From: Alishewanella agri BL06
GTDB lineage: Bacteria > Pseudomonadota > Gammaproteobacteria > Enterobacterales > Alteromonadaceae
Reading direction: 5' to 3'
Length of the DNA stretch: 64,000 nucleotides
Assembly: GCF_000272005.1 (NCBI RefSeq)
Contig: NZ_AKKU01000021.1
Location: 101 to 64,100 of the forward strand
Positions 1 to 64,000 of the stretch are shown in pieces. The position numbers and the translations under genes were made by a program. The notes under the pieces were generated by a model. That model made no database searches. It worked only from the letters and a program-made list of their open reading frames with translations, and was not told the DNA's origin. Position 1 is the first letter of the stretch; each line of letters begins with the position of its first letter.

Positions 1-41
1 CGTTTCGCGATCAAAGCGCCGCCAGTGCGAACAAAATCTAA
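1..41 (+). CDS. possible 3' end of an upstream gene (partial)
   Basis: A reading frame entering from the left edge runs from base 3 and stops at TAA (39-41), giving a C-terminal tail FRDQSAASANKI. It lies on the same strand as the next gene, about 40 bases upstream. Twelve codons are too few to assign a family, and the frame could be chance. Confidence 0.3.
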   Translation, partial: FRDQSAASANKI

Positions 42-82
42 GCAGAAAACGTCAACACGCCCTAGCAATAAGGAGAATGAAG

Positions 83-793
83 ATGCAAAGCAAGGCAGCA
101 ACAATACTGGGTTTTAGCCTGATACTCGGGCTGGCGGCACTGGGATTTCTGGTGCAGCAAATGGCGGTAAAATTTAAAGAATATGAGCGGGTGGTCAATG
201 TAAAAGGCCTGGCCGAGCAGGAAGTGGCAGCCGATACCGTAATTTGGCCGATCCAGTTTACGGTGGCCGATAATCAGCTGGGCAGCTTATTTGAAACCCT
301 GGAGCAGCAAAGCGGCCTAATTACGGCGTTTTTGCAACAGGGCGGTGTCGAGGCCAGTGCCATCAGCCGTGCCGCGCCTAATGTGATTGATAAAAAGGCG
401 CAGCAGTATGGTGAAGGCGATCGGGCGGAGTTTCGCTATATCGCCAGCCAGACGCTAACGGTTTACAGTAAGGATGTGGCAAAGATCCGCGGCTTAATCA
501 GTGCTATCGGGCAACTGGGACGTCAGGGTATTGTCTTTAATCAGGATCCTTACCAGAACCGGGTGGAATATAGCTTTACGGCACTGAATGAGCTAAAGCC
601 ACAGATGATTGAGGAAGCGACCAAGCAAGCGCGCGAAGTGGCGTTAAAATTTGCGCAGGATTCACAAAGCCAGCTGGGCAAAATCAAAACCGCGTCGCAG
701 GGGCAGTTTTCGATTAGCGACCGGGATGCCAATACACCCCATATTAAAAAGGTACGCGTAGTGACCACAGTTGAGTATTATCTGTCGGATTAG
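83..793 (+). CDS. SIMPL domain (DUF541) membrane-anchored periplasmic protein
   Basis: The 236-residue product has one N-terminal hydrophobic segment (about residues 5-25) that should act as a signal anchor. A SIMPL/DUF541-type region follows, beginning near VNVKGLAEQEVAADTVIW, the usual start of this fold. Family members are periplasmic or envelope proteins often linked to oxidative or envelope stress; the biochemical role is unknown. I chose ATG 83 over the in-frame ATG at 77 because AAGGAG (70-75) sits 7 bases from 83 but only 1 base from 77. The gene stands just upstream of two other membrane-protein genes on the same strand. Family assignment is fairly sure; function is not. Confidence 0.82.
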   Translation: MQSKAATILGFSLILGLAALGFLVQQMAVKFKEYERVVNVKGLAEQEVAADTVIWPIQFTVADNQLGSLFETLEQQSGLITAFLQQGGVEASAISRAAPNVIDKKAQQYGEGDRAEFRYIASQTLTVYSKDVAKIRGLISAIGQLGRQGIVFNQDPYQNRVEYSFTALNELKPQMIEEATKQAREVALKFAQDSQSQLGKIKTASQGQFSISDRDANTPHIKKVRVVTTVEYYLSD

Positions 794-879
794 CCCGGAA
801 TTAGCGCAGCTATGGCTTACAACAGGGTACAACTAAGCCATAATCCGCATGCTGAGCTTAGAGGGAATGGAGGAATGCA

Positions 880-1089
880 ATGGAATTGTTCACCCTGTTT
901 GCATTGATTGTCGTTATCAGTTTCAGCTTGGCCTGGCTGATCAAACGACGCCTTGGCGTGAAATTATTCGCCCCGCTGCCTGAATATGACAAGGGTTGGA
1001 AAAATATGTTAGCAGCGGCTTTACCAGCCATTTTAGCCGCGATTTCTTTGGTGCTAAGTTATTATATTAACTCGCTGCTTTGGTCGTGA
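880..1089 (+). CDS. small two-helix membrane protein, unknown
   Basis: This is a 69-residue protein with a hydrophobic N-terminal helix (residues 3-21), a basic stretch (KRR) and a second hydrophobic helix (about 44-66), which predicts a small inner-membrane hairpin. The start ATG is preceded by GGAGG at a good distance. It lies 47 bases upstream of the signal-peptidase-like gene in the same direction and probably shares its transcript. I do not recognise the family. Codon use and the ribosome binding site make it a likely real gene. Confidence 0.65.
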   Translation: MELFTLFALIVVISFSLAWLIKRRLGVKLFAPLPEYDKGWKNMLAAALPAILAAISLVLSYYINSLLWS

Positions 1090-1136
1090 GCTTGTGTTGC
1101 TAATTGAGATAGGTCTTTTTAGCTAAAGGAGTTAGC

Positions 1137-1868
1137 TTGTTTAGAAAAAGTCGTACGCAGCATTTCTTTATTTTAAATATCCTAATTTGGTTTGGGTTTT
1201 TGCTGAGTTTGCGGCTGTTTCAGCTCGGCGATAGCCCACAGCAGCTGCAAAGCTGGAGTTACCTGGGGATCGCTTTGCTCGCTGCGCAGGGTATTGCTTT
1301 TGCCTTACGCAAAAATATTTTGGCTGGTATTGGCTATTATATCTCTGCGGTTCTGTTGCTGGTCATCTTTATGGCTACCGGGGCTATCGGTTACGTCCTT
1401 GGCAAGGCATCAGGTCCATCTGCCCTGCCGTTGGTAACAAAAGGAGATCTGGTTATTGGCCGGACCTTTGCGCTTTCATTTCAGGCTGGTGTGATGGTAA
1501 GAGCGGAAATTGATGGTAAGAGCATGATAAAGAGAATTCATGGCGTACCGGGAGATCGGATTACCATCTGCGACGGCTTGGTATACGTCAATGATATTGC
1601 CTATCAGCAGGTTAATAATTGGGTGGGTTTTCGATTTGAAAACGCTGCGCAGTGTCAAAGAGAGTACCGTAAGCTGCAACTCGCCGCGGATGAATATTTT
1701 GTGTTAGGGGATAACACTAACCAAAGCCGGGATTCCAGACAATATGGTCCAGTGCCGAAAACTGTGCTGTATGAAAATTTTCTGTATGCAATCCGCGATG
1801 ATATGACGGTGCGGTATTTAACTGCCGTGTTTGTCGCTCCCGCAGAAGACAAAGGCGCAGGGCAGTAA
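1137..1868 (+). CDS. signal peptidase I-like (S26 family) membrane protease
   Basis: The 243-residue protein has about three hydrophobic segments in its first 90 residues and then an S26 catalytic domain. The Ser/Lys dyad is visible. GPSALP (about residue 94) occupies the place of the usual SMxPT serine box, IKRIHGVPGD holds the general-base lysine, and LGDNTNQSRDSRQYGPV is the box E signature. It would cleave exported substrates at the periplasmic face of the inner membrane. The start is TTG at 1137 with AAAGGA seven bases upstream. Compared with LepB it has more N-terminal membrane segments and lacks the Met-x-Pro of box B, so it is probably a second, specialised peptidase rather than the housekeeping LepB. 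Confidence 0.78.
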   Translation: MFRKSRTQHFFILNILIWFGFLLSLRLFQLGDSPQQLQSWSYLGIALLAAQGIAFALRKNILAGIGYYISAVLLLVIFMATGAIGYVLGKASGPSALPLVTKGDLVIGRTFALSFQAGVMVRAEIDGKSMIKRIHGVPGDRITICDGLVYVNDIAYQQVNNWVGFRFENAAQCQREYRKLQLAADEYFVLGDNTNQSRDSRQYGPVPKTVLYENFLYAIRDDMTVRYLTAVFVAPAEDKGAGQ

Positions 1869-1907
1869 GCCTTGCAACAATAAAGCCGGTTTGCGGTGCT
1901 AGTAGAC

Positions 1908-1937
1908 AAAAAAAGGCCCGATTTATTCAATCGGGCT
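1908..1937 (-). terminator. Rho-independent terminator of the LysR-type gene
   Basis: GCCCGATT (1916-1923) pairs with AATCGGGC (1929-1936) around a 5-base loop. Read on the minus strand, the stem is followed at once by seven T residues (1908-1914 on the plus strand are A). It therefore ends leftward transcription from the LysR gene. On the plus strand there is no T run, though the stem could protect the 3' end of the peptidase mRNA. A second, weaker minus-strand hairpin plus T run lies near 2052-2074. Confidence 0.75.
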
Positions 1938-2129
1938 AAGACAAGGTAGACAGGTAAGGGTAGGTTACACCCTTCAACAACTTTAACCGCTGTATTCGAA
2001 TCTCGAACACGGGTTAACTATAAGCCGTACCAAACAGCTGTACAAACGATAAAAAAACACCTGACAGGTTAAAAAAATTCATCTATGGAGGCGGAACTTT
2101 GCTTCAGTGAAAAGTGGCGGAAAATGCCG

Positions 2130-3035
2130 TTAGCTCGCGGGTTGCAGCGCTACTTCCGGGGTATTAAAGCTTTGCAGTACCCAGTCTATTAACAGCTTAA
2201 TTTCCGGCCGCTCCGGATCCTCATTATGCTGCACCAGATAGTAACGGTCGCGGCTTAGTAAATCCTGTTCAAACAGCTTGACCAGGGCGCCGCTGCTAAA
2301 CCAGGCGTGGCTGATCGGCATCGGGATCAGCGCCACCCCCAGACCTTGCTGCGCCGCCCGGGCTACGCTAAACATACTGTCCAGTTGAATAATTTGTTTC
2401 GGTTGAAACTGATGATAACCGACCCGCTCTGCCCATTGGTGCCAGGCTGTGGGCCGCGCCTGATGCAGGATCAGCGGTGTTTTCTCCAGCACCCGGTAGC
2501 CTTTGCCATGCAGCTTTTGAAACAAACTCGGGTTACAGGCCGGTATATAGCTAATGGGGAACAGATCGTAAGACAGCACATCCTGCGGCTTTTTGCCGGA
2601 TAGCACTACCGACACATCGGTATATTTCGGGCTGTCGCGCCGTGATTTCACCGTTTCCAGCGTCAGGTTTATATTCGGATATTGTTCCGACCAGCCGCGC
2701 AAGCGCGGGACAAAGAGCTCACTGGCAAAGAACTCCGGCATCGAGATACTGACTTCTTTGGTGCGCTCTACCTGGCTAAACTGGTTAATGGTTTGGCTAA
2801 GTTGCTCCAACAGCGGCTTAATGGCGTGATAAAACTGTTTACCGCTTTCGGTTAATTCAATGGCGCGGGTTTTGCGCTCAAATAAACTCAGGTTCAGGTT
2901 ATCTTCCAGCTGTTTGATCTGATGACTTACCGCAGACGGCGTCAGGTACAGCTGTTTCGCCGTTTCTTTAAAGCTAAGGCATTCTGCGGCAACACAGAAA
3001 CAGCGCAAGCCTCGCAGCGGTGTTTGCAAAGACAT
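2130..3035 (-). CDS. LysR family transcriptional regulator (GcvA-like)
   Basis: The product has 301 residues, the usual LysR length. The N-terminal winged helix-turn-helix (residues 7-66) contains SFKETAKQLYLTPSAVSHQI and the following wing LFERKTRAIELTESG, close to GcvA/TrpI-type regulators. A substrate-binding domain follows (about 90-295). It sits alone, facing away from the methionine-salvage genes with 195 bases between, so its target is not clear from context. It could regulate itself, a neighbour or a distant locus. The terminator at 1908-1937 closes the transcript. Confidence 0.9.
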   Translation of the reverse strand: MSLQTPLRGLRCFCVAAECLSFKETAKQLYLTPSAVSHQIKQLEDNLNLSLFERKTRAIELTESGKQFYHAIKPLLEQLSQTINQFSQVERTKEVSISMPEFFASELFVPRLRGWSEQYPNINLTLETVKSRRDSPKYTDVSVVLSGKKPQDVLSYDLFPISYIPACNPSLFQKLHGKGYRVLEKTPLILHQARPTAWHQWAERVGYHQFQPKQIIQLDSMFSVARAAQQGLGVALIPMPISHAWFSSGALVKLFEQDLLSRDRYYLVQHNEDPERPEIKLLIDWVLQSFNTPEVALQPAS

Positions 3036-3175
3036 ATCAACTTACCCGGGTATCAGCATCAACGCGAAGTATAGGAAACTAGTATGACAAAATTACTGCA
3101 AGAGCTAAACCATAATTAAAAGTGATTTACTTTCAGTTGGTTAAGCTAGCTTATCTAGCCCTTTTATCAATGTTG

Positions 3176-3211
3176 CACCATTTTGCAGCATCTTACTGCG
3201 GCAAAATGGTG
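3176..3211. repeat. 11-bp inverted repeat between mtnD and the LysR gene
   Basis: CACCATTTTGC (3176-3186) is exactly complementary to GCAAAATGGTG (3201-3211), with a further short GCAG/CTGC pairing inside. It lies just 3' of mtnD. Read on the minus strand it would form a strong hairpin but has no T run, so it may be an mRNA-stabilising 3' structure or a weak terminator of the mtnBCD transcript. Confidence 0.5.
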
Positions 3212-3230
3212 TCTGGTGGCGGCTTATCGC

Positions 3231-3773
3231 CTAATCTAACAGCGGAAATTGTCGGGCCAGAGTGGTGCCGGTAAAGTGCGCCACCCAACCCGCCGGGTTA
3301 TTAAACAGCCGGATAGCGGTAAAATCCGGGGCGCTGCCCATATCAAACCAATGCGGGGTATTGGCCGGCACACTGATCAGATCATTCTGCTGGCACAACA
3401 CCTGATAGACCTGCTCACCTAAATGCAGGCAGAACAAGCCCTGACCACGGACAAAAAACCGCACTTCATCTTCGCTATGGATATGCTCATCCAGAAACTT
3501 CTGCCGTAGCGCGTCCTTATCCGGATGCGCCGGGTGCAGCGAAATCACGTCCACGGTCTGATAGCCTTGCTCTGCTTTTAGTCGGCTGATATCGGCGGCA
3601 TAGGCTGAGAGCACCTGTTCGCTACTGCTGCCGGCGCTGATTGGCGCTGCGGCTTGCCATTGTTCAAAGCGAATGCCCTGTTGCTGCAATTTCGCGGCGA
3701 TCTCAGCGGCGTCGCTACTGCTAAATCGCGCTTGCTGGGGCTGGCTCAGGTCGAAGATTTGTAAACGGCTCAT
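3231..3773 (-). CDS. mtnD: acireductone dioxygenase
   Basis: This 180-residue cupin protein catalyses the oxygen-dependent cleavage of acireductone to 4-methylthio-2-oxobutyrate (KMTB) and formate with Fe(II), or the off-pathway reaction with Ni(II). The metal ligands are visible: HIHSEDE supplies two histidines and a glutamate (about residues 96-102), and the His of NTPHWFD (about 140) is the fourth. It is the last gene of the leftward mtnB-mtnC-mtnD unit, 15 bases after mtnC, with AGAGGTGG upstream of its ATG. Its product KMTB is the substrate of the aminotransferase encoded divergently at 5269. Confidence 0.96.
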   Translation of the reverse strand: MSRLQIFDLSQPQQARFSSSDAAEIAAKLQQQGIRFEQWQAAAPISAGSSSEQVLSAYAADISRLKAEQGYQTVDVISLHPAHPDKDALRQKFLDEHIHSEDEVRFFVRGQGLFCLHLGEQVYQVLCQQNDLISVPANTPHWFDMGSAPDFTAIRLFNNPAGWVAHFTGTTLARQFPLLD

Positions 3774-3788
3774 CTAACTTTCCACCTC

Positions 3789-4466
3789 TTATTGCACCTC
3801 AATCTGATAAAAATTTTCGGCCCGCTGGTGCTGGCTGGGCGCTTGCTGCTCCCGGATCAGTTGCACTGTGGCAATGCCAAGCTTGGCGGCGGCGTCGAGC
3901 TCGGCAGCTACATCGGATAAAAACAGCACCTGATTGGGCGGTAGCTGTAAATGCTGCAGGATAGCCGCATAGCTGGCGATCTCCTGCTTAGCGCCGATGC
4001 GGGTATCAAAGTAGCCGCTGAACAGCGGCCGCAGATCACCTGCCTCGCTGTACTGGAACAGCAGCTGTTGCGCCTGCACTGAGCCGGAGCTGTATACATA
4101 AAGTTGGATGCCCTGCTGTTGCCAGTGGCGCAGTTGCGCGGCGGCATCCGGATAAATATGGCCCTGAAAATGGCCTTGCTGATAACCATGCTGCCAAACC
4201 ATGCCTTGCAGAGTTTTTAGCGGTGTCAGTTTTTTATCGGCAGCGATCCAGTCCAGCAGGGCGGCAATACAGTCGTCGGTGCTGGCGGCCGGCTGGCCCA
4301 GCAGGCGCCGGATGGCATCCAGTTCTGCTGCCACCGCCGGCTGCTGTTGCTCACGCTGAATAAAGGCCGGTAAATGCGCTTTGGCATACGGAAACAAGAT
4401 GTCGGTGACAAAGCTGATGCGGCTGGTGGTGCCTTCAATATCGGTAATAATGGCGCGGTAGTTCAC
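3789..4466 (-). CDS. mtnC: enolase-phosphatase E1
   Basis: The 225-residue HAD-superfamily enzyme enolises and dephosphorylates 2,3-diketo-5-methylthiopentyl-1-phosphate in methionine salvage. HAD motif I appears at the N terminus as ITDIEGTTSRISF, with aspartate nucleophile and the glutamate typical of this subfamily. Motif II is YVYSSGSV and the motif III/IV region is FLSDVAAELDAA. The start codon is GTG, overlapping the mtnB stop by 4 bases (GTGA), which implies translational coupling. Confidence 0.96.
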   Translation of the reverse strand: MNYRAIITDIEGTTSRISFVTDILFPYAKAHLPAFIQREQQQPAVAAELDAIRRLLGQPAASTDDCIAALLDWIAADKKLTPLKTLQGMVWQHGYQQGHFQGHIYPDAAAQLRHWQQQGIQLYVYSSGSVQAQQLLFQYSEAGDLRPLFSGYFDTRIGAKQEIASYAAILQHLQLPPNQVLFLSDVAAELDAAAKLGIATVQLIREQQAPSQHQRAENFYQIEVQ

Positions 4467-5104
4467 GGTAAGCCTGTTAATTTAATACGTTCCAGTTCGC
4501 AGTGTATAAGAAATTCCCAACCCTCCAAATGCCTTTTTGCCTGCTCCAGGCTGTGGCCCCAGGCATAAAGACCATGGCCGCGTACCAGCAGTGCAAACGG
4601 CAAGGGTTTTTGCTGCCAGCGTTGGCGCAGCTGTTTCGCCAGGGCCGGGATATCCTGCGTATTATCAAATACCGCCAGTGGCAATAACTGCTGGTGACTT
4701 TTAATGCCGGTGATGGCTTTTTGCATCTCGTAGCCGCTAAACAGATAGCTGTCGGCCTGCACCAGACGCGAAAATACGGTGGCATGTACTGAGTGGGTAT
4801 GCAGCACTGCTTTAATGGCCGGATCCAGCCGGTACAATTCGGCGTGCAAGGCGGTTTCTGCTGATGGCGTTCCGTGCGGACTGGACAGCTGTTCATCCTG
4901 CCAGCTTACCGGCAGCAGATCTTGCGGGCTGAGTTCGCCTTTATCTTTGCCGGAGGCGGTGACCAGGGCGCTGTTTTCGCCCTGACGAATGGAGAAATTA
5001 CCGCCGGTGGCGGGCACCCAATGCCGGCTGGCGATCCAGCGGCCAAGGCTGCAGAGCGCAATGGCGTTCGGGTTAAGCTGATGCACATGGGCTGTATTAT
5101 TCAT
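4463..5104 (-). CDS. mtnB: methylthioribulose-1-phosphate dehydratase
   Basis: This 213-residue class II aldolase/adducin-fold enzyme dehydrates 5-methylthioribulose-1-phosphate to the diketo intermediate used by MtnC. Zinc-binding histidines are in VLHTHSVHATVF, and a further His in LVRGHGLYAWG. The N-terminal TGGNFSIR motif binds the phosphate. It is the first gene of the mtnBCD operon, transcribed away from the KMTB aminotransferase. The earlier salvage enzymes (MtnN or MtnP, MtnK, MtnA) are not in this window. Confidence 0.96.
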   Translation of the reverse strand: MNNTAHVHQLNPNAIALCSLGRWIASRHWVPATGGNFSIRQGENSALVTASGKDKGELSPQDLLPVSWQDEQLSSPHGTPSAETALHAELYRLDPAIKAVLHTHSVHATVFSRLVQADSYLFSGYEMQKAITGIKSHQQLLPLAVFDNTQDIPALAKQLRQRWQQKPLPFALLVRGHGLYAWGHSLEQAKRHLEGWEFLIHCELERIKLTGLP

Positions 5105-5163
5105 GCTACTGACCTGGTTATTCGCTGCGATTCGTCGCTATTTATTGCCTGACGCGGTTAAAT

Positions 5164-5169
5164 ATTATA
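5164..5169 (-). promoter_or_regulatory. candidate -10 element for mtnBCD
   Basis: Read on the minus strand these bases are TATAAT, a perfect -10 hexamer about 60 bases before the mtnB start codon. No good -35 is visible at 16-18 bases, and that region coincides with the proposed MetJ boxes, as expected for a repressed promoter. Confidence 0.5.
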
Positions 5170-5176
5170 ACCATTA

Positions 5177-5208
5177 AGGCGTTTATACGCTTGAGCGTTT
5201 AGATGTCT
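5177..5208. promoter_or_regulatory. probable MetJ operator (four tandem met boxes)
   Basis: Four adjacent octamers in register match the MetJ box AGACGTCT at 6, 5, 4 and 7 of 8 positions: AGGCGTTT, ATACGCTT, GAGCGTTT, AGATGTCT. MetJ binds such tandem boxes with S-adenosylmethionine as corepressor. The array sits between the divergent mtnB and KMTB aminotransferase genes, overlapping the upstream side of the mtnB promoter and preceding a TATACT -10-like hexamer (5208-5213) for the rightward gene. Position, register and pathway agree; binding is inferred. Confidence 0.55.
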
Positions 5209-5268
5209 ATACTTGAAACCTGCCAAATGATAGCATTGATGCCGGTTTTCGCAACTTTTTCAGCCCTT

Positions 5269-6417
5269 ATGTCGATAGTTTCCAAGTTACCCGCGGTGGG
5301 CACCACCATCTTCAGTCAGATGTCGCAGTTAGCGGCAGAGCAGCAAGCCATTAATTTATCACAGGGTTTTCCCGATTTTGCTGCCGATAGCCAGCTTTTG
5401 GCCGCGCTGGCCAGGCACAGTAGTGCTGGCTTAAACCAATATGCGCCGATGCCGGGTGTTCCCTTGTTACTGCAGCAAATTGCGGCCCTGACCGCACGCT
5501 GTTATGGCCGAACTCTGGATGAGAGCCGTGAGATCATCGTCACCAGCGGCGCCACTGAGGCCTTATTTGTCGCGATCCAGATGCTGGTGCAGCCGGGTGA
5601 CGAGGTACTCCTGTTTGACCCGGCATACGACAGCTATAGCCCGGCTATTCAGTTGGCCGGTGGTGTACCGGTGCATTTGCGTTTAGAGGCGCCGGATTAT
5701 CGGGTTGACTGGCAGCAGGTGGCGACACGGCTCACGCCGCGTACCAAGTTGATTATCGTCAATAGCCCGCATAATCCAACCGGAATGGTATTTAGCCATG
5801 CAGACTGGCTGGCCTTGCAGCACTTGGTTACCCAGCATGGCCTGTATTGTCTTAGTGACGAAGTTTACGAGCATATGGTGTACGATGCGGCGCCGCGGCT
5901 GAGCGCGAATTGTTTTGCGGAACTGGCGGCACGTTCGGTTATTGTGTCATCCTTTGGTAAAACCTTTCATGTTACCGGCTGGAAACTCGGTTATGCGGTG
6001 GCGCCAGCCGCGCTGATGACAGAGTTTCGGAAAATTCATCAGTATGTCACCTTCTCCAGTTTTACGCCGGCGCAATATGCGATCGCCGAGATGCTGCGCG
6101 AACAGCCGCAGCAGGTGACCGAGCTGGCGGCGTTTTACCAGCACAAGCGCGATCAGTTCCGCCAGGCGTTAAGCGCTAGTCGTTTCAGCTTGTTACCTTG
6201 TCAGGGTACTTATTTTCAGCTGCTGGACTATAGCGCCATTGCGCCAGAGCTGGATGACCTCAGTTTTTGCCGTTATCTGACCATCGAGCATAAAGTGGCG
6301 GCGATCCCGCTGTCGGTATTTTATCAGCATGGGTCCAATGCACGGATAATCCGGCTGTGTTTTGCCAAGCAGGATACGACACTGGCTCAGGCCGCGGAGG
6401 TGTTATGCCGGCTGTGA
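5269..6417 (+). CDS. methionine (KMTB) aminotransferase, class I/II PLP enzyme
   Basis: The 382-residue protein resembles E. coli YbdL, which transaminates KMTB to methionine with glutamine as preferred donor. Visible motifs are NLSQGFPDF near the N terminus, TSGATEAL (cofactor phosphate), NSPHNPTG, SDEVYEH (aspartate to the pyridine nitrogen) and SSFGKTFHVTGWK with the PLP lysine. An open frame extends upstream to 5203, but similarity to YbdL starts at SKLPAVGTTIF, and the upstream part overlaps the proposed MetJ boxes and -10. I therefore prefer ATG 5269 (others in frame at 5227 and 5239); no strong ribosome site favours any of them. It is followed by the omega-amidase gene with a 13-base overlap. 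Confidence 0.9.
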   Translation: MSIVSKLPAVGTTIFSQMSQLAAEQQAINLSQGFPDFAADSQLLAALARHSSAGLNQYAPMPGVPLLLQQIAALTARCYGRTLDESREIIVTSGATEALFVAIQMLVQPGDEVLLFDPAYDSYSPAIQLAGGVPVHLRLEAPDYRVDWQQVATRLTPRTKLIIVNSPHNPTGMVFSHADWLALQHLVTQHGLYCLSDEVYEHMVYDAAPRLSANCFAELAARSVIVSSFGKTFHVTGWKLGYAVAPAALMTEFRKIHQYVTFSSFTPAQYAIAEMLREQPQQVTELAAFYQHKRDQFRQALSASRFSLLPCQGTYFQLLDYSAIAPELDDLSFCRYLTIEHKVAAIPLSVFYQHGSNARIIRLCFAKQDTTLAQAAEVLCRL

Positions 6418-7196
6418 TGGCACCCAAGCTAAGGGTAGCGATGCTGCAAACCGAACTGGTATGGCAGGATACTGCGGCTAACCTGCAGGCGCTGTCGCGG
6501 CAACTGGCCGCCGCCCCGGCCGCAGACTTGCTGGTATTGCCGGAAATGTTTGCCAGTGGTTTTAGTATGGACAGTGCCCGTATCGCCGAGCATGAGCCCG
6601 GGCCGGCCCTAAACTGGCTTAAGCAGCAGGCGGCGCACTTTCAAAGCGCCATTGCCGGCTCGCTGGCGGTTCGCACCGCTGACGGTCACTATGTGAACCG
6701 GCTGTATTTTGTCACCCCGGATGGTGCGGTACAGTCCTATGATAAACGCCATTTATTCCGCATGGCCGGTGAGCATCAGGCTTATGCGGCCGGACAGCAG
6801 CGGGTCATTGTTAACTGGCAAGGTTGGCGTATCTTATTGCAGGTCTGTTATGACCTGCGCTTTCCGGTATTTAGCCGCAACCTTGGCGATTATGATGCCA
6901 TAATCTATGTCGCAAACTGGCCGGCGTCGCGCAGCCGCGCCTGGTGGTTATTGTTGCAGGCCCGGGCGATTGAAAATCAGGCCTATGTATTTGGCTGCAA
7001 CCGGGTAGGGCAGGATGCTAATGGTCTTAATTACCGCGGCGATAGCCTGATTGTCGATTATCTGGGCCAGCCGCTGGCTGAGCTGGCGCCTGAGCAGAGC
7101 GGCATCCTTTATGCCGAGGCCGATCTGGCGGCGTTACAGCAGTTCCGGCAGCAGTTTCCTGCGGCGCTGGATGCCGATGCTTTCGAATTACGTTAG
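6405..7196 (+). CDS. omega-amidase, YafV/Nit2-type carbon-nitrogen hydrolase
   Basis: The 263-residue nitrilase-fold protein carries the Glu-Lys-Cys triad: Glu in LPEMFASGF, Lys in YDKRHLF and Cys in QVCYDLRFP. YafV-type enzymes hydrolyse alpha-ketoglutaramate, the by-product left when glutamine donates its amino group to KMTB. This fits its coupling to the aminotransferase (13-base overlap). The start is ATG 6405, with GGAGG at 6396-6400. A longer open frame exists to 6357 but has no ribosome site. Confidence 0.9.
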   Translation: MPAVMAPKLRVAMLQTELVWQDTAANLQALSRQLAAAPAADLLVLPEMFASGFSMDSARIAEHEPGPALNWLKQQAAHFQSAIAGSLAVRTADGHYVNRLYFVTPDGAVQSYDKRHLFRMAGEHQAYAAGQQRVIVNWQGWRILLQVCYDLRFPVFSRNLGDYDAIIYVANWPASRSRAWWLLLQARAIENQAYVFGCNRVGQDANGLNYRGDSLIVDYLGQPLAELAPEQSGILYAEADLAALQQFRQQFPAALDADAFELR

Positions 7197-7239
7197 TGCC
7201 AAACCGCAGCTGCGGTAAGCTGGCACAGGGAGTTTAGCG

Positions 7240-8415
7240 ATGTCGCGTGCTGCACCGACTGCCGTGATCTTTAGCGGTTTCTTTATCCTCGGTAACCTGA
7301 TTATCCTGTGGGGCTTGCTGCTGCCTGATTTGGCGGCAGAGCTGGCGCTATCGAAAAGCCTTAGCGGTCTGTTCTTTAGTCTGATGTCGGCTGGCACCAT
7401 ACTCGGTGCCGTGCTGGGCGGTAAGTATGCGCAGAAGTTTCAGTTTTTAAAGCTATTCGCGGCACTGGCGCTGTTGTCCGCCTGTTGGTTACTACTGATC
7501 TCGCTGGTTAACGACTGGCGCTATTTACTGCTGCTGATCACTCTGATTGGCATGACCTATTCCATTATGTTTACCATTGGTCATACGCTGATCGCCCGCT
7601 TATTTGCTAACCGCAGGGCGGCGATGATGGGGCTGATGGACTTTATGTTTAGTCTTGGCACCCTTACCGCGCCCCTGTGGGTAGTACTGCTGTTCCGCTA
7701 CCTGGATGACTGGCGCTGGCCGCTACGGATCCTTGCTGTTGGCCTGGTTGTTATTGCCTGTTACAGCTATTGGGCGGCTTCAAGATTACCGGCTTTGGCG
7801 CAGCCGGCACGCAGCGGCGCCAGAAGTTTGTCTTACACGGCATTATTACGCCAGCCACTGTTTTTACTGCTACTACTGGTGATGATTGGTTATGGCGCGG
7901 CGGAGTGGGGCCAGGGTAACTGGTTTGTCAGCTATGCGGTAACCGGCCTCGGTTTACAGGCTGAGCAAAGCCGGTTACTGCTGGCCTGGTTTACCGGCGG
8001 TATGGTGCTGAGCCGGCTGGGCTTTGCGCTCTTGCTGCGTTGGCTAACGGCAAGCCAGTTGTTACTGTTGTTAGGTATCCTGACCGTCAGTGGTGCTTTG
8101 TTGGTAAAGCTGGGAGCGACAGTTGCGCTGCTCGGGGTAGGAAATTTATTGCTGGGTCTGGGGATTGGCGCTATTTTCCCATTGATGCTGGCCACAGTGA
8201 TGGATCTGGATAGTGACAATGGCCCGGTACTGTCCGGTATTGCCAGCATTGGCAGTGCGGTTGGTTTCCAGTTTGCCGGACTCCTAACCGGGCTTTGGGC
8301 CGAACAAGCCGGCATCGTTAATGCGTTCTGGCTGGTGCCACTGGCCAGTTTCTGGTTATTGCTGACCCTGCTCGTGTTTTGTCGACTACTGGCGGCACGC
8401 GTAAGCAGGGCTTGA
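7240..8415 (+). CDS. major facilitator superfamily transporter
   Basis: This 391-residue protein is almost entirely hydrophobic, with about 12 membrane helices in two halves separated by a basic loop near residues 185-200 (ASRLPALAQPARSGARS). GGKYAQKF after helix 2 is the MFS motif A-like loop. The substrate cannot be read from the sequence. It lies between methionine-salvage genes (44 bases before) and pyrimidine-salvage genes (57 bases after), so a nucleoside or a related small metabolite is possible but unproven. GGGAG precedes the ATG. Confidence 0.88.
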   Translation: MSRAAPTAVIFSGFFILGNLIILWGLLLPDLAAELALSKSLSGLFFSLMSAGTILGAVLGGKYAQKFQFLKLFAALALLSACWLLLISLVNDWRYLLLLITLIGMTYSIMFTIGHTLIARLFANRRAAMMGLMDFMFSLGTLTAPLWVVLLFRYLDDWRWPLRILAVGLVVIACYSYWAASRLPALAQPARSGARSLSYTALLRQPLFLLLLLVMIGYGAAEWGQGNWFVSYAVTGLGLQAEQSRLLLAWFTGGMVLSRLGFALLLRWLTASQLLLLLGILTVSGALLVKLGATVALLGVGNLLLGLGIGAIFPLMLATVMDLDSDNGPVLSGIASIGSAVGFQFAGLLTGLWAEQAGIVNAFWLVPLASFWLLLTLLVFCRLLAARVSRA

Positions 8416-8471
8416 CCGGCAACGGATTCGCGGCAACACTATATGCCCATTGGTTAACCGGGTTTCAAATA

Positions 8472-8903
8472 GTGAAACAACTCGATTGGGCAGCCCTGCA
8501 ACAGGCTGCCAAAGATGCCGCCGCGCAGGCTTATGCGCCCTATAGTCAGTTTCCGGTTGGTGTGGCAGTACTGGCCGAAAATGGTCAGATCTTCACCGGC
8601 TGTAATGTTGAAAACGCCTCTTACGGCGGTACGGTCTGCGCCGAGCGCAATGCCATCGCCGCCGCCGTGGTGGCCGGCCAACGCCGCTTTCAGGCGTTAA
8701 TGGTATATACCCCGCAAACGAAACTTACACCGCCCTGTGGTATTTGCCGGCAGGTGATCGCCGAATTCTTTTTACCAGACAGTCCGATCGCCAGTTGTAA
8801 TCATTTAGGCCAGCAACAGAGCTGGAGTTTGCAGCAATTATTGCCGGATGCGTTTACGCCAACCTATCTGGCAGCCAGCACAAAAATTGAAAAGGATGTT
8901 TAA
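8472..8903 (+). CDS. cdd: cytidine deaminase (short, tetrameric type)
   Basis: The 143-residue zinc enzyme deaminates cytidine and deoxycytidine to uridine and deoxyuridine. The catalytic motif GGTVCAERNAI gives Cys ligand and Glu proton shuttle, and PPCGICRQV gives the other two Cys ligands, as in the homotetrameric class. Substrate motif TGCNVENASYG is present. The start is probably GTG 8472 (VKQLDWAALQQAA), which gives the usual family length; an open frame continues upstream to TTG 8379 overlapping the MFS gene. No strong ribosome site marks either. It ends one base before deoA begins, so the two are surely co-translated. Confidence 0.92.
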   Translation: MKQLDWAALQQAAKDAAAQAYAPYSQFPVGVAVLAENGQIFTGCNVENASYGGTVCAERNAIAAAVVAGQRRFQALMVYTPQTKLTPPCGICRQVIAEFFLPDSPIASCNHLGQQQSWSLQQLLPDAFTPTYLAASTKIEKDV

Positions 8904-10211
8904 ATGGCCATTCCACAGGAAATTATTAAACGTAAACGCAATGGTGGCGTGTTAAACGAAGCCGAGATCCGGCAGTTTGTGCAGGGGCTGACCGACGACA
9001 GCTTTAGCGATAGCCAGGCTGCGGCGCTGGCGATGGCGATTTATTTAAATGGCATGACGGTACCGGAAACGGTAGCACTGACGCTGGCCATGCGCGACTC
9101 CGGTACTGTATTACAATGGCCGGGCCTGAATGGTCCGGTGGTGGATAAACACAGTACTGGCGGTGTCGGTGACAAGGTGACCCTGATGCTGGCGCCGATG
9201 GTTGCGGCCTGTGGCGCCTTTATGCCCAGTATTGCCGGGCGCGGCCTCGGGCACACCGGTGGTACCGTCGATAAACTGGAAGCTATACCGGGCTATAGCT
9301 GTACGCAACCCCTGACGAAAATTCGCCAGCTGTTACCTGAGCTGGGCTGTGTCATTGTCGGCCAGAGCAGTGAACTAGCGCCGGCCGATCGCCGGCTCTA
9401 TGGGATTCGCGATGTGACGGCGACAGTGGAATCCATTCCACTGATTACCGCCTCGATTTTATCGAAAAAGCTGTCCGAAGGGCTGGATGCACTGGTGATG
9501 GATGTCAAAGTCGGTAACGGTGCCATTATGGCCACGGCACAGGATGCCAGTGCCTTAGCCCACAGTATTGTTAACACGGCAACTGGCGCCGGTGTCGCCA
9601 CCCGGGCGCTGATTACTGATATGAATCAGATCCTCGGTACCACCGCCGGTAATGCGCTGGAAGTGGTGGAAACGCTGGATTATCTGACCGGTAAATACCG
9701 CGAACCACGGTTACACCAGCTGACGCTGGAGTTGGGTGCCAATATGCTGCTGCTCGGTAAACGCTATCAGGATAAGGCCGCCGCCATCGCTGCGCTGGAA
9801 AATAGTCTGAGCAGTGGTAAAGCCGCTGAAATCTTTGCCAAAATGGTCAGTGCCTTGGGAGGGCCGGCAGATTTACTGGAGCGGCCTGATAACTATCTGG
9901 CGCAGGCGCCGGTGGTTGTTCCGGTACTGGCTCCACAAACGGGTAAACTGGTCTATACTGACACCGTTGGCTTAGGGATGGCGGTGGTACGTTTGGGCGG
10001 CGGTCGCTCACACCCGGCGCAACAAATTGATCCGGCAGTGGGTTTTAGCAACATTGTTGCCGCGGGCACTAAGGTTAGCGCCGGCGAGCCGATTGCGATG
10101 GTGCATGCAGCGACTAGCGAGGCTGCCGCTGTAGCACAGGCGGAATATCTGGCAGCTTGCCGGTTTGAGGGTTTTCAGCCAACGCCGCTTATTCATCAGG
10201 TGATAGGCTAA
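8904..10211 (+). CDS. deoA: thymidine phosphorylase
   Basis: The 435-residue enzyme reversibly phosphorolyses thymidine to thymine and 2-deoxyribose-1-phosphate. The family signature is clear: phosphate site KHSTGGVGDKVTL, then GRGLGHTGGTVDKLEAIPG, and VMDVKVGNGAI in the middle domain. The C-terminal pyrimidine phosphorylase domain (about 345-425) contains RLGGGR. It directly follows cdd, forming a pyrimidine nucleoside salvage pair; the other deo genes are not nearby. Length agrees with E. coli DeoA (440). Confidence 0.97.
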   Translation: MAIPQEIIKRKRNGGVLNEAEIRQFVQGLTDDSFSDSQAAALAMAIYLNGMTVPETVALTLAMRDSGTVLQWPGLNGPVVDKHSTGGVGDKVTLMLAPMVAACGAFMPSIAGRGLGHTGGTVDKLEAIPGYSCTQPLTKIRQLLPELGCVIVGQSSELAPADRRLYGIRDVTATVESIPLITASILSKKLSEGLDALVMDVKVGNGAIMATAQDASALAHSIVNTATGAGVATRALITDMNQILGTTAGNALEVVETLDYLTGKYREPRLHQLTLELGANMLLLGKRYQDKAAAIAALENSLSSGKAAEIFAKMVSALGGPADLLERPDNYLAQAPVVVPVLAPQTGKLVYTDTVGLGMAVVRLGGGRSHPAQQIDPAVGFSNIVAAGTKVSAGEPIAMVHAATSEAAAVAQAEYLAACRFEGFQPTPLIHQVIG

Positions 10212-10241
10212 GTTTATGTTGGCAGCTAAGAGGGATTTTCT

Positions 10242-11096
10242 GTGTATCAGGGTTTGGTTTTATCGTTGCTGATGGGGCTCTCGCTGCCAGAGCGTCCGAC
10301 GGTGATCTGGCTGCAAACGGATTGGGCGCCACATCAAATTGTGGAAGGCCCTATGCGCGGTCAGGGAACTTTCGATGTGCTACAGCAACGGGTGACGGCG
10401 TTATTGCCGCAATATAGCCATCAGGATCGGCTAATTAGCCTTGGGCGCGTCGAAGTGTTTTTCCAGCAGCCGCGGGAAACGGTTTGTATCACCGGCTCCT
10501 TATATACAGCGGAGCGAGCCAGCAACCGCTATTATTCATTACCGATGGCGGTTGGGCCGGGCTTTTCAATAAACTATGTCCGCGGTAGTCGGGTCGCCGC
10601 CTATGTTAATGATTCTCTGCAAATTGATATCAAGAAGCTGGTCCAGGATGAGAAGTTATTAGGCGCCTACCAGCCCAATCGTTATTATCCGCAGGTGATG
10701 CAACCGATCTTAGCGAACACGGCTAACCACTTAATCAAAACCGAATTTACCAGCGAACTCAATGCTGCCGCCTTACTGATTTCTAAGCGTGTTGATTATG
10801 TGGTTGAGTATCCGGAACGGATGCAATTTTATCAACGCGAGCTGCAGCAAACAGCAGAGATCGAAAGCGCCGCGTTGCAAGGCGCGTCGGCTGATTCAGT
10901 ATCTTATATCACTTGCAGTCAAACGGAGCTGGGAAAACAGCTTATAGCCGATATTAATCAGGTATTGCCACAAATCTGGTTAGCGCCTGACTTCAAAGAC
11001 GTGCTGTTTTATTGGTTGGACGATAATGCAAAGCAGGTGCTGTCGGCGAAATTTAGCGAAATCCAGCAACAAATGGCAGAAAAAAACCGGCCTTAA
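10242..11096 (+). CDS. periplasmic solute-binding-protein-like, unknown substrate
   Basis: This 284-residue protein begins at GTG 10242 with AGAGGGA upstream. A short hydrophobic N terminus (LVLSLLMGLSL) could be a signal peptide. The body looks like the proteobacterial family of amino-acid-ABC-type periplasmic binding proteins that lack a partner transporter (TIGR02285-like): PTVIWLQTDWAPHQI early and a second lobe with SKRVDYVVEYPERM. No permease genes are adjacent. The stop codon lies in the loop of the terminator that follows. Function is unknown; the fold assignment is moderate. Confidence 0.65.
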   Translation: MYQGLVLSLLMGLSLPERPTVIWLQTDWAPHQIVEGPMRGQGTFDVLQQRVTALLPQYSHQDRLISLGRVEVFFQQPRETVCITGSLYTAERASNRYYSLPMAVGPGFSINYVRGSRVAAYVNDSLQIDIKKLVQDEKLLGAYQPNRYYPQVMQPILANTANHLIKTEFTSELNAAALLISKRVDYVVEYPERMQFYQRELQQTAEIESAALQGASADSVSYITCSQTELGKQLIADINQVLPQIWLAPDFKDVLFYWLDDNAKQVLSAKFSEIQQQMAEKNRP

Positions 11097-11107
11097 GCCG
11101 GTTTTTT
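11081..11107. terminator. bidirectional Rho-independent terminator
   Basis: AACCGGC and GCCGGTT flank a CTTAA loop, with an A run on the left and a T run on the right. The structure therefore ends transcription both from the rightward solute-binding gene and from the leftward rho gene. The TAA stop codon of the rightward gene is in the hairpin loop. Confidence 0.85.
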
Positions 11108-11120
11108 GTAGCTGACAGAA

Positions 11121-12386
11121 TTAAGATTTCTGCCGCTTCATCGCGTCGAAAAACTCATCGTTGGTTTTGGTCATCGACAATTTATCGATCAGGAATTCCA
11201 TGCAATCTGTCTCATCCATCGGGTTGAGGATCTTGCGTAAAATCCACATTTTTTGCAGCTCTTCCGGTGACGCCAATAACTCTTCACGACGGGTACCAGA
11301 GCGGTTAAAGTCGATAGCAGGGAATACGCGGCGCTCAGCAATTTTGCGCGACAGGTGTAATTCCATATTACCGGTACCTTTAAACTCCTCGTAGATAACC
11401 TCATCCATTTTCGAGCCGGTATCAACCAACGCCGTCGCGATAATGGTCAGGCTGCCACCTTCTTCGACATTACGGGCAGCACCGAAGAAGCGTTTTGGTT
11501 TATGCAGGGCGTTGGCATCCACACCACCGGTTAATACCTTGCCGGAGCTTGGGATCACGGTGTTATAAGCACGGGCTAAACGGGTAATGGAGTCGAGCAG
11601 GATAATCACATCTTTTTTGTGTTCAACCAAGCGCTTGGCTTTTTCAATCACCATCTCCGCCACCTGGACGTGACGGCTGGCTGGTTCATCAAACGTTGAG
11701 GCAACCACTTCACCTTTTACCAAGCGCTGCATCTCGGTGACTTCTTCCGGACGTTCGTCAATCAACAGCACCATCAGCACACATTCGGGGTGATTGGCGG
11801 CGATCGATTGCGCAATATTTTGCAGCAAAATCGTTTTACCGGCTTTCGGCGGGGCCACAATCAAGCCGCGCTGGCCACGGCCAATCGGTGCTGCCAGATC
11901 TAATACCCGGGCCGTGATATCTTCACGGCTGCCATTACCCCGCTCCATCCGCAGGCGTGAATTGGCATGCAGCGGCGTTAAGTTTTCAAACAGGATCTTA
12001 TTACGGGCCTGCTCTGGTTTACCAAAGTTCACTTCGCTGACTTTTAACAGCGCGAAATAACGCTCGCCTTCTTTGGGTGGACGAATTAAACCAGAAATAC
12101 TGTCGCCGGTGCGTAAGTTAAAACGACGGATCTGACTCGGTGAGACGTAGATATCGTCCGGGCCGGCCAAATAAGAGCTGTCAGAGGAACGTAGAAAACC
12201 GAAGCCGTCTTGCAGGATTTCCAGCACGCCGTCACCGTAAATTTCTTCACCATTTTTGGCGTGAGCTTTCAGGATAGCGAAAATGATATCTTGCTTACGC
12301 AGACGAGCCATATTTTCCTGGCCCATAGACTCAGCTAGCTCAACCAGTTCGCTAATTGGCTTCAGTTTCAGTTCTGTTAAATGCAT
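11121..12386 (-). CDS. rho: transcription termination factor Rho
   Basis: The 421-residue hexameric RNA-dependent ATPase matches the E. coli length (419). The N-terminal domain (1-47) starts [19 protein letters not shown], and the cold-shock-like RNA-binding domain (about 50-125) contains [23 protein letters not shown]. Walker A is [12 protein letters not shown] and Walker [15 protein letters not shown]. The secondary RNA site includes the Q and R loops near TGGVDANAL. It lies downstream of trxA on the same strand, separated by the trxA terminator. Confidence 0.98.
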
Positions 12387-12542
12387 ATTTGATGGGTTCT
12401 TGTTGGTAAAAACAGAGTAAAAGCTTATCGGTTCGATAAAAATAAGGGATTGAAGTTGGTTTTTTCGACAGACAAGCGTGGTTCAGGACTTTTGCTATTG
12501 CACACAATAGCAGCTGATTATCACTGCGTCCAGCAGACAATA
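12387..12542 (-). promoter_or_regulatory. rho 5' leader region
   Basis: About 155 bases separate the trxA terminator from the rho start codon. In enterobacteria the rho leader carries Rho-dependent autogenous attenuation, and a similar role here is likely by position. I see no convincing leader peptide; a 62-codon open frame overlapping the rho start has no family resemblance. Confidence 0.35.
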
Positions 12543-12544
12543 GA

Positions 12545-12570
12545 AAAAGGCGTACAAAAATACGCCTTTT
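12545..12570 (-). terminator. Rho-independent terminator of trxA
   Basis: AAAAGGCGTA (12545-12554) pairs with TACGCCTTTT (12561-12570) around CAAAAA. On the minus strand the stem ends in a T-rich run, ending the trxA transcript ten bases after its stop codon. Confidence 0.85.
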
Positions 12571-12580
12571 CCATCCAAAT

Positions 12581-12907
12581 TTAGATATTGCTATCCAGGA
12601 ACTGCTTTAACTGGGTTTTTGACAGCGCGCCAACCTTGGTTGCTGCAACCTGGCCATTTTTAAACAGCAGCAGAGTTGGAATACCACGGATACCAAATTT
12701 AGGTGGTGTATTTGGGTTTTGGTCGATATTGACCTTAGCAACTGTCACTTTGCCAGCGTATTCTGTCGCAACGTCATCCAGAATAGGGGCGATCATTTTA
12801 CATGGGCCACACCACTCTGCCCAGAAGTCTACCAGTACTGGTGCTTCTGCTTTTAACACGTCAGTCTCAAAACTGTCGTCAGAAACCTGTAAAATATGTT
12901 CGCTCAT
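12581..12907 (-). CDS. trxA: thioredoxin 1
   Basis: This 108-residue cytoplasmic disulfide reductase has the classic active site [13 protein letters not shown] (Cys about 33 and 36), the cis-proline in RGIPTLLLF and the usual length. It reduces ribonucleotide reductase and other partners using thioredoxin reductase. It is divergent from rhlB, with rho downstream, the same trxA-rho-rhlB neighbourhood as in E. coli. Confidence 0.98.
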
Positions 12908-13008
12908 CTATTTCTCCGTTCAGGCTGTGCAGTTACACTGCAAATATCTATTATCAATTTAATCGCGGCTGTTTCTTATTGCAAGCGTAACAGTTATGCT
13001 AGGCAGGT

Positions 13009-14292
13009 ATGAATAAAACACACTTAACATCGCATAAATTCGCCGATTTCGCATTGGCACCTCAGGTTCTTGACGCGTTAAACGCGCAAGGTTACGGTTA
13101 TTGTACGCCAATTCAAGCCCAATGTTTACCTCTGGCGCTGGCCGGTAAAGATATTGCCGGACAGGCACAAACCGGCACGGGTAAAACACTGGCTTTCTTA
13201 ACGGCAACCTTCCATTATCTGTTAACCCATGAGCCCAAAGGCTCCGGTCAACCGCGTGCCATTATAATGGCTCCTACGCGGGAACTGGCGGTTCAGATCC
13301 ATAATGATGCCGTAATGCTGGCGCAAAAATCCAATCTGCGACTTGGTTTGATTTATGGGGGCGAAGGCTACGATTCTCAACGCCAGGCGCTGGAGCAGGG
13401 CGTAGATATTTTAATTGGCACTACTGGCCGGCTGATCGATTACCTGAAACAAGGCTTGTACGATTTGTCGCAAATCCAGGTCGTGGTGCTGGATGAAGCG
13501 GATCGGATGTTTGATCTTGGCTTTATCAAAGATATCCGCTTTATGTTTAACCGGATGCCGCCAGCGACTGAACGTCTAAGTTTATTATTTTCTGCGACGC
13601 TGTCCTATAAAGTGCAGGAACTGGCGTTTGAGAAGATGAATCAGCCGGTACATATCCATATCGCGCCGGAAGAAATGACCGGTAGCCGGATCAGTGAAGA
13701 ACTGTTCTATCCGGCGCATGAACATAAGATGCCGCTGTTGCTAACGCTGTTGGAAGAAGAATGGCCGGATAAAGCCATTGTGTTTGCTAATACCAAGCAT
13801 GCCTGTGAAGATGTCTATCATTGGTTAGACGCCGACGGCCATCGGGTTGGCTTATTAACCGGTGATGTGATCCAGAAAAAACGGCTGAAAATCCTCGATG
13901 ATTTTACTACCGGCAAACTGGATATTCTGGTGGCGACCGATGTTGCCGCCCGTGGTTTGCACATCCCGAAAGTCAGCCATGTTTTTAACTATGATTTGCC
14001 GGATGACTGCGAAGACTATGTACATCGTATTGGCCGAACTGGTCGTGCCGGCGAGAGTGGTAAGGCGATCAGTTTTGCCTGTGAACGCTACGCATTAAAC
14101 CTGACAGCGATTGAAGACTATATCAAACATCCTATTGCCGTTACCCAATATGATGTAACAGCGTTACTGACGGATCTGACCCCACCTAAACCCAGGATCA
14201 GAAGACGTCCCGGACAAGCTCGCACCGGAGGCAGAAGTAGTAGCGGACGTACAAGTAATGGCCCAAGATCTCCGCGAAGCCGACCTCGTTAA
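13009..14292 (+). CDS. rhlB: ATP-dependent RNA helicase RhlB
   Basis: The 427-residue DEAD-box helicase starts [20 protein letters not shown], like E. coli RhlB. Motifs run in order: Q motif ([12 protein letters not shown]), I (AQTGTGKT), Ia (APTRELAVQ), II (DEAD), III (SAT), IV (IVFANTK), V ([10 protein letters not shown]) and VI (HRIGRTGR). The C-terminal tail after about 395 is basic and Arg/Gly/Ser rich, as expected for RNA binding. RhlB is the helicase of the RNA degradosome. The gene overlaps gppA by 35 bases. Confidence 0.97.
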
Positions 14293-15802
14293 ATCAGAGC
14301 ATTCACCCTCTGCTACCGTACCGCATAGTGATATCTATGCGGTAATTGATCTCGGCTCCAACAGTTTCCATATGCTAATGGTCAAGGTCGTCGGTGGCTC
14401 GGTACAGGTGATTGGCCGGGTTAAACGTAAAGTCCGCCTGGCGGCCGGATTAAATGATAGCTTAGTGTTAAGCCACAAAGCGATGAAGCGCGGTTGGGAA
14501 TGCCTGGCATTATTCGCAGAGCGACTGCAAGATATCCCCGCGCAAAATATCCGTATCGTTGGTACCGCAACACTGCGCTTAGCCCGCAATGTTGCCACCT
14601 TTCTAAAAGAAGCAGAAGCCATTCTTGGTCAGCAAGTGCAAGTGATTAGCGGCGAAGACGAAGCGCGAATCATTTATCTCGGTGTCGCCCATACCTCAAA
14701 CAGTGACAGTAACCGGTTGGTGATTGATATCGGGGGCGCCAGTACCGAGATGGTCATTGGTCAGGGTTTTACGCCTAAGGTGTTGGCCAGCCTGAATATG
14801 GGTTGTGTCACCTATTTAGAGCGCTATTTTGCTGATCAGGAGCTGACGGAGCAGAACTTTCTGGCAGCAATCAGTGCAGCAGAGTCAGAGACCCAGACGA
14901 TAACGACCCGATTCCGGCAGGAGAGTTGGCAGTTGGCGGTCGGGGCGTCCGGTACCGTCCAGGCGGTGCAGGAAATCCTGGTTGCGCAAGGTAAGGACGA
15001 AGTCATTACGCTACAAAAACTGGATGATATTATGCAGCAAGTCATTGCCTGCGTTCATCTGGAGCGCTTGAACATTACCGGTTTAGCACAAGAGCGCAAG
15101 CAAGTTTTTCCGTCCGGGCTGGCGATCCTAATTGCCTTGTTCCGGCAACTCGATATTCAGGGAATGACGCTGTCCGGCGGCGCGCTGCGTGAGGGTGTGT
15201 TGTACAGTATGTTGCCGCAGTTGCAGGATACTAATGTGCGGCACCGGACCGTTAACAGCCTGATGATTCGCTATTTTATCGATCGGCAACATGCAGAGCG
15301 CGTTGCGGAGATGGCGCTGGAGCTGGCAACACAGCTGCAAAATCGCTGGGATCTGCAAAAGTTTGAAGGCATGAGTATGTTGCGTAGCAGCGCCATGCTG
15401 CATGAACTTGGGCTGCTCATTGAATACAAGAATCACCACCATCATGGTGCTTATATTATCAGCCACTCAGATTTGCCGGGTTTTACCCGGGCGCAGCAGC
15501 AACTGGTAATGGCATTGGTGCATAATCACCGTGCAGAGATAATGCCGGAAGTATTAGCCAGACAAACCATGACGTCAGTGATGTTGGCTGGGCGCCTCAC
15601 GCGGATCCTGCGTTTAGCCGTAATTTTATCGATGCGTCGCCGGCACGAGGCTTTGCCGCAAGTCAGACTGTCAGTACACAACGAGTGTTTGAATTTGAGT
15701 TTACCGGCGGGCTGGCTCGAGCAACACCCGCTGATGCGGGCGGAGCTGGAGCAGGAAGTGCAGTACCAGCAGCAGGCTGGCTGGGTACTGACTATTAACT
15801 AA
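14258..15802 (+). CDS. gppA: Ppx/GppA family phosphatase (guanosine pentaphosphatase)
   Basis: The 514-residue protein of the exopolyphosphatase/pppGpp phosphohydrolase family has an ASKHA-type phosphate loop [15 protein letters not shown], a second loop [14 protein letters not shown] and a C-terminal HD-like helical domain (about 320-500). Position right after rhlB is that of E. coli gppA, which converts pppGpp to ppGpp in the stringent response. Ppx activity on polyphosphate cannot be excluded from sequence. The ATG lies inside the 3' end of rhlB. Confidence 0.92.
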
Positions 15803-15812
15803 GGTGCTGCCG

Positions 15813-16820
<1,008 letters not shown>

Positions 16821-17600
16821 TTACGTCTCCTGAAGTTGAAACAGCCGACAACTGTTGGCAACAGTCTGTGCGGCGAGCGTCGCCAGATCTCGCCCGGTCA
16901 GTCGGGCGACCTCTGCGGCGATAGCGGGCAGTAGCGCCGGTGTATTACGTTTGGGTCTTGGTCTGATCGTTCTGGGGACTAAATATGGGGCATCGGTCTC
17001 CAGGATCAAGCGATCTTCAGGAATATAGGTCACCGCCTGTTGCAATGCCTGGCCGCGACGTTCATCACATAGCCAGCCGGTGATACCGATATAAAGTCCC
17101 AGATCGAGATAAACTTTTAATTGCGCTAAGTCGCCGGTAAAGCAATGGGCTATACCTCGGCTAACCGGTTGTTCGCGCAGCATAGCGACCTGTGTGCTGA
17201 AGGCGTCACGCTCATGCAGATACACCGCTTTATCATATTGTGCTGCCAGTTGCAGCTGCTCGGCAAAGACCTGCTGCTGTGCATGGCGGGGTGAGAAATC
17301 GCGATTGAAATCCAGACCGCATTCGCCGATGGCAACCATCTGAGGTATGGCAAGCAGAGTTTTCAGCTCGGCTAACCAGGCGTTTGTCGTTTGTGCTGCT
17401 TGATGGGGATGTACACCCGCGGTGGCATAGCAACTGCTGTGTTGTTGGCAGAAACTCAGGTTAAGCTGACTTTCTGCCAGATCACTGCTGATCAGTAACA
17501 GGCCGTCGATACCAGCGGCCTGCGCTTCGGTGACGAGCTGCGCTTCTTGTCCGGCAAACTGTGGACTAAACAAATTTACACCGGCATCAAACCAGCGCAT
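16821..17600 (-). CDS. tatD: TatD family metal-dependent nuclease
   Basis: The 259-residue TIM-barrel hydrolase opens with FDAGVNLFSPQF, as in E. coli TatD (FDIGVNLTS). Metal and catalytic motifs are AGVHPHQAA, GECGLDFNRDFS, YLHERDA, HCFTGD and ILETDAPYLVP. TatD is a 3'-5' exonuclease implicated in repair of oxidative DNA damage; it is not needed for Tat transport despite its name and position. It is coupled to hemB downstream and follows an unknown secreted-protein gene. Confidence 0.95.
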   Translation of the reverse strand: MRWFDAGVNLFSPQFAGQEAQLVTEAQAAGIDGLLLISSDLAESQLNLSFCQQHSSCYATAGVHPHQAAQTTNAWLAELKTLLAIPQMVAIGECGLDFNRDFSPRHAQQQVFAEQLQLAAQYDKAVYLHERDAFSTQVAMLREQPVSRGIAHCFTGDLAQLKVYLDLGLYIGITGWLCDERRGQALQQAVTYIPEDRLILETDAPYLVPRTIRPRPKRNTPALLPAIAAEVARLTGRDLATLAAQTVANSCRLFQLQET

Positions 17601-17601
17601 C

Positions 17602-18081
17602 TTAGTTGCTACGCACCACTTTCAGAGTACGGTTACTGCCGTCTTTACCCAGATAAAAGGCACCGAGTAAGCCGCGTTTAATATAGATACGCTCGCCGGT
17701 TTGCAGTGGGAACTGCCCTGAGCCATTCTGGCGCCAGATTTGGCCGTTATCGAGGGTGATAATCAGCTCTTTACGCGGACTGAAACTGATGTCACTCACA
17801 GTTGCGTAAAGCTGATCGACCGGATCGGCAGCAACCTGGCGGTGTTCCTTACCAAAATTATCTTCAGGTGGATTCGTTACTGCACGGGCGCGCTCGGCGG
17901 CTTGTGGTGCTGGTGAGCCCGCGGTACGGGTATTGATTTCGTCATAGCAAACTAAGCGCTTTAAGGCATTTTGCTCGGTACGACATTGTTCAAGCTGGCT
18001 GGCTAGGGTGCTTTGTGCGTGCAGCAGTGGGCTACTGCACAATAAGATCAATAAAGTTGATGCAGAAAGCAGTATTTTCAT
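17602..18081 (-). CDS. unknown secreted protein between tatC and tatD
   Basis: The 159-residue protein has a clear signal peptide (about residues 1-22, ending LLHAQS). A short motif with two cysteines follows, [20 protein letters not shown] (about 31-50), resembling the N-terminal Cys motif of VasI-like and other small periplasmic proteins. The C-terminal half is beta-rich, ending [10 protein letters not shown]. It overlaps tatC by 4 bases and precedes tatD by one, so it is part of the tat transcript. I do not know its function. Confidence 0.7.
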
Positions 18082-18830
18082 GGTTCTTGTTCCTGGGTTT
18101 GGTCATCAGTACTCGGCTGATAAAAACGGCTGAGCCAAAGACCCGCCTCGAAGAGTAGCCACATCGGAATGGCCAATAAGGTTTGTGATAACACATCAGG
18201 TGGTGTCAGCAGCATGCCGAGAATAAAGGCTCCGACAATGATATACGGTCGTTTCTCGGCCAGCGCTTCACGGCTAATGCTGCCACTCCAGACTAACAGC
18301 AGGATGGCGATGGGGATTTCAAAGGATAAGCCAAAGGCAAAAAACAGTTTGAGCACGAAATCCAGGTAACTACTGATATCGGTGGCGATCGTTACGCCCT
18401 CAGGGGCGACGCTGGTAAAGAACGCAAAAATAAGTGGAAACACAATAAAATAGGCGAAAGCAATACCGGCATAAAACAGCAGGGTGCTGCTAAAGACTAA
18501 TGGCGCCATCAGGCGCTTTTCCCTGCTGTACAGTGCCGGGGCGATAAACTGCCAGACCTGCCATAAAATGTAGGGAATAGCCAAACAAATTGCGACAATA
18601 AAGGTCAGTTTAAAGGGTGCAAAAAACGGCGCGGCAACATCAGTGGCAATCATACTGGTGCCTTCCGGTAATACGGCTAATAAGGGTTCAGCCAGCAAGG
18701 CGTAAATATCACGGGCGAAATACGCGATGGCGACAAACACCAACAGTACCGCTGCGACACAGCGTAACAATCGGTTGCGTAACTCAATCAGATGACCTAA
18801 CAGGCTATTAGGATCGGGTTTTGTCTTCAT
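18078..18830 (-). CDS. tatC: Sec-independent protein translocase TatC
   Basis: This 250-residue polytopic protein has about six membrane helices and is the twin-arginine signal receptor of the Tat translocase. Signatures visible are [14 protein letters not shown] at the N terminus (the conserved cytoplasmic signal-binding region) and FSFEIP-like [12 protein letters not shown] around helix 4. It follows tatB with a 23-base overlap. Confidence 0.97.
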
Positions 18831-19194
18831 CTTTTACAACGGTCTCGTTAGCCGGTGTTTGCGTAATTGCAGCCGGTCCGGTAGTGGCTTCCGGCAGTGC
18901 TGAAGCAGCAGGTTGAGTCGGGGGGCGCACTGAATTCGCTGCCTCGGTCAGTTCTTTTAGTGCCGCCGATTCCTCCGGCGTTAGATTGACCAGTCCTTTT
19001 TCCTCAGCTTGTTTTAATTTTTGATGCAGTTCGTGTACCCGCAGATTGTCGCTGAGTTCTGCCTGCATTTGCTGACCGAACTGTTTTATGCCACGCACTG
19101 TTTTTACGGTACTACGAATAGCGCCTGGTAAGCGCTCCGGGCCCAGCACCAACAGTGCAACCACTGCAACGACCAGTAATTCCCAGAAACCCAT
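18808..19194 (-). CDS. tatB: Sec-independent protein translocase TatB
   Basis: The 128-residue protein has one N-terminal membrane helix ([23 protein letters not shown] region), the conserved GPERLP hinge and an amphipathic helix. An acidic, Pro/Ala-rich tail follows. TatB pairs with TatC to receive folded precursors. It starts two bases after the tatA stop codon. Confidence 0.96.
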
Positions 19195-19196
19195 AA

Positions 19197-19457
19197 TCAG
19201 AGCTTATCTTTTTCAACGTTGGCTGCGTTATGCTTGGCCGTCTCGGAAGACATTTCCTGCTGCTTGGGTAACTGCTGCGGTTTTTCGTCTGGTACAGCAG
19301 GTTCGGTTGGCTCTTCATCTTTAATTGAGCTACGGAAACCTTTAATGGCTGAGCCGAGATCGGAACCGATACCGCGCAATTTCTTCGTGCCAAACAGCAG
19401 CACAATAATGGCCAGAACAATCAGAAGTTGCCAGATACTGATACCACCAAAACCCAT
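19197..19457 (-). CDS. tatA: Sec-independent protein translocase TatA
   Basis: The 86-residue pore-forming Tat component has an N-terminal helix ([21 protein letters not shown]), the FGTKKLR hinge and an amphipathic helix ([14 protein letters not shown]). The tail is acidic. I start it at ATG 19457, preceded by GAGGAAC; an open frame extends 25 codons further into ubiB but lacks Tat similarity. Confidence 0.96.
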
Positions 19458-19491
19458 GTCTTGTTCCTCGTAAGTTATAGGTTGATGCCGC

Positions 19492-21120
19492 TTAGCGGCA
19501 CCAGGCTTTAATTGCCAGAGCAATAGTGGCAATCCCTAAGGGTATTGCCAGCCAACCCTGCGGTGTAGTGAGCGCTATACTAGCACTAATCAGGCAAGCT
19601 GCTGCAAGCACAGCGTTAATTATTTGCCCTTTCGCCCGCTGTTGTTGCTGTTGTAGAGCTTGCAGCTGCAGCAGTAGGGCTTGTTGTTGTTTCGGCCCTT
19701 GCTCCAGATAACGATGCAGTAACTCTGGCATCTGGGGCAGTTTTTCCGCCCAGAACGGTAAATTTTCTTTCACTTGGCGCCAGACCGCGGGCAGGCCAAC
19801 CTGTTGTCTGACCCAATTCTCTAAAAAGGGTTTTGCTGTCTTCCATAAATCCAGCTGCGGATATAACTGGCGGCCAAGCCCTTCGATATAGAGCAGCGTT
19901 TTTTGCAGTAGTACTAATTGTGGTTGCACCTGCATCTCAAAACGTCTGGCGGTATTAAACAGATTGAGGAGCACATGGCCAAAGGATATTTCCGCCAGTG
20001 GCTTTTGGAAAATCGGCTCACAGACAGTGCGAATCGCGCTTTCAAATTCTTCTACCTTGGTATGGGCAGGCACCCAACCTGAATCTAAGTGTAGCTGAGC
20101 TACTTTACGATAATCGCGATTAAAAAAGGCGACAAAATTTTCGGCCAGGTAACGTTTATCTGCCGCATTCAGAGTGCCGACAATGCCACAATCGATCCCA
20201 ATATATTTGGGGTTATCCGGATGCTCACGCGAGACAAAAATATTGCCGGGGTGCATATCGGCATGAAAAAAGCTATCGCGAAACACCTGGGTAAAGAAGA
20301 CTTCGACGCCGCGCTTAGCCAGTAACTCCATATTGGTACCCTGGGCTTCCAGCGCGGCGATATCGGATACCGGAATGCCATAGATACGTTCCATCACCAT
20401 CACGTTGTGACGGCAATGGTCAGCGTAAACAAAGGGGATGTACAGCGAGTCAGAGCCCTCGAAATTACGGCGCAGTTGGATCGCATTAGCAGACTCACGT
20501 TGCAAGTCCAGCTCATCCAATATGGTTTTACGATACTCTGAAACCACCTCGCGAGGTCTTAACCTTTTGCCATCTGGTAAAAACCTGGCAGCCATCGCTG
20601 CCAGGCTATCCATCAGGGCCAAATCAGCCAGAATTTGCTTCTGAATGCCAGGGCGAATCACTTTGATTACCACGGCAGTGTCAGTGCCGTCTGCCAGCCG
20701 CAGTTTGGCGGTATGCACTTGAGCGATAGAAGCAGACGCTAGCGGTTGGACGGCAAAGTCAGTAAATAAGTCGCTGATATGATTGATTTCTAATGCCTTT
20801 TCAATTAATGCCTGCGCTTGTTCGCCGGGAAAGGGTGCGACCTTGTCCTGTAAAATCGCCAGTTCATCTGCCAGCTCAGCAGGGAGCAGATCGCGCCGGG
20901 TAGATAACATCTGGCCGAATTTAATCCATACCGGCCCCAGACTCTGTAAAGCGAGGCGGAGTCTTGCAGCGGGCCGCTGTTCAGGATAGCGGTTTTTTAA
21001 CCAGAAAAAACAACGTCGCGCGGCTTTGGCGTACCAGGGTTGCCATTGCGCCGGGATCAATTCATCCAGGCCATATTCGAGTAAGGTTTTTTGGATTTGA
21101 TAAAAGCGGCCTAAACGCAC
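19492..21120 (-). CDS. ubiB: ubiquinone biosynthesis kinase-like protein UbiB
   Basis: The 542-residue ADCK/ABC1-family atypical kinase is required for ubiquinone synthesis. The KxGQ motif is [15 protein letters not shown], followed by the Ala-rich loop [12 protein letters not shown] and [11 protein letters not shown] with its lysine. Later come the catalytic [10 protein letters not shown] and IDCGIVGTL. Two C-terminal hydrophobic helices (about 497-538) anchor it to the membrane. It overlaps ubiJ by 10 bases and lies just upstream of tatA. Confidence 0.97.
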
Positions 21121-21728
21121 TCTGACTCCTGCACCTGTTGTAGTTGGCGCCGTAGCAGCTCGACACGGCCCGTTAGCTTGCTCAGATCCTGGCTAAATAA
21201 CTCATATTCAGCCCGTACCGGGGTCAGTTTTAACTCGTCCTGCACCAACTCCATCTGACTTTGCTGTAGCTGCTGCCATTTCAGACTACAGTAACTTTGC
21301 AGTTGCTGGAGTAGCCGTACCAGTTTATGAGTAGCGGCATCACCTACATAGCCGGCCAGGGCACCCTGCCAATCAGGATTAAGTTGCTGCAGAAAATTAG
21401 CGTATTGCTGCGCCAGCTGCAAATCGCCTTCGATCTGTAGCGCATCGCTTTTAATTAACCGGGTGAGTTGACTGGGGTCGCCGAGTAACCGCAGGCTGGC
21501 CAAGTCAGTACTAATCCGGCAATCGACCGCTTCGTCGTGCTGGTTGAAAAGTAAGCTATCGGTACCGGCGCTTATGACCAGCGTTAGTTTGAGTTCTTTT
21601 AGCGCAAACCCCAGCTGAGTACCTTGCAGTTGCCGCAGCTTGGGCTGGCAAGCCGGATCTAAAGCAATCGCCTTACGGCTCAGCTGTTCGGCCAGGGCGC
21701 AGACTAACTGGGGCAGTAACGGGAGCAT
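21111..21728 (-). CDS. ubiJ: ubiquinone biosynthesis accessory factor UbiJ (SCP2 domain)
   Basis: The 205-residue protein carries an SCP2-like lipid-binding domain (about 10-110; hydrophobic core [20 protein letters not shown]) and a coiled-coil C terminus rich in Gln and Leu. UbiJ with UbiK organises the Ubi complex that hydroxylates and methylates the quinone ring. Position between ubiE and ubiB is canonical. Its start codon overlaps the ubiE stop by one base (TGATG). Confidence 0.94.
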
Positions 21729-22483
21729 CAGAATTTATAACCCCGGTGCAGTGCTACGATACCACCGGTAAGGTTATGGTAGCTGACTTCGGCAAAACCC
21801 GCGTCCTGCATCATTTGTTTCAGGGTCTCCTGATCCGGATGCATGCGGATAGATTCGGCCAGGTACTGATAACTCTCTTTATCATTCGCGATCAGTTGCC
21901 CCATAAATGGCAGAATGCGGAACGAATACAGATCATAGGCTTTGCTGAGTACTTCGCTTTGTGGCTTGGAAAACTCCAGCACCAAGAGGCGGCCACCGGG
22001 CTTTAACACCCGGAAGATAGAACGCAAGGCGGCATCTTTATCGGTAACGTTACGCAAGCCAAAGCCGATCGATACAATATCAAAGCTATTGTCGGCGAAA
22101 GGCAGAGCTTCGGCGTTAGCCTGGACAAACTCGATATTTGTGACTAACCCCAGATCACGCAGTTTATCCCGGCCGACGTTTAACATTGATTCATTAATAT
22201 CGGCCAATACGACCTTACCAGTTGGCCCGACACGTTTCGAGAACAGCGCAGTGATGTCACCGGTACCGCCGGCAAGATCTAACACCTGCTGGCCCGGCCG
22301 TACACCGCTGGAATCGATAGTGAAACGTTTCCACAGGCGGTGAATCCCCATCGACATCACATCATTCATAATGTCGTATTTAGCTGCTACCGAATGAAAA
22401 ACATCGGCGACCATCGCCACCTTTTGTTCTTTAGGTACCGATTTAAAGCCAAAGTGGGTAGTGTTGTTGCTGGGTTCAGTCAT
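21728..22483 (-). CDS. ubiE: ubiquinone/menaquinone C-methyltransferase UbiE
   Basis: The 251-residue SAM-dependent methyltransferase acts in ubiquinone (and menaquinone) synthesis. SAM-binding motif I is [15 protein letters not shown]. The family signatures [18 protein letters not shown] near residue 30 and [12 protein letters not shown] near 140 are both clear. It is the first gene of the ubiE-ubiJ-ubiB-tatABC run. Length matches E. coli UbiE (251). Confidence 0.98.
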
Positions 22484-22582
22484 AACAGCGCCTGATTAGA
22501 ATTAACAGGCGGCTAGTGTAAAAGATAATACTGGCTGAGCCAACAAGCTGAACAGAAAGGCTGCAAAAATATGCGGTCAGAT

Positions 22583-23614
22583 TTAAATTGCTGCCAGCAT
22601 GGCCTCATTCGCAACCTGATTGCGGCCACGCTGTTTAGCCAGCTGTAACACATTATTGGTGCGGGACAGGAATTGGTACCAGTTTTCTGACGCCTGATAC
22701 AGCGCAACGCCCAGCGAAATGGTAATTTTAGGCAGGCTTTTTTTGTCGCGCGCCGACACAAAGCGCAGTTTTTCGACCCCTTTGCGCACCTGTTCTGCAA
22801 TTTCAGCTGCGGTTCGAAGATCAACATCAGGCAGTAACAGCAGGAATTCTTCGCCACCGGCACGCACAGGCATACCACTTTCCTGTACGTAGCTACGGAC
22901 CTTTTTCGCTACTTTGGACAGGATGATATCACCAATAGTTTGGCCATAATCCTGATTAAAGCGGGCAAAGTGATCAAGGTCAACGGCGATCGCAGCGATA
23001 CGGCGATCGGGTTGTTCGCTTAGCCAGAGCTCCACTTGATTTTGCATGGCAACCCTGTTGTATAAACCGGTGAGGGGATCTTGCAAGCGCTGTTGTTTCA
23101 GTTGCTCCAACTCGTCCCGTAACTGATGGCTTTGTTGGTTAGCGACTACCAGCTGCTGGTTAAGTTGCTGCTGTTGTTTACGATAGGCGAGAGTAACCTG
23201 CTTTAACTCAGCTAATGCCGGCGGCATCGGCTGGGCGTCTTGTTCCAGCTTAAAAACGGTATGGTCGAGCTGATCGATAAAATTCTCGGTGGCTTCGGCA
23301 GCAAGATCGGTATAACCAGACAAACGGCTGACCATGCCAGAAACATCACGAAGCAGCTGCTCTTGTTGCTGCTGCTCAGGTAGCAGGTAGCGGTTATACA
23401 GCTCCGCCATAATAAAGTCGTCAAACCTGGCTTTGGCAGCCAGTTTTTGTTCAATGGCTTCACAAAGCTCATTGTTATTACCGCTGATATACTCGTAGCC
23501 AACCGTATAATTGGTCGGATGCGCGGCGAGCTGGTTGTGCTTGAGAAAAGCACTAACCTGCGCAGCTTTGTCCAAAGCTTGCTGCAACGAATCCTTATAC
23601 TTCATACCGGGCAA
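22583..23614 (-). CDS. diguanylate cyclase (GGDEF domain)
   Basis: The 343-residue protein has an N-terminal helical region (1-165) with Gln-rich coiled coils and no membrane helix, and a C-terminal GGDEF domain (about 175-340). RLQDPLTGLYNR opens the domain and the active site reads AGGEEF, so it should make cyclic di-GMP. The RxxD inhibitory site expected five residues before GGEEF is absent (the stretch is ESGMPVR). The start is TTG 23614 with GGAG five bases upstream; ATG 23605 is the alternative. It is separate from ubiE by 99 bases. Confidence 0.9.
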   Translation of the reverse strand: MPGMKYKDSLQQALDKAAQVSAFLKHNQLAAHPTNYTVGYEYISGNNNELCEAIEQKLAAKARFDDFIMAELYNRYLLPEQQQQEQLLRDVSGMVSRLSGYTDLAAEATENFIDQLDHTVFKLEQDAQPMPPALAELKQVTLAYRKQQQQLNQQLVVANQQSHQLRDELEQLKQQRLQDPLTGLYNRVAMQNQVELWLSEQPDRRIAAIAVDLDHFARFNQDYGQTIGDIILSKVAKKVRSYVQESGMPVRAGGEEFLLLLPDVDLRTAAEIAEQVRKGVEKLRFVSARDKKSLPKITISLGVALYQASENWYQFLSRTNNVLQLAKQRGRNQVANEAMLAAI

Positions 23615-23843
23615 CCAGGCTCCATCAGCGCGATGTTATTATTATTTCGGTTCTATACTACGTGATTAAAGATTACAGGCAATATCTTTTCCAGATAATT
23701 TGTCAGAATAGTCTAAATTAACAGCAATACTGCGTTAGCCGTAGCGTGAGAATCACGATAGAGTGCTGATTTTGTGAGGTCCAACGACCTGTATCTTAGG
23801 ATGGTTAAAGGTACAATCGATAAAAATAACTAAGGAAACCCTG

Positions 23844-25580
23844 ATGCAAAAACTGCAAAAGCCACTTAGCATGCTCGCGGCAGTATTACTGCTGGCAGGC
23901 TGTGCCAGCCAATCAACCGCGCCGACGCCCCCAACATTCAGTGAACTCGCGTCTCAGATCTGGCAAGCCGAGACTGCACTGAGAACTCCGGCCGCAGGCA
24001 CCCTGACGGATATGTCAGCGCCGGCCCTGGCCGCCCGACAGCAACAACGATTGGCGTTACAACAACAATTACTGGCGATTGATCTGACAACGCTGAATGA
24101 ACAAGACAAGATTAATCATGCGATTCTCAGCTATCGGCTGGCTGATGAAATCGATCAATATCGTTTTAATGGTCATTTAATGCCGTTGACCTCTGAGTCA
24201 GGCTTTCATACTTCGCTCGCTTTTAGTTTTCAGCGCAACAATTTGCGTCAGGCAGAGGATTATCAACAGTATTTACAGCGTTTGGCTGCTGTGCCGCAGT
24301 ACATGGAGCAACAAATTGCGCTGATGCGCGAGGGGCTGGCAAAAGGGATCACTCAGCCACGTATTGTGCTGGAAGGTTTCGAGCAAAGTATCGTGTCTTA
24401 TATTGCCACCCCGGAACAAAGTGTTTTTTTTCAACCACTGTTACGAAAGTCTGATGCGATCGCCGAGCAGCAGTGGCAGTCATTCCGTCAGCAAGCTGCT
24501 GAGTTGATTACACAGGCGGTCAATCCGGCTTATCAGGCGTTTTATGATTTTATGGTGCAGCAATATTTGCCCGGGGCCCGACAGGATATAGCCGCCAGCA
24601 ATTTGCCAGATGGTGCCGCGTTTTACCAAAACCGCCTGGAGCATTACACCACCTTAAAGCTGACACCGCAGCAGGTGCATGACATCGGCTTGACTGAGGT
24701 AAAACGGATCCGTGCTGAGATGCAGCAGGTGATCGATAGTCTGGGTTTTGAAGGTAGCTTTGCGGATTTTGTGCGTTTTTTGCGTGAGGACCCGCGTTTC
24801 TATCCGCAATCAGCCGATGAATTACTGCGTTACGCGGCATGGTTGTCGAAGCGGGCTGATGCTCAACTGCCGCGGTTCTTCAATTTGCTGCCCCGCACCC
24901 CTTATGGCGTAACCGAAGTCCCGGCTGAGATAGCCCCGAAATATACGACGGGCCGTTATTCTGGCGCCGCCCGGGACGATCAGGCTGGTTATTATTGGGT
25001 CAACACCTATGCGTTAAATCGGCGTCCTTTATATGAAATGGAAGCCTTGACGCTGCATGAGGCGGTACCTGGTCATCATTTACAAATCTCACTGGCTCGT
25101 GAGCAGGGCGATTTGCCTGATTACCGACGCACTTTTTATACCTCTGCTTTTGGTGAGGGTTGGGGCCTATATGCGGAATACCTGGGCTTAGAGATGGGTT
25201 TCTATCAGGACCCTTACAGTAATTTCGGTCGTCTGACTTATGAGATGTGGCGCGCGGCCCGTCTGGTCGTAGATACTGGCATGCATAGTCTGGGGTGGAG
25301 TCGGCAGCAGGCCATCGACTTTTTAGCGGAGAATACCGCCTTGTCGATGCATAATGTGCAAACTGAAATTGACCGTTATATTAGTTGGCCAGCGCAAGCT
25401 TTGTCCTACAAGCTGGGTGAATTGACGATTCGCCGCTTACGGCAGGAAGCTGAGCAGCAGCTGGGAGACAGGTTCGATGTGCGGGCTTTCCACAATGTGG
25501 TGCTGGGTAATGGCAGTGTACCACTGGCAGTACTGGAGCAGCAGGTGCAGCAGTATATCAAACAGGCACAAGCAAATTAA
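23844..25580 (+). CDS. DUF885 family lipoprotein, putative metalloprotease
   Basis: This 578-residue protein has a lipoprotein signal peptide with lipobox LLAGC (Cys about 20), so it is anchored in the envelope. The DUF885 body includes LHEAVPGHHLQISLA (about 405-420), an HExxxH-like zinc motif, and FGEGWGLYAEYLG downstream with the probable third ligand. Members are large, all-helical putative peptidases of the M3/gluzincin type, with substrates unknown. AAGGAAA precedes the ATG. The gene stands alone. Confidence 0.88.
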   Translation: MQKLQKPLSMLAAVLLLAGCASQSTAPTPPTFSELASQIWQAETALRTPAAGTLTDMSAPALAARQQQRLALQQQLLAIDLTTLNEQDKINHAILSYRLADEIDQYRFNGHLMPLTSESGFHTSLAFSFQRNNLRQAEDYQQYLQRLAAVPQYMEQQIALMREGLAKGITQPRIVLEGFEQSIVSYIATPEQSVFFQPLLRKSDAIAEQQWQSFRQQAAELITQAVNPAYQAFYDFMVQQYLPGARQDIAASNLPDGAAFYQNRLEHYTTLKLTPQQVHDIGLTEVKRIRAEMQQVIDSLGFEGSFADFVRFLREDPRFYPQSADELLRYAAWLSKRADAQLPRFFNLLPRTPYGVTEVPAEIAPKYTTGRYSGAARDDQAGYYWVNTYALNRRPLYEMEALTLHEAVPGHHLQISLAREQGDLPDYRRTFYTSAFGEGWGLYAEYLGLEMGFYQDPYSNFGRLTYEMWRAARLVVDTGMHSLGWSRQQAIDFLAENTALSMHNVQTEIDRYISWPAQALSYKLGELTIRRLRQEAEQQLGDRFDVRAFHNVVLGNGSVPLAVLEQQVQQYIKQAQAN

Positions 25581-25586
25581 CCAAAG

Positions 25587-25614
25587 CATAACGCCGGCAT
25601 TTGCCGGCGTTATG
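25587..25614 (+). terminator. strong hairpin after the DUF885 gene
   Basis: CATAACGCCGGCA (25587-25599) and TGCCGGCGTTATG (25602-25614) are perfectly complementary over 13 pairs with a two-base spacer. There is no T run on either strand, so it may be a 3' stabiliser or a factor-dependent end point between two convergent transcripts. Confidence 0.5.
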
Positions 25615-25657
25615 TCGCTCCAAACCAGAAAGTCCACAACGGCTGTGGCTGTCACAA

Positions 25658-25900
25658 TCAGTGTCTGAGGACTATCTTAGGCTCGGTATCAATCAGACCA
25701 TCGTGGTCAATCGCCGCCAACTTGCCATCGTAATCTAACACTGCCAGTTTACCACTGGTCATATTTCTGACAAATCGCAACTGATATCCGTAGCGTTGCA
25801 ACTCTGCGGCAGAAAACTTCTGCGCTAAATTGAGCTGATTCCAAAAATAATTAAGGTCCTTGTCCGTCTGGCGCCTTTCTTCTACTTGGATTGCTAGCAT
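25658..25900 (-). CDS. small conserved-looking protein, unknown
   Basis: This 80-residue cytoplasmic protein starts at ATG 25900, where GGAG lies 6 bases upstream; an open frame extends nine codons more but without a ribosome site. The sequence is mixed charged and aromatic (DLNYFWNQLNLAQKF, GYQLRFVRN), ending in a beta-like repeat KLAVLDYDGKLAAIDHDG. It follows the EVE gene by 33 bases on the same strand and probably shares its message. I do not recognise a family. Confidence 0.6.
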   Translation of the reverse strand: MLAIQVEERRQTDKDLNYFWNQLNLAQKFSAAELQRYGYQLRFVRNMTSGKLAVLDYDGKLAAIDHDGLIDTEPKIVLRH

Positions 25901-25933
25901 TTTTGGCTCCGAAACCAAAGGGATCACGGCGAA

Positions 25934-26392
25934 CTACTGTAAGGCCAGTAAGTCGCACCACTGTTGAGCCGTCACTGGCATTACCGATAATCTGCTGCCT
26001 TTTTGTACAAGCGGCAACTCTGCCATCTTAGCGGAGCTTTTTATTTTGTCCAGTGTTATCAGGTGAGATAGTTTACTAACGTAAACCAAATCTACTGCCA
26101 CCCAAGTCGGCTGAGCTACTGTTGCCTTGGCATCGTAATACACACTACGGCTGTCAAATTGACTGGGATCAGCATAAGCTGCTCGTACCACTTTAACAAT
26201 ACCTGCAACACCAAGATGTTTGCAACTGGAATGATAAATCAGTACCTGATCCCCCAGCGCAACGCCGTCCCGCAAGTAATTGCGCGCCTGATAATTGCGC
26301 ACCCCCTCCCACACTATCGGTTGTTGCGGATTACGCGCAAAATCATCAATACTGCACTCGCTGGGTTCAGTTTTAAATAACCAATAGTTCAT
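25934..26392 (-). CDS. EVE domain-containing protein
   Basis: The 152-residue protein is a stand-alone EVE (PUA-like) domain. It has MNYWLFKTEPSECSIDDF at the start, VWEGVRNYQARNYLRD with the conserved Arg-Asn, and GDQVLIYHSSC. EVE domains are thought to bind modified bases in DNA or RNA. I prefer ATG 26392, with GGAG nine bases before, over ATG 26410. It is divergent from tesB. The cellular target is unknown. Confidence 0.92.
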   Translation of the reverse strand: MNYWLFKTEPSECSIDDFARNPQQPIVWEGVRNYQARNYLRDGVALGDQVLIYHSSCKHLGVAGIVKVVRAAYADPSQFDSRSVYYDAKATVAQPTWVAVDLVYVSKLSHLITLDKIKSSAKMAELPLVQKGSRLSVMPVTAQQWCDLLALQ

Positions 26393-26455
26393 TTTGCCAG
26401 ACTCCATCATTTACGGCAGAATAACAGTTCTTCGGGTGACTAAACAGGCTAGCTT

Positions 26456-27325
26456 ATGAGTCAGGTACTGGCGAATTTATTATCTTTATTAAAATTAGAG
26501 ACTATCGAGCTGGGTTTGTATCGGGGACAAAGTCAGGATCTGGGCTTTAAAGCCGTATTTGGGGGCCAGGTGATGGGGCAGGCATTGTCGGCGGCAAAAG
26601 AAACCTTGCCGGAAGAGCGTAAATTACACTCCTTTCACTCTTATTTTTTACGGCCTGGGGATGCTAGTAAGCCAATTGTCTATGAAGTAGAAGACATCCG
26701 CGATGGCAAAAGTTTTAGTACCCGCCGGGTTAGTGCGATTCAGTATGGTAAGCCGATTTTTTACATGACAGCCTCGTTTCAGATTGAAGAGCAGGGCTTT
26801 GAGCATCAGTTACCGATGCCACAGGTACCAGGCCCGGATGAGCTGGTGTCCGATTTAGATTTTTATCAGCAGCATGCGGCGCAGATCCCGGAAAAACTCC
26901 GCAGTAAATTTATCTGTGAAAAGCCGATCGAAATGCGGCCGGTGGATTTTCAGAATCCTTTCTCACCGGCGGTCAGTGCGCCTAAGCGCTATGTTTGGTT
27001 TAAAGCTAACGGCAATATGCCGGACGATCATCGGGTGCATAAATATCTGCTCGCCTATGCCTCTGATTTTAATTTTTTGCCGACGGCGCTGCAGCCGCAC
27101 GGCCGTTCTTTTATGGCGAAAAATATGCAGGTTGCGACTATCGACCATGCGATGTGGTTTCATCACGATTTCCGCTTTGACGATTGGTTACTTTACGCGG
27201 TCGATAGCCCGGCAGCCTCAGGTGGCCGGGGCTTGGTGCAGGGCCAGTTTTTTACCCGTGATGGTAAACTGGTTGCGACTACCATTCAGCAAGGTGTGAT
27301 TCGCGAGTACCATGAAGGCGGCTAG
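26456..27325 (+). CDS. tesB: acyl-CoA thioesterase II
   Basis: The 289-residue double hotdog-fold enzyme hydrolyses acyl-CoA esters of a broad chain-length range. The start [20 protein letters not shown] is TesB-like, and motifs [12 protein letters not shown] and [10 protein letters not shown] are visible. The catalytic Asp is in TIDHAMWFH, with Thr and Gln near the C terminus. Length equals the E. coli enzyme (286) closely. Its TAG stop shares a CTAG palindrome with the convergent plsB stop. Confidence 0.97.
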
Positions 27326-29757
27326 TCGCGGGGCATAATGCTGTAGATACTCTGTAGCACTTCATTACGCAGTAGCAGATTGACGCTGGTCGCCAGTTTC
27401 GACAACTCGGGTGTGGCTCTGACCCGGTTGTCCTGGTCCGGTTGGCTGTAACCTTCCAGTTTTAACGCCTGGCTCAGGGTGGCAAACAGATTCTTGTCGT
27501 AATATTCCGGTGCGTTAATGCCATGCAAAGTCAGCAACCGCTGTGCAAGTTGTTGGCTTTGCTGCTCCAGCTCACTGCGCTGCAGTGGTCCATGCGCGTG
27601 CAGCAGGTTAAATACCATGGCATAGCGTTGCAAGGTGTGTTCGGCATTATGTGCCAGCAGATCCAGCATAAAGTACTCACGGCTATGTTGCGGCGGCACC
27701 AGAAAGCGTTGCTCCTGCTGCTGTAACATTCCAGCCTGCACTAACTGTTGTAACAGTTGTTTGCTGTAGTTGCTAATTGATGGCACATATAAAAACAGTT
27801 CATGACGCAGTAAACCATAAAGCTGTTCAACCATCGCCAGTAGCTGTTGTTGTGATTGTTCCTGCTGCCGTAGCACGGCTGAGGCTAACAGCGCCGGGAT
27901 GATAAACAGATGCAAAATGTTATTACGGTAATAACTCATCTGCACCGCATGTTGCGGGCTCAGGCTCACCAGTTCACCAAAACTGTCTGTGGCTAACTGA
28001 ATTTTCTGCATCTTGGCGGCATGTGCAATCATTTGGGCTGGCGTTTGCTCTGGCAAACTGACATTCGCGTGATATGGCACCATACGCTGTAAGTTCAAAT
28101 AGACTTCGAGTTGCCGCTCTAACTCCTGCCGAGTCAAACTTTGCTTGTCACTGGCTAATAAGCACAATGCAATCAGGTTAATGCTGTTTAACGCCGCCGC
28201 CTGGTTAATATGACGCATAATCTGCTCTGACAGTTTAGCGACCACCGGATTTAGCCATTGCGGTTTTGGCGCTTCTAACGGGTTAATTTCGGTTTTCCAG
28301 TCCGGTGCCTGCTGATTCAGATAATGGTTCAGCGAAATCGGTTCACCAAAATTGACATAGCCATAACCATAATCGCGCAAATTGCGAATGGCTTTCAGCA
28401 CGCCAAATACCGACTCTTTCTGCTTACCCGAGCCCTGCAATTCGCTGAGGTAAGTATTCACCTCCATAACGTGCTCATAGCCCAGATACACCGGCACCAG
28501 GGTGACGGGGCGGTCAATACCGCGCAGCATCGACTGCACGGTCATCGCAAGCATGCCGGTTTTTGGCTGTAACAACCGACCGGTGCGGCTGCGACCGCCC
28601 TCAGTGTAGTATTTCACGGCGTAGCCTTTCATAAACAACAGGCTGAGGTATTCGCGAAACACCGCCGAATAAAGCTTATTACCGCTAAAGCTGCGGCGGA
28701 TAAAAAAGGCGCCTCCGCGGCGAAAAATGGTCCCGGCGGGCCAGAAGTTCAGGTTAATACCGGCGGCGATATGCGGTGGTACCAGACCCTGGTGGTAGAT
28801 AATGTAGCTTAACAGCAGATAATCCATATGGCTGCGATGGCAGGGTACATACACGATTTCGTGACCTTTCTGCGCCAGATCGCGTAACTTGTCGGCATTG
28901 GTAACCTTAATGCCGTAATACAATTTCTGCCACAGCCAGCTGAGAATACGGTCGCCAAAGCGCAGAGTCGAGGTGCGATAGTCGGCAGCGATTTCCTGCA
29001 ACAGTTTACGTGCTTCCTGTTGCGCTGCCTGATAGCTGATTTTTTTACTACTGGCCTCGTCGGCAATGGCTTGCTTTAACGCCGGTGACGCCAGCAGGGC
29101 ATTGAATAACTGCGCTCTGCCGATCAGTTTCGGACCCGTTGCGGCCAACCGCTGCCGGTAAAAATGGATCCGCGACATGCGCAGCAATTTGCGGGCAATC
29201 TCCTGTTCGGCACCAAACTGCGCCGCCATTTGCTGCAGGTCGACCGGCTTACTTAACCGTACCAGAGTATGGCGGCCAGAAATCAGTACGATTAACAGCT
29301 TTGCCAGCCAGTTCGGGGCATGAGCTTCGCCAAGCAACCATTTTATACTGTTTTCTTTCCCCGGCGCCCGTCCCCAGAGGATGGCTGCGGGTATTAACTG
29401 CGCCTGCAACTTTGGATTAGCCAGATGAGCGGCCAACAGCTGCTGGCCTTGTTGTAATGCCCGGGTTTTGCCTCGACCGCCAATCAATTGATGCGGCTGT
29501 TCCAGAAACAGCGTGCGTGGCAGTGATTGCTCATCCAGCCTGACCCGGCTTAATGGGTCAGGTAAGTCCAGGACGCGGCAAACCCGGCGCAGTGTCGCCA
29601 GATCAGAGGCGGACTCAGTATGGCAAATATAGAATAATGGCCGGTCAGTGCAGATCTGCAGCTCATGGATTGGATTATCCGGTACGATTTTAAACTTTAC
29701 CAGTAGCCGGATCGGCCAACTTAACAGTTTGGTAAACAGCGACAAGCCTGACAACAT
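27322..29757 (-). CDS. plsB: glycerol-3-phosphate 1-O-acyltransferase
   Basis: The 811-residue inner-membrane enzyme carries out the first step of phospholipid synthesis, acylating sn-glycerol-3-phosphate with acyl-ACP or acyl-CoA. The acyltransferase motifs are [13 protein letters not shown] (HX4D, about residue 305), [21 protein letters not shown] and [11 protein letters not shown]. Length matches E. coli PlsB (807). It is divergent from lexA, as in E. coli. Confidence 0.98.
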
Positions 29758-29853
29758 AACCTTACTGACCTGAAAAAATGGGCGCTAAGAATAGCATAGC
29801 TGATCGGTGAGGCAAATTTTGCTGCGGCAGAAAACTTGGCAAGCTGAAAAAGA

Positions 29854-29869
29854 CTGTATATACTCACAG
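29854..29869. promoter_or_regulatory. LexA (SOS) box 1
   Basis: CTGTATATACTCACAG fits the CTG-N10-CAG core with the AT-rich centre of the gammaproteobacterial SOS box. It lies 24 bases before the lexA start codon, between divergent lexA and plsB, so it would serve lexA autorepression. Confidence 0.9.
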
Positions 29870-29875
29870 TAAATA

Positions 29876-29891
29876 CTGTATGGGTAGCCAG
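29876..29891. promoter_or_regulatory. LexA (SOS) box 2
   Basis: CTGTATGGGTAGCCAG fits CTG-N10-CAG, 22 bases from box 1 and ending one base before the lexA ATG. E. coli lexA also has two boxes at similar spacing. The centre is less AT-rich, so binding is probably weaker than at box 1. Confidence 0.7.
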
Positions 29892-29892
29892 C

Positions 29893-30516
29893 ATGATTAG
29901 ACCATTAACGCCACGTCAGGCAGAAATTCTGCAACTGATTAAAGATTATCAAAGTGAAACCGGGATGCCGCCAACCCGCGCTGAGATTGCTGTGCGTCTG
30001 GGTTTTAAATCGGCGAATGCCGCCGAAGAGCATTTAAAAGCGTTGGCAAAAAAAGGCGTGATTGCGATGTTGCCCGGTACGTCCAGAGGGATCCGGCTGA
30101 TTGAAGATGACACTGCACCGGAACAGTTGGGATTACCCTTAATCGGTAAGGTCGCTGCTGGTCAGCCGATTTTAGCGGCAGAACATGTACAGGATCACTA
30201 TCAGATTGATGCAAACCTGTTTAAGCCGCATGCGGATTTCCTGCTACGGGTGCAAGGGATGAGTATGCAGGATATCGGCATTCTGGATGGTGATTTACTG
30301 GCCGTACATAAAACACATCAGGCGCAGCCTGGGCAAGTGATCGTGGCCCGCGTTGATGACGAAGTCACCGTGAAACGTTTTCAGCGCGATGGCCATCAAG
30401 TATTGTTGTTACCGGAAAATCCGGATTTTCAGGTGATAAAAGTCGATTTACGGCAGCAGCATTTCGCCGTGGAAGGCCTGGCAGTTGGCGTGATCCGTAA
30501 CGGCAGCTGGTTATAA
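29893..30516 (+). CDS. lexA: SOS repressor LexA
   Basis: The 207-residue repressor-protease has a winged helix-turn-helix (1-70; [21 protein letters not shown], then [20 protein letters not shown]). The self-cleavage Ala-Gly is in GKVAAGQP (about 86-88), and the catalytic Ser in QGMSMQD and Lys in VTVKRF form the dyad. RecA-stimulated autocleavage derepresses the SOS regulon. The ATG lies directly next to SOS box 2. Confidence 0.98.
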
Positions 30517-30547
30517 TTCCACCTGTTCTCAATAAGTTATTTTCCCC

Positions 30548-30586
30548 AAAGCACTGGTATGACCATTTGGTTTTATCGGTGCTTTT
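30548..30586 (+). terminator. possible terminator of lexA
   Basis: AAAGCACTG (30548-30556) can pair with CGGTGCTTT (30577-30585), nine pairs including one G-T, over a 20-base loop, followed by a short T-rich stretch. The loop is long and the T run short, so confidence is limited. It is the only terminator-like structure after lexA. Confidence 0.4.
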
Positions 30587-30760
30587 GCATTTTAGGGGTT
30601 TACATAATTCAATTCCTGGACAATTCTTAGACGGTAGCTGGTGAAAAAATAACAACAGGTGTGCCACTACTGATTTCAGCGCTAGCCTCGAAATCAACCC
30701 AAAAAACAATAACAAGAATAAAATTGCGAAACTTATTTACCCAATAGCATTGACGATGCG

Positions 30761-30863
30761 GGTAGGCGGCAACTGAATGCATCCTCAGGAACATAGTAGT
30801 CCTATGTGACTGGGGTAAGTGAAGGCAGCTAACACCCCCGTATCTTCAAGGAAGAAGGGTATA
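30761..30863 (+). ncRNA. structured intergenic RNA element upstream of the oxidase operon
   Basis: The core GACTGGGGTAAGTGAAGGCA (30808-30827) and the closing AGGGTATAG resemble a short structured sequence I recall in many intergenic copies in Enterobacterales and other Gammaproteobacteria (perhaps Rfam RtT; name uncertain). Folding is evident: ACATAG/CTATGT stem with five-base loop, tandem G-A mismatches, then CCTCAG (30783-30788) pairing with CTGGGG (30810-30815). It lies about 100 bases before coxB. Whether it is an independent RNA, a leader element or a dispersed repeat cannot be told here. Confidence 0.45.
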
Positions 30864-30959
30864 GCACATAGATTCGGTTGGGTGGGTAGTAAAAAAACCG
30901 TGTAGTTCTGTGTACTTAGTTTCTGCAATTTGCTTTGCAAATGACAGAGGAGAAGTACA
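30864..30959 (+). promoter_or_regulatory. upstream region of the cytochrome oxidase operon
   Basis: This stretch must carry, or lie downstream of, the promoter for the nine-gene oxidase operon. It holds an inverted repeat ATTTGC-TTT-GCAAAT (30928-30942) close to the start codon and the ribosome site GGAG before GTG 30960. I cannot point to a convincing -35/-10 pair. Confidence 0.35.
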
Positions 30960-32105
30960 GTGACAAACGCGCGTTGTCTGCTTTGGTCGCTGCCGACCCT
31001 GCTTTTTGCCGCATCGGCAAACGCATCAAAATCCATGCCTTTAAATATGACCAAAGGCGCCACTGAAATCAGTCAGCAGGTTTACGACCTGCATATGACC
31101 ATATTTTGGATTTGCTGTGTTATCGGTGCTGTGGTGTTTGGGATCATGTTCTGGTCCATCATTCGCCATCGTAAAGCCAGGGGAGTGCAGCCAGCTCAGT
31201 TCCATGAGAGCACTAAGGTTGAAATTCTATGGACTGCCATTCCGGTAGTCATCCTGATCGGTATGGCGATTCCCGCGACTAAAACCCTGATTGCGATGGA
31301 GGATACCTCTGCGGCAGATGTCACGGTATTGGTGACTGGCTCGCAGTGGAAGTGGCATTACAAATACCTGGAACATGACCTGGAGTATTTCTCACTGCTG
31401 GCCACCCCGCGCGAACAAATCGCAAACAAATTAGCGAAAGGTGAAAACTACCTGCTGGAAGTTGACCGGCCGCTGGTGATTCCAACCGGTAAAAAAGTGC
31501 GTTTTCTGATGACCTCGGATGATGTGATTCACTCCTGGTGGGTACCTGCCTTTGCCATAAAAAAAGATGCCAATCCTGGCTTTATTAACGAAGCCTGGAC
31601 CCGGGTCGATGAACCGGGCATTTATCGTGGGCAATGTGCCGAGTTGTGCGGTAAAGACCACGGCTTTATGCCAGTGGTGGTGATTGCCAAGACCCCCGAA
31701 GATTATCTGGCATGGGTGGCACAGGAAGAGAGCCGGATCGCTGCCGAAAAAGCGGCCGAGCGCGAATTGCTGGCGATGAATATGGATATGGCGGAGCTGA
31801 TGGCAACCGGTGAAAAAGTTTATCAAGGTTGGTGTGTCGCTTGCCATCAACCGACTGGTGGTGGCTTACCCGGTATCTTTCCGGCGCTGAAAGGCAGTCA
31901 GTTAATTTTGAATGACCGCCAGGCGCACATTGAAATCATCGTCAACGGCAAGGCTGGTACCGCAATGCAGGCTTTTGGCAAACAGCTGAGTTTAAAAGAG
32001 TTGGCGGCGGTTATTACTTACACCCGTAACGCTTTTGACAATAACACCGGGGATGCCGTGCAAGCTGCCGATGTCTACGCCGTACAGCAGGGCAAGGGAG
32101 AATAA
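30960..32105 (+). CDS. coxB: cytochrome c oxidase subunit II with fused cytochrome c domain (caa3-type)
   Basis: The 381-residue protein has a signal peptide, two membrane helices (about 45-70 and 90-110), a cupredoxin CuA domain and a C-terminal cytochrome c. CuA ligands are in GQCAELCGKDHGFMPV (Cys 226, Cys 230, His 234, Met about 237) with His in VIHSWWVPAF. Heme c attachment is CVACH (292-296), with a likely Met ligand later (AMQAFGKQL). It accepts electrons and passes them to subunit I. The start is GTG, with GGAG seven bases before. It heads the operon. Confidence 0.96.
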   Translation: MTNARCLLWSLPTLLFAASANASKSMPLNMTKGATEISQQVYDLHMTIFWICCVIGAVVFGIMFWSIIRHRKARGVQPAQFHESTKVEILWTAIPVVILIGMAIPATKTLIAMEDTSAADVTVLVTGSQWKWHYKYLEHDLEYFSLLATPREQIANKLAKGENYLLEVDRPLVIPTGKKVRFLMTSDDVIHSWWVPAFAIKKDANPGFINEAWTRVDEPGIYRGQCAELCGKDHGFMPVVVIAKTPEDYLAWVAQEESRIAAEKAAERELLAMNMDMAELMATGEKVYQGWCVACHQPTGGGLPGIFPALKGSQLILNDRQAHIEIIVNGKAGTAMQAFGKQLSLKELAAVITYTRNAFDNNTGDAVQAADVYAVQQGKGE

Positions 32106-32108
32106 CCA

Positions 32109-33689
32109 ATGTCAGCTATTACACATGATCATGACCACGAGCATGACCACAAACCCAGCGGTATAAAACGCTGGCTGTATACTACCAACCATAAAGACAT
32201 CGGTACCATGTATCTGGTGTTTGCACTGCTGATGTTCTTTATCGGCGGCAGTATGGCGATGGTGATCCGCTTAGAGTTGTTCCAACCTGGTATGCAGTTC
32301 GTCGAGCCACAGTTTTTTAACCAGATGACCACAGTACATGGTCTGATAATGGTATTCGGTGCTGTGATGCCGGCCTTTACCGGCCTGGCGAACTGGATGA
32401 TTCCGATGATGATTGGCGCGCCGGATATGGCGTTGCCACGGATGAATAACTGGAGCTTCTGGATCCTGCCTTTTGCCTTCCTGATCCTGCTGCTGAGTTT
32501 ATTTATGCCAGGCGGCGGGCCGGACTTCGGCTGGACCTTCTATGCACCACTGTCTACAACCTATAGTAACGACAGCACTGCCTTGTTTGTATTCTCAGTG
32601 CATATCATGGGTATTTCGTCGATTATGGGCGCGATTAACGTGATCGTAACCATCTGGAATATGCGGGCACCCGGTATGACCTGGATGAAGATGCCGCTGT
32701 TTGTCTGGACCTGGTTTATTACCGCTTTCCTGCTAATTATGGTGATGCCGGTGTTGGCTGGCGCCGTTACCATGGTGCTGACAGACAAGTATTTTGGTAC
32801 CAGTTTCTTCGATGCCGCCGGTGGTGGCGACCCGGTACTGTTCCAGCATATTTTCTGGTTCTTCGGCCATCCTGAAGTTTACATTATGATTTTGCCGGCC
32901 TTTGGGATTGTCTCAGCAATCATCCCTACCTTTGCCCGCAAGCCTCTGTTTGGTTATGCTTCGATGGTGTATGCCACCGCCAGTATTGCCATTCTGTCGT
33001 TCCTGGTATGGGCGCACCATATGTTCACTACCGGGATGCCGGTATTTGCCACCCTGTTCTTTATGTACTGTACGATGCTGATCGCAGTGCCGACCGGGGT
33101 GAAGGTGTTTAACTGGGTAGCAACGATGTGGCGCGGTGCTATGACCTTTGAAGTGCCGATGATGTTTGCGCTGGCTTTTATTGTGCTCTTTACCATCGGT
33201 GGTTTCTCCGGGCTGATGCTGGCGATTACACCGGCAGACTTCCAATATCACGACACCTATTTTGTGGTGGCGCATTTCCACTATGTGCTGGTAACCGGCG
33301 CGGTGTTCTCGATTATCGCTGCGGCCTATTACTGGTTGCCGAAATGGACCGGGCATATGTATGACGAGCGCCTCGGACAATTACATTTCTGGTGTTCACT
33401 GATTTCGGTCAATCTGCTGTTCTTCCCGATGCACTTTGTCGGTCTGGCTGGTATGCCAAGACGGATCCCGGATTATGCGCTGCAGTTCGCTGACTTTAAC
33501 GCCTTTATCAGTGTGGGTGGCTTCCTGTTCGGGTTGTCACAACTGATTTTCGTCTGGGTATTGGTGAAATGTGCCCGTGGCGGTGAGAAAGCGACGGCTC
33601 AGGTATGGGAAGGTGCCGAAGGTCTGGAGTGGCAGGTGCCATCGCCGGCACCTTATCACACCTTTGAAACGCCACCGGAAGTGAAATAG
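32109..33689 (+). CDS. coxA: cytochrome c oxidase subunit I
   Basis: The 526-residue heme-copper oxidase core has 12 membrane helices. Ligands for heme a, heme a3 and CuB are visible: TTVHGLIMVFG, FWFFGHPEVYIMI (His-Tyr crosslink motif), WAHHMFTTG and HDTYFVVAHFHYVL. It reduces oxygen to water and pumps protons. A His- and Asp-rich N-terminal tail (HDHDHEHDHK) precedes the first conserved block and may bind metal. It starts three bases after coxB. Confidence 0.97.
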   Translation: MSAITHDHDHEHDHKPSGIKRWLYTTNHKDIGTMYLVFALLMFFIGGSMAMVIRLELFQPGMQFVEPQFFNQMTTVHGLIMVFGAVMPAFTGLANWMIPMMIGAPDMALPRMNNWSFWILPFAFLILLLSLFMPGGGPDFGWTFYAPLSTTYSNDSTALFVFSVHIMGISSIMGAINVIVTIWNMRAPGMTWMKMPLFVWTWFITAFLLIMVMPVLAGAVTMVLTDKYFGTSFFDAAGGGDPVLFQHIFWFFGHPEVYIMILPAFGIVSAIIPTFARKPLFGYASMVYATASIAILSFLVWAHHMFTTGMPVFATLFFMYCTMLIAVPTGVKVFNWVATMWRGAMTFEVPMMFALAFIVLFTIGGFSGLMLAITPADFQYHDTYFVVAHFHYVLVTGAVFSIIAAAYYWLPKWTGHMYDERLGQLHFWCSLISVNLLFFPMHFVGLAGMPRRIPDYALQFADFNAFISVGGFLFGLSQLIFVWVLVKCARGGEKATAQVWEGAEGLEWQVPSPAPYHTFETPPEVK

Positions 33690-33697
33690 GAGGCCTT

Positions 33698-34252
33698 ATG
33701 CAGTTACATCGGACCCTGGTAACGAAATTACTGTTGGTTACGGCGCTGATGTTCGGTTTTGGCTTTGCGCTGGTACCACTGTATGACGTGTTCTGTGAGG
33801 TAACCGGGATCAACGGTAAAACGTCAAATGTGCCGGCAACGGCACTGGTTGATGGTGTTGATACCAGCCGTGAAATTACTATCGAATTTCTGGCGCGGCC
33901 GAATAAGGATATGCCGTGGATTTTTAAACCGGAGATCCGTCGTCTGACGGTGCATCCGGGAGAAGTTCATGTGATGAATTATTTTGCTGAGAATCCGACC
34001 GCGCAGATGATCGTGGGCCAGGCGGTACCTTCAGTATCGCCTGGGCAAGCCGCACTGTACCTGCATAAGATTGAATGTTTCTGTTTTACCCAGCAGCAAC
34101 TGGCAGCCGGCCGTAATATGCTGATGCCAGTGCAGTTTTACGTTGACCCGGCGCTGCCTGCCCAATTCAGCACTATTACGCTGAACTATACGCTGTACGA
34201 TGTGACCGCGAATTGGCAGGGCAACGCCGCTACCGAAAATCTTGGGGAATAA
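33698..34252 (+). CDS. ctaG: cytochrome c oxidase assembly protein CtaG (Cox11 family)
   Basis: This 184-residue membrane-tethered copper chaperone delivers copper to the CuB site of subunit I. It has one N-terminal helix (about 8-25), the LYDVFCEVTGINGKT motif with a conserved cysteine, and the CFCF copper-binding pair in KIECFCFTQQ. Its place between subunits I and III is typical. It ends one base before subunit III begins. Confidence 0.96.
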   Translation: MQLHRTLVTKLLLVTALMFGFGFALVPLYDVFCEVTGINGKTSNVPATALVDGVDTSREITIEFLARPNKDMPWIFKPEIRRLTVHPGEVHVMNYFAENPTAQMIVGQAVPSVSPGQAALYLHKIECFCFTQQQLAAGRNMLMPVQFYVDPALPAQFSTITLNYTLYDVTANWQGNAATENLGE

Positions 34253-34253
34253 G

Positions 34254-35132
34254 ATGAGTAAAACGTACGAAAGATATTATGTGCCGGCACAAAGCCCCTG
34301 GCCGATTGTCGGCGCCATTGCTCTGTTTTGCATTGCTTTTGGTGCGGGTCACCTCGTTATTGATATGAGCAAGCAACAAAGCGGTTTTGGCGGTTGGTTA
34401 CTACTGGCTGGCTTTGCCATTTTAGTTTTTATGTTAGTCGGCTGGTTCAGAAACATCATTGAGGAATCGATGTCGGGTCTGTACAGCAGTCAGATGGACC
34501 GGTCATTCCGTCAGGGGATGAGCTGGTTTATCGTGTCGGAAGTGATGTTCTTTATGGCGTTTTTCGGCGCACTGTTTTATGGCCGGGTGATCGCGATGGA
34601 ATGGCTGGGCGGGGCCAGTAATAATGCCATGACTTTCGCCATCCTGTGGCCGGATTTCGAACCGGTATGGCCACTGGTGAAAACCCCGGGTGGTATTGAG
34701 ACCCAGGCGATGCCGGCTTGGGGCTTACCGGCGATTAATACCGCTATCCTGCTGATTTCCTCTGTCACTCTGCACTTTGCTCACACGGGTTTGGAACAGA
34801 ACAAGCGCGGGCAGCTAAAAGGCATGTTGTTTCTGACTTTAGTGCTTGGCGTGATCTTCCTGTGCCTGCAAGGCTACGAATATGTGCATGCCTACCGTGA
34901 CCTGGGGCTGCGGCTTGACTCGGGTTTCTATGGCAACACCTTCTATCTGCTAACGGGTTTTCACGGTTTGCACGTGACCCTGGGGGCGCTAATCTTGTTC
35001 TTTGTGTTCCTACGGGTATTAAAAGGCCACTTTACGCCTGAAAAGCACTTTGCGTTTCAGGCGGGTGCCTGGTACTGGCACTTTGTTGATGTGGTTTGGC
35101 TGTGCCTGTTTGTGTTTGTTTATGTGCTTTAA
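34254..35132 (+). CDS. coxC: cytochrome c oxidase subunit III
   Basis: The 292-residue protein has seven hydrophobic helices and supports stable proton pumping by subunit I. Family motifs include RQGMSWFIVSEVMFFMAFF, FHGLHVTLGAL and the C-terminal WHFVDVVWLCLF. I start it at ATG 34254 (GGGGA upstream) rather than the four codons earlier. An antisense DUF2909 gene follows before SURF1. Confidence 0.96.
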   Translation: MSKTYERYYVPAQSPWPIVGAIALFCIAFGAGHLVIDMSKQQSGFGGWLLLAGFAILVFMLVGWFRNIIEESMSGLYSSQMDRSFRQGMSWFIVSEVMFFMAFFGALFYGRVIAMEWLGGASNNAMTFAILWPDFEPVWPLVKTPGGIETQAMPAWGLPAINTAILLISSVTLHFAHTGLEQNKRGQLKGMLFLTLVLGVIFLCLQGYEYVHAYRDLGLRLDSGFYGNTFYLLTGFHGLHVTLGALILFFVFLRVLKGHFTPEKHFAFQAGAWYWHFVDVVWLCLFVFVYVL

Positions 35133-35137
35133 ATCTT

Positions 35138-35347
35138 TTAGTAAGGCCGTGGGTTGGGCGTAATCAAGCCCAGCGCCATGGCCACTAAAATCAGCACCAA
35201 AATCACCGCCGAGTACAACACACGGCGACCAAGAAAATGAGACATGGGCAAGGTGCTGTCTTGCTGCCGCAGCATCGCCACCCCCGCCCTGACCAGGTTA
35301 ATGACGATAAAGAGCAGTAGTGCGCAAATAATGATTTTAATAAGCAT
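35138..35347 (-). CDS. DUF2909 twin-helix membrane protein
   Basis: The 69-residue protein has two hydrophobic helices (residues 3-24 and 43-62) with a short polar loop, matching the small DUF2909 family often seen in oxidase clusters of Gammaproteobacteria. It is encoded against the operon, between subunit III and SURF1, and its 5' end lies only 22 bases before the SURF1 start. A role in oxidase assembly or stability is guessed from context only. Confidence 0.75.
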   Translation of the reverse strand: MLIKIIICALLLFIVINLVRAGVAMLRQQDSTLPMSHFLGRRVLYSAVILVLILVAMALGLITPNPRPY

Positions 35348-35369
35348 AAGGTACTCCGGAGTCTGACTG

Positions 35370-36107
35370 ATGCAGTTTAAGTTGTTCGGTCAATTATTTA
35401 AGGTTAATCGGGTCTGGCTATTAATTACTCTGACCGCTTTTGCCATTTTGATCAAGTTGTCCCATTGGCAGTGGCAGCGGGCTGCCGAAAAATCGCTGCA
35501 ATTGCAGCAGATCGCTGCTATTCAGCAACAGGGTGCGCTCAGTGGTCATCAACTGTTGGCGCAGGGAGCCGCTCAACTGGATGGCGCCATGCTGGTGGAT
35601 ACCGCTTACTGGCTGCCACCCTATATTTGGTTGCTGGATAATCAAATCCTTAATGGCCGGGTTGGCTATGATGTGATAATACCGATGCAGTTTGCTGACA
35701 ACAGTACACTGGTATTGGTTAACCTCGGCTGGCTGGCTGCCGGCGACAGCCGCCAGCTGTTGCCGGAGCCGCAGATCCCCGCGCAGCTTGAACTTGAAGC
35801 CCTGGTACGCAGTGAGCCGGCCAACACCTTATTGCTTGGCCAGAATCTGGAGGGCAGCAGCAGTTACCCGATGCGGATGCAGCAAATTGACTATGCTCTG
35901 CTGCAGCAACAATTACCCTTGTCTCTGTATCCGGCCGTGCTGTATCAGCAGCGAGCCTCTGATTTTATGCCACATTACCAGCCAGTGGTGATGCCGCCAC
36001 AAAAACATCGTGGTTACGCCTTACAGTGGTTTGGTTTAGCTGTCGCCGTATTAATGGTCGCGCTGGCGGCCAGTTGGCACCGGGAGAATGAAAATGAACA
36101 AGAATAA
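35370..36107 (+). CDS. SURF1 family cytochrome oxidase biogenesis protein
   Basis: The 245-residue protein has the SURF1 layout: a membrane helix at each end (about 15-32 and 218-236) enclosing a periplasmic domain. Family motifs LIKLSHWQWQRAAEKSLQLQ, LDNQILNGRVGYDVIIPM and LVNLGWLAAG are clear. SURF1 helps insert heme a into subunit I. It overlaps the next gene by 14 bases. Confidence 0.93.
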   Translation: MQFKLFGQLFKVNRVWLLITLTAFAILIKLSHWQWQRAAEKSLQLQQIAAIQQQGALSGHQLLAQGAAQLDGAMLVDTAYWLPPYIWLLDNQILNGRVGYDVIIPMQFADNSTLVLVNLGWLAAGDSRQLLPEPQIPAQLELEALVRSEPANTLLLGQNLEGSSSYPMRMQQIDYALLQQQLPLSLYPAVLYQQRASDFMPHYQPVVMPPQKHRGYALQWFGLAVAVLMVALAASWHRENENEQE

Positions 36108-36600
36108 ATTTCTGCTGTTGTTTGTATTGTGTTGCGCCTTGCCGTTAGTGCTGGCGAAACTGGTGCTGGAGTTTGGCTGGTTTAATGCCGGTTCTTCCAG
36201 TCGCGGTGCTTGGTTAACTGAAGAAGTGTATTTACTGCCCGATGCCAGCAAGGTACCAAAACACTGGCGTATTGTCGTGGTGGCTGAAGACTGCAGTCAG
36301 CCTTGTCAGCAGGCATTGCATACGGTGAAGCAGCTTTATGTCGGGTTGGGACGCAAACAAACTCAGGTGCAGCCAGTCTATCTGGGGGCGACCAGCCTGG
36401 CGGATTATCCGATGTTTACCCAGCCGAAGCCGTTAACTAGCCTGACAACTTTGCAGCAAAAAATTGTGCTGGTTGACCAGCGTGGCCTGGCGTTACTGAC
36501 TTACCCGTTGCCGGAGCAGGCTGCCCAGATGGCCGATACGGCTAAAGCGATCCGTGCCGATTTAATGAAACTGATGAACTACGATAGGACCAGCGTATGA
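36094..36600 (+). CDS. oxidase-operon thioredoxin-like membrane protein with CxxxC motif
   Basis: The 168-residue protein has an N-terminal membrane helix (about 5-25) and a periplasmic domain. AEDCSQPCQQAL near residue 68 has the CxxxC spacing of SCO copper chaperones, and KIVLVDQRGLALLTYP looks like a thioredoxin-fold strand. The distal His of true SCO proteins is not evident. It probably helps mature the CuA centre or handle redox of its cysteines, which is inference. ATG 36094 has GGGAG seven bases upstream; ATG 36088 is too close to it. It overlaps ctaA by 4 bases (ATGA). Confidence 0.8.
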   Translation: MNKNKFLLLFVLCCALPLVLAKLVLEFGWFNAGSSSRGAWLTEEVYLLPDASKVPKHWRIVVVAEDCSQPCQQALHTVKQLYVGLGRKQTQVQPVYLGATSLADYPMFTQPKPLTSLTTLQQKIVLVDQRGLALLTYPLPEQAAQMADTAKAIRADLMKLMNYDRTSV

Positions 36601-37589
36601 CACTACAAAAAAAATTAATCACGCTGACGTTAGTCTGGACCATGCTGGTGATTATTCTGGGAGCCTATACCCGGTTAACCGATGCGGGTTTAGGGTGCCC
36701 GGACTGGCCAGGTTGCTATGGTTTTCTGAAGGTGCCGCATAAGCCGGAGAAAATGCAAATTGCCGCCGAGCGCTTTCCGGAGCGGCCGCTGGAGCACGCC
36801 AAAGCCTGGAATGAGATGATTCACCGTTATCTGGCCGGTACCCTGGGTCTGTTGATTGCAGCCCTGGCCGTAATGCACTGGCGGCGGCAACAAAGTGGCC
36901 GCTTGTTACCAAGCGCTTTATTGTTAATTGTGATCTTTCAGGCCACGCTGGGGGCCTGGACCGTGACCATGGGCTTATTGCCGATCGTGGTGCTGGCACA
37001 CCTGATGTTTGGCTTTACGTTATTCAGTTTGCTGGCGCTATACTGGCTGCAGCAAAGGCCGGCCTGGCGCAGTCAGGATCAGCGCTTAAAACCCCTATTA
37101 CCGCTGGCACTGCTCAGCTTATTGGTCGTCACCTTACAAATTGCTCTGGGCGGTTGGACCGCCGCCAATTATGCAGCCCTGGCCTGTATTGATTTACCGT
37201 TTTGTGAAGCGGGTTGGAGTAACCGGCTGGCTTTTACCGAAGCCTTTGATTTACATCTGGGGCATGATGATTATGAATATGGCGTGATGTCGCAGGATGC
37301 ACGGGCGACGATCCATGTGCTGCACCGCTTGGGTGCCATCGTCACCACTCTGGTAGTGGCCAGCTTTGCCTGGCGGCTTTACCGGCAGGCGCAAGAGCAA
37401 CTGATGCGTCGTTTGGCGCTGGCGTTAGCAGCGGTGTTGGCATTACAACTGACGCTGGGTTTACTCAATATCGTGCTGCACTTACCTTTACTAAATGCCG
37501 TGGCACATAACTTTGTTGGTGCGAATTTACTGATGCTTTCGGTGGTAATTTGCTACCAGATCGCTTACCCCAAGCCGCAGGAGGCATAA
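36597..37589 (+). CDS. ctaA: heme A synthase (COX15/CtaA)
   Basis: The 330-residue protein has eight membrane helices and oxidises the C8 methyl of heme O to a formyl group, giving heme A. Heme-ligating histidines appear in [24 protein letters not shown] and [10 protein letters not shown]. Two pairs of extracellular cysteines are present ([11 protein letters not shown] and [11 protein letters not shown]). It is followed one base later by heme O synthase, the preceding enzyme in the pathway. Confidence 0.96.
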
Positions 37590-37590
37590 G

Positions 37591-38502
37591 ATGGCAACCG
37601 CAATTTTAACAGGACAGTTTAGCCGGCGCTGGCGTGATTACCTGGAGTTAACCAAGCCAAAGGTGGTCGCGTTATTAGTACTAACGGCCTGGGTGGGCAT
37701 GGTGTTAGCGAGTGAACAATTAGCGGATTGGTCGTTGCTACTGAGTGCGACTATTGGCATTGGCCTGCTTTCTGCAGCGGCGGCGGCGTTAAATCATGTT
37801 GTCGATCAACAGATTGATGCCAAAATGGCGCGCACCCATAGCCGGCCGGTAGCGCGGGGTCGCATTAGCAGTAAGCAAGCGATTATTTTTGCGACGAGTC
37901 TGGCCGCCTCGGGCTTTACCTTGCTGTACCTGGCGGTAAATCCACTGACTGCCTGGTTAACGCTACTGAGCTTATTTGGTTATGCCGTGGTCTACACCAT
38001 GTTTCTGAAGCGGGCTACGCCACAAAATATCGTGATCGGTGGTTTAGCAGGTGCCATGCCGCCCTTATTGGGTTGGACTGCCGTAACCGGTGAGTTGCAT
38101 GGCTATGCGTTGTTATTAGTGATGATTATTTTTACCTGGACACCGCCGCATTTCTGGGCGTTAGCGATTCACCGGCGGGATGATTATGCCAGGGTGAATA
38201 TGCCAATGTTACCGGTCACCCATGGTATTGAATTTACCAAGAGCGCTATCTTGTTGTATACCTTGTTATTATGCCTGGTATGCTTGTTACCTTATATCGT
38301 GGGTATGACCGGAGCTATCTATTTGCTGGGAAGTACTTTGCTGAATCTGCGGTTTTTGCAATATGCCTGGAAACTGAAGTTTGCCGCCGGACCAGAGACA
38401 GCAATGGCAACCTTTAAGTTTTCTATTCTGCATTTAATGGTACTCTTCCTGCTACTACTGGTCGACCATTACTTTAAGGTGTTAGCTCTGTATGTGGCGT
38501 AA
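37591..38502 (+). CDS. ctaB: heme O synthase (protoheme IX farnesyltransferase)
   Basis: The 303-residue UbiA-family prenyltransferase, with about eight to nine helices, farnesylates heme B to heme O. The prenyl-diphosphate/Mg site is [19 protein letters not shown] (about 68-86), and the second conserved loop is [17 protein letters not shown]. It overlaps the SCO gene by 11 bases. The name cyoE is used for the same family. Confidence 0.97.
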
Positions 38503-39136
38503 GTTGATTTATCTGTTATTGGCGGTAGTAGCAATATTGGCAGGGAGTTTTAGCTATCTGTTATGGCAAAAGCCGGCCGAGCCAGCAATGGCGCTGGTGT
38601 ATCCGCAGGCCCGTAATCTGCTTGAGTTTCAATTGATCGATCAACACGGTCAGCAAGTCGGGCGTGAACAGTTATATCAACAGTGGACACTGGCGTTTGT
38701 TGGTTATACCTATTGCCCGGATATCTGCCCGCTGACATTGGCTAAATTGGCCGGGGTACAGCCTGAACTGGCGGCCATGGTTAGGGAGCCGTTAAAGATA
38801 TGGTTTATTTCTGTCGATCCGCAGCGGGATACACCAGAGCAAATCAATAATTATGTTAATTATTTTCAGCAACCGGCGGTACTGGGTCTGACCGCAGGTC
38901 ATGATCAGCTATTTCCTTTTGTACGGCAACTCGGTTTGATGTATGCCCTCAATACTAATGCTGAGGGCAACTATCTGGTTGATCACAGTGCGTCAGTGGT
39001 GTTGATAAACCCGCAAGGCCAAATTGCAGCGATGTTTAAACCGGATATCGCGGTCGGCCAGGTGCCGGTGATTGATACCGAACAGCTGCTGGCCGATTTT
39101 CCGCTGGTGCTGGTGCAGTTAGGCTATCAACCCTAA
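38492..39136 (+). CDS. SCO family copper chaperone
   Basis: The 214-residue protein has an N-terminal signal anchor (about 5-24) and a thioredoxin-fold domain. Copper ligands are the two cysteines of [11 protein letters not shown] and the distal His of [22 protein letters not shown] is also diagnostic. It loads copper into the CuA site of subunit II. It is the last gene of the oxidase operon; its stop overlaps that of the convergent deacetylase gene. Confidence 0.95.
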
Positions 39137-40140
39137 TTTAACCAGGGCTGGGAATACCAGTAAAAGTAACCTTTTTTGCTAAGCGAGGGCGCGGTGCAAT
39201 TGTAGCGGCTGCGTCCGCGATTCAGCGCTTTACTGGCTTTCACTTCAAAAGTATTGTCATTTAACCAGACCGGCTCCAAGACCTCAGCGCCGGCGAAACA
39301 ACGTAATTGTTGTTTACGGAAATCGGTGATATCAAGTTGCAGGCGTAAGGTTGGCGGGTTGGCGCTAATCACCTGGTCAGCTGCTAGATAATCCGTGATC
39401 GGGAAGGCCAAAGTCCTTAGCTTTTGTGCCAGATCTTTTAAATCGGCATACTGACCGGCCGCTGGATAGCGCGGGATACGGGTCAGTTTGGTTAAAGGCC
39501 CAATGGCGCCGGACTGCTGGCCGATACCAATAAAGCCTAACTCTTGTACCAGCTGCTCCAGCTTGGCGCTAAATTCGCCATAGGGGTAAGCCAGCCACTG
39601 ATGATTTTGGCCCGTCTCTTCTTTGATCCGTCGTTCGGCATCCAGAATACTTTGCCGCATCCGCTTTAACCAGTCCGCTTCGGACTCACCAGGCTCAGGT
39701 CGGGCCATATGCTCGTGCCACATCGCATGATTAGCGACCAGCACGCCATCTTCAGACATTTGTTTGATTTGTTGCCAGTTCATTACCGGGCCGGTACCTT
39801 TATCAATGTCACCCGGGCTGATAAAGATGGTGTACGGATAACCGAACTCCTGCAGGATCGGATGGGCGGTTGTAAAATTATTTTCGTAGCTGTCATCAAA
39901 GGTAATGACGACTGCATTATCCGCAATCGGTTTGCCACTTTTGAGCTGGTCTATCAGGACGTCGAGGCCTATGACCTGGAAATGATTATCACGCAGATAC
40001 TGCAGATGACCACGAAACTCTGCAGCGGTTACGGAGCTGACTCTTGGCGTATCCTCTGCCACGTGGTGATAAATTAACATCACAGCCGCTGACGCAGGCA
40101 GACTTAATAATAGTAAACAGCAGAGCAGTAACACGCGCAT
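39133..40140 (-). CDS. polysaccharide deacetylase (NodB domain), secreted
   Basis: The 335-residue protein has a signal peptide (about 1-18, ending PASAAV) and a NodB/CE4 domain (about 20-200). Motif 1 TFDDSYENN gives the catalytic and metal-binding aspartates, and NHAMWHEHM gives the two metal histidines (H-x3-H). The C-terminal part (about 240-335) is a smaller beta-rich region. Substrate could be a cell-wall or exopolysaccharide N-acetyl group; nothing nearby decides. Confidence 0.9.
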   Translation of the reverse strand: MRVLLLCCLLLLSLPASAAVMLIYHHVAEDTPRVSSVTAAEFRGHLQYLRDNHFQVIGLDVLIDQLKSGKPIADNAVVITFDDSYENNFTTAHPILQEFGYPYTIFISPGDIDKGTGPVMNWQQIKQMSEDGVLVANHAMWHEHMARPEPGESEADWLKRMRQSILDAERRIKEETGQNHQWLAYPYGEFSAKLEQLVQELGFIGIGQQSGAIGPLTKLTRIPRYPAAGQYADLKDLAQKLRTLAFPITDYLAADQVISANPPTLRLQLDITDFRKQQLRCFAGAEVLEPVWLNDNTFEVKASKALNRGRSRYNCTAPSLSKKGYFYWYSQPWLN

Positions 40141-40168
40141 AAGCTAACCCCGGAATTGCGTTTGATTA

Positions 40169-40198
40169 CACCTCTGACCGGTAACTTAGTCAGAGGTG
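40169..40198 (-). terminator. hairpin downstream of nfuA
   Basis: CACCTCTGAC (40169-40178) and GTCAGAGGTG (40189-40198) form a perfect ten-pair stem with a ten-base loop between nfuA and the deacetylase gene, both leftward. There is no T run, so termination is uncertain. Confidence 0.4.
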
Positions 40199-40239
40199 CA
40201 GTTTATCGGGGCAGTTATAGCATAAAAGCAGGATGGTTT

Positions 40240-40818
40240 TTAGTAGTAAGAGTGCTCACCACGCTGATGCTCGGTGATATCCTTCACGCCGGCCAGCTCG
40301 CCGCTGAAGCGGTTTAACAACTCTTTTTCGATCCCTTCTTTTAAGGTCAGATCAACTTGTGAACAGCCATTACAACCACCACCGAATTGCAGCACGGCAA
40401 CGCCACTATCGGTAATTTCCATCACACTAACCCGGCCGCCATGATTAGCCAGCTGCGGGTTGATCTCACTGTCGATCACATACTGGACGCGCTCCATCAG
40501 CGGGGCATTGTCACTCACCTTGCGTACTTTGGCATTCGGCGCTTTTAATGTCAGCTGTGAACCCATCTGATCGGTCACAAAGTCGATTTCGGCGTCCAAT
40601 AAAAACGGCTTGCTTTCTTCATCAACGATGGCATCAAAGCCAGTGAAGTTTAACCGGATGTCAGTATCCTCAACGGCATCTGCCGGGCAGTAAGAAACGC
40701 CACATTCCGCTTGTGCCGTGCCCGGATTGACCACGAATACCCGGATGTTAGTGCCTGCCGGTTGCTTCTCCAGCAGTTTGGCAAAGTGTGCCTGAGCCTG
40801 TTCTGAAATCGTAATCAT
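40240..40818 (-). CDS. nfuA: Fe-S biogenesis protein NfuA
   Basis: The 192-residue carrier of 4Fe-4S clusters has a degenerate A-type N-terminal domain (1-100) and a C-terminal Nfu domain (about 105-185). The cluster-binding CxxC is in [15 protein letters not shown]. The E. coli protein has 191 residues. NfuA, comF and bioH occur together in many Gammaproteobacteria; here an M14 peptidase gene stands between. Confidence 0.97.
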
Positions 40819-40944
40819 CGTAGTACCTGACTAAATTACTAGGTTATGTTGCTATCATACTCCTCCTACCGCGGCGATGCCAGCCCTGCTTGAGTTTTGT
40901 AACAGTTTCTGGCTAACTTAGCCGCGGATCCGGGGAGAGTGTTA

Positions 40945-43491
40945 ATGAGAAAATTGTTAGCTGTTGTCCTGCTTTGCAGCATTTGGCAAGCGCAGGCAAA
41001 CTATTTTAATGAAACGGTCGCGACCAATGTACCCACGCCAGAGCAAGTGTTTGGCTTTGAGGTGGGAGAGTGGCATGCCCGCCATGATCAGATTCAGCGT
41101 TACTTCGAACAATTAGCCAGCCAGTCTGAACGCGCTCAGTTGGAAGTAATAGGGTACAGCCATGAACAGCGGCCTTTACTGCAATTGGTGGTGTCATCAC
41201 CCGAAAATCTGGCCAGGCTGGACCAAATTCGCAGCCAGCACTTAGCCCAGGTTCGGGGCAGTGCTGCGGTCAGCGATAACAGTCCGGTGGTGATTTGGTT
41301 GGGTTATGGTGTGCATGGCAATGAACCCAGTGCAGCCAATGCAGCAGTGGTGCTGGCGCACTACCTGACCGCCAGCAATAACCCGGAAGTGCAGCAGTGG
41401 TTACAGCAGGCCGTTATTCTGATTCAGCCCAGTTTAAACCCGGACGGCCATGATCGTTTTGCGCTTTGGGCCAATATGCATCGTGGCAAAATGCCGGTTG
41501 CCGATCCGCAACACCGCGAACATATTGAGCCGTGGCCAAATGGCCGGCCAAACCATTATTGGTTTGATTTAAATCGCGACTGGCTGTTGTTGCAGCATCC
41601 GGAGAGTCAGGCCCGGATCGCCCAGTTCCATAAATGGCAGCCGAATATCGTCGGTGATTTCCATGAAATGGGCACCAACTCCAGCTATTTTTTCCAACCC
41701 GGGATCCCGAGCCGTAATTATCCGCTGACACCGGAGCGTAATTTCGAACTGACCCGAATTCTGGCGGGCTTCCATGCTGAAGCCTTTGATCAACGTGGCC
41801 AGTTGTACTACACCGAAGAAAGTTTTGATGATTTTTATGTCGGTAAGGGCTCAACTTACCCCGATATTACCGGCAGTGTCGGGATTCTGTTTGAACAGGC
41901 CAGCAGCCGCGGCCACGTGCAGGAATCGATCAATGGTTTGTTGACTTTTGCTGCAACGATAAAAAACCAGTTTGACGCATCCTTATCTACCATTCGCGGT
42001 GCGGTTGCGAATCGCCGGGCATTGCTCAGTTATCAGCAGGAGTTTTTTCAATCCGCCGCTCAGCAAGCAAGAGCGGAGCGCGCCAAAGGCTATATTCTGA
42101 CTGAGAGCCAGGACCGCAGTCGTCTGGAGTCGCTGTTGCAGTTGCTGAATCAGCACCAGATTGCGGTCTATCCGCTAACCGCTGACTGGCAATATGAACA
42201 ACGTACCTTCCGCGCCGGCCAGAGCTATTATGTGCCATTACAACAAACCCAGTACCGGTTGTTAAAAGCGGCATTTAGTACCGATAAAAACTTTAATGAT
42301 AATACCTTTTACGATGTCTCGGCCTGGACCTTGCCCTATGCCTACAATATTGACTTTACTGAGATAAATCGTGAGCCTGCCCGGGCAGCCTCTGAGCAGC
42401 CCTGGCAACCACAACCGCGGGTGCGCAGCCAGAATCTGCAGGCCGGTGGTTATGCATATGTCATAAATTGGCAGGATCAGCTGGCACCGGTGATGTTGCA
42501 GGCGATGCTGGCTGACGGGCTGGTGGTGCGGGCAGCCCTGGGTGATTTTACCGGCACCACGCCACAAGGTAGTCGTGGCTTTAAAGCGGGTGCTATGGTG
42601 GTACCAGCCGGCTTGCAGCAGCATCCAGACTGGTTTTTCCGGTTACAAAAAGTACAGGAGCGTTTTAATCTGCCGGTGTATACCCTGACCACCGGCCTGA
42701 CCAACCGTGGCAGTGATCTGGGTAGTAATAATTTTACCCCGGTGAAAATGCCACAGGTCTTGGTCGTCGCCGGGCCGGGGGTTAACTCTACAGAAGCTGG
42801 CGAACTCTGGTATAACCTGGAGCGTCTGGCTGGTATTTCGCCTACGTTGGCTGAGCCGGAGCGCTTGTCGCGATTAAACCTGAGTCGTTATACCCATATT
42901 GTTCTGCCGGACGGTGATTATCGTGGTTGGAAAGAGGCGGAAGTGACACAGCTGCGGCAGTGGGTGCAACAAGGTGGGGTGCTCTGGGGGCAAAAACGTG
43001 GCGCAGCCTGGCTGGTGGACGCTAAGCTATTACAGGCTGGGGTTTGGTCGACACAGGAGATGAACAGGCTGATCCCACAAAATGAGTTGCGCTACGCTGA
43101 TAAAGAACAACTGGCCGGTCAGCAACGTATTGCCGGGGCGATTTTTAGTGCGGAATTGGATCTGAGTCATCCCTTGACGTTCGGTATTCCACGCCGCGAG
43201 TTACCGGTATTTAAAAACAGTAATCTGCTGCTGCAACCGAGTCAGGCGCCTTTTGTCAATGTCGCGACCTACAGTGCTCAACCACATTTAGCGGGTTACA
43301 CCGCTGGCGAGTATCTTCCTCGCATTGCCCAGGGGGCGGCTTTAGTCGCACACAATCTGGGGCAGGGCCGGGTTATTGGCATGACGGATAATCCGGTATT
43401 TCGTGGTTATTTCAAAGGTTCCAGTCGTTTACTGATTAATGCGATGTATCTGAGTCATGGTTTTAGCGCCAGTAGTCAAACTGAGGAGTGA
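40945..43491 (+). CDS. M14 family zinc carboxypeptidase, secreted
   Basis: The 848-residue protein has a signal peptide (about 1-19, ending AQANYF) and an M14 domain in its first half. Zinc ligands are likely the His and Glu of GVHGNEPSAANA (about 120) and the His of GDFHEMGTNSSYFF. The catalytic glutamate may be that in GILFEQASSRG. The C-terminal half (about 590-840) resembles the glutamine-amidotransferase-like domain seen after M14 in this group (VVAGPGVNSTEAGELW). ATG 40945 has GGGGAGA upstream; the GTG two codons earlier is too close to it. The 3' end overlaps comF by 16 bases. Confidence 0.88.
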   Translation: MRKLLAVVLLCSIWQAQANYFNETVATNVPTPEQVFGFEVGEWHARHDQIQRYFEQLASQSERAQLEVIGYSHEQRPLLQLVVSSPENLARLDQIRSQHLAQVRGSAAVSDNSPVVIWLGYGVHGNEPSAANAAVVLAHYLTASNNPEVQQWLQQAVILIQPSLNPDGHDRFALWANMHRGKMPVADPQHREHIEPWPNGRPNHYWFDLNRDWLLLQHPESQARIAQFHKWQPNIVGDFHEMGTNSSYFFQPGIPSRNYPLTPERNFELTRILAGFHAEAFDQRGQLYYTEESFDDFYVGKGSTYPDITGSVGILFEQASSRGHVQESINGLLTFAATIKNQFDASLSTIRGAVANRRALLSYQQEFFQSAAQQARAERAKGYILTESQDRSRLESLLQLLNQHQIAVYPLTADWQYEQRTFRAGQSYYVPLQQTQYRLLKAAFSTDKNFNDNTFYDVSAWTLPYAYNIDFTEINREPARAASEQPWQPQPRVRSQNLQAGGYAYVINWQDQLAPVMLQAMLADGLVVRAALGDFTGTTPQGSRGFKAGAMVVPAGLQQHPDWFFRLQKVQERFNLPVYTLTTGLTNRGSDLGSNNFTPVKMPQVLVVAGPGVNSTEAGELWYNLERLAGISPTLAEPERLSRLNLSRYTHIVLPDGDYRGWKEAEVTQLRQWVQQGGVLWGQKRGAAWLVDAKLLQAGVWSTQEMNRLIPQNELRYADKEQLAGQQRIAGAIFSAELDLSHPLTFGIPRRELPVFKNSNLLLQPSQAPFVNVATYSAQPHLAGYTAGEYLPRIAQGAALVAHNLGQGRVIGMTDNPVFRGYFKGSSRLLINAMYLSHGFSASSQTEE

Positions 43492-44195
43492 TGTTCGGTA
43501 GGCGTTACAGCCAGAGTCCAGAGGCTGATCTGCTGCACGCCATGCCGTTTTAACAACCGACAGAGTTGATTTGCGGTACTGCCGGTCGTCACCACATCGT
43601 CAACCAGCGCCAGGTGTTTCGGCAAGGGAGCCGCAGTGGTAACACGAAATGCCTGCTGCAAGTTCAGCAGGCGTTGCTGCCGGGTTAAACCCAGTTGCGG
43701 CCGGGTGAAACGGCTGCGCTCTAAACAATGCAGTAGCGGGAGTTGCAGGGTGCGTGCCGCTGACTCGGCAAGTAAACGCGCTTGATTAAAACCACGCTGC
43801 CGCTCTCTGCTGGTGGCCATCGGTACATAGGTTATGGCATCAGGCAAAGGATGTTGTTGCTGATAACGCTGTAATAGCGCGCTGAATTCTTGTTGTAACA
43901 ATAAACCGGCAAAGGGGTCCTGCTGGAATTTCCAGCGACTGATCCAGTATTGATATGGTTGCTGATACCAACTCAGGCTGAGCAGGTGCTGAAAGTCGGT
44001 TTGACCAAGCCCGGCACTGACGGCCGGTAGAAATAGCAAATTGAAGTGGCATAGCGCGTAAGGGAAATCCGGCAGTGCGGAACGGCATGCCTCACAGAGC
44101 ATAAAATGATGTTGCCGGACAGGCAGACTACACCAAAGACATGGCGACGGTAAGAGTTGTTGCCAGGCCCGGCGGCACAGTTCTATAAGGTTCAT
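43476..44195 (-). CDS. comF: ComF family phosphoribosyltransferase-like protein
   Basis: The 239-residue protein has an N-terminal Cys4 zinc-finger-like region (CLWCSLPVRQHHFMLCEAC) and a C-terminal type I phosphoribosyltransferase fold with PRPP loop LALVDDVVTTGSTANQL. YVPMATSRERQRGFNQA is characteristic of ComF/GntX. ComF aids DNA uptake in naturally competent bacteria; in E. coli (GntX/YhgH) it supports use of DNA as a carbon source. It is divergent from bioH, as in E. coli. Confidence 0.93.
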   Translation of the reverse strand: MNLIELCRRAWQQLLPSPCLWCSLPVRQHHFMLCEACRSALPDFPYALCHFNLLFLPAVSAGLGQTDFQHLLSLSWYQQPYQYWISRWKFQQDPFAGLLLQQEFSALLQRYQQQHPLPDAITYVPMATSRERQRGFNQARLLAESAARTLQLPLLHCLERSRFTRPQLGLTRQQRLLNLQQAFRVTTAAPLPKHLALVDDVVTTGSTANQLCRLLKRHGVQQISLWTLAVTPTEHHSSV

Positions 44196-44218
44196 TTTTC
44201 ACCTTTCGTTTACATGAG

Positions 44219-44980
44219 ATGAGTATGGCAGAGCAGCAACAGAACCCCAAACCGACACTAGTGTTATTGCATGGCTGGGGACTTAATCAGGGGGTTTGGT
44301 CGGATATCAAACAACAACTGGCTGCGGATTTCCGGATACTGACACCTGATCTGCCCGGATTCGGCCAGAATCAGCAATTTCCGGCAGATTACCAGTTGTC
44401 GGCAGTCGTTAGACAGTTGGCGGCGCAGATCCCCGAGCAAAGTTATGTTTTTGGCTGGTCGCTGGGTGGGTTAATCGCGATTGCACTGGCGGCTGCGTTT
44501 CCGCAACAAGTGCGGCAGTTGGCGCTGATTGCGGCTACACCGAAGTTTCTTGCTACGCCGGACTGGCCAGGGATGCGCGCTGAGGTTATGCAACAATTCT
44601 CCAGCGCGCTAATGGTGAATTTGCCACAAACAATCCAGCGATTTCTGGCGATTCAGGCAATGGGGTCTGAGCATGCGAGGCACGATATTCTAAAGTTGCG
44701 CGAGAGTATTGCGGCCTATCCGCCACCGCAAGCACAAGCTGTAGCTCTGGCTCTAACCTTGCTGGCGCAGACTGACCTGCGGCAGACATTCGCGGAACTA
44801 ACGCTACCGATAGTTGGTTGTTATGGTCGCCTCGATTCATTGGTGCCTGTGTCGGTGGTGCAAATGCTGCAAGCATTACAACCGCAGGCCCGTTTTACTG
44901 TCTTACCGAAGGCATCGCATGCGCCTTTTATTTCACATCCGGCTGAATTTTGCAGCTGGTTACGCAGTGTTGTGCAATAA
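44219..44980 (+). CDS. bioH: pimeloyl-ACP methyl ester carboxylesterase BioH
   Basis: The 253-residue alpha/beta hydrolase removes the methyl group from pimeloyl-ACP methyl ester, closing the early phase of biotin synthesis. Triad residues: Ser in FGWSLGGLIA, Asp in GRLDSLVP, His in ASHAPFISHP. The oxyanion motif is LLHGWGLNQGVW. Divergence from comF supports the assignment over other hydrolases. The ribosome site is weak. Confidence 0.94.
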   Translation: MSMAEQQQNPKPTLVLLHGWGLNQGVWSDIKQQLAADFRILTPDLPGFGQNQQFPADYQLSAVVRQLAAQIPEQSYVFGWSLGGLIAIALAAAFPQQVRQLALIAATPKFLATPDWPGMRAEVMQQFSSALMVNLPQTIQRFLAIQAMGSEHARHDILKLRESIAAYPPPQAQAVALALTLLAQTDLRQTFAELTLPIVGCYGRLDSLVPVSVVQMLQALQPQARFTVLPKASHAPFISHPAEFCSWLRSVVQ

Positions 44981-45062
44981 AACGGCGGGATTGCTTTTCT
45001 TTTGGGTGGAACTGGTCGATAATTAAGCACTCTAATAAGCAAATTCCTAAGAGGGCTTGGTT

Positions 45063-45377
45063 ATGCAAATTCAATCTGCATTTGGCGCCGGCCTGCAAGG
45101 CTTACAACGGGCGTCCAATGGTATTAGCGAAGAAACGCTAAATATTAACCGGCAGACTACACTAAACCGCCAACAGCAACAGCAGCAAGTTGACGCCGCG
45201 CAGGATCAGCAGGCCCAAGTTGACGCGACAGCGCGGCCACAGCAAGCAGCACCGGCAACTGATGTGACTCAGTCATTGGTTCGTTTAGAACAGCAGGAAC
45301 TGTCGGCACAGGCTAATGTTCGTAGTTTACGCACGGCAGACGAAATGCTCGGTAGTATCATCGATATTCGGGTGTAG
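45063..45377 (+). CDS. short Gln-rich protein with flagellar-axial-protein-like ends
   Basis: The 104-residue protein starts MQIQSAFGAGLQGLQRASNG, resembling the N-terminal helix of flagellar rod and hook proteins (SGLQAAQ-type). It ends LRTADEMLGSIIDIRV, resembling their C-terminal helix (TADEMLxTLINLR). Only a Gln/Ala-rich linker lies between. AGAGGG stands seven bases from ATG 45063. It is 5 bases upstream of the SprA-type gene, clearly the same transcript. No flagellar genes are nearby. Family unknown to me; the likeness to axial proteins is by eye. Confidence 0.7.
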   Translation: MQIQSAFGAGLQGLQRASNGISEETLNINRQTTLNRQQQQQQVDAAQDQQAQVDATARPQQAAPATDVTQSLVRLEQQELSAQANVRSLRTADEMLGSIIDIRV

Positions 45378-45382
45378 CGTCG

Positions 45383-46258
45383 ATGCAAATCACCTCCTAC
45401 TATCCCAATGTCAGTATTAACACCGCGAACCCGGCAACGGAGCAGGCGCGGCGGGAAATGCTGCGCCGGGAACCGGTGGAGCCAATCAGAGAGTTGGAAA
45501 AGGGCGCGGCCGAGCGTCCGTTAAGCACAGATGATCGGCAGCGTAGCGCGCCGAACAATACCAACGTACCCTTGTACGATGCTAACGGTAAGGAAACCGA
45601 AACCCAACAAGCGGTTAGTGGTGAACAGGGAGAACGTGGCGAGCGGGAGGATAGCCCGGAGCGTCGTCAGCAATCCGAGCAGGAACAACAGCAGCAACAG
45701 GCTGAGCAGCGTGAGATCCGTGAGTTACAAGCCCGGGATCAGGAAGTGCGTACTCATGAACAGGCACACGCGACAGTGGGTGGCCGTTATGCCGGTGCGC
45801 CAAGTTATGAGTATCAACAAGGTCCGGATGGCAAACGCTATGCCGTTGGTGGCGAGGTGCAGATTGATGTAGCGCCGATACCCGGCGATCCAGCTGCAAC
45901 CATTCAAAAAATGCAGCAGGTTAAAGCAGCAGCCCTGGCACCGGCAGAACCCTCAGCGGCAGATCGTAGTGTTGCCAGTACGGCGCAGCAGCGTTTAATA
46001 GCAGCACAAGCTGAGCTGATTGCCAGTAAGGCACCGCAAGCTCAGCAAAACGAAACGCGCCCAGTTGATAACGATAATAAGCAACAATTGCAGGACGCTG
46101 AGGCAGCGGGAACCGCAAGCCCAGACGCCGCTATTGTATTACCGCAACGTGAACGTCTGGAATTGCCGCCGCTGATGGCCAAACGCAGCCAGGTGATTGA
46201 GAATTTTTATCAGCTGGCAACTGAACCGGCACAGCGGCCATTACGGCTGCAGGTTTAA
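45383..46258 (+). CDS. SprA-related putative metalloprotease (CJM1_0395 family)
   Basis: The 291-residue protein has a disordered Gln/Glu-rich first part (about 60-115) and a conserved core DQEVRTHEQAHATVGGRYAG. This holds a HExxH-like HEQAH motif followed by GAPSYEYQQGPDGKRYAVGGEV, as in the SprA/PF12118 family. A Gln/Ala-rich helical tail follows. No signal peptide is visible. Function is not established; the motif suggests a zinc peptidase. It ends just before the convergent tex gene. Confidence 0.82.
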   Translation: MQITSYYPNVSINTANPATEQARREMLRREPVEPIRELEKGAAERPLSTDDRQRSAPNNTNVPLYDANGKETETQQAVSGEQGERGEREDSPERRQQSEQEQQQQQAEQREIRELQARDQEVRTHEQAHATVGGRYAGAPSYEYQQGPDGKRYAVGGEVQIDVAPIPGDPAATIQKMQQVKAAALAPAEPSAADRSVASTAQQRLIAAQAELIASKAPQAQQNETRPVDNDNKQQLQDAEAAGTASPDAAIVLPQRERLELPPLMAKRSQVIENFYQLATEPAQRPLRLQV

Positions 46259-46302
46259 TCCAGCCGCAGCAGCCATTCCGGTTTTTCCTGCGCAGACTTA
46301 CC

Positions 46303-48624
46303 CTACTTTTTAAATTTCGCTAAGGCAGCCGCCAGGGCATTACCCATGGCCGCATTGCCTTGTTCCTGTTTTGGCGTCTGGCTGGCTTTATTGCTGCCCG
46401 AGCTGCGCTCTGGCCGACCCTTGCCAGCAGTCGAAACATTGCTGTCGCCGTTGCTGCGGGCCAGTTCATCCATCCGCATGGTCAGGGCGATACGTTTTCT
46501 GGCCTGATCGACTTCCAATACTTTCACTTTAACAATATCGCCGGCTTTGACCACCTGATGCGGATCGCTGACAAACTTATCGGCCAGCGAGGAGATATGG
46601 ACCAGGCCATCCTGATGCACGCCGATATCAACAAAGGCACCAAAGTTGGTGACGTTAGTGACCACCCCTTCCAGCAACATACCGGGTTTGAGATCGGCCA
46701 GGGTTTCCACCCCGTCTTTAAAGTTCGCCATTTGAAATTCCGGCCGTGGATCGCGACCGGGCTTGTCCAGCTCTTTTAGAATGTCGGCGATAGTCAGTAA
46801 GCCAAAATGGTCATCGACAAATTGCCGGGCATCGATTTGTTTCAGGAAGCTGCTGTTGCCAATCAGCTGCTCGACACTTTTCTGATGCGCGGCAACAATT
46901 TTCTCGACCAGTGGGTAGGCTTCGGGGTGCACACACGAGGCATCCAGTGGGTTAGTGCCGTTATTAATGCGTAAAAAGCCGGCGGCCTGCTCATAGGCTT
47001 TCGGCCCCAGACGCGGTACCTTTAACAACTGGCTGCGACTGGTAAAGCGGCCATGTTGATCGCGATACTGCACAATATTTTGTGCCAGCGTTTTGTTCAG
47101 GCCGGCCACCCGGGCCAGTAATGCCGCTGAAGCGGTATTCAAATCGACACCGACGGCGTTTACGCAGTCTTCTACTACGGCATCCAGCGATTTGGTTAGT
47201 AAGCTCTGGTTCACATCATGCTGATACTGGCCAACGCCAATGGCTTTAGGTTCAATTTTTACCAGCTCGGCCAACGGGTCCTGTAAGCGGCGACCAATCG
47301 AGACGGCGCCCCGCAATGATACATCCAGCTGCGGAAATTCCAGCGCCGCCAACTCCGATGCCGAATACACCGAGGCGCCGGCTTCGGACACCATTACCTT
47401 GCTGATCCGCTGACCGGGCAGCGTCTTAATCACCTCAGCAGCCAGTTTATCGGTCTCCCGCGAGGCGGTACCATTACCCACGGCAATCAGCTCAATCTGG
47501 TAGGCCTTGCACAAGGCCGACAGGACCTGAACGGATTTATCCCATTGATTCTGGGGCGCATGCGGGTAGATGGTGGTGTGATTTAACAGCTTGCCGGTTT
47601 CATCAATGGCCGTGACCTTTACACCGGTACGCAGTCCCGGGTCCAGCGCCAGAGTCGGGCGCATGCCGGCTGGCGCGGCCATCAGCAAATCTTTCAGGTT
47701 ACGGGCGAATACCCGGATCGCTTCGGCTTCTGCCCGTTCCCGCAGTTCGCTCAATAAATCATTTTCCAGATGCAGCTGTAGTTTTACCTTCCAGGTCCAC
47801 TGTACAACGGTGCGCAGGAAGGCATCAGCAGGACGGTCCAACTGCCGGATCTGAAATTGCTCAGCGACCATTTGTTCACAGACGGCGTGTGGTTGTTCAC
47901 TCAGTTCAGGCAGTAACTGCAGGTTAAGTATGCCTTCGTTGCGCCCCCGGAACATGGCCAGCGCCCGGTGCGAAGGCACCTGTTTCAGTGCTTCGCTGTG
48001 TTCGAAGTAGTCGCTGAACTTGGCACCTTCCTGCTCCTTACCAGCAACAACCCGGCTTTGCAGCACAGCATGCTGACTCAGATGGGCGCGCAAACGGGCC
48101 AGCAAGTCGGCGTCTTCAGCGAATTGCTCCATCAGAATATATTTGGCGCCCTCTAATACGGCTTTGACATCGGCATAACCGGCCTCAGCGTTCAGATAGG
48201 CGAGTGCTTCCTGTTCCGGTTGCCGTGTTGGCTCTGAGAGCAACAGCAGTGCCAGCGGCTGAATGCCGGCCTCAATAGCTAACTGGCCCTTGGTACGTCT
48301 TTTGGTTTTATAGGGTAAATACAAGTCTTCGAGTCGGGTTTTATTATCCGCGGCGCGAATTTGCTGTTCCAGTTCGGTAGTGAGTTTGCCCTGCTCGGCG
48401 ATGGTATTTAAGATCACCTGGCGCCGCTCTTCCAGTTCTCGCAAATAGCTCAGGCGCTGATCCAGGGTACGCAGCTGGGTGTCGTCCAGGGCGCCGGTGA
48501 CTTCCTTACGGTAACGGGCAATAAAAGGCACAGTGGCGCCTTCATCCAGTAAGGCAATGGCCGCGGCAACCTGCTCCGGGCGGGCGGCGATTTCAGTAGC
48601 AATTTGATTAATCAGCATAGACAT
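46303..48624 (-). CDS. tex: Tex family S1 RNA-binding transcriptional accessory protein
   Basis: The 773-residue protein has the Tex layout: helical N-terminal region ([17 protein letters not shown] near 35), YqgF-like RNase H domain ([16 protein letters not shown], about 325), helix-hairpin-helix ([19 protein letters not shown], about 500) and a C-terminal S1 domain (about 650-725; [19 protein letters not shown]). A basic, disordered tail ends AAALAKFKK. Tex affects transcription and RNA stability and is often needed for toxin or surface-structure expression. Confidence 0.97.
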
Positions 48625-48672
48625 AACACTAAATTCCTGTAACGGTTTGGCGCAGCGATTGAGTTTAAAGCC

Positions 48673-49176
48673 TTAACTAGGCTGGGTTGGCTGCGGATAG
48701 TCGATAGCCACAATGTACCAGTCTTTTGGGCCATTTGGGGTGGAAACCGTGGCCACATCATCGACCTGTTTTTTCAGTAAGGCGCGGGCCATAGGGGCGT
48801 CGATCGAGATATAGTCTTTGCGGCCGTAGATTTCATCCGGGCCGACAATGCGAAATTTCAGGCTATTGCCATCATCATCTTCCAATTCGACCCAGGCGCC
48901 AAAGAACACCCGGCCGGCTTGCTGTGGTGAGTAATCGACAATATTCAGCTCCTCCAGCCGTTTGCGTAAAAAGCGCAGCCGACTGTCAATTTGCCGAAGT
49001 AATCTCTTATTGTAGGTGTAGTCGGCATTCTCAGAGCGATCGCCAAGGCTGGCGGCCCAACTGACAATACGGGTGATCTCCGGCCTTTTTTTAAACCAGA
49101 GCTCATCATGCTCTGCTTTCAGTTGCTGGTAGCCTTCGCGGGTAATCAGCAGAGTTTTACTGTTACTGCGTTTCAA
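48673..49176 (-). CDS. greB: transcription elongation factor GreB
   Basis: The 167-residue cleavage factor rescues backtracked RNA polymerase. The N-terminal coiled coil opens LLITREGYQQLKAEHDELW and carries the tip acidic residues near DRSENADY; the C-terminal FKBP-like domain contains VFFGAWVELEDDDGN. The sequence is nearer GreB than GreA. It lies beside tex (48 bases) and divergent from the lipoprotein and ompR-envZ, a common arrangement. Confidence 0.95.
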   Translation of the reverse strand: MKRSNSKTLLITREGYQQLKAEHDELWFKKRPEITRIVSWAASLGDRSENADYTYNKRLLRQIDSRLRFLRKRLEELNIVDYSPQQAGRVFFGAWVELEDDDGNSLKFRIVGPDEIYGRKDYISIDAPMARALLKKQVDDVATVSTPNGPKDWYIVAIDYPQPTQPS

Positions 49177-49356
49177 TGGTGTTTAACATTCCTGCGCCTA
49201 AAGCTATGACTGATTATCAGCTATAGTCCGGCGCAGCGTAAAGCTTTTTAGCCAGTAACTGGATTTTGCTGTTTGAAATTCAAACAAGTTTCGTTGGCGT
49301 CTTGCCGGAACCTGGTTAAACTTTAATCGGGGTAGCTCAGCATGAGAGAAACTGTG

Positions 49357-49557
49357 ATGAAAATGCGCAATAAAATTTTGGGTTTACTGTCACTACTCGT
49401 CGTGACCGGGTGTAGTACTACACCACACCAGACCACACGGGCACAGGTCGATGAGAACTATATTAATCAGGTTGAAGCGGCAGCGAAGAAAAATAGCTTA
49501 AGCCCACGGATTTACTGGGTGAACCCGCCATTAAAAAAGGAACCCGCTGAACAATAA
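49357..49557 (+). CDS. small lipoprotein, unknown
   Basis: The 66-residue product has a short lipoprotein signal peptide with lipobox VVTGC (Cys 19) and a mature part of about 48 residues ending KKEPAEQ. ATG 49357 gives a normal basic n-region. ATG 49342, in the same frame, would add an acidic MRETV and is the alternative. A terminator follows at 49601-49630. It stands before ompR but on its own transcript. Function unknown. Confidence 0.65.
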   Translation: MKMRNKILGLLSLLVVTGCSTTPHQTTRAQVDENYINQVEAAAKKNSLSPRIYWVNPPLKKEPAEQ

Positions 49558-49600
49558 GCCTAGGTCGCTTAACGCTGAAAAATTTTGTAACACTGTTTAT

Positions 49601-49630
49601 ACCGCCAGCGTGATGCATCGGCGGTTTTTT
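49601..49630 (+). terminator. Rho-independent terminator after the small lipoprotein gene
   Basis: ACCGCC (49601-49606) pairs with GGCGGT (49620-49625), the loop holds a short GATGCATC palindrome, and six T residues follow. It separates the lipoprotein gene from ompR. Confidence 0.75.
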
Positions 49631-49673
49631 CGTTTATAGTGACCTGAATATCATCAGGAATAAGGATAGTGCT

Positions 49674-50396
49674 GTGGTCACTGAAACAACCAAAATTCTG
49701 GTCGTCGACGATGACTTGCGTCTACGTTCATTATTAGAGCGCTACCTGGTCGAACAAGGCTATCAGGTGCGCAGCGTTGCCAATTATGAGCAGATGCAGC
49801 GGTTGATGGAGCGGGAACATTTTCACTTGCTGGTGTTGGATTTAATGCTGCCCGGCGAGGACGGTTTATCGATTTGCCGAAAGTTGCGGCAACAGGACAA
49901 TGAAATTCCGATTATTATGCTAACCGCCAAAGGTGACGAGGTAGATCGGATTATCGGATTGGAAATGGGAGCTGATGATTATCTGCCCAAGCCATTTAAT
50001 CCGCGGGAGTTATTGGCCAGGATCCGTGCCGTACTGCGGCGTAAAACCAAGGAAGCCCCCGGCGCACCCAGTCAGGAAGAAAGCATTATTGAATTTGGTC
50101 CCTTTCGCTTCAATCTCGCAACCCGTGAAATGTTCCGGGGGCAACAGCAGCTGCCGTTAACCAGTGGTGAATATGCGGTACTAAAGGTCTTAGTCAGTCA
50201 TCCAAGAGAACCCTTATCACGTGATAAACTGATGAATCAGGCGCGAGGTCGCGATTATTCAGCGATGGAACGCAGCATTGATGTTCAGGTATCACGCTTG
50301 AGAAGAATGTTGGAAGATGATGCTGCCAATCCACGGTATATTCAAACCGTTTGGGGATTGGGCTATGTGTTTGTGCCAGATGGTAATCTTGGCTGA
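49674..50396 (+). CDS. ompR: osmolarity response regulator OmpR
   Basis: The 240-residue response regulator has a receiver domain (about 7-120; acidic pocket VVDDDLRLR, phospho-acceptor Asp in [12 protein letters not shown], Lys in LPKPF) and a winged-helix DNA-binding domain (about 140-235; [20 protein letters not shown]). It controls porin and other envelope genes in answer to EnvZ. The start is GTG with AAGGAT upstream. It overlaps envZ by one base (TGATG). Confidence 0.97.
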
Positions 50397-51703
50397 TGAG
50401 GCTGTTACCGCGTAGCGCTTTTGGGCAAACAGTTTTTTTAATCGGTATTATGTTACTGATTAATCAGGTTGTATCTTACCTTTCTGTGGCATTTTATGTC
50501 ATCAAACCCAGCACACAGCAAATTAGTCATTTGATTGCCAAGCAAGTGGAGTTAGCCCTACCTGCTGAACTTGAACCACCCTTAGCCGCTGCCTTGTCGG
50601 CGCAACTGCAGCAGAGAACCGGAGTTAAGCTCTATGATGAAGCCGAAGCTCTGCAGCATGGCCTGGCTGAGGCAACCTACTATGGCTACTTCTCGCAGCA
50701 ACTTTCCGATGCGCTGCAACGACAGGCTGAGGTCAGAATTTCACAGACTGACAATTTCGTGTTTTGGGTGAAACCGCAGCCAGAGTCAGAATTCTGGGTG
50801 CGTGTGCCACTGGCTGGGCTGGATGAAGCCAGTTTTCCGCTGTTAACCTTTTATTTGCTGATGATTGGTGCGCTGAGTGTGCTCGGCGGCTGGACATTGG
50901 CGCGGCATTTAAACCGACCGTTACAAAAACTACAGCAGGCAGCATTGCAGGTCGGTCATGGTGAGTTTCCCCCACCGTTACCGGAGCATGAAGGTGCGAC
51001 TGAGATTTTAGCCGTAACCAAGGCCTTTAATTATATGTCGCAGGGAATTAAACAATTGGAAGAGGATCGGGCTCTGTTGATGGCTGGAGTATCGCATGAC
51101 TTGCGGACACCGCTAACCCGTATCCGGTTGGCTTCTGAGATGATGAGTGAGCAGGATAGTTGGATCCGGGATGGCATTATCAATGATATTGAGGATATGA
51201 ATGCCATTATTGACCAATTTATTGATTACCTGCGGCACCACAAACAAGAAGAACCGCAGTGGTTAAGTTTGAATGAGTTGGTAAGTGACGTAGTACAAGC
51301 TGAACAGGTGCAACAACGGCAGATTGCTACCCATTTTGCCCCGGATTTGCCGCTAATTGCTTTACGGCGCCTGGCGATAAAACGGGTGTTGAATAATTTG
51401 CTGGAAAATGCCCTACGCTACAGTGATGGTGACATTGAGATCCGTACCGGTTTTGATAAAGCCGGCAAACGTATTTATCTGGAAGTGCGGGACCACGGTC
51501 CTGGTATTCCTGAGCACCGGATGCAAGCGATGTTTACCCCCTTTGTTCAGGGCGATGAGGCGAGGGGCAGCGGTGGTTCTGGCCTCGGACTGGCAATTAT
51601 CAAAAAAATTATCAGTACTCACCGTGGCGAGGTGAAATTGCACAATCACCCGCAAGGTGGTTTGGTTGTTACTGTAACTTTACCGCTTAAAACTGAACTT
51701 TAA
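50396..51703 (+). CDS. envZ: osmosensor histidine kinase EnvZ
   Basis: The 435-residue inner-membrane sensor kinase has two membrane helices (about 12-35 and 142-165) flanking a short periplasmic region, a HAMP domain (about 167-220) and the H-box [21 protein letters not shown] split across 232-252, nearly identical to E. coli EnvZ. The ATPase domain follows with N ([11 protein letters not shown]), G1 (DHGPGIP) and G2 ([11 protein letters not shown]) boxes. It phosphorylates and dephosphorylates OmpR. Confidence 0.97.
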
Positions 51704-51980
51704 CCAAGCCGCAAGGATTCACTACTCATACACAAATGTAAAAATTAAATTACACCTGGTGTTGATTGGTGTCATTAAATTTTACAGTCACCTGATTTTT
51801 CTGTATCACCTTTAGCCAAAGCTGTGTTAAAAACAGGGAATGAGACGTTGTCTCAGTGGGGTTCAGGCTCTCACCCTGACTCTGGCTGTTCGATGCTGAA
51901 GCATCAGATTTAAAGCGGCCGTTCAAAAAAATAAGCCCTTGTCCCGGGTAAAACAATAAGAGTTTTGAAGGAGTAACACT
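51704..51980 (+). promoter_or_regulatory. upstream region of the secreted protease gene
   Basis: This 277-base gap after envZ should hold the protease promoter. I see AT-rich stretches (51735-51800) and small inverted repeats such as GAGAC-GTT-GTCTC (51842-51854). AAGGAG (51968-51973) is the ribosome site that selects the TTG start seven bases later. No -10/-35 pair or terminator of the envZ message stands out. Confidence 0.3.
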
Positions 51981-54900
51981 TTGGTGAATATGAAAAAAAC
52001 AATGCTAGCCTCCGCAGTGGGTCTGGCAATCTCCGGCGCTGCGCATGCCGGTATTGAACAAATCAGAGCCGCTCACGGCCAAAGCGTACACGAAATTTAT
52101 GCCAATCAAGTCGCGGTTAGTCTGGATGAGCAAACTGAGCAACCCAGCGCCTGGTTAATTTTATTAAATGCCCCGGCATCCAGCGATGCCTTACAAGGCG
52201 AAGTATTTAATCAACAGCTGGCAGCACAGAATGTGGCAACCGCGGAAACCCTGCAACGGGAAGTGAGTTATCAGCTGCGTACTTTAGATGCCGATGCAGA
52301 GGTATTGTTACAGACTAAACATTTAGCTGCTGGTTTAGTTGTGACGGCATCACCCCAGGCGCTAGATGCCCTGCGGCAAAGCGCTGCTGTTAGCAAAATT
52401 CTACCGATCTATGACAGCAAGCCAATGGTCGCCGACAGCGCAGAATATATTCGCGCAGTACAAACGGTTGAATCAGGCAAAGCGACTGGTGAAGGTATTA
52501 AAGTTGCTATTCTGGACTCTGGTGTCGATTATACTCATGCTGCCTTAGGTGGTCCGGGCACTGCCGAGGCTTATGCAGCAGCCTTATCAGACCAAACCAG
52601 CACTCCGGCTTGGCCGATTGGTCAGGTGATCGGTGGTTACGATTTCTTACGCAACGACCCAAATCCTATTGATGATGTCCGTTTAGCAGGTGCTGGTCAC
52701 GGTACTTCGGTAGCGCACTCGGTTGCCGGTATTGCCCCGAAAGTGGCGTTTTATGCCTATACCGTCTGTACTAACACTTGTCCTGGCGTGGCGCAATTAC
52801 GCGCTTTAGAAGCGGCCATGGATCCAAATGGTGATGGTAATCTGGAAGACCGCGTTGATATTATAAATATGTCATTGGGTGGCCAGTTCGGCTCGACCCA
52901 AGCCATGTCTGGCACACAGTTCTTGATTCAACGTGCTGTTACACTGGGTACCAATATGGTGATCTCAGCCGGTAACGACGGTAATGTGCCGTTCCGTGTG
53001 GGTGGCCCTAGTACTACGCCGAATGCGCTGTCAGTTGGTGCCATGACGCATCCGGCAGCCGCTGTCGGTGTATTTGAAGAAGCAACCATTGACGGTGAAA
53101 CTGCTGTAATGGTTGCCGCCGCGTTTAATCGTACTCTGAATTTAGAGTTTAGCTCAGCAACCACGCCGTTGGTGGTGGTTCCGGGTGAATATATCGCCTG
53201 TGAAGCCTTAGCAGAAGATGTTGACCTGACTGGTAAAGCGGTTTTAGTGTCGCGCGGTGTTTGCGCCTTTACCGAGAAAGTTAAAGTTGCTCAGCAACGT
53301 GGTGCGGCTTTTGTGATTATTGCTAACAGTAACCCGGGTGAAGCTCCAATCATTGCCGGCGGTGAGGACCCTGAGGTTACTATTCCGGCGGTAATGATTA
53401 CCAAAGAAGTCGGTGATGCTATTAAAGCTAAGCTGGAGGCAGGTGATGTAGTCAGTTATAGCATTCGTTCCGTTGGCAAGTCTGGTGCCGGTGCTATTGC
53501 TAACTTTACCTCTCGCGGCCCGGCAATGGATGGCTTATTGAAGCCTGAAATTACTGCACCGGGTGTCGACATCGACGTTGCCCGCGTTGGTACTGGTACG
53601 GGCTCTGCTCTGGTTAATGGTACTTCGTTCTCGGGTCCGATAACAGCCGGTGCCGTGGCGCTGGTTCGCGGTGCCTTGCCAGACCGTAGCGCGCTGGAAG
53701 TTAAAGCAACCCTAATGAATACTGCCAATTTAACCGTGCATCGTGAGCCAATTGCTATTAATCCAAATGCCAAGCTGGCTTCAATCAGCCAAATCGGTGC
53801 TGGCTTAGTTGATGTGGAAAAAGCAGTGAACTCGCCGGTGGCGGCCTGGGTTAACGAGCCGCAGTTTGATACTGGCCAGGCAGCATTGTCTTTTGGTTTG
53901 CAATCGCTAAGCGAAGTGAGCAGTATGACCAAAACGGTTACACTGAAAAACTTTAGTAGTAGCAATAAAACTTATAATCTGCGTGTGCAGGACCGCTATT
54001 CGGATAAAACCGCCACAGGTGCGCTGAGCTGGAATTTCCCGGCTTCTGTTACGGTACCGGCAAATCAGACAGTACAATTTGATGTAACCCTGACCGTTGA
54101 TCCAGCTAAGCTACCTGATTTTGTGCTGACAAATGGTGTCTACTGGGCACCTCTGAACGCAGCAACACAAATGGATGCGGTGGAGTTTGACGGTGCGCTG
54201 GTCTTTAACGATCCGAGCACCAGTGGCGATCACGATTTACATCTGGTCTATCATTTGATTCCAAAAGCTGTTGGCCAGCTACAACTATCTGGTGAGATGG
54301 TAAATGATCAGATTGCTACTAAGGTTAACAACGTAGGGGCAATTCCGGTTGCGCCGTTCGCTTCAACACTAGTTGCAACGTCTTCCGCCAATCCAGCCAT
54401 TAACCCAATTCACGATATCCGGGCCGTGACCTTTGATATCGCTGAAGCAGACTTCTGTGCCTCGGGTTATGCACTGTATCCAACGATCCATCTGGCAGAA
54501 GGGGTGACGCATCTGCTACAGGGTAACTATGCGATTGATATCGATATCGATAATGACGGCGTATATAACCATACTATGAATACCTTGTTATTGACGCGGT
54601 TGGGTGCTGCCTATGCCGGCAGCCCGGGTGTAATGGTGTCGTTTAATACTGTGTATAACACCACCAGCGGTTTCTTTGGTGACGTGTTACATTTCTCTGG
54701 CAGTAAACAAGTCACACTGGAAGCTTGTTTTAACCATGTTGGTTTAACGGCTGCCGATCTTGGTCGTACGATCAGTGCACGTTTCCGGACCAATCCTGAC
54801 TCGTTCTCTTTAAGTTACAACCCGGCACTGACTGCGGATCAGGTTACTGCAGCGGTGACTTTGTTACCGTCCCCGGCCGTAACACTTACCCGCTCTTTAG

Positions 54901-55733
54901 CGGATAACCAAGGTCCTGCTAACGAGGCGGAAGATGATAACAACGTGACGGAGTTGGCACCGGGTGAGTCTGCTTACCTGCAGCGTCCTGCCGGTGATAA
55001 TCGCAGTTTCGTGCTGTTATCTGCACAGGCTGAAGCTGCTGCTGTGGCAAACTATGCTGCGCCATTGGCACAACCGGTCGTACATGCAGATGGCAATTTC
55101 AACGTGAATGAAAATACGGCTGCCGGTACGGTCATCGGTCAAATCGGTGCGACGGCGGATTTCCGTACGGCTATCACCGAGTTTGTGGTACTGGCAAGTT
55201 CTACGTCTGCCATTCGGGTTGAGACTGATGGCCGTATCGTGGTCGCCGACGGAGCAACGCTAAACTATGAAGCCGGCATGACTGGTGCCAGCTTTGAAGT
55301 GGCTGTTTTAGATAGCAGCGGTCAGGTGTCAGCTCCGGTAACTATTAATGTTGCAGTTAATAACGTGCCTGATGAAACGCCGGTACTGACGTCTACAGTT
55401 ACCATGAGCAGTCTGGCTTCAGGTACTGCTGCTGGCACTGTCGTAGGTACGGTCTCGGTTCAGGTACGTGAAGCTGGGGCAACCTTGGTTGGTGTTACGT
55501 CCAGCAACCCACTGTTTGCGGTACAAAATGGCCAGATTATCCTGACACGTTCACCCTCTAAAGCCGATGCAGGTACGCAAAGCTTTACTTTGACAGCTCG
55601 CGACTCAGCAGGTTTACAGGCTACAGCGACTGGTCAGGTGACCTTTACGCACAAGTCAAGTGGCGGTAGTGCAGGTTGGTTAGGTCTGCTGCTATTACCA
55701 TTGCTGTGGTTACGGCGCCGGACTAAAGCCTGA
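51981..55733 (+). CDS. subtilisin-like S8 serine protease with PA domain and GlyGly-CTERM tail
   Basis: The 1250-residue secreted protease has a signal peptide (about 1-23, ending GAAHAG) and an I9-like propeptide. The S8 domain has Asp in AILDSGVDYTH (about 178), His in GAGHGTSVAH (about 239) and Ser in NGTSFSGPITAG (about 548). A protease-associated domain is inserted (about 403-490). Beta-rich domains follow, including a cadherin-like one (about 1040-1130). The end, SGGSAGWLGLLLLPLLWL then RRR, is a GlyGly-CTERM sorting signal, processed by rhombosortase after type II secretion. TTG 51981 has the best-spaced ribosome site; ATG 51990 gives the usual signal-peptide start. Confidence 0.92.
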   Translation: MVNMKKTMLASAVGLAISGAAHAGIEQIRAAHGQSVHEIYANQVAVSLDEQTEQPSAWLILLNAPASSDALQGEVFNQQLAAQNVATAETLQREVSYQLRTLDADAEVLLQTKHLAAGLVVTASPQALDALRQSAAVSKILPIYDSKPMVADSAEYIRAVQTVESGKATGEGIKVAILDSGVDYTHAALGGPGTAEAYAAALSDQTSTPAWPIGQVIGGYDFLRNDPNPIDDVRLAGAGHGTSVAHSVAGIAPKVAFYAYTVCTNTCPGVAQLRALEAAMDPNGDGNLEDRVDIINMSLGGQFGSTQAMSGTQFLIQRAVTLGTNMVISAGNDGNVPFRVGGPSTTPNALSVGAMTHPAAAVGVFEEATIDGETAVMVAAAFNRTLNLEFSSATTPLVVVPGEYIACEALAEDVDLTGKAVLVSRGVCAFTEKVKVAQQRGAAFVIIANSNPGEAPIIAGGEDPEVTIPAVMITKEVGDAIKAKLEAGDVVSYSIRSVGKSGAGAIANFTSRGPAMDGLLKPEITAPGVDIDVARVGTGTGSALVNGTSFSGPITAGAVALVRGALPDRSALEVKATLMNTANLTVHREPIAINPNAKLASISQIGAGLVDVEKAVNSPVAAWVNEPQFDTGQAALSFGLQSLSEVSSMTKTVTLKNFSSSNKTYNLRVQDRYSDKTATGALSWNFPASVTVPANQTVQFDVTLTVDPAKLPDFVLTNGVYWAPLNAATQMDAVEFDGALVFNDPSTSGDHDLHLVYHLIPKAVGQLQLSGEMVNDQIATKVNNVGAIPVAPFASTLVATSSANPAINPIHDIRAVTFDIAEADFCASGYALYPTIHLAEGVTHLLQGNYAIDIDIDNDGVYNHTMNTLLLTRLGAAYAGSPGVMVSFNTVYNTTSGFFGDVLHFSGSKQVTLEACFNHVGLTAADLGRTISARFRTNPDSFSLSYNPALTADQVTAAVTLLPSPAVTLTRSLADNQGPANEAEDDNNVTELAPGESAYLQRPAGDNRSFVLLSAQAEAAAVANYAAPLAQPVVHADGNFNVNENTAAGTVIGQIGATADFRTAITEFVVLASSTSAIRVETDGRIVVADGATLNYEAGMTGASFEVAVLDSSGQVSAPVTINVAVNNVPDETPVLTSTVTMSSLASGTAAGTVVGTVSVQVREAGATLVGVTSSNPLFAVQNGQIILTRSPSKADAGTQSFTLTARDSAGLQATATGQVTFTHKSSGGSAGWLGLLLLPLLWLRRRTKA

Positions 55734-55784
55734 TTAGGCTGACGCACAGCCCACTGTCAGCCCACTGTCGTGGGCTGTAGCAAA

Positions 55785-55818
55785 GCAAAAAACCACCGCT
55801 TCGACGGTGGTTTTTTTA
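55785..55818. terminator. bidirectional terminator between the protease gene and hslO
   Basis: AACCACCG (55791-55798) pairs with CGGTGGTT (55805-55812) with an A run on the left and seven T on the right, so it can stop transcription from both the protease gene and the convergent hslO. Just upstream, CAGCCCACTGT is directly repeated and the second copy pairs with GTGGGCTG, a second hairpin. Confidence 0.85.
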
Positions 55819-55869
55819 TAGCTCGTTTTTAGCTTTTCACACTTAAGTCAGAATAATTAAGTGTAGACT

Positions 55870-56712
55870 TTAAAGTTGGTCGTAAATCAGTTGTAAGTCA
55901 TTCGCACTAAAGTGATATGACGCATTACAATATTCACAGGCCATGTCTAAGCCACCCAGAGCCAGTTGTTCAGCCACTACAGCCCGTCCCAGACTAAATA
56001 ACGCCGATTCACATTTTTGCTTGGAGCAACCGCAGACAAAGCTAATGTTTTGCGCTGGAAACACTTCAACCGATTCCTGATGGAACAAGCGGTGCAGCAC
56101 GACCTCGGGTTCCAGATCCAGCAACTCTGCCGCAGTGATGGTATCGCTTAGTACCACCAAATCCGCAAAATCCTGCCGGGCTTTTTCCTGCTCTACCGGC
56201 AACACCTGCAACATCAAGCCTGCAGCGCGGTTATGTTGTTGGATGTCAGTGAAAATGTATAAGCGGGTCGGTAGCTGTTCTGATTGCGCGAAATACGCTT
56301 CCAGCGTTGAGGTCAGACTATCACCGGTTAACGGAATAATCCCCTGGTAGCGCTCACCTTGATTTGGCGTAATGGTCACCACCAGATAGCCATTACCGAC
56401 CAGCTCACGAAAACTTTCCCCCGTCAGCTCGGCTTGCAAGCGAACCACGCCCCGGAAAGCCTGAGCGTGAGTACCATTTACCGCAGCAAAGCGTACCGGA
56501 CCATCGCCTTGTAATTGTACTGCTATTTCGCCTTCAAACTTCAGGGTAGCGGTAAGCAGACTGGTTGCAACCACTAACTCAGCGAGTAGTTGTTTCACCG
56601 GTAGCGGATATTGGTGATGTTCAAGCATTTGATTCAGGCTTTGCTGCACATAGGCCAGCTCGCCCCGGACATGCTTTTGCTGAAATAAAAAACGGATTAA
56701 TGCATCTGACAT
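55870..56712 (-). CDS. hslO: redox-regulated chaperone Hsp33
   Basis: The 280-residue holdase chaperone is activated by disulfide formation and zinc release under oxidative stress. The C-terminal zinc motif is intact: VCGCSKQKCE and CEYCN (CxC plus CxxC). The N-terminal body includes GPVRFAAVNGTHAQAFRG, and the linker DLEPEVVLHRLFHQE precedes the redox switch. It follows hslR by ten bases, as in E. coli. Confidence 0.97.
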   Translation of the reverse strand: MSDALIRFLFQQKHVRGELAYVQQSLNQMLEHHQYPLPVKQLLAELVVATSLLTATLKFEGEIAVQLQGDGPVRFAAVNGTHAQAFRGVVRLQAELTGESFRELVGNGYLVVTITPNQGERYQGIIPLTGDSLTSTLEAYFAQSEQLPTRLYIFTDIQQHNRAAGLMLQVLPVEQEKARQDFADLVVLSDTITAAELLDLEPEVVLHRLFHQESVEVFPAQNISFVCGCSKQKCESALFSLGRAVVAEQLALGGLDMACEYCNASYHFSANDLQLIYDQL

Positions 56713-56722
56713 GCTGAAGTTC

Positions 56723-57136
56723 TCACTGCTGTGATTTTAATAAAAGTAATTGTCGGCGTTCTTTTTTATCCGGTTTCGTTTCCGGATGGGGCGCATACAG
56801 GGAGTTGGTTTTCCGTAACTCGGCGCGTTTTTGTCGCTCGGCAAGGCTTTCGGCGGTTTCCTGATACAACTGTTGTGCCAGCGGTGCAGCAAGCCGTTTG
56901 TCGCTGAGCGCCAATACAACGACAATCTTTTCGTCTGACCCCTGTGCCAAACGGATCGTCGCGCCGGGTTCCACCACCTTACTCGGCTTGCATCGCTGGC
57001 CGTTATAATGCACCTTACCGCCTTCAATCATGTCTTTGGCCAGGCCTCGTGTTTTGTAGAAGCGGCAGGCCCATAGCCATTTATCGAGGCGAATACCTAC
57101 TGTCGAGCCCTGTGCAGGGGTTGCTAAAACTGTCAT
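56723..57136 (-). CDS. hslR: ribosome-associated heat shock protein Hsp15
   Basis: This 137-residue RNA-binding protein has an S4 domain (about 12-72): RLDKWLWACRFYKTRGLAKD then GGKVHYNGQRCKPSKVV. The C-terminal tail is basic. Hsp15 recycles 50S subunits carrying a stalled nascent chain. AGGA precedes the ATG. It is the first gene of the leftward hslR-hslO pair and is divergent from the gsp operon. Confidence 0.95.
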   Translation of the reverse strand: MTVLATPAQGSTVGIRLDKWLWACRFYKTRGLAKDMIEGGKVHYNGQRCKPSKVVEPGATIRLAQGSDEKIVVVLALSDKRLAAPLAQQLYQETAESLAERQKRAELRKTNSLYAPHPETKPDKKERRQLLLLKSQQ

Positions 57137-57303
57137 AGTTTTCCTGTAATATGCCCAGACCCTGCATTATAGTGCAAAAGTACGTTTTGGCTTACAGTTC
57201 CCGGGCTTTTTATCGTTAGTTTGTTGTAAAAGGCTTGAGCAAAGCTTGTTGTACTTAGCGTTCCTAAGTAAGATGCTTTTAAGCTTGGATAAAGATTATA
57301 ACT

Positions 57304-58257
57304 ATGAGCGTTACCTTATCGCCAAAATTGGCAGCATTCTGGATCTCATTACAACAGCTGCCGGTATTGGCGTTAATTAGACCTTTGCAATGGTTGCTGG
57401 TGATACTAGCAGCATTTATGTTAGCGCGTCTGAGCTGGCAGGTGTTGCCGTTGCCGGCGCAGCAAGCATTGCCGGCTATTACGTCAGTCAGTCTGACGAC
57501 GAACAGAACGGCAGGCGTTCAGCTTAACGACCTGCTACAACATGCATTATTCGGTACGCTACAGGCAGAGCCGGTTGCCAGTACCAGTACTGTCGCCATT
57601 ACCGAAGCGCCGAAAACCCAATTAAATGTTAAGTTGACCGGGCTGGTGGCTGTACCTAACCGGCCGGATGCCGGCAGCGCTATTATCGAGCATCGCGGTG
57701 CCGAAGCGACCTATGCAGTCGGCGATACGCTGGACGGTACCCGTGCTAAATTGCATCAGGTATTAGAGGATCGCGTACTGCTAGAGCAAAATGGCCGTTT
57801 TGAAACCCTGATGCTGGACGGTGTTGAATTTACCCGTATTGCCCAGGCGAATGCCGGTTTGGGTCAGAGCGATAACCCGGGTGATGTGGTTGCCGCGGAA
57901 GAACCTATCGTGCTGGCTGAACCTATCGCCAGTGGGGTCATTAATCCTGACGTGCAGGCCAGACGGGATGAAATTCTGGCTGAACCAATGAAATTTTTCG
58001 ACTATGTCAGAGTCTCACCGGTACAGCGTGATGGCCAGTTGGTGGGTTATCGGCTGATGCCTGGTAAAGATGCAGCTGTCTTTGCCCAGATGGGATTGCA
58101 GCAAAATGATCTTGCCATCGAGATCAATGGTATACCCCTGAATGATATGCAGCAGGCGATGCGGGTAATTAATGATCTGCGTGAAGCCACCGAAGCGACA
58201 TTAAAGATTGAACGCGATGGCGAAATCAGAGATATTCTGTTTAGTCTGTCACAGTAA
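57304..58257 (+). CDS. gspC: type II secretion system protein GspC
   Basis: The 317-residue inner-membrane protein links the inner-membrane platform to the secretin. It has one membrane helix (about 25-45), an HR domain (about 75-180; LNVKLTGLVAVPNRPDAGSA) and a C-terminal PDZ domain (about 225-315; YRLMPGKDAAVFAQMGLQ then LNDMQQAM). First gene of the operon; 167 bases separate it from hslR, and no strong ribosome site is visible. Confidence 0.95.
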   Translation: MSVTLSPKLAAFWISLQQLPVLALIRPLQWLLVILAAFMLARLSWQVLPLPAQQALPAITSVSLTTNRTAGVQLNDLLQHALFGTLQAEPVASTSTVAITEAPKTQLNVKLTGLVAVPNRPDAGSAIIEHRGAEATYAVGDTLDGTRAKLHQVLEDRVLLEQNGRFETLMLDGVEFTRIAQANAGLGQSDNPGDVVAAEEPIVLAEPIASGVINPDVQARRDEILAEPMKFFDYVRVSPVQRDGQLVGYRLMPGKDAAVFAQMGLQQNDLAIEINGIPLNDMQQAMRVINDLREATEATLKIERDGEIRDILFSLSQ

Positions 58258-58285
58258 TATAACGATAAGAATTGGTTAATCTCTC

Positions 58286-60382
58286 ATGAAATCAGCTTTT
58301 CTCTCTGTTGCGAAGCCGCGTACTCTGGCCAGCCTGTTGCTGGCAGCACTACTTAGCTTCAGCGTGCTGGCAGACAACGAAGTCCGCTACTCTCCGAATT
58401 TCAAAGGCACCGATATTAATGAATTTATTAATATCGTCGGTATGAACCTGAAAAAAACCATTATCGTTGATCCTCAGGTGCGCGGCCGGATTAATGTCCG
58501 TAGCTACGATATGCTGACCGAAGAGCAGTATTACCAGTTTTTCCTTAACGTATTACAGGTGTACGGCTTTGCAATTGTCGAGATGGACAGTGGTATTTTA
58601 AAAGTGGTGCGTGATAAAGACGCCAAAACGTCAAATATTCCGGTGGTCGGCGATGACGCACCGGGTTACGGTGATGAGATGGTGACCCGGGTCGTTCCGG
58701 TGCGCAATGTCTCGGTACGTGAACTCGCGCCGTTATTACGTCAGTTTGTTAACCAGGGTGGTGGCGGCCATGTAGTGAACTACGACCCGTCCAACGTCAT
58801 TATGATGACCGGTCCGGCCGCCCTGGTAAACCGCTTGGTAGATATTATCCAGCGCGTAGACAAAGCCGGCGACCAGGAACTGGAAATTTTAAAACTTAAC
58901 TTTGCGTCTGCGGCAGAAATTGTTCGTATCCTGGAAAGCATCTACCGTGGTCAGAGTCGGGGCGAGCAACCTGATTTTCTGGTGCCGCGGATTGTCGCCG
59001 ACGAACGCACCAATAGCGTGATCGTCAGCGGTGAAGCCCAGGCGCGGCAGCGGGTCATCGAATTAGCCCGTCGTCTGGATGCCGAATTGCAAACCAATGG
59101 TAATACCCGGGTAATGTACCTCAAATACGCCAAGGCAGAAGATTTGGTGCCGGTATTAAAAGGGGTCAGTGACTCTATCGCTGCCGAAGCTCAGGGTGCA
59201 CAGCAGGCCGGCGGTCAGCAAGCACCACGGCGTAATGCTGGCCGGGCGATTAGTATCGAAGCGCATCCGGACAGTAACTCCTTAGTGATTACTGCCCAGC
59301 CGGATATGATGCGTTCGCTGGAAGAAGTGGTGCGCCAGTTAGATATCCGCCGCGCTCAGGTTCTGGTCGAGGCGATTATCGTTGAAGTCTTTGATGGCAA
59401 TGGTACAGACTTTGGTGTGCAGTGGCTGAATGAAAATGGTGGCGGTACCAACTTTACCGGCGGTAATACCATTCCTATTCTAAACGTTGCCGCTGGGGCA
59501 GCTGCCGCGTCGCAGGTTACCCGCGGCACCGAGACCATAGTAGCTAACCCGAGTGGCGGACAAACCACAACGGTCACACCTGACTCTAACCGGGATTATT
59601 CTAAACTGGCAGACGCGCTACAGGGGCTTAATGGTGCGCTGTTAGGGTTTTACAACGGTAATTGGGCCGCGATTTTGCAAGCGGTTCGCACCAGTACCAA
59701 CTCAAACGTACTGGCAACACCCCATATCACCACTATGGATAACCAGGAAGCGATTTTCCTGGTCGGTCAGGAAGTGCCAATCATTACCGGCTCGTCATTG
59801 GGCTCAGACAATACCAACCCATTCCAGCAGGTACAGCGGCAGGAAGTAGGTATCAAGTTAAAAGTCACACCGCAAATTAACGAAGGCGATGCGGTACAAC
59901 TGGTGATCGAGCAGGAAGTCTCCAGCATTGGCGGTGCCACCGCAGTTGATATCACGATCAATAAGCGTGAAATTAAAACCACAGTGATGGCGGATGATGG
60001 TGCGACCATCGTACTGGGTGGCCTGATTGACGAGGACGTTCAGGAAAGTGAATCTAAGGTGCCATTGCTGGGTGATATTCCGGTATTGGGCCATCTGTTT
60101 AAATCTACCAGCGTCAGCAAACGTAAGCGTAATCTGATGGTCTTTATTAAAGCCAGTATCGTGCGTGACGGCAGTGCAATCAGTGGTATTAGTAAACAAA
60201 AGTATAACTATATCCGGGCAGAACAGCTGAAACGTGACGAAGAAGGCATTCGGTTGATGCCAAACACGCCGCAGGCAGTATTGCCGGAGTGGGACGATAC
60301 ACTGAAGTTGCCGCCAAGTTTTGAAGAGTTTATGCAACAGCAAGAGCCGCAAGTGCAGCCGCAGGGGCAGCAGCAACCATGA
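58286..60382 (+). CDS. gspD: type II secretion system secretin GspD
   Basis: The 698-residue outer-membrane secretin has a signal peptide (about 1-29, ending VLADNE), N0 domain ([17 protein letters not shown]), repeated N1-N3 domains (about 120-370) and the secretin core (about 370-625) with [16 protein letters not shown]. Its multimer forms the outer-membrane channel. A Gln/Pro-rich tail ([13 protein letters not shown]) ends the protein. It overlaps gspE by 4 bases (ATGA). Confidence 0.97.
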
Positions 60383-61902
60383 TCGACAGTGCAATGAGCG
60401 AGAGTGCAGAGCAACCGATTCAGCCGGTGAGCCCGCGGATTCGCCTGCCTTTTGGCTTCGCCAAACGTTTTGGTGTGTTGTTACAGCAGCAGGCTACAGG
60501 CTGGATGCTGTACACTCAGCCGGCAACCTCAGCACAAGCACTGCTGGAAGTTCGGCGTTTACTTGCCGAGCCGTTTCAGGTACAGCGGTTAGATGCCCAG
60601 GCATTTGAGGCGCTGTTAGAGGCTTCTTATCAGCGTGATTCCAGCGAAGCGCAGCAGTTGATGGAAGATATCGGCAACGAAGTCGACTTAGTGTCGCTGG
60701 CGGAGGATATCCAGGAAACCGAAGATTTGCTGGAAAACGAGGATGATGCGCCGATTATTAAGCTGATCAATGCCATGCTCGGTGAAGCCATCAAGCTTGG
60801 GGCCTCGGATATTCATGTCGAAACCTTTGAAAAGGCATTAGTCGTCCGCTTCCGGGTCGATGGTCTGCTGCGGGAAGTGCTGCGGCCGAATCGTCGCTTA
60901 TCCAGCTTACTGGTATCGCGGATTAAGGTCATGGCGAAGCTGGATATCGCCGAGAAGCGGGTGCCGCAAGACGGCCGGATCAGCCTGCGGATAGCGGGTC
61001 GCGCTGTCGATGTGCGGGTCTCAACTATGCCATCCAGCCATGGTGAGCGGGTAGTGCTGCGCTTACTGGATAAAAACAATTCACATCTGAATTTGGCCGA
61101 TCTGGGTATGACCAGTGGCGTCCAGCAGCAATTCTCGCAACTGATTTTAAAGCCACATGGCATTATTCTGGTCACTGGCCCTACCGGTTCCGGTAAAAGT
61201 ACCACTTTGTATGCCGGCCTGACCGAGATTAACACTAAAGATCGCAATATTCTGACGGTCGAAGATCCGATTGAATATGAATTAGAAGGCATTGGCCAGA
61301 CGCAGGTCAATACCAAGGTCAATATGACCTTTGCCCGTGGCCTGCGGGCTATTTTGCGACAGGATCCGGACGTGGTTATGGTTGGTGAAATCCGTGATCT
61401 GGAAACCGCGCAAATTGCGGTGCAGGCCAGTTTAACCGGCCACCTGGTGTTATCGACCTTACACACCAACACCGCTGCCGGCGCAATAACCCGCTTGGAA
61501 GATATGGGCGTCGAAGCCTTTCTGTTGTCGTCGAGTTTGCTCGGTGTATTGGCGCAACGTTTAGTCAGAACTCTGTGTCCGCACTGCAAAGCCGCCCATG
61601 AACCCGATAAGGAAGAGCGACACCTGTTGGGGATCACTAAGAAAGAGGGTGGCCTGATTTATCGTGCGGTGGGCTGTGAGCAGTGTAATTATACTGGCTA
61701 TCGTGGCCGGACAGGTATTCACGAGCTGATCGTGGTAGACGAACAAATGCGCGAAATGATCCACAACGGTAAGGGTGAGCAGGCGATAGAAAAATACGCC
61801 CGTGCGCAGTGTCCCAGTATCAGAGCGGATGGTTTTAGTAAGGTGCTGGCGGGTTTTACCACGCTGGAGGAAGTATTACGGGTCACCCGTGAGGATCTGT
61901 AA
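60379..61902 (+). CDS. gspE: type II secretion system ATPase GspE
   Basis: The 507-residue cytoplasmic hexameric ATPase powers pseudopilus assembly. It has the N-terminal GspE domain (about 20-110), Walker [13 protein letters not shown] (about 266), Asp box (TVEDPIEYE), Walker B ([14 protein letters not shown]) and His box ([12 protein letters not shown]). A zinc tetracysteine domain follows (CPHC and CEQC, about 398-437). The upstream ATG is coupled to the gspD stop; ATG 60394 is an alternative start. Confidence 0.97.
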
Positions 61903-63122
61903 TGGCAGCCTTTGAATTTCAGGCTCTGGATAGTCAGGGGAAAAAAAACAAAGGCGTGTTAGAGGCAGATAATGCCCGGCATGCCCGGCAAATCCTGCGC
62001 GAACGTAAGCTAACACCGCTCGCCGTAGAGCTGGCGTCACAACAAGAAAAGCGCCTGGCCACTCAGTCGGTGTGGTTACGCCGGCGAATTTCTGCGGCTG
62101 AGCTGGCGCTCATTACCCGGCAATTAGCTACGCTCGTTGAGGCGGCCCTGCCGATCGAAAGTGCGATTTTGGCCGTGGCCGAGCAATGCGAAAAGCCGCG
62201 GCTGAAAAATATGCTGATGGCTGTTCGTTCTAAGGTCGTGGAAGGCTACAGTCTGGCTGAAGGTTTGGCAGAGTTTCCCCACGTGTTTGATCATTTATTC
62301 CGCTCAATGGTTGCCGCAGGTGAGAAAGCCGGGCATCTGGAGCAAGTACTGAACCGCCTGGCCGATTACACCGAGCAGCGGCAATATATGCGCAGCCAGA
62401 TCCTGCAAGCTATGCTGTATCCGTTAATCCTTACCGGTTTTGCAATATTGGTGATCAGCATTCTACTGGCTGCTGTTGTGCCTAAGATTGTCGTGCAGTT
62501 TGAGCATATGGGCGAGTCGTTACCCGGCTCAACACTATTCTTAATCGCCGCCAGCGATTTTTTACGCCAATATGGTGTCTTAGTACTGATTGCTCTGTTG
62601 TTGGCGCTGGTGTTTTGGCAACGGGCGTTGCAAAAACCCGCATTGCGCTTGCACTGGGACCAGCTGATATTGCGCAGCGGTCTGTTTGGCAAGGTCGCAA
62701 GAGGCTTAAATACCGCCCGCTTTGCCCGCACCTTAAGTATTCTGAATGCCAGCGCAGTGCCGCTATTGGAAGCGATGCGGATCAGTTCAGACGTGTTGAG
62801 TAATAGTTATATGCGGCAGGCTCTGGCAGAGGCAACAGCCAGGGTGCGGGAGGGGGCTTCTTTAAAAAGTGCACTGGAGCAAAGTCGACTGTTTCCACCA
62901 ATGATGCTGCATATGATTGCCAGCGGTGAAAAAAGTGGCCAGCTCGATGCAATGTTAGAGCGGGCCGCCAATGCCCAGGACACAGAATTTGAAACACTGG
63001 TTAAGGTATCGTTGAAAGTGTTTGAACCAGTATTAGTCGCAGTGATGGCCGGGATGGTGTTATTTATCGTCTTAGCGATTCTGCAGCCGATTTTAGCGTT
63101 AAACAATATGGTAGGTGGTTAA
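61902..63122 (+). CDS. gspF: type II secretion system inner-membrane protein GspF
   Basis: The 406-residue polytopic platform protein has the duplicated T2SF domain (about 70-190 and 270-395) and three membrane helices (about 170-190, 220-240, 375-398). Family motifs are LITRQLATLVEAALPIE, VAAGEKAGHLEQVL and the matching second-half IASGEKSGQLDAML. Its ATG overlaps the gspE stop by one base. Confidence 0.97.
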   Translation: MAAFEFQALDSQGKKNKGVLEADNARHARQILRERKLTPLAVELASQQEKRLATQSVWLRRRISAAELALITRQLATLVEAALPIESAILAVAEQCEKPRLKNMLMAVRSKVVEGYSLAEGLAEFPHVFDHLFRSMVAAGEKAGHLEQVLNRLADYTEQRQYMRSQILQAMLYPLILTGFAILVISILLAAVVPKIVVQFEHMGESLPGSTLFLIAASDFLRQYGVLVLIALLLALVFWQRALQKPALRLHWDQLILRSGLFGKVARGLNTARFARTLSILNASAVPLLEAMRISSDVLSNSYMRQALAEATARVREGASLKSALEQSRLFPPMMLHMIASGEKSGQLDAMLERAANAQDTEFETLVKVSLKVFEPVLVAVMAGMVLFIVLAILQPILALNNMVGG

Positions 63123-63123
63123 A

Positions 63124-63567
63124 ATGTTAAGGCAGAAACAACAGGGTTTTACCTTACTGGAAGTGATGGTCGTTATTGTAATCCTGGGTATTATTGCCAG
63201 TATGGTGGTACCTAACTTGATGGGTAATCAGGAGCAGGCTGCCCGGCAGAAAGTGGTGGTGGATATTCAGCAGCTGGAAAGTGCCCTTGATATGTACCGC
63301 TTACGCAATAGCTTCTACCCAACTACTGAGCAGGGCCTGGAAGCTTTGGTGACAGCACCCAGCTCTCAGCCGGTACCACGGGTATTCCCGGAAGGCGGTT
63401 TTATCCGTCGCTTACCAAAGGACCCTTGGGGTGAAGAATATATTCTGGTCAGCCCAGGGCAGATGGGCCGTATTGATGTGTTCAGCAAAGGTCCTGACCG
63501 GGTCGCTGGTACTGATGATGACATCGGCAACTGGAACCTGGACGCGGAAGGCTCAGGTGCGAATTAA
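63124..63567 (+). CDS. gspG: type II secretion system major pseudopilin GspG
   Basis: The 147-residue major pseudopilin has a prepilin peptidase site QQGFTLLEVMVV (cleavage after Gly, conserved Glu +5) and the N-terminal hydrophobic helix. The C-terminal domain has the typical calcium-loop region near GPDRVAGTDDDIGNWNL, and YPTTEQGLEALV is diagnostic. ATG 63124 has AGGTGG five bases before, so the three-codon longer GTG start is unlikely. Its stop overlaps the next start by one base. Confidence 0.96.
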   Translation: MLRQKQQGFTLLEVMVVIVILGIIASMVVPNLMGNQEQAARQKVVVDIQQLESALDMYRLRNSFYPTTEQGLEALVTAPSSQPVPRVFPEGGFIRRLPKDPWGEEYILVSPGQMGRIDVFSKGPDRVAGTDDDIGNWNLDAEGSGAN

Positions 63568-64000
63568 TGCAGAGAGCTCGGGGCTTTACGCTACTGGAGG
63601 TGATGTTAGTGCTGCTACTGGTTGGGATCCTAGCCAGTGCAGTCGTCATTAATTTTAGCGGTAATAGCCCCGAGCAACGTCTGGAAAAAGAGGTATTGCG
63701 TTTTTCGCAAGTGTTTCAGTTTATTGCCGACTCCGCACAATTAAGGCAGCAGGAATGGGGGCTGGTGGTTGCCGCCGGTCAATACGCTTTTGTCTACTAT
63801 CAGGCCGATGGTTGGCAATGGGCACAGCAACCTGCCGCAGCCAAAGCCTATACCTTACCTGAGGGTATTACCCTGACAGTGGAACTGGAGGGGCTGCCAG
63901 GTGAGGAACAGAGTTTATTGAGCCAGCTCGAGTGGGAAGATGCAGCCGAAGACCTTGCAACATCACCCGAAGCCTCCTCACCGCCACCGCTACCACAGGT
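63567..64000 (+). CDS. gspH: type II secretion system minor pseudopilin GspH (partial, runs off the window)
   Basis: An open frame from ATG 63567 continues through the right edge without a stop (144 codons seen). It begins MQRARGFTLLEVMLVLLLVG, a prepilin N terminus with cleavage Gly and Glu +5, followed by EKEVLRFSQVFQFIADSAQL and a Trp-rich stretch GWQWAQQP. Position after gspG and sequence identify GspH. The visible end is Pro/Ser/Glu rich (EASSPPPLPQ), a long insert for this family. Confidence 0.93.
   Translation, partial: MQRARGFTLLEVMLVLLLVGILASAVVINFSGNSPEQRLEKEVLRFSQVFQFIADSAQLRQQEWGLVVAAGQYAFVYYQADGWQWAQQPAAAKAYTLPEGITLTVELEGLPGEEQSLLSQLEWEDAAEDLATSPEASSPPPLPQ

Follow-up and report, generated by a model that had tools for sequence, protein, structure and literature searches.

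The structured feature ahead of the caa3 oxidase gene coxB is a full-length copy of the repeat known as ERIC, IRU or RU-1. It spans 126 bp at positions 30736-30861 of the window (the whole 64,000-nucleotide stretch of DNA that was analysed) and lies on the + strand, the same strand as coxB. We hold with high confidence that the feature is a TA-targeted, non-autonomous miniature inverted-repeat element (~126 bp), that it is a lineage-specific insertion, and that it has no demonstrated role here. The element is ordinary in kind: the mobile repeat is a known one, and only its host lineage is outside the families named in the review's account of these repeats (PMC2229807 / PMC10969869). It sits between lexA (29893-30516, + strand) and coxB (caa3 oxidase subunit II; 30960-32105, + strand), both taken from the list of open reading frames, with names from an earlier sequence-only reading and from our own reading of the proteins, and for coxB also from sequence-matched relatives. 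Judged from the closest named relatives of coxB (81% and 80% identity), the host genus is Rheinheimera/Arsukibacterium-like. The lexA stop and the coxB start are 443 bases apart, as that reading had claimed, and the ERIC ends about 98 bases ahead of coxB.

Identity and extent of the element

The name ERIC comes from the published RU-1 sequence; no ERIC annotation appeared among the blastn matches listed. The 127-nt E. coli RU-1 (= ERIC = IRU) reference is printed in PMC2759123, and its reverse complement aligned to the window copy with 93/134 alignment columns identical and a score of 47.5, against 200 shuffles at -19.2 (sd 5.1, best -7.5). An HMM built only from genus copies (63 copies, length 119-131) recovered E. 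coli RU-1 at 107.5 bits. The covariance model R1 scored 124 bits over 30732-30863, a value to be read with the window copy being one of R1's own 44 training sequences, and a match to Rfam family RF02818 (below) covered the same element. The right terminus, GGGTATA, is exact, while the left reads TTTACCC in place of TATACCC. Each end is flanked by a TA, presumed to be the target-site duplication. The left TA is at 30734-30735 (boundary ±2 nt), placed by comparison with the empty alleles of G023, G010, G019, G005, and G022; the right TA is at 30862-30863, placed by comparison with empty alleles of the cox site and by the same TA pattern at loci L199 and L141. The ERIC2 primer used as a probe had no match at ≤3 mismatches over its 22 bases. 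Its 16-base 3′ part matched 30806-30821 with 2 mismatches, which is within chance, as 37/100 shuffles also matched at ≤3.

The sequence-only reading had placed the feature at 30761-30863. The feature is real, but that interval omits the 5′ terminal repeat, and the true start is about 25 bases earlier (~30736-30861, with flanking TA). The description of the feature as a widespread intergenic repeat of Enterobacterales with an RNA-like fold was borne out, the repeat being present also in related families. Among the three options raised, a leader RNA, an excised small RNA, or a plain dispersed repeat, the last is the best supported.

Rfam gave no match in the whole window at curated thresholds. 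At E ≤ 10, the lexA-coxB gap had a full-length match (1-129) to RF02818, V_AS5, at 49 bits (E 9.6e-10; gathering score 96), and one further match at chance level (E 8.7). The core of the feature had been associated with RtT (RF00391) in the sequence-only reading, and beyond this association nothing favored RtT RNA as the identity of the element. An Rfam search had been proposed as the check; it returned nothing over cut-off and no RtT at E ≤ 10 in the gap, although it did return the sub-threshold RF02818 match. Nor did RF00391 match anywhere in the genome at E ≤ 10, although the same search detected it in four control genomes, E. coli among them, and exceeded the cut-off in one. We therefore rejected RtT, which we regard as having practically no chance of being correct; the element is an ERIC.

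The RF02818 match raises a second reading, that the element is a V_AS5-like small RNA with a transcript of its own. The match is full length, the overall hairpin is similar, and Rfam types V_AS5 as an antisense RNA gene. However, the score is about half of the gathering value, a simple scan for a promoter or terminator found none, and the RF02818 model itself acts like a dispersed repeat, matching many times within single genomes. We consider this reading very unlikely. Although typed as an antisense RNA gene of Vibrio, RF02818 behaved as a dispersed repeat, with up to 18 matches in one genome, and it matched ERICs. The V_AS5 family may consist of Vibrio ERIC copies, that is, it may be a mislabelled ERIC family.

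The window element resembles ERIC/IRU/RU-1 in its length, its TATACCC...GGGTATA terminal inverted repeats, the TA at its insertion site, its intergenic, dispersed copies, and its one long imperfect stem-loop. It differs in its host, which is of Rheinheimera/Arsukibacterium type rather than of the Enterobacteriaceae and Vibrionaceae named in the review (PMC2229807 / PMC10969869), in its low copy number here, and in its left end. RUP and Correia/NEMIS are likewise described there as small MITEs that form hairpins and have TA at their termini or target sites, but they are families separate from the window ERIC. RUP is thought to be mobilised by the IS630-Spn1 transposase, according to the same review; for the enterobacterial repeats, PMC2759123 (2007) described the mechanism of transfer as not elucidated.

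Copies and insertion history

R1 found the element at four places in its own genome (G000), two of them near full length: the window copy (124 bits), a longer variant on contig C9 (83.7 bits), a 69-bp internally deleted form on contig C12 (G000:C12:57266-57334, L255; 46.6 bits), and a weak fragment on C9 (25.6 bits, E 0.03). With blastn alone, the window copy was the sole strong match in this genome. A count of genomic copies was among the checks proposed for the feature, and with R1 it returned a dispersed repeat, one of the four places being weak.

Copies are common beyond this genome. RF02818 matched 21/25 genus genomes at E ≤ 0.01 (22/41 in a wider set), and 44/247 genomes drawn from the order (20/88 genera) at E ≤ 0.001. 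At E ≤ 10, blastn found similar DNA in 4525/5426 E. coli genomes, with a best match of 75.4% identity over 86% of the query and only 2 E. coli records at ≥80% query coverage. The same threshold returned 55 plasmid records, most of them from Escherichia (17), Salmonella (16), and Klebsiella (11) and a few from Vibrio (4) and Yersinia (1); 18 of the 55 had ≥80% coverage. Within the genus, RF02818 matched 98 places in 25 genomes, of which 81 (the window copy and 80 others) were used, and by a simple ORF test none of the 81 was inside a long ORF.

Copies also varied in architecture. Sixteen longer variants of 136-157 bp (L169, L171, L176, L178, L180, L182, L187, L189, L192, L194, L196, L198, L201, L206, L209, and L213) carried extra sequence, able to form hairpins, in one arm or both at roughly the same stem position, often GGGCCGGGCTGGCG..CCAG. 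Mini-ERICs of 58-71 bp (L193, L208, and L255) were without the apical part. L146 consisted of two different ERICs adjoining head to tail, and the left flank of L137 held a piece of another ERIC end, which suggests that one ERIC inserted at the terminal TA of another.

Thirty-one genomes of the genus contained coxB, and 30 of these loci were obtained and 8 aligned. Reading of the junction in all 30 gave one full ERIC, two remnants, and 27 empty junctions. Since 27/30 junctions are empty, the ERIC is a lineage-specific insertion. Five of the empty sites (G023, G010, G019, G005, and G022) were in the 8-locus alignment. The remnants, in G003 and G016, retain ~31 bp of the ERIC 3′ end with a right junction identical to that of the window. 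The HMM missed the G003 remnant and R1 missed both, so the absence of small remnants elsewhere rests on the reading of the junctions.

A TA duplication at the cox site can be read only by allowing one substitution and a 2-nt discrepancy on the left. Intact ends were present at 18 sites; we searched seven of these for empty alleles and examined the three with spanning matches. At L199 and L141 the filled and empty alleles differ by the element plus TA, and at L140 natural empty alleles are present with a diverged TA. The remaining 4/7 sites had no junction-spanning match among the matches listed. A TA duplication for these repeats was already in print, as given in PMC2759123.

From these alleles, we infer that the simplest history would be a single insertion before G000, G003, and G016 diverged, with a later deletion in G003 and G016. 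A putative transposase supplied in trans would have moved the ERIC into a TA of the lexA-coxB gap in this shared ancestor, and most of the element would subsequently have been deleted in the latter two. The arrival of an ERIC ahead of a respiratory operon was probably chance.

Fold and strand polarity

The predicted fold of the window ERIC is one long imperfect hairpin, and a single long stem-loop is in print for the E. coli ERIC (PMC2267715). The nested pairing described for its apical part (30783-30815, + strand) was exact, and the hairpin is supported by sequence, fold, and covariation: CCTCAG (30783-30788) pairs with CTGGGG (30810-30815), a tandem G-A mismatch follows (GA at 30789-30790 facing GA at 30808-30809), and ACATAG (30791-30796) pairs with CTATGT (30802-30807). 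The fold of 30761-30863 exceeded chance (z = -2.0, 9/200 shuffles as good), and the whole element at 30732-30863 reached -47.0 kcal/mol (z = -3.4, 1/200 shuffles as good). The reverse strand folded more weakly (-40.6, z -2.8, 2/200 shuffles), and the fold computed as DNA was weak (-17.9, z -1.6, 12/200 shuffles).

Alignment A3 (n = 44) was used to follow the fold across copies, and it showed the fold to be common to different families. It holds the window copy and 39 other genus copies, taken from 41 HMM rows with <88% mutual identity (L146 left out), together with one named record each of E. coli, K. aerogenes, Y. ruckeri, and a Vibrio sp. In A3, 94.5% of cells were paired and 27/36 pairs had double changes, counts that are inflated by shared ancestry with non-independent events, as are the wobble and G-A counts that follow; 0/500 shuffles reached either value, and slid pairings paired 33-40%. 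G-T (that is, G-U) cells numbered 146 versus 21 A-C cells, with a nearly invariant pair at columns 63-79 the source of 37/146 of the former. Slid controls gave ratios of 0.4-2.8, random re-pairing gave a mean of 215 versus 153, and 1/500 re-pairings reached the real ratio. Another 40 copies from other genera, hand-picked and mostly high-scoring among the matches listed, had 137 G-T versus 24 A-C cells (100 versus 24 without the columns 63-79 pair; 0/500). Because the wobbles of the coxB-sense strand would be A-C mismatches on the opposite strand, the coxB-sense strand seems, judged from these alignments, to be the one on which the fold is kept.

The apical tandem G-A was kept in 41/44 A3 copies and 36/40 copies from other genera. 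Lower in the stem, tandem G-A recurs at two more positions, in 25 and 22/44 A3 copies and in 20 and 17/40 of the others; the window copy has one of the two. Beside the apical tandem, 31/40 copies from other genera had U-U where the window copy has a G-C pair. A kink-turn reading of the tandem was dropped, as there is no adjoining bulge.

That the fold is kept on one strand suggests that selection or amplification acted on a single-stranded form, either a transcript or single-stranded DNA during movement. More specifically, ERICs may be more than DNA palindromes: the coxB-sense strand may have been selected, or copied, as a folded single strand in which short stems separate as many as three tandem G-A modules, a proposal that we put forward tentatively and think more likely wrong than right. 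PMC2267715 describes ERIC structure as predictable on both strands, and V. cholerae ERICs with eroded ends as not predicted to fold; we counted both points against the preferred reading of the element as a whole. If the tentative proposal is true, the form that functions would be the folded strand, either as RNA to which a protein or a nuclease binds or as single-stranded DNA formed as an intermediate of mobility.

The element and the cox operon

The ERIC lies on the coxB strand, ~98 bases ahead of the gene, and folds strongly, as would be expected of a conserved leader RNA acting in cis on the caa3 oxidase operon; a leader RNA was one of the options raised. However, this option failed the sequence-only reading's own check of relatives, as the other 29 genus loci had no full copy upstream of coxB: G003 and G016 kept only ~31 bases and 27 junctions were empty, while other full genus copies adjoin genes other than coxB. 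We rejected the conserved cox leader on the distribution of full, remnant, and empty junctions across the 30 loci, and regard it as highly improbable. Nor did the ERIC change the predicted folding of the coxB ribosome site: accessibility of the Shine-Dalgarno sequence was 0.37 with the element or after its removal in silico, and in the same predicted ensemble the CCTCAG/CTGGGG pairs had a probability of at least 0.95.

Other sequence in the gap was conserved. A block directly ahead of coxB (30864-30962 in the window; 94-116 nt) occurred in 30/30 genus loci, with or without the ERIC, and has the form RCATRGRTTCGG ... GTG ... CTGTG ... CTGC..(T)TTGC.(A/T)TGCAAA..GACAGAGGAGAAG. Because it is present in all 30 loci regardless of ERIC, the conserved leader, if there is any, is this block and not the ERIC. 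RNAalifold paired the block into a candidate structure, with 0/21 pairs showing double changes; its outer stem had a probability of 0 in the predicted ensemble of the window, with or without the ERIC, and it had no Rfam match above chance. Two more blocks, in window 30540-30632, were conserved in the 8 aligned genomes. The first, after lexA, is hairpin-like and contains CTGGTAYGACC, which may resemble operators of the GntR/PdhR type. The second, TTTAGGGGTTTACA...TGGA...ATTCTTA, is possibly the cox promoter region.

A further explanation is co-option: in this species alone, the ERIC would have become a site that governs the processing or stability of a lexA-cox transcript. De Gregorio 2005 is reportedly the original paper on such an effect of ERIC on Yersinia transcripts through RNase E. 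In the reviews PMC2229807 and PMC10969869, ERICs at the 3′ ends of Yersinia genes are described as affecting transcript stability, the ERIC RNA destabilising upstream transcripts through an RNase E site in an orientation-dependent manner. The window ERIC lies between two co-directional genes, and its fold is strong and strand-polarised, both of which fit such a role. Its two nearest relatives at the site (G003 and G016) have nevertheless lost most of the ERIC, and the orientation bias in the genus was not found in other genera. Within the genus, 26/37 site clusters were co-directional with their genes (p = 0.02; genes were called on both sides of 51/52 clusters), whereas in the 40 copies from other genera the figure was 15/28 (pooled 41/65, p = 0.046); we did not rely on this unreplicated bias as evidence for an mRNA role. 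Co-option is in our judgment unlikely, though far less so than a conserved leader.

For the preferred reading, a mobile repeat that arrived by insertion, presence of the ERIC in the cox mRNA is something we infer, because the simple scan recognised no promoter. Transcribed as part of the cox 5′ UTR, the element would form a hairpin domain of its own, which would perhaps alter RNase processing and would not be needed for cox expression.

The main value of the analysis is a correction, from a candidate respiratory leader RNA to a mobile repeat. In addition, V_AS5, which Rfam lists as an ‘antisense RNA’ family, appears to be this ERIC repeat too. What most deserves to be retained is the compensated, strand-polarised fold with its nearly invariant tandem G-A. 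With clean filled, remnant, and empty alleles and a low copy number, this genus lends itself to asking which agent mobilises ERICs and why one strand has kept its fold.
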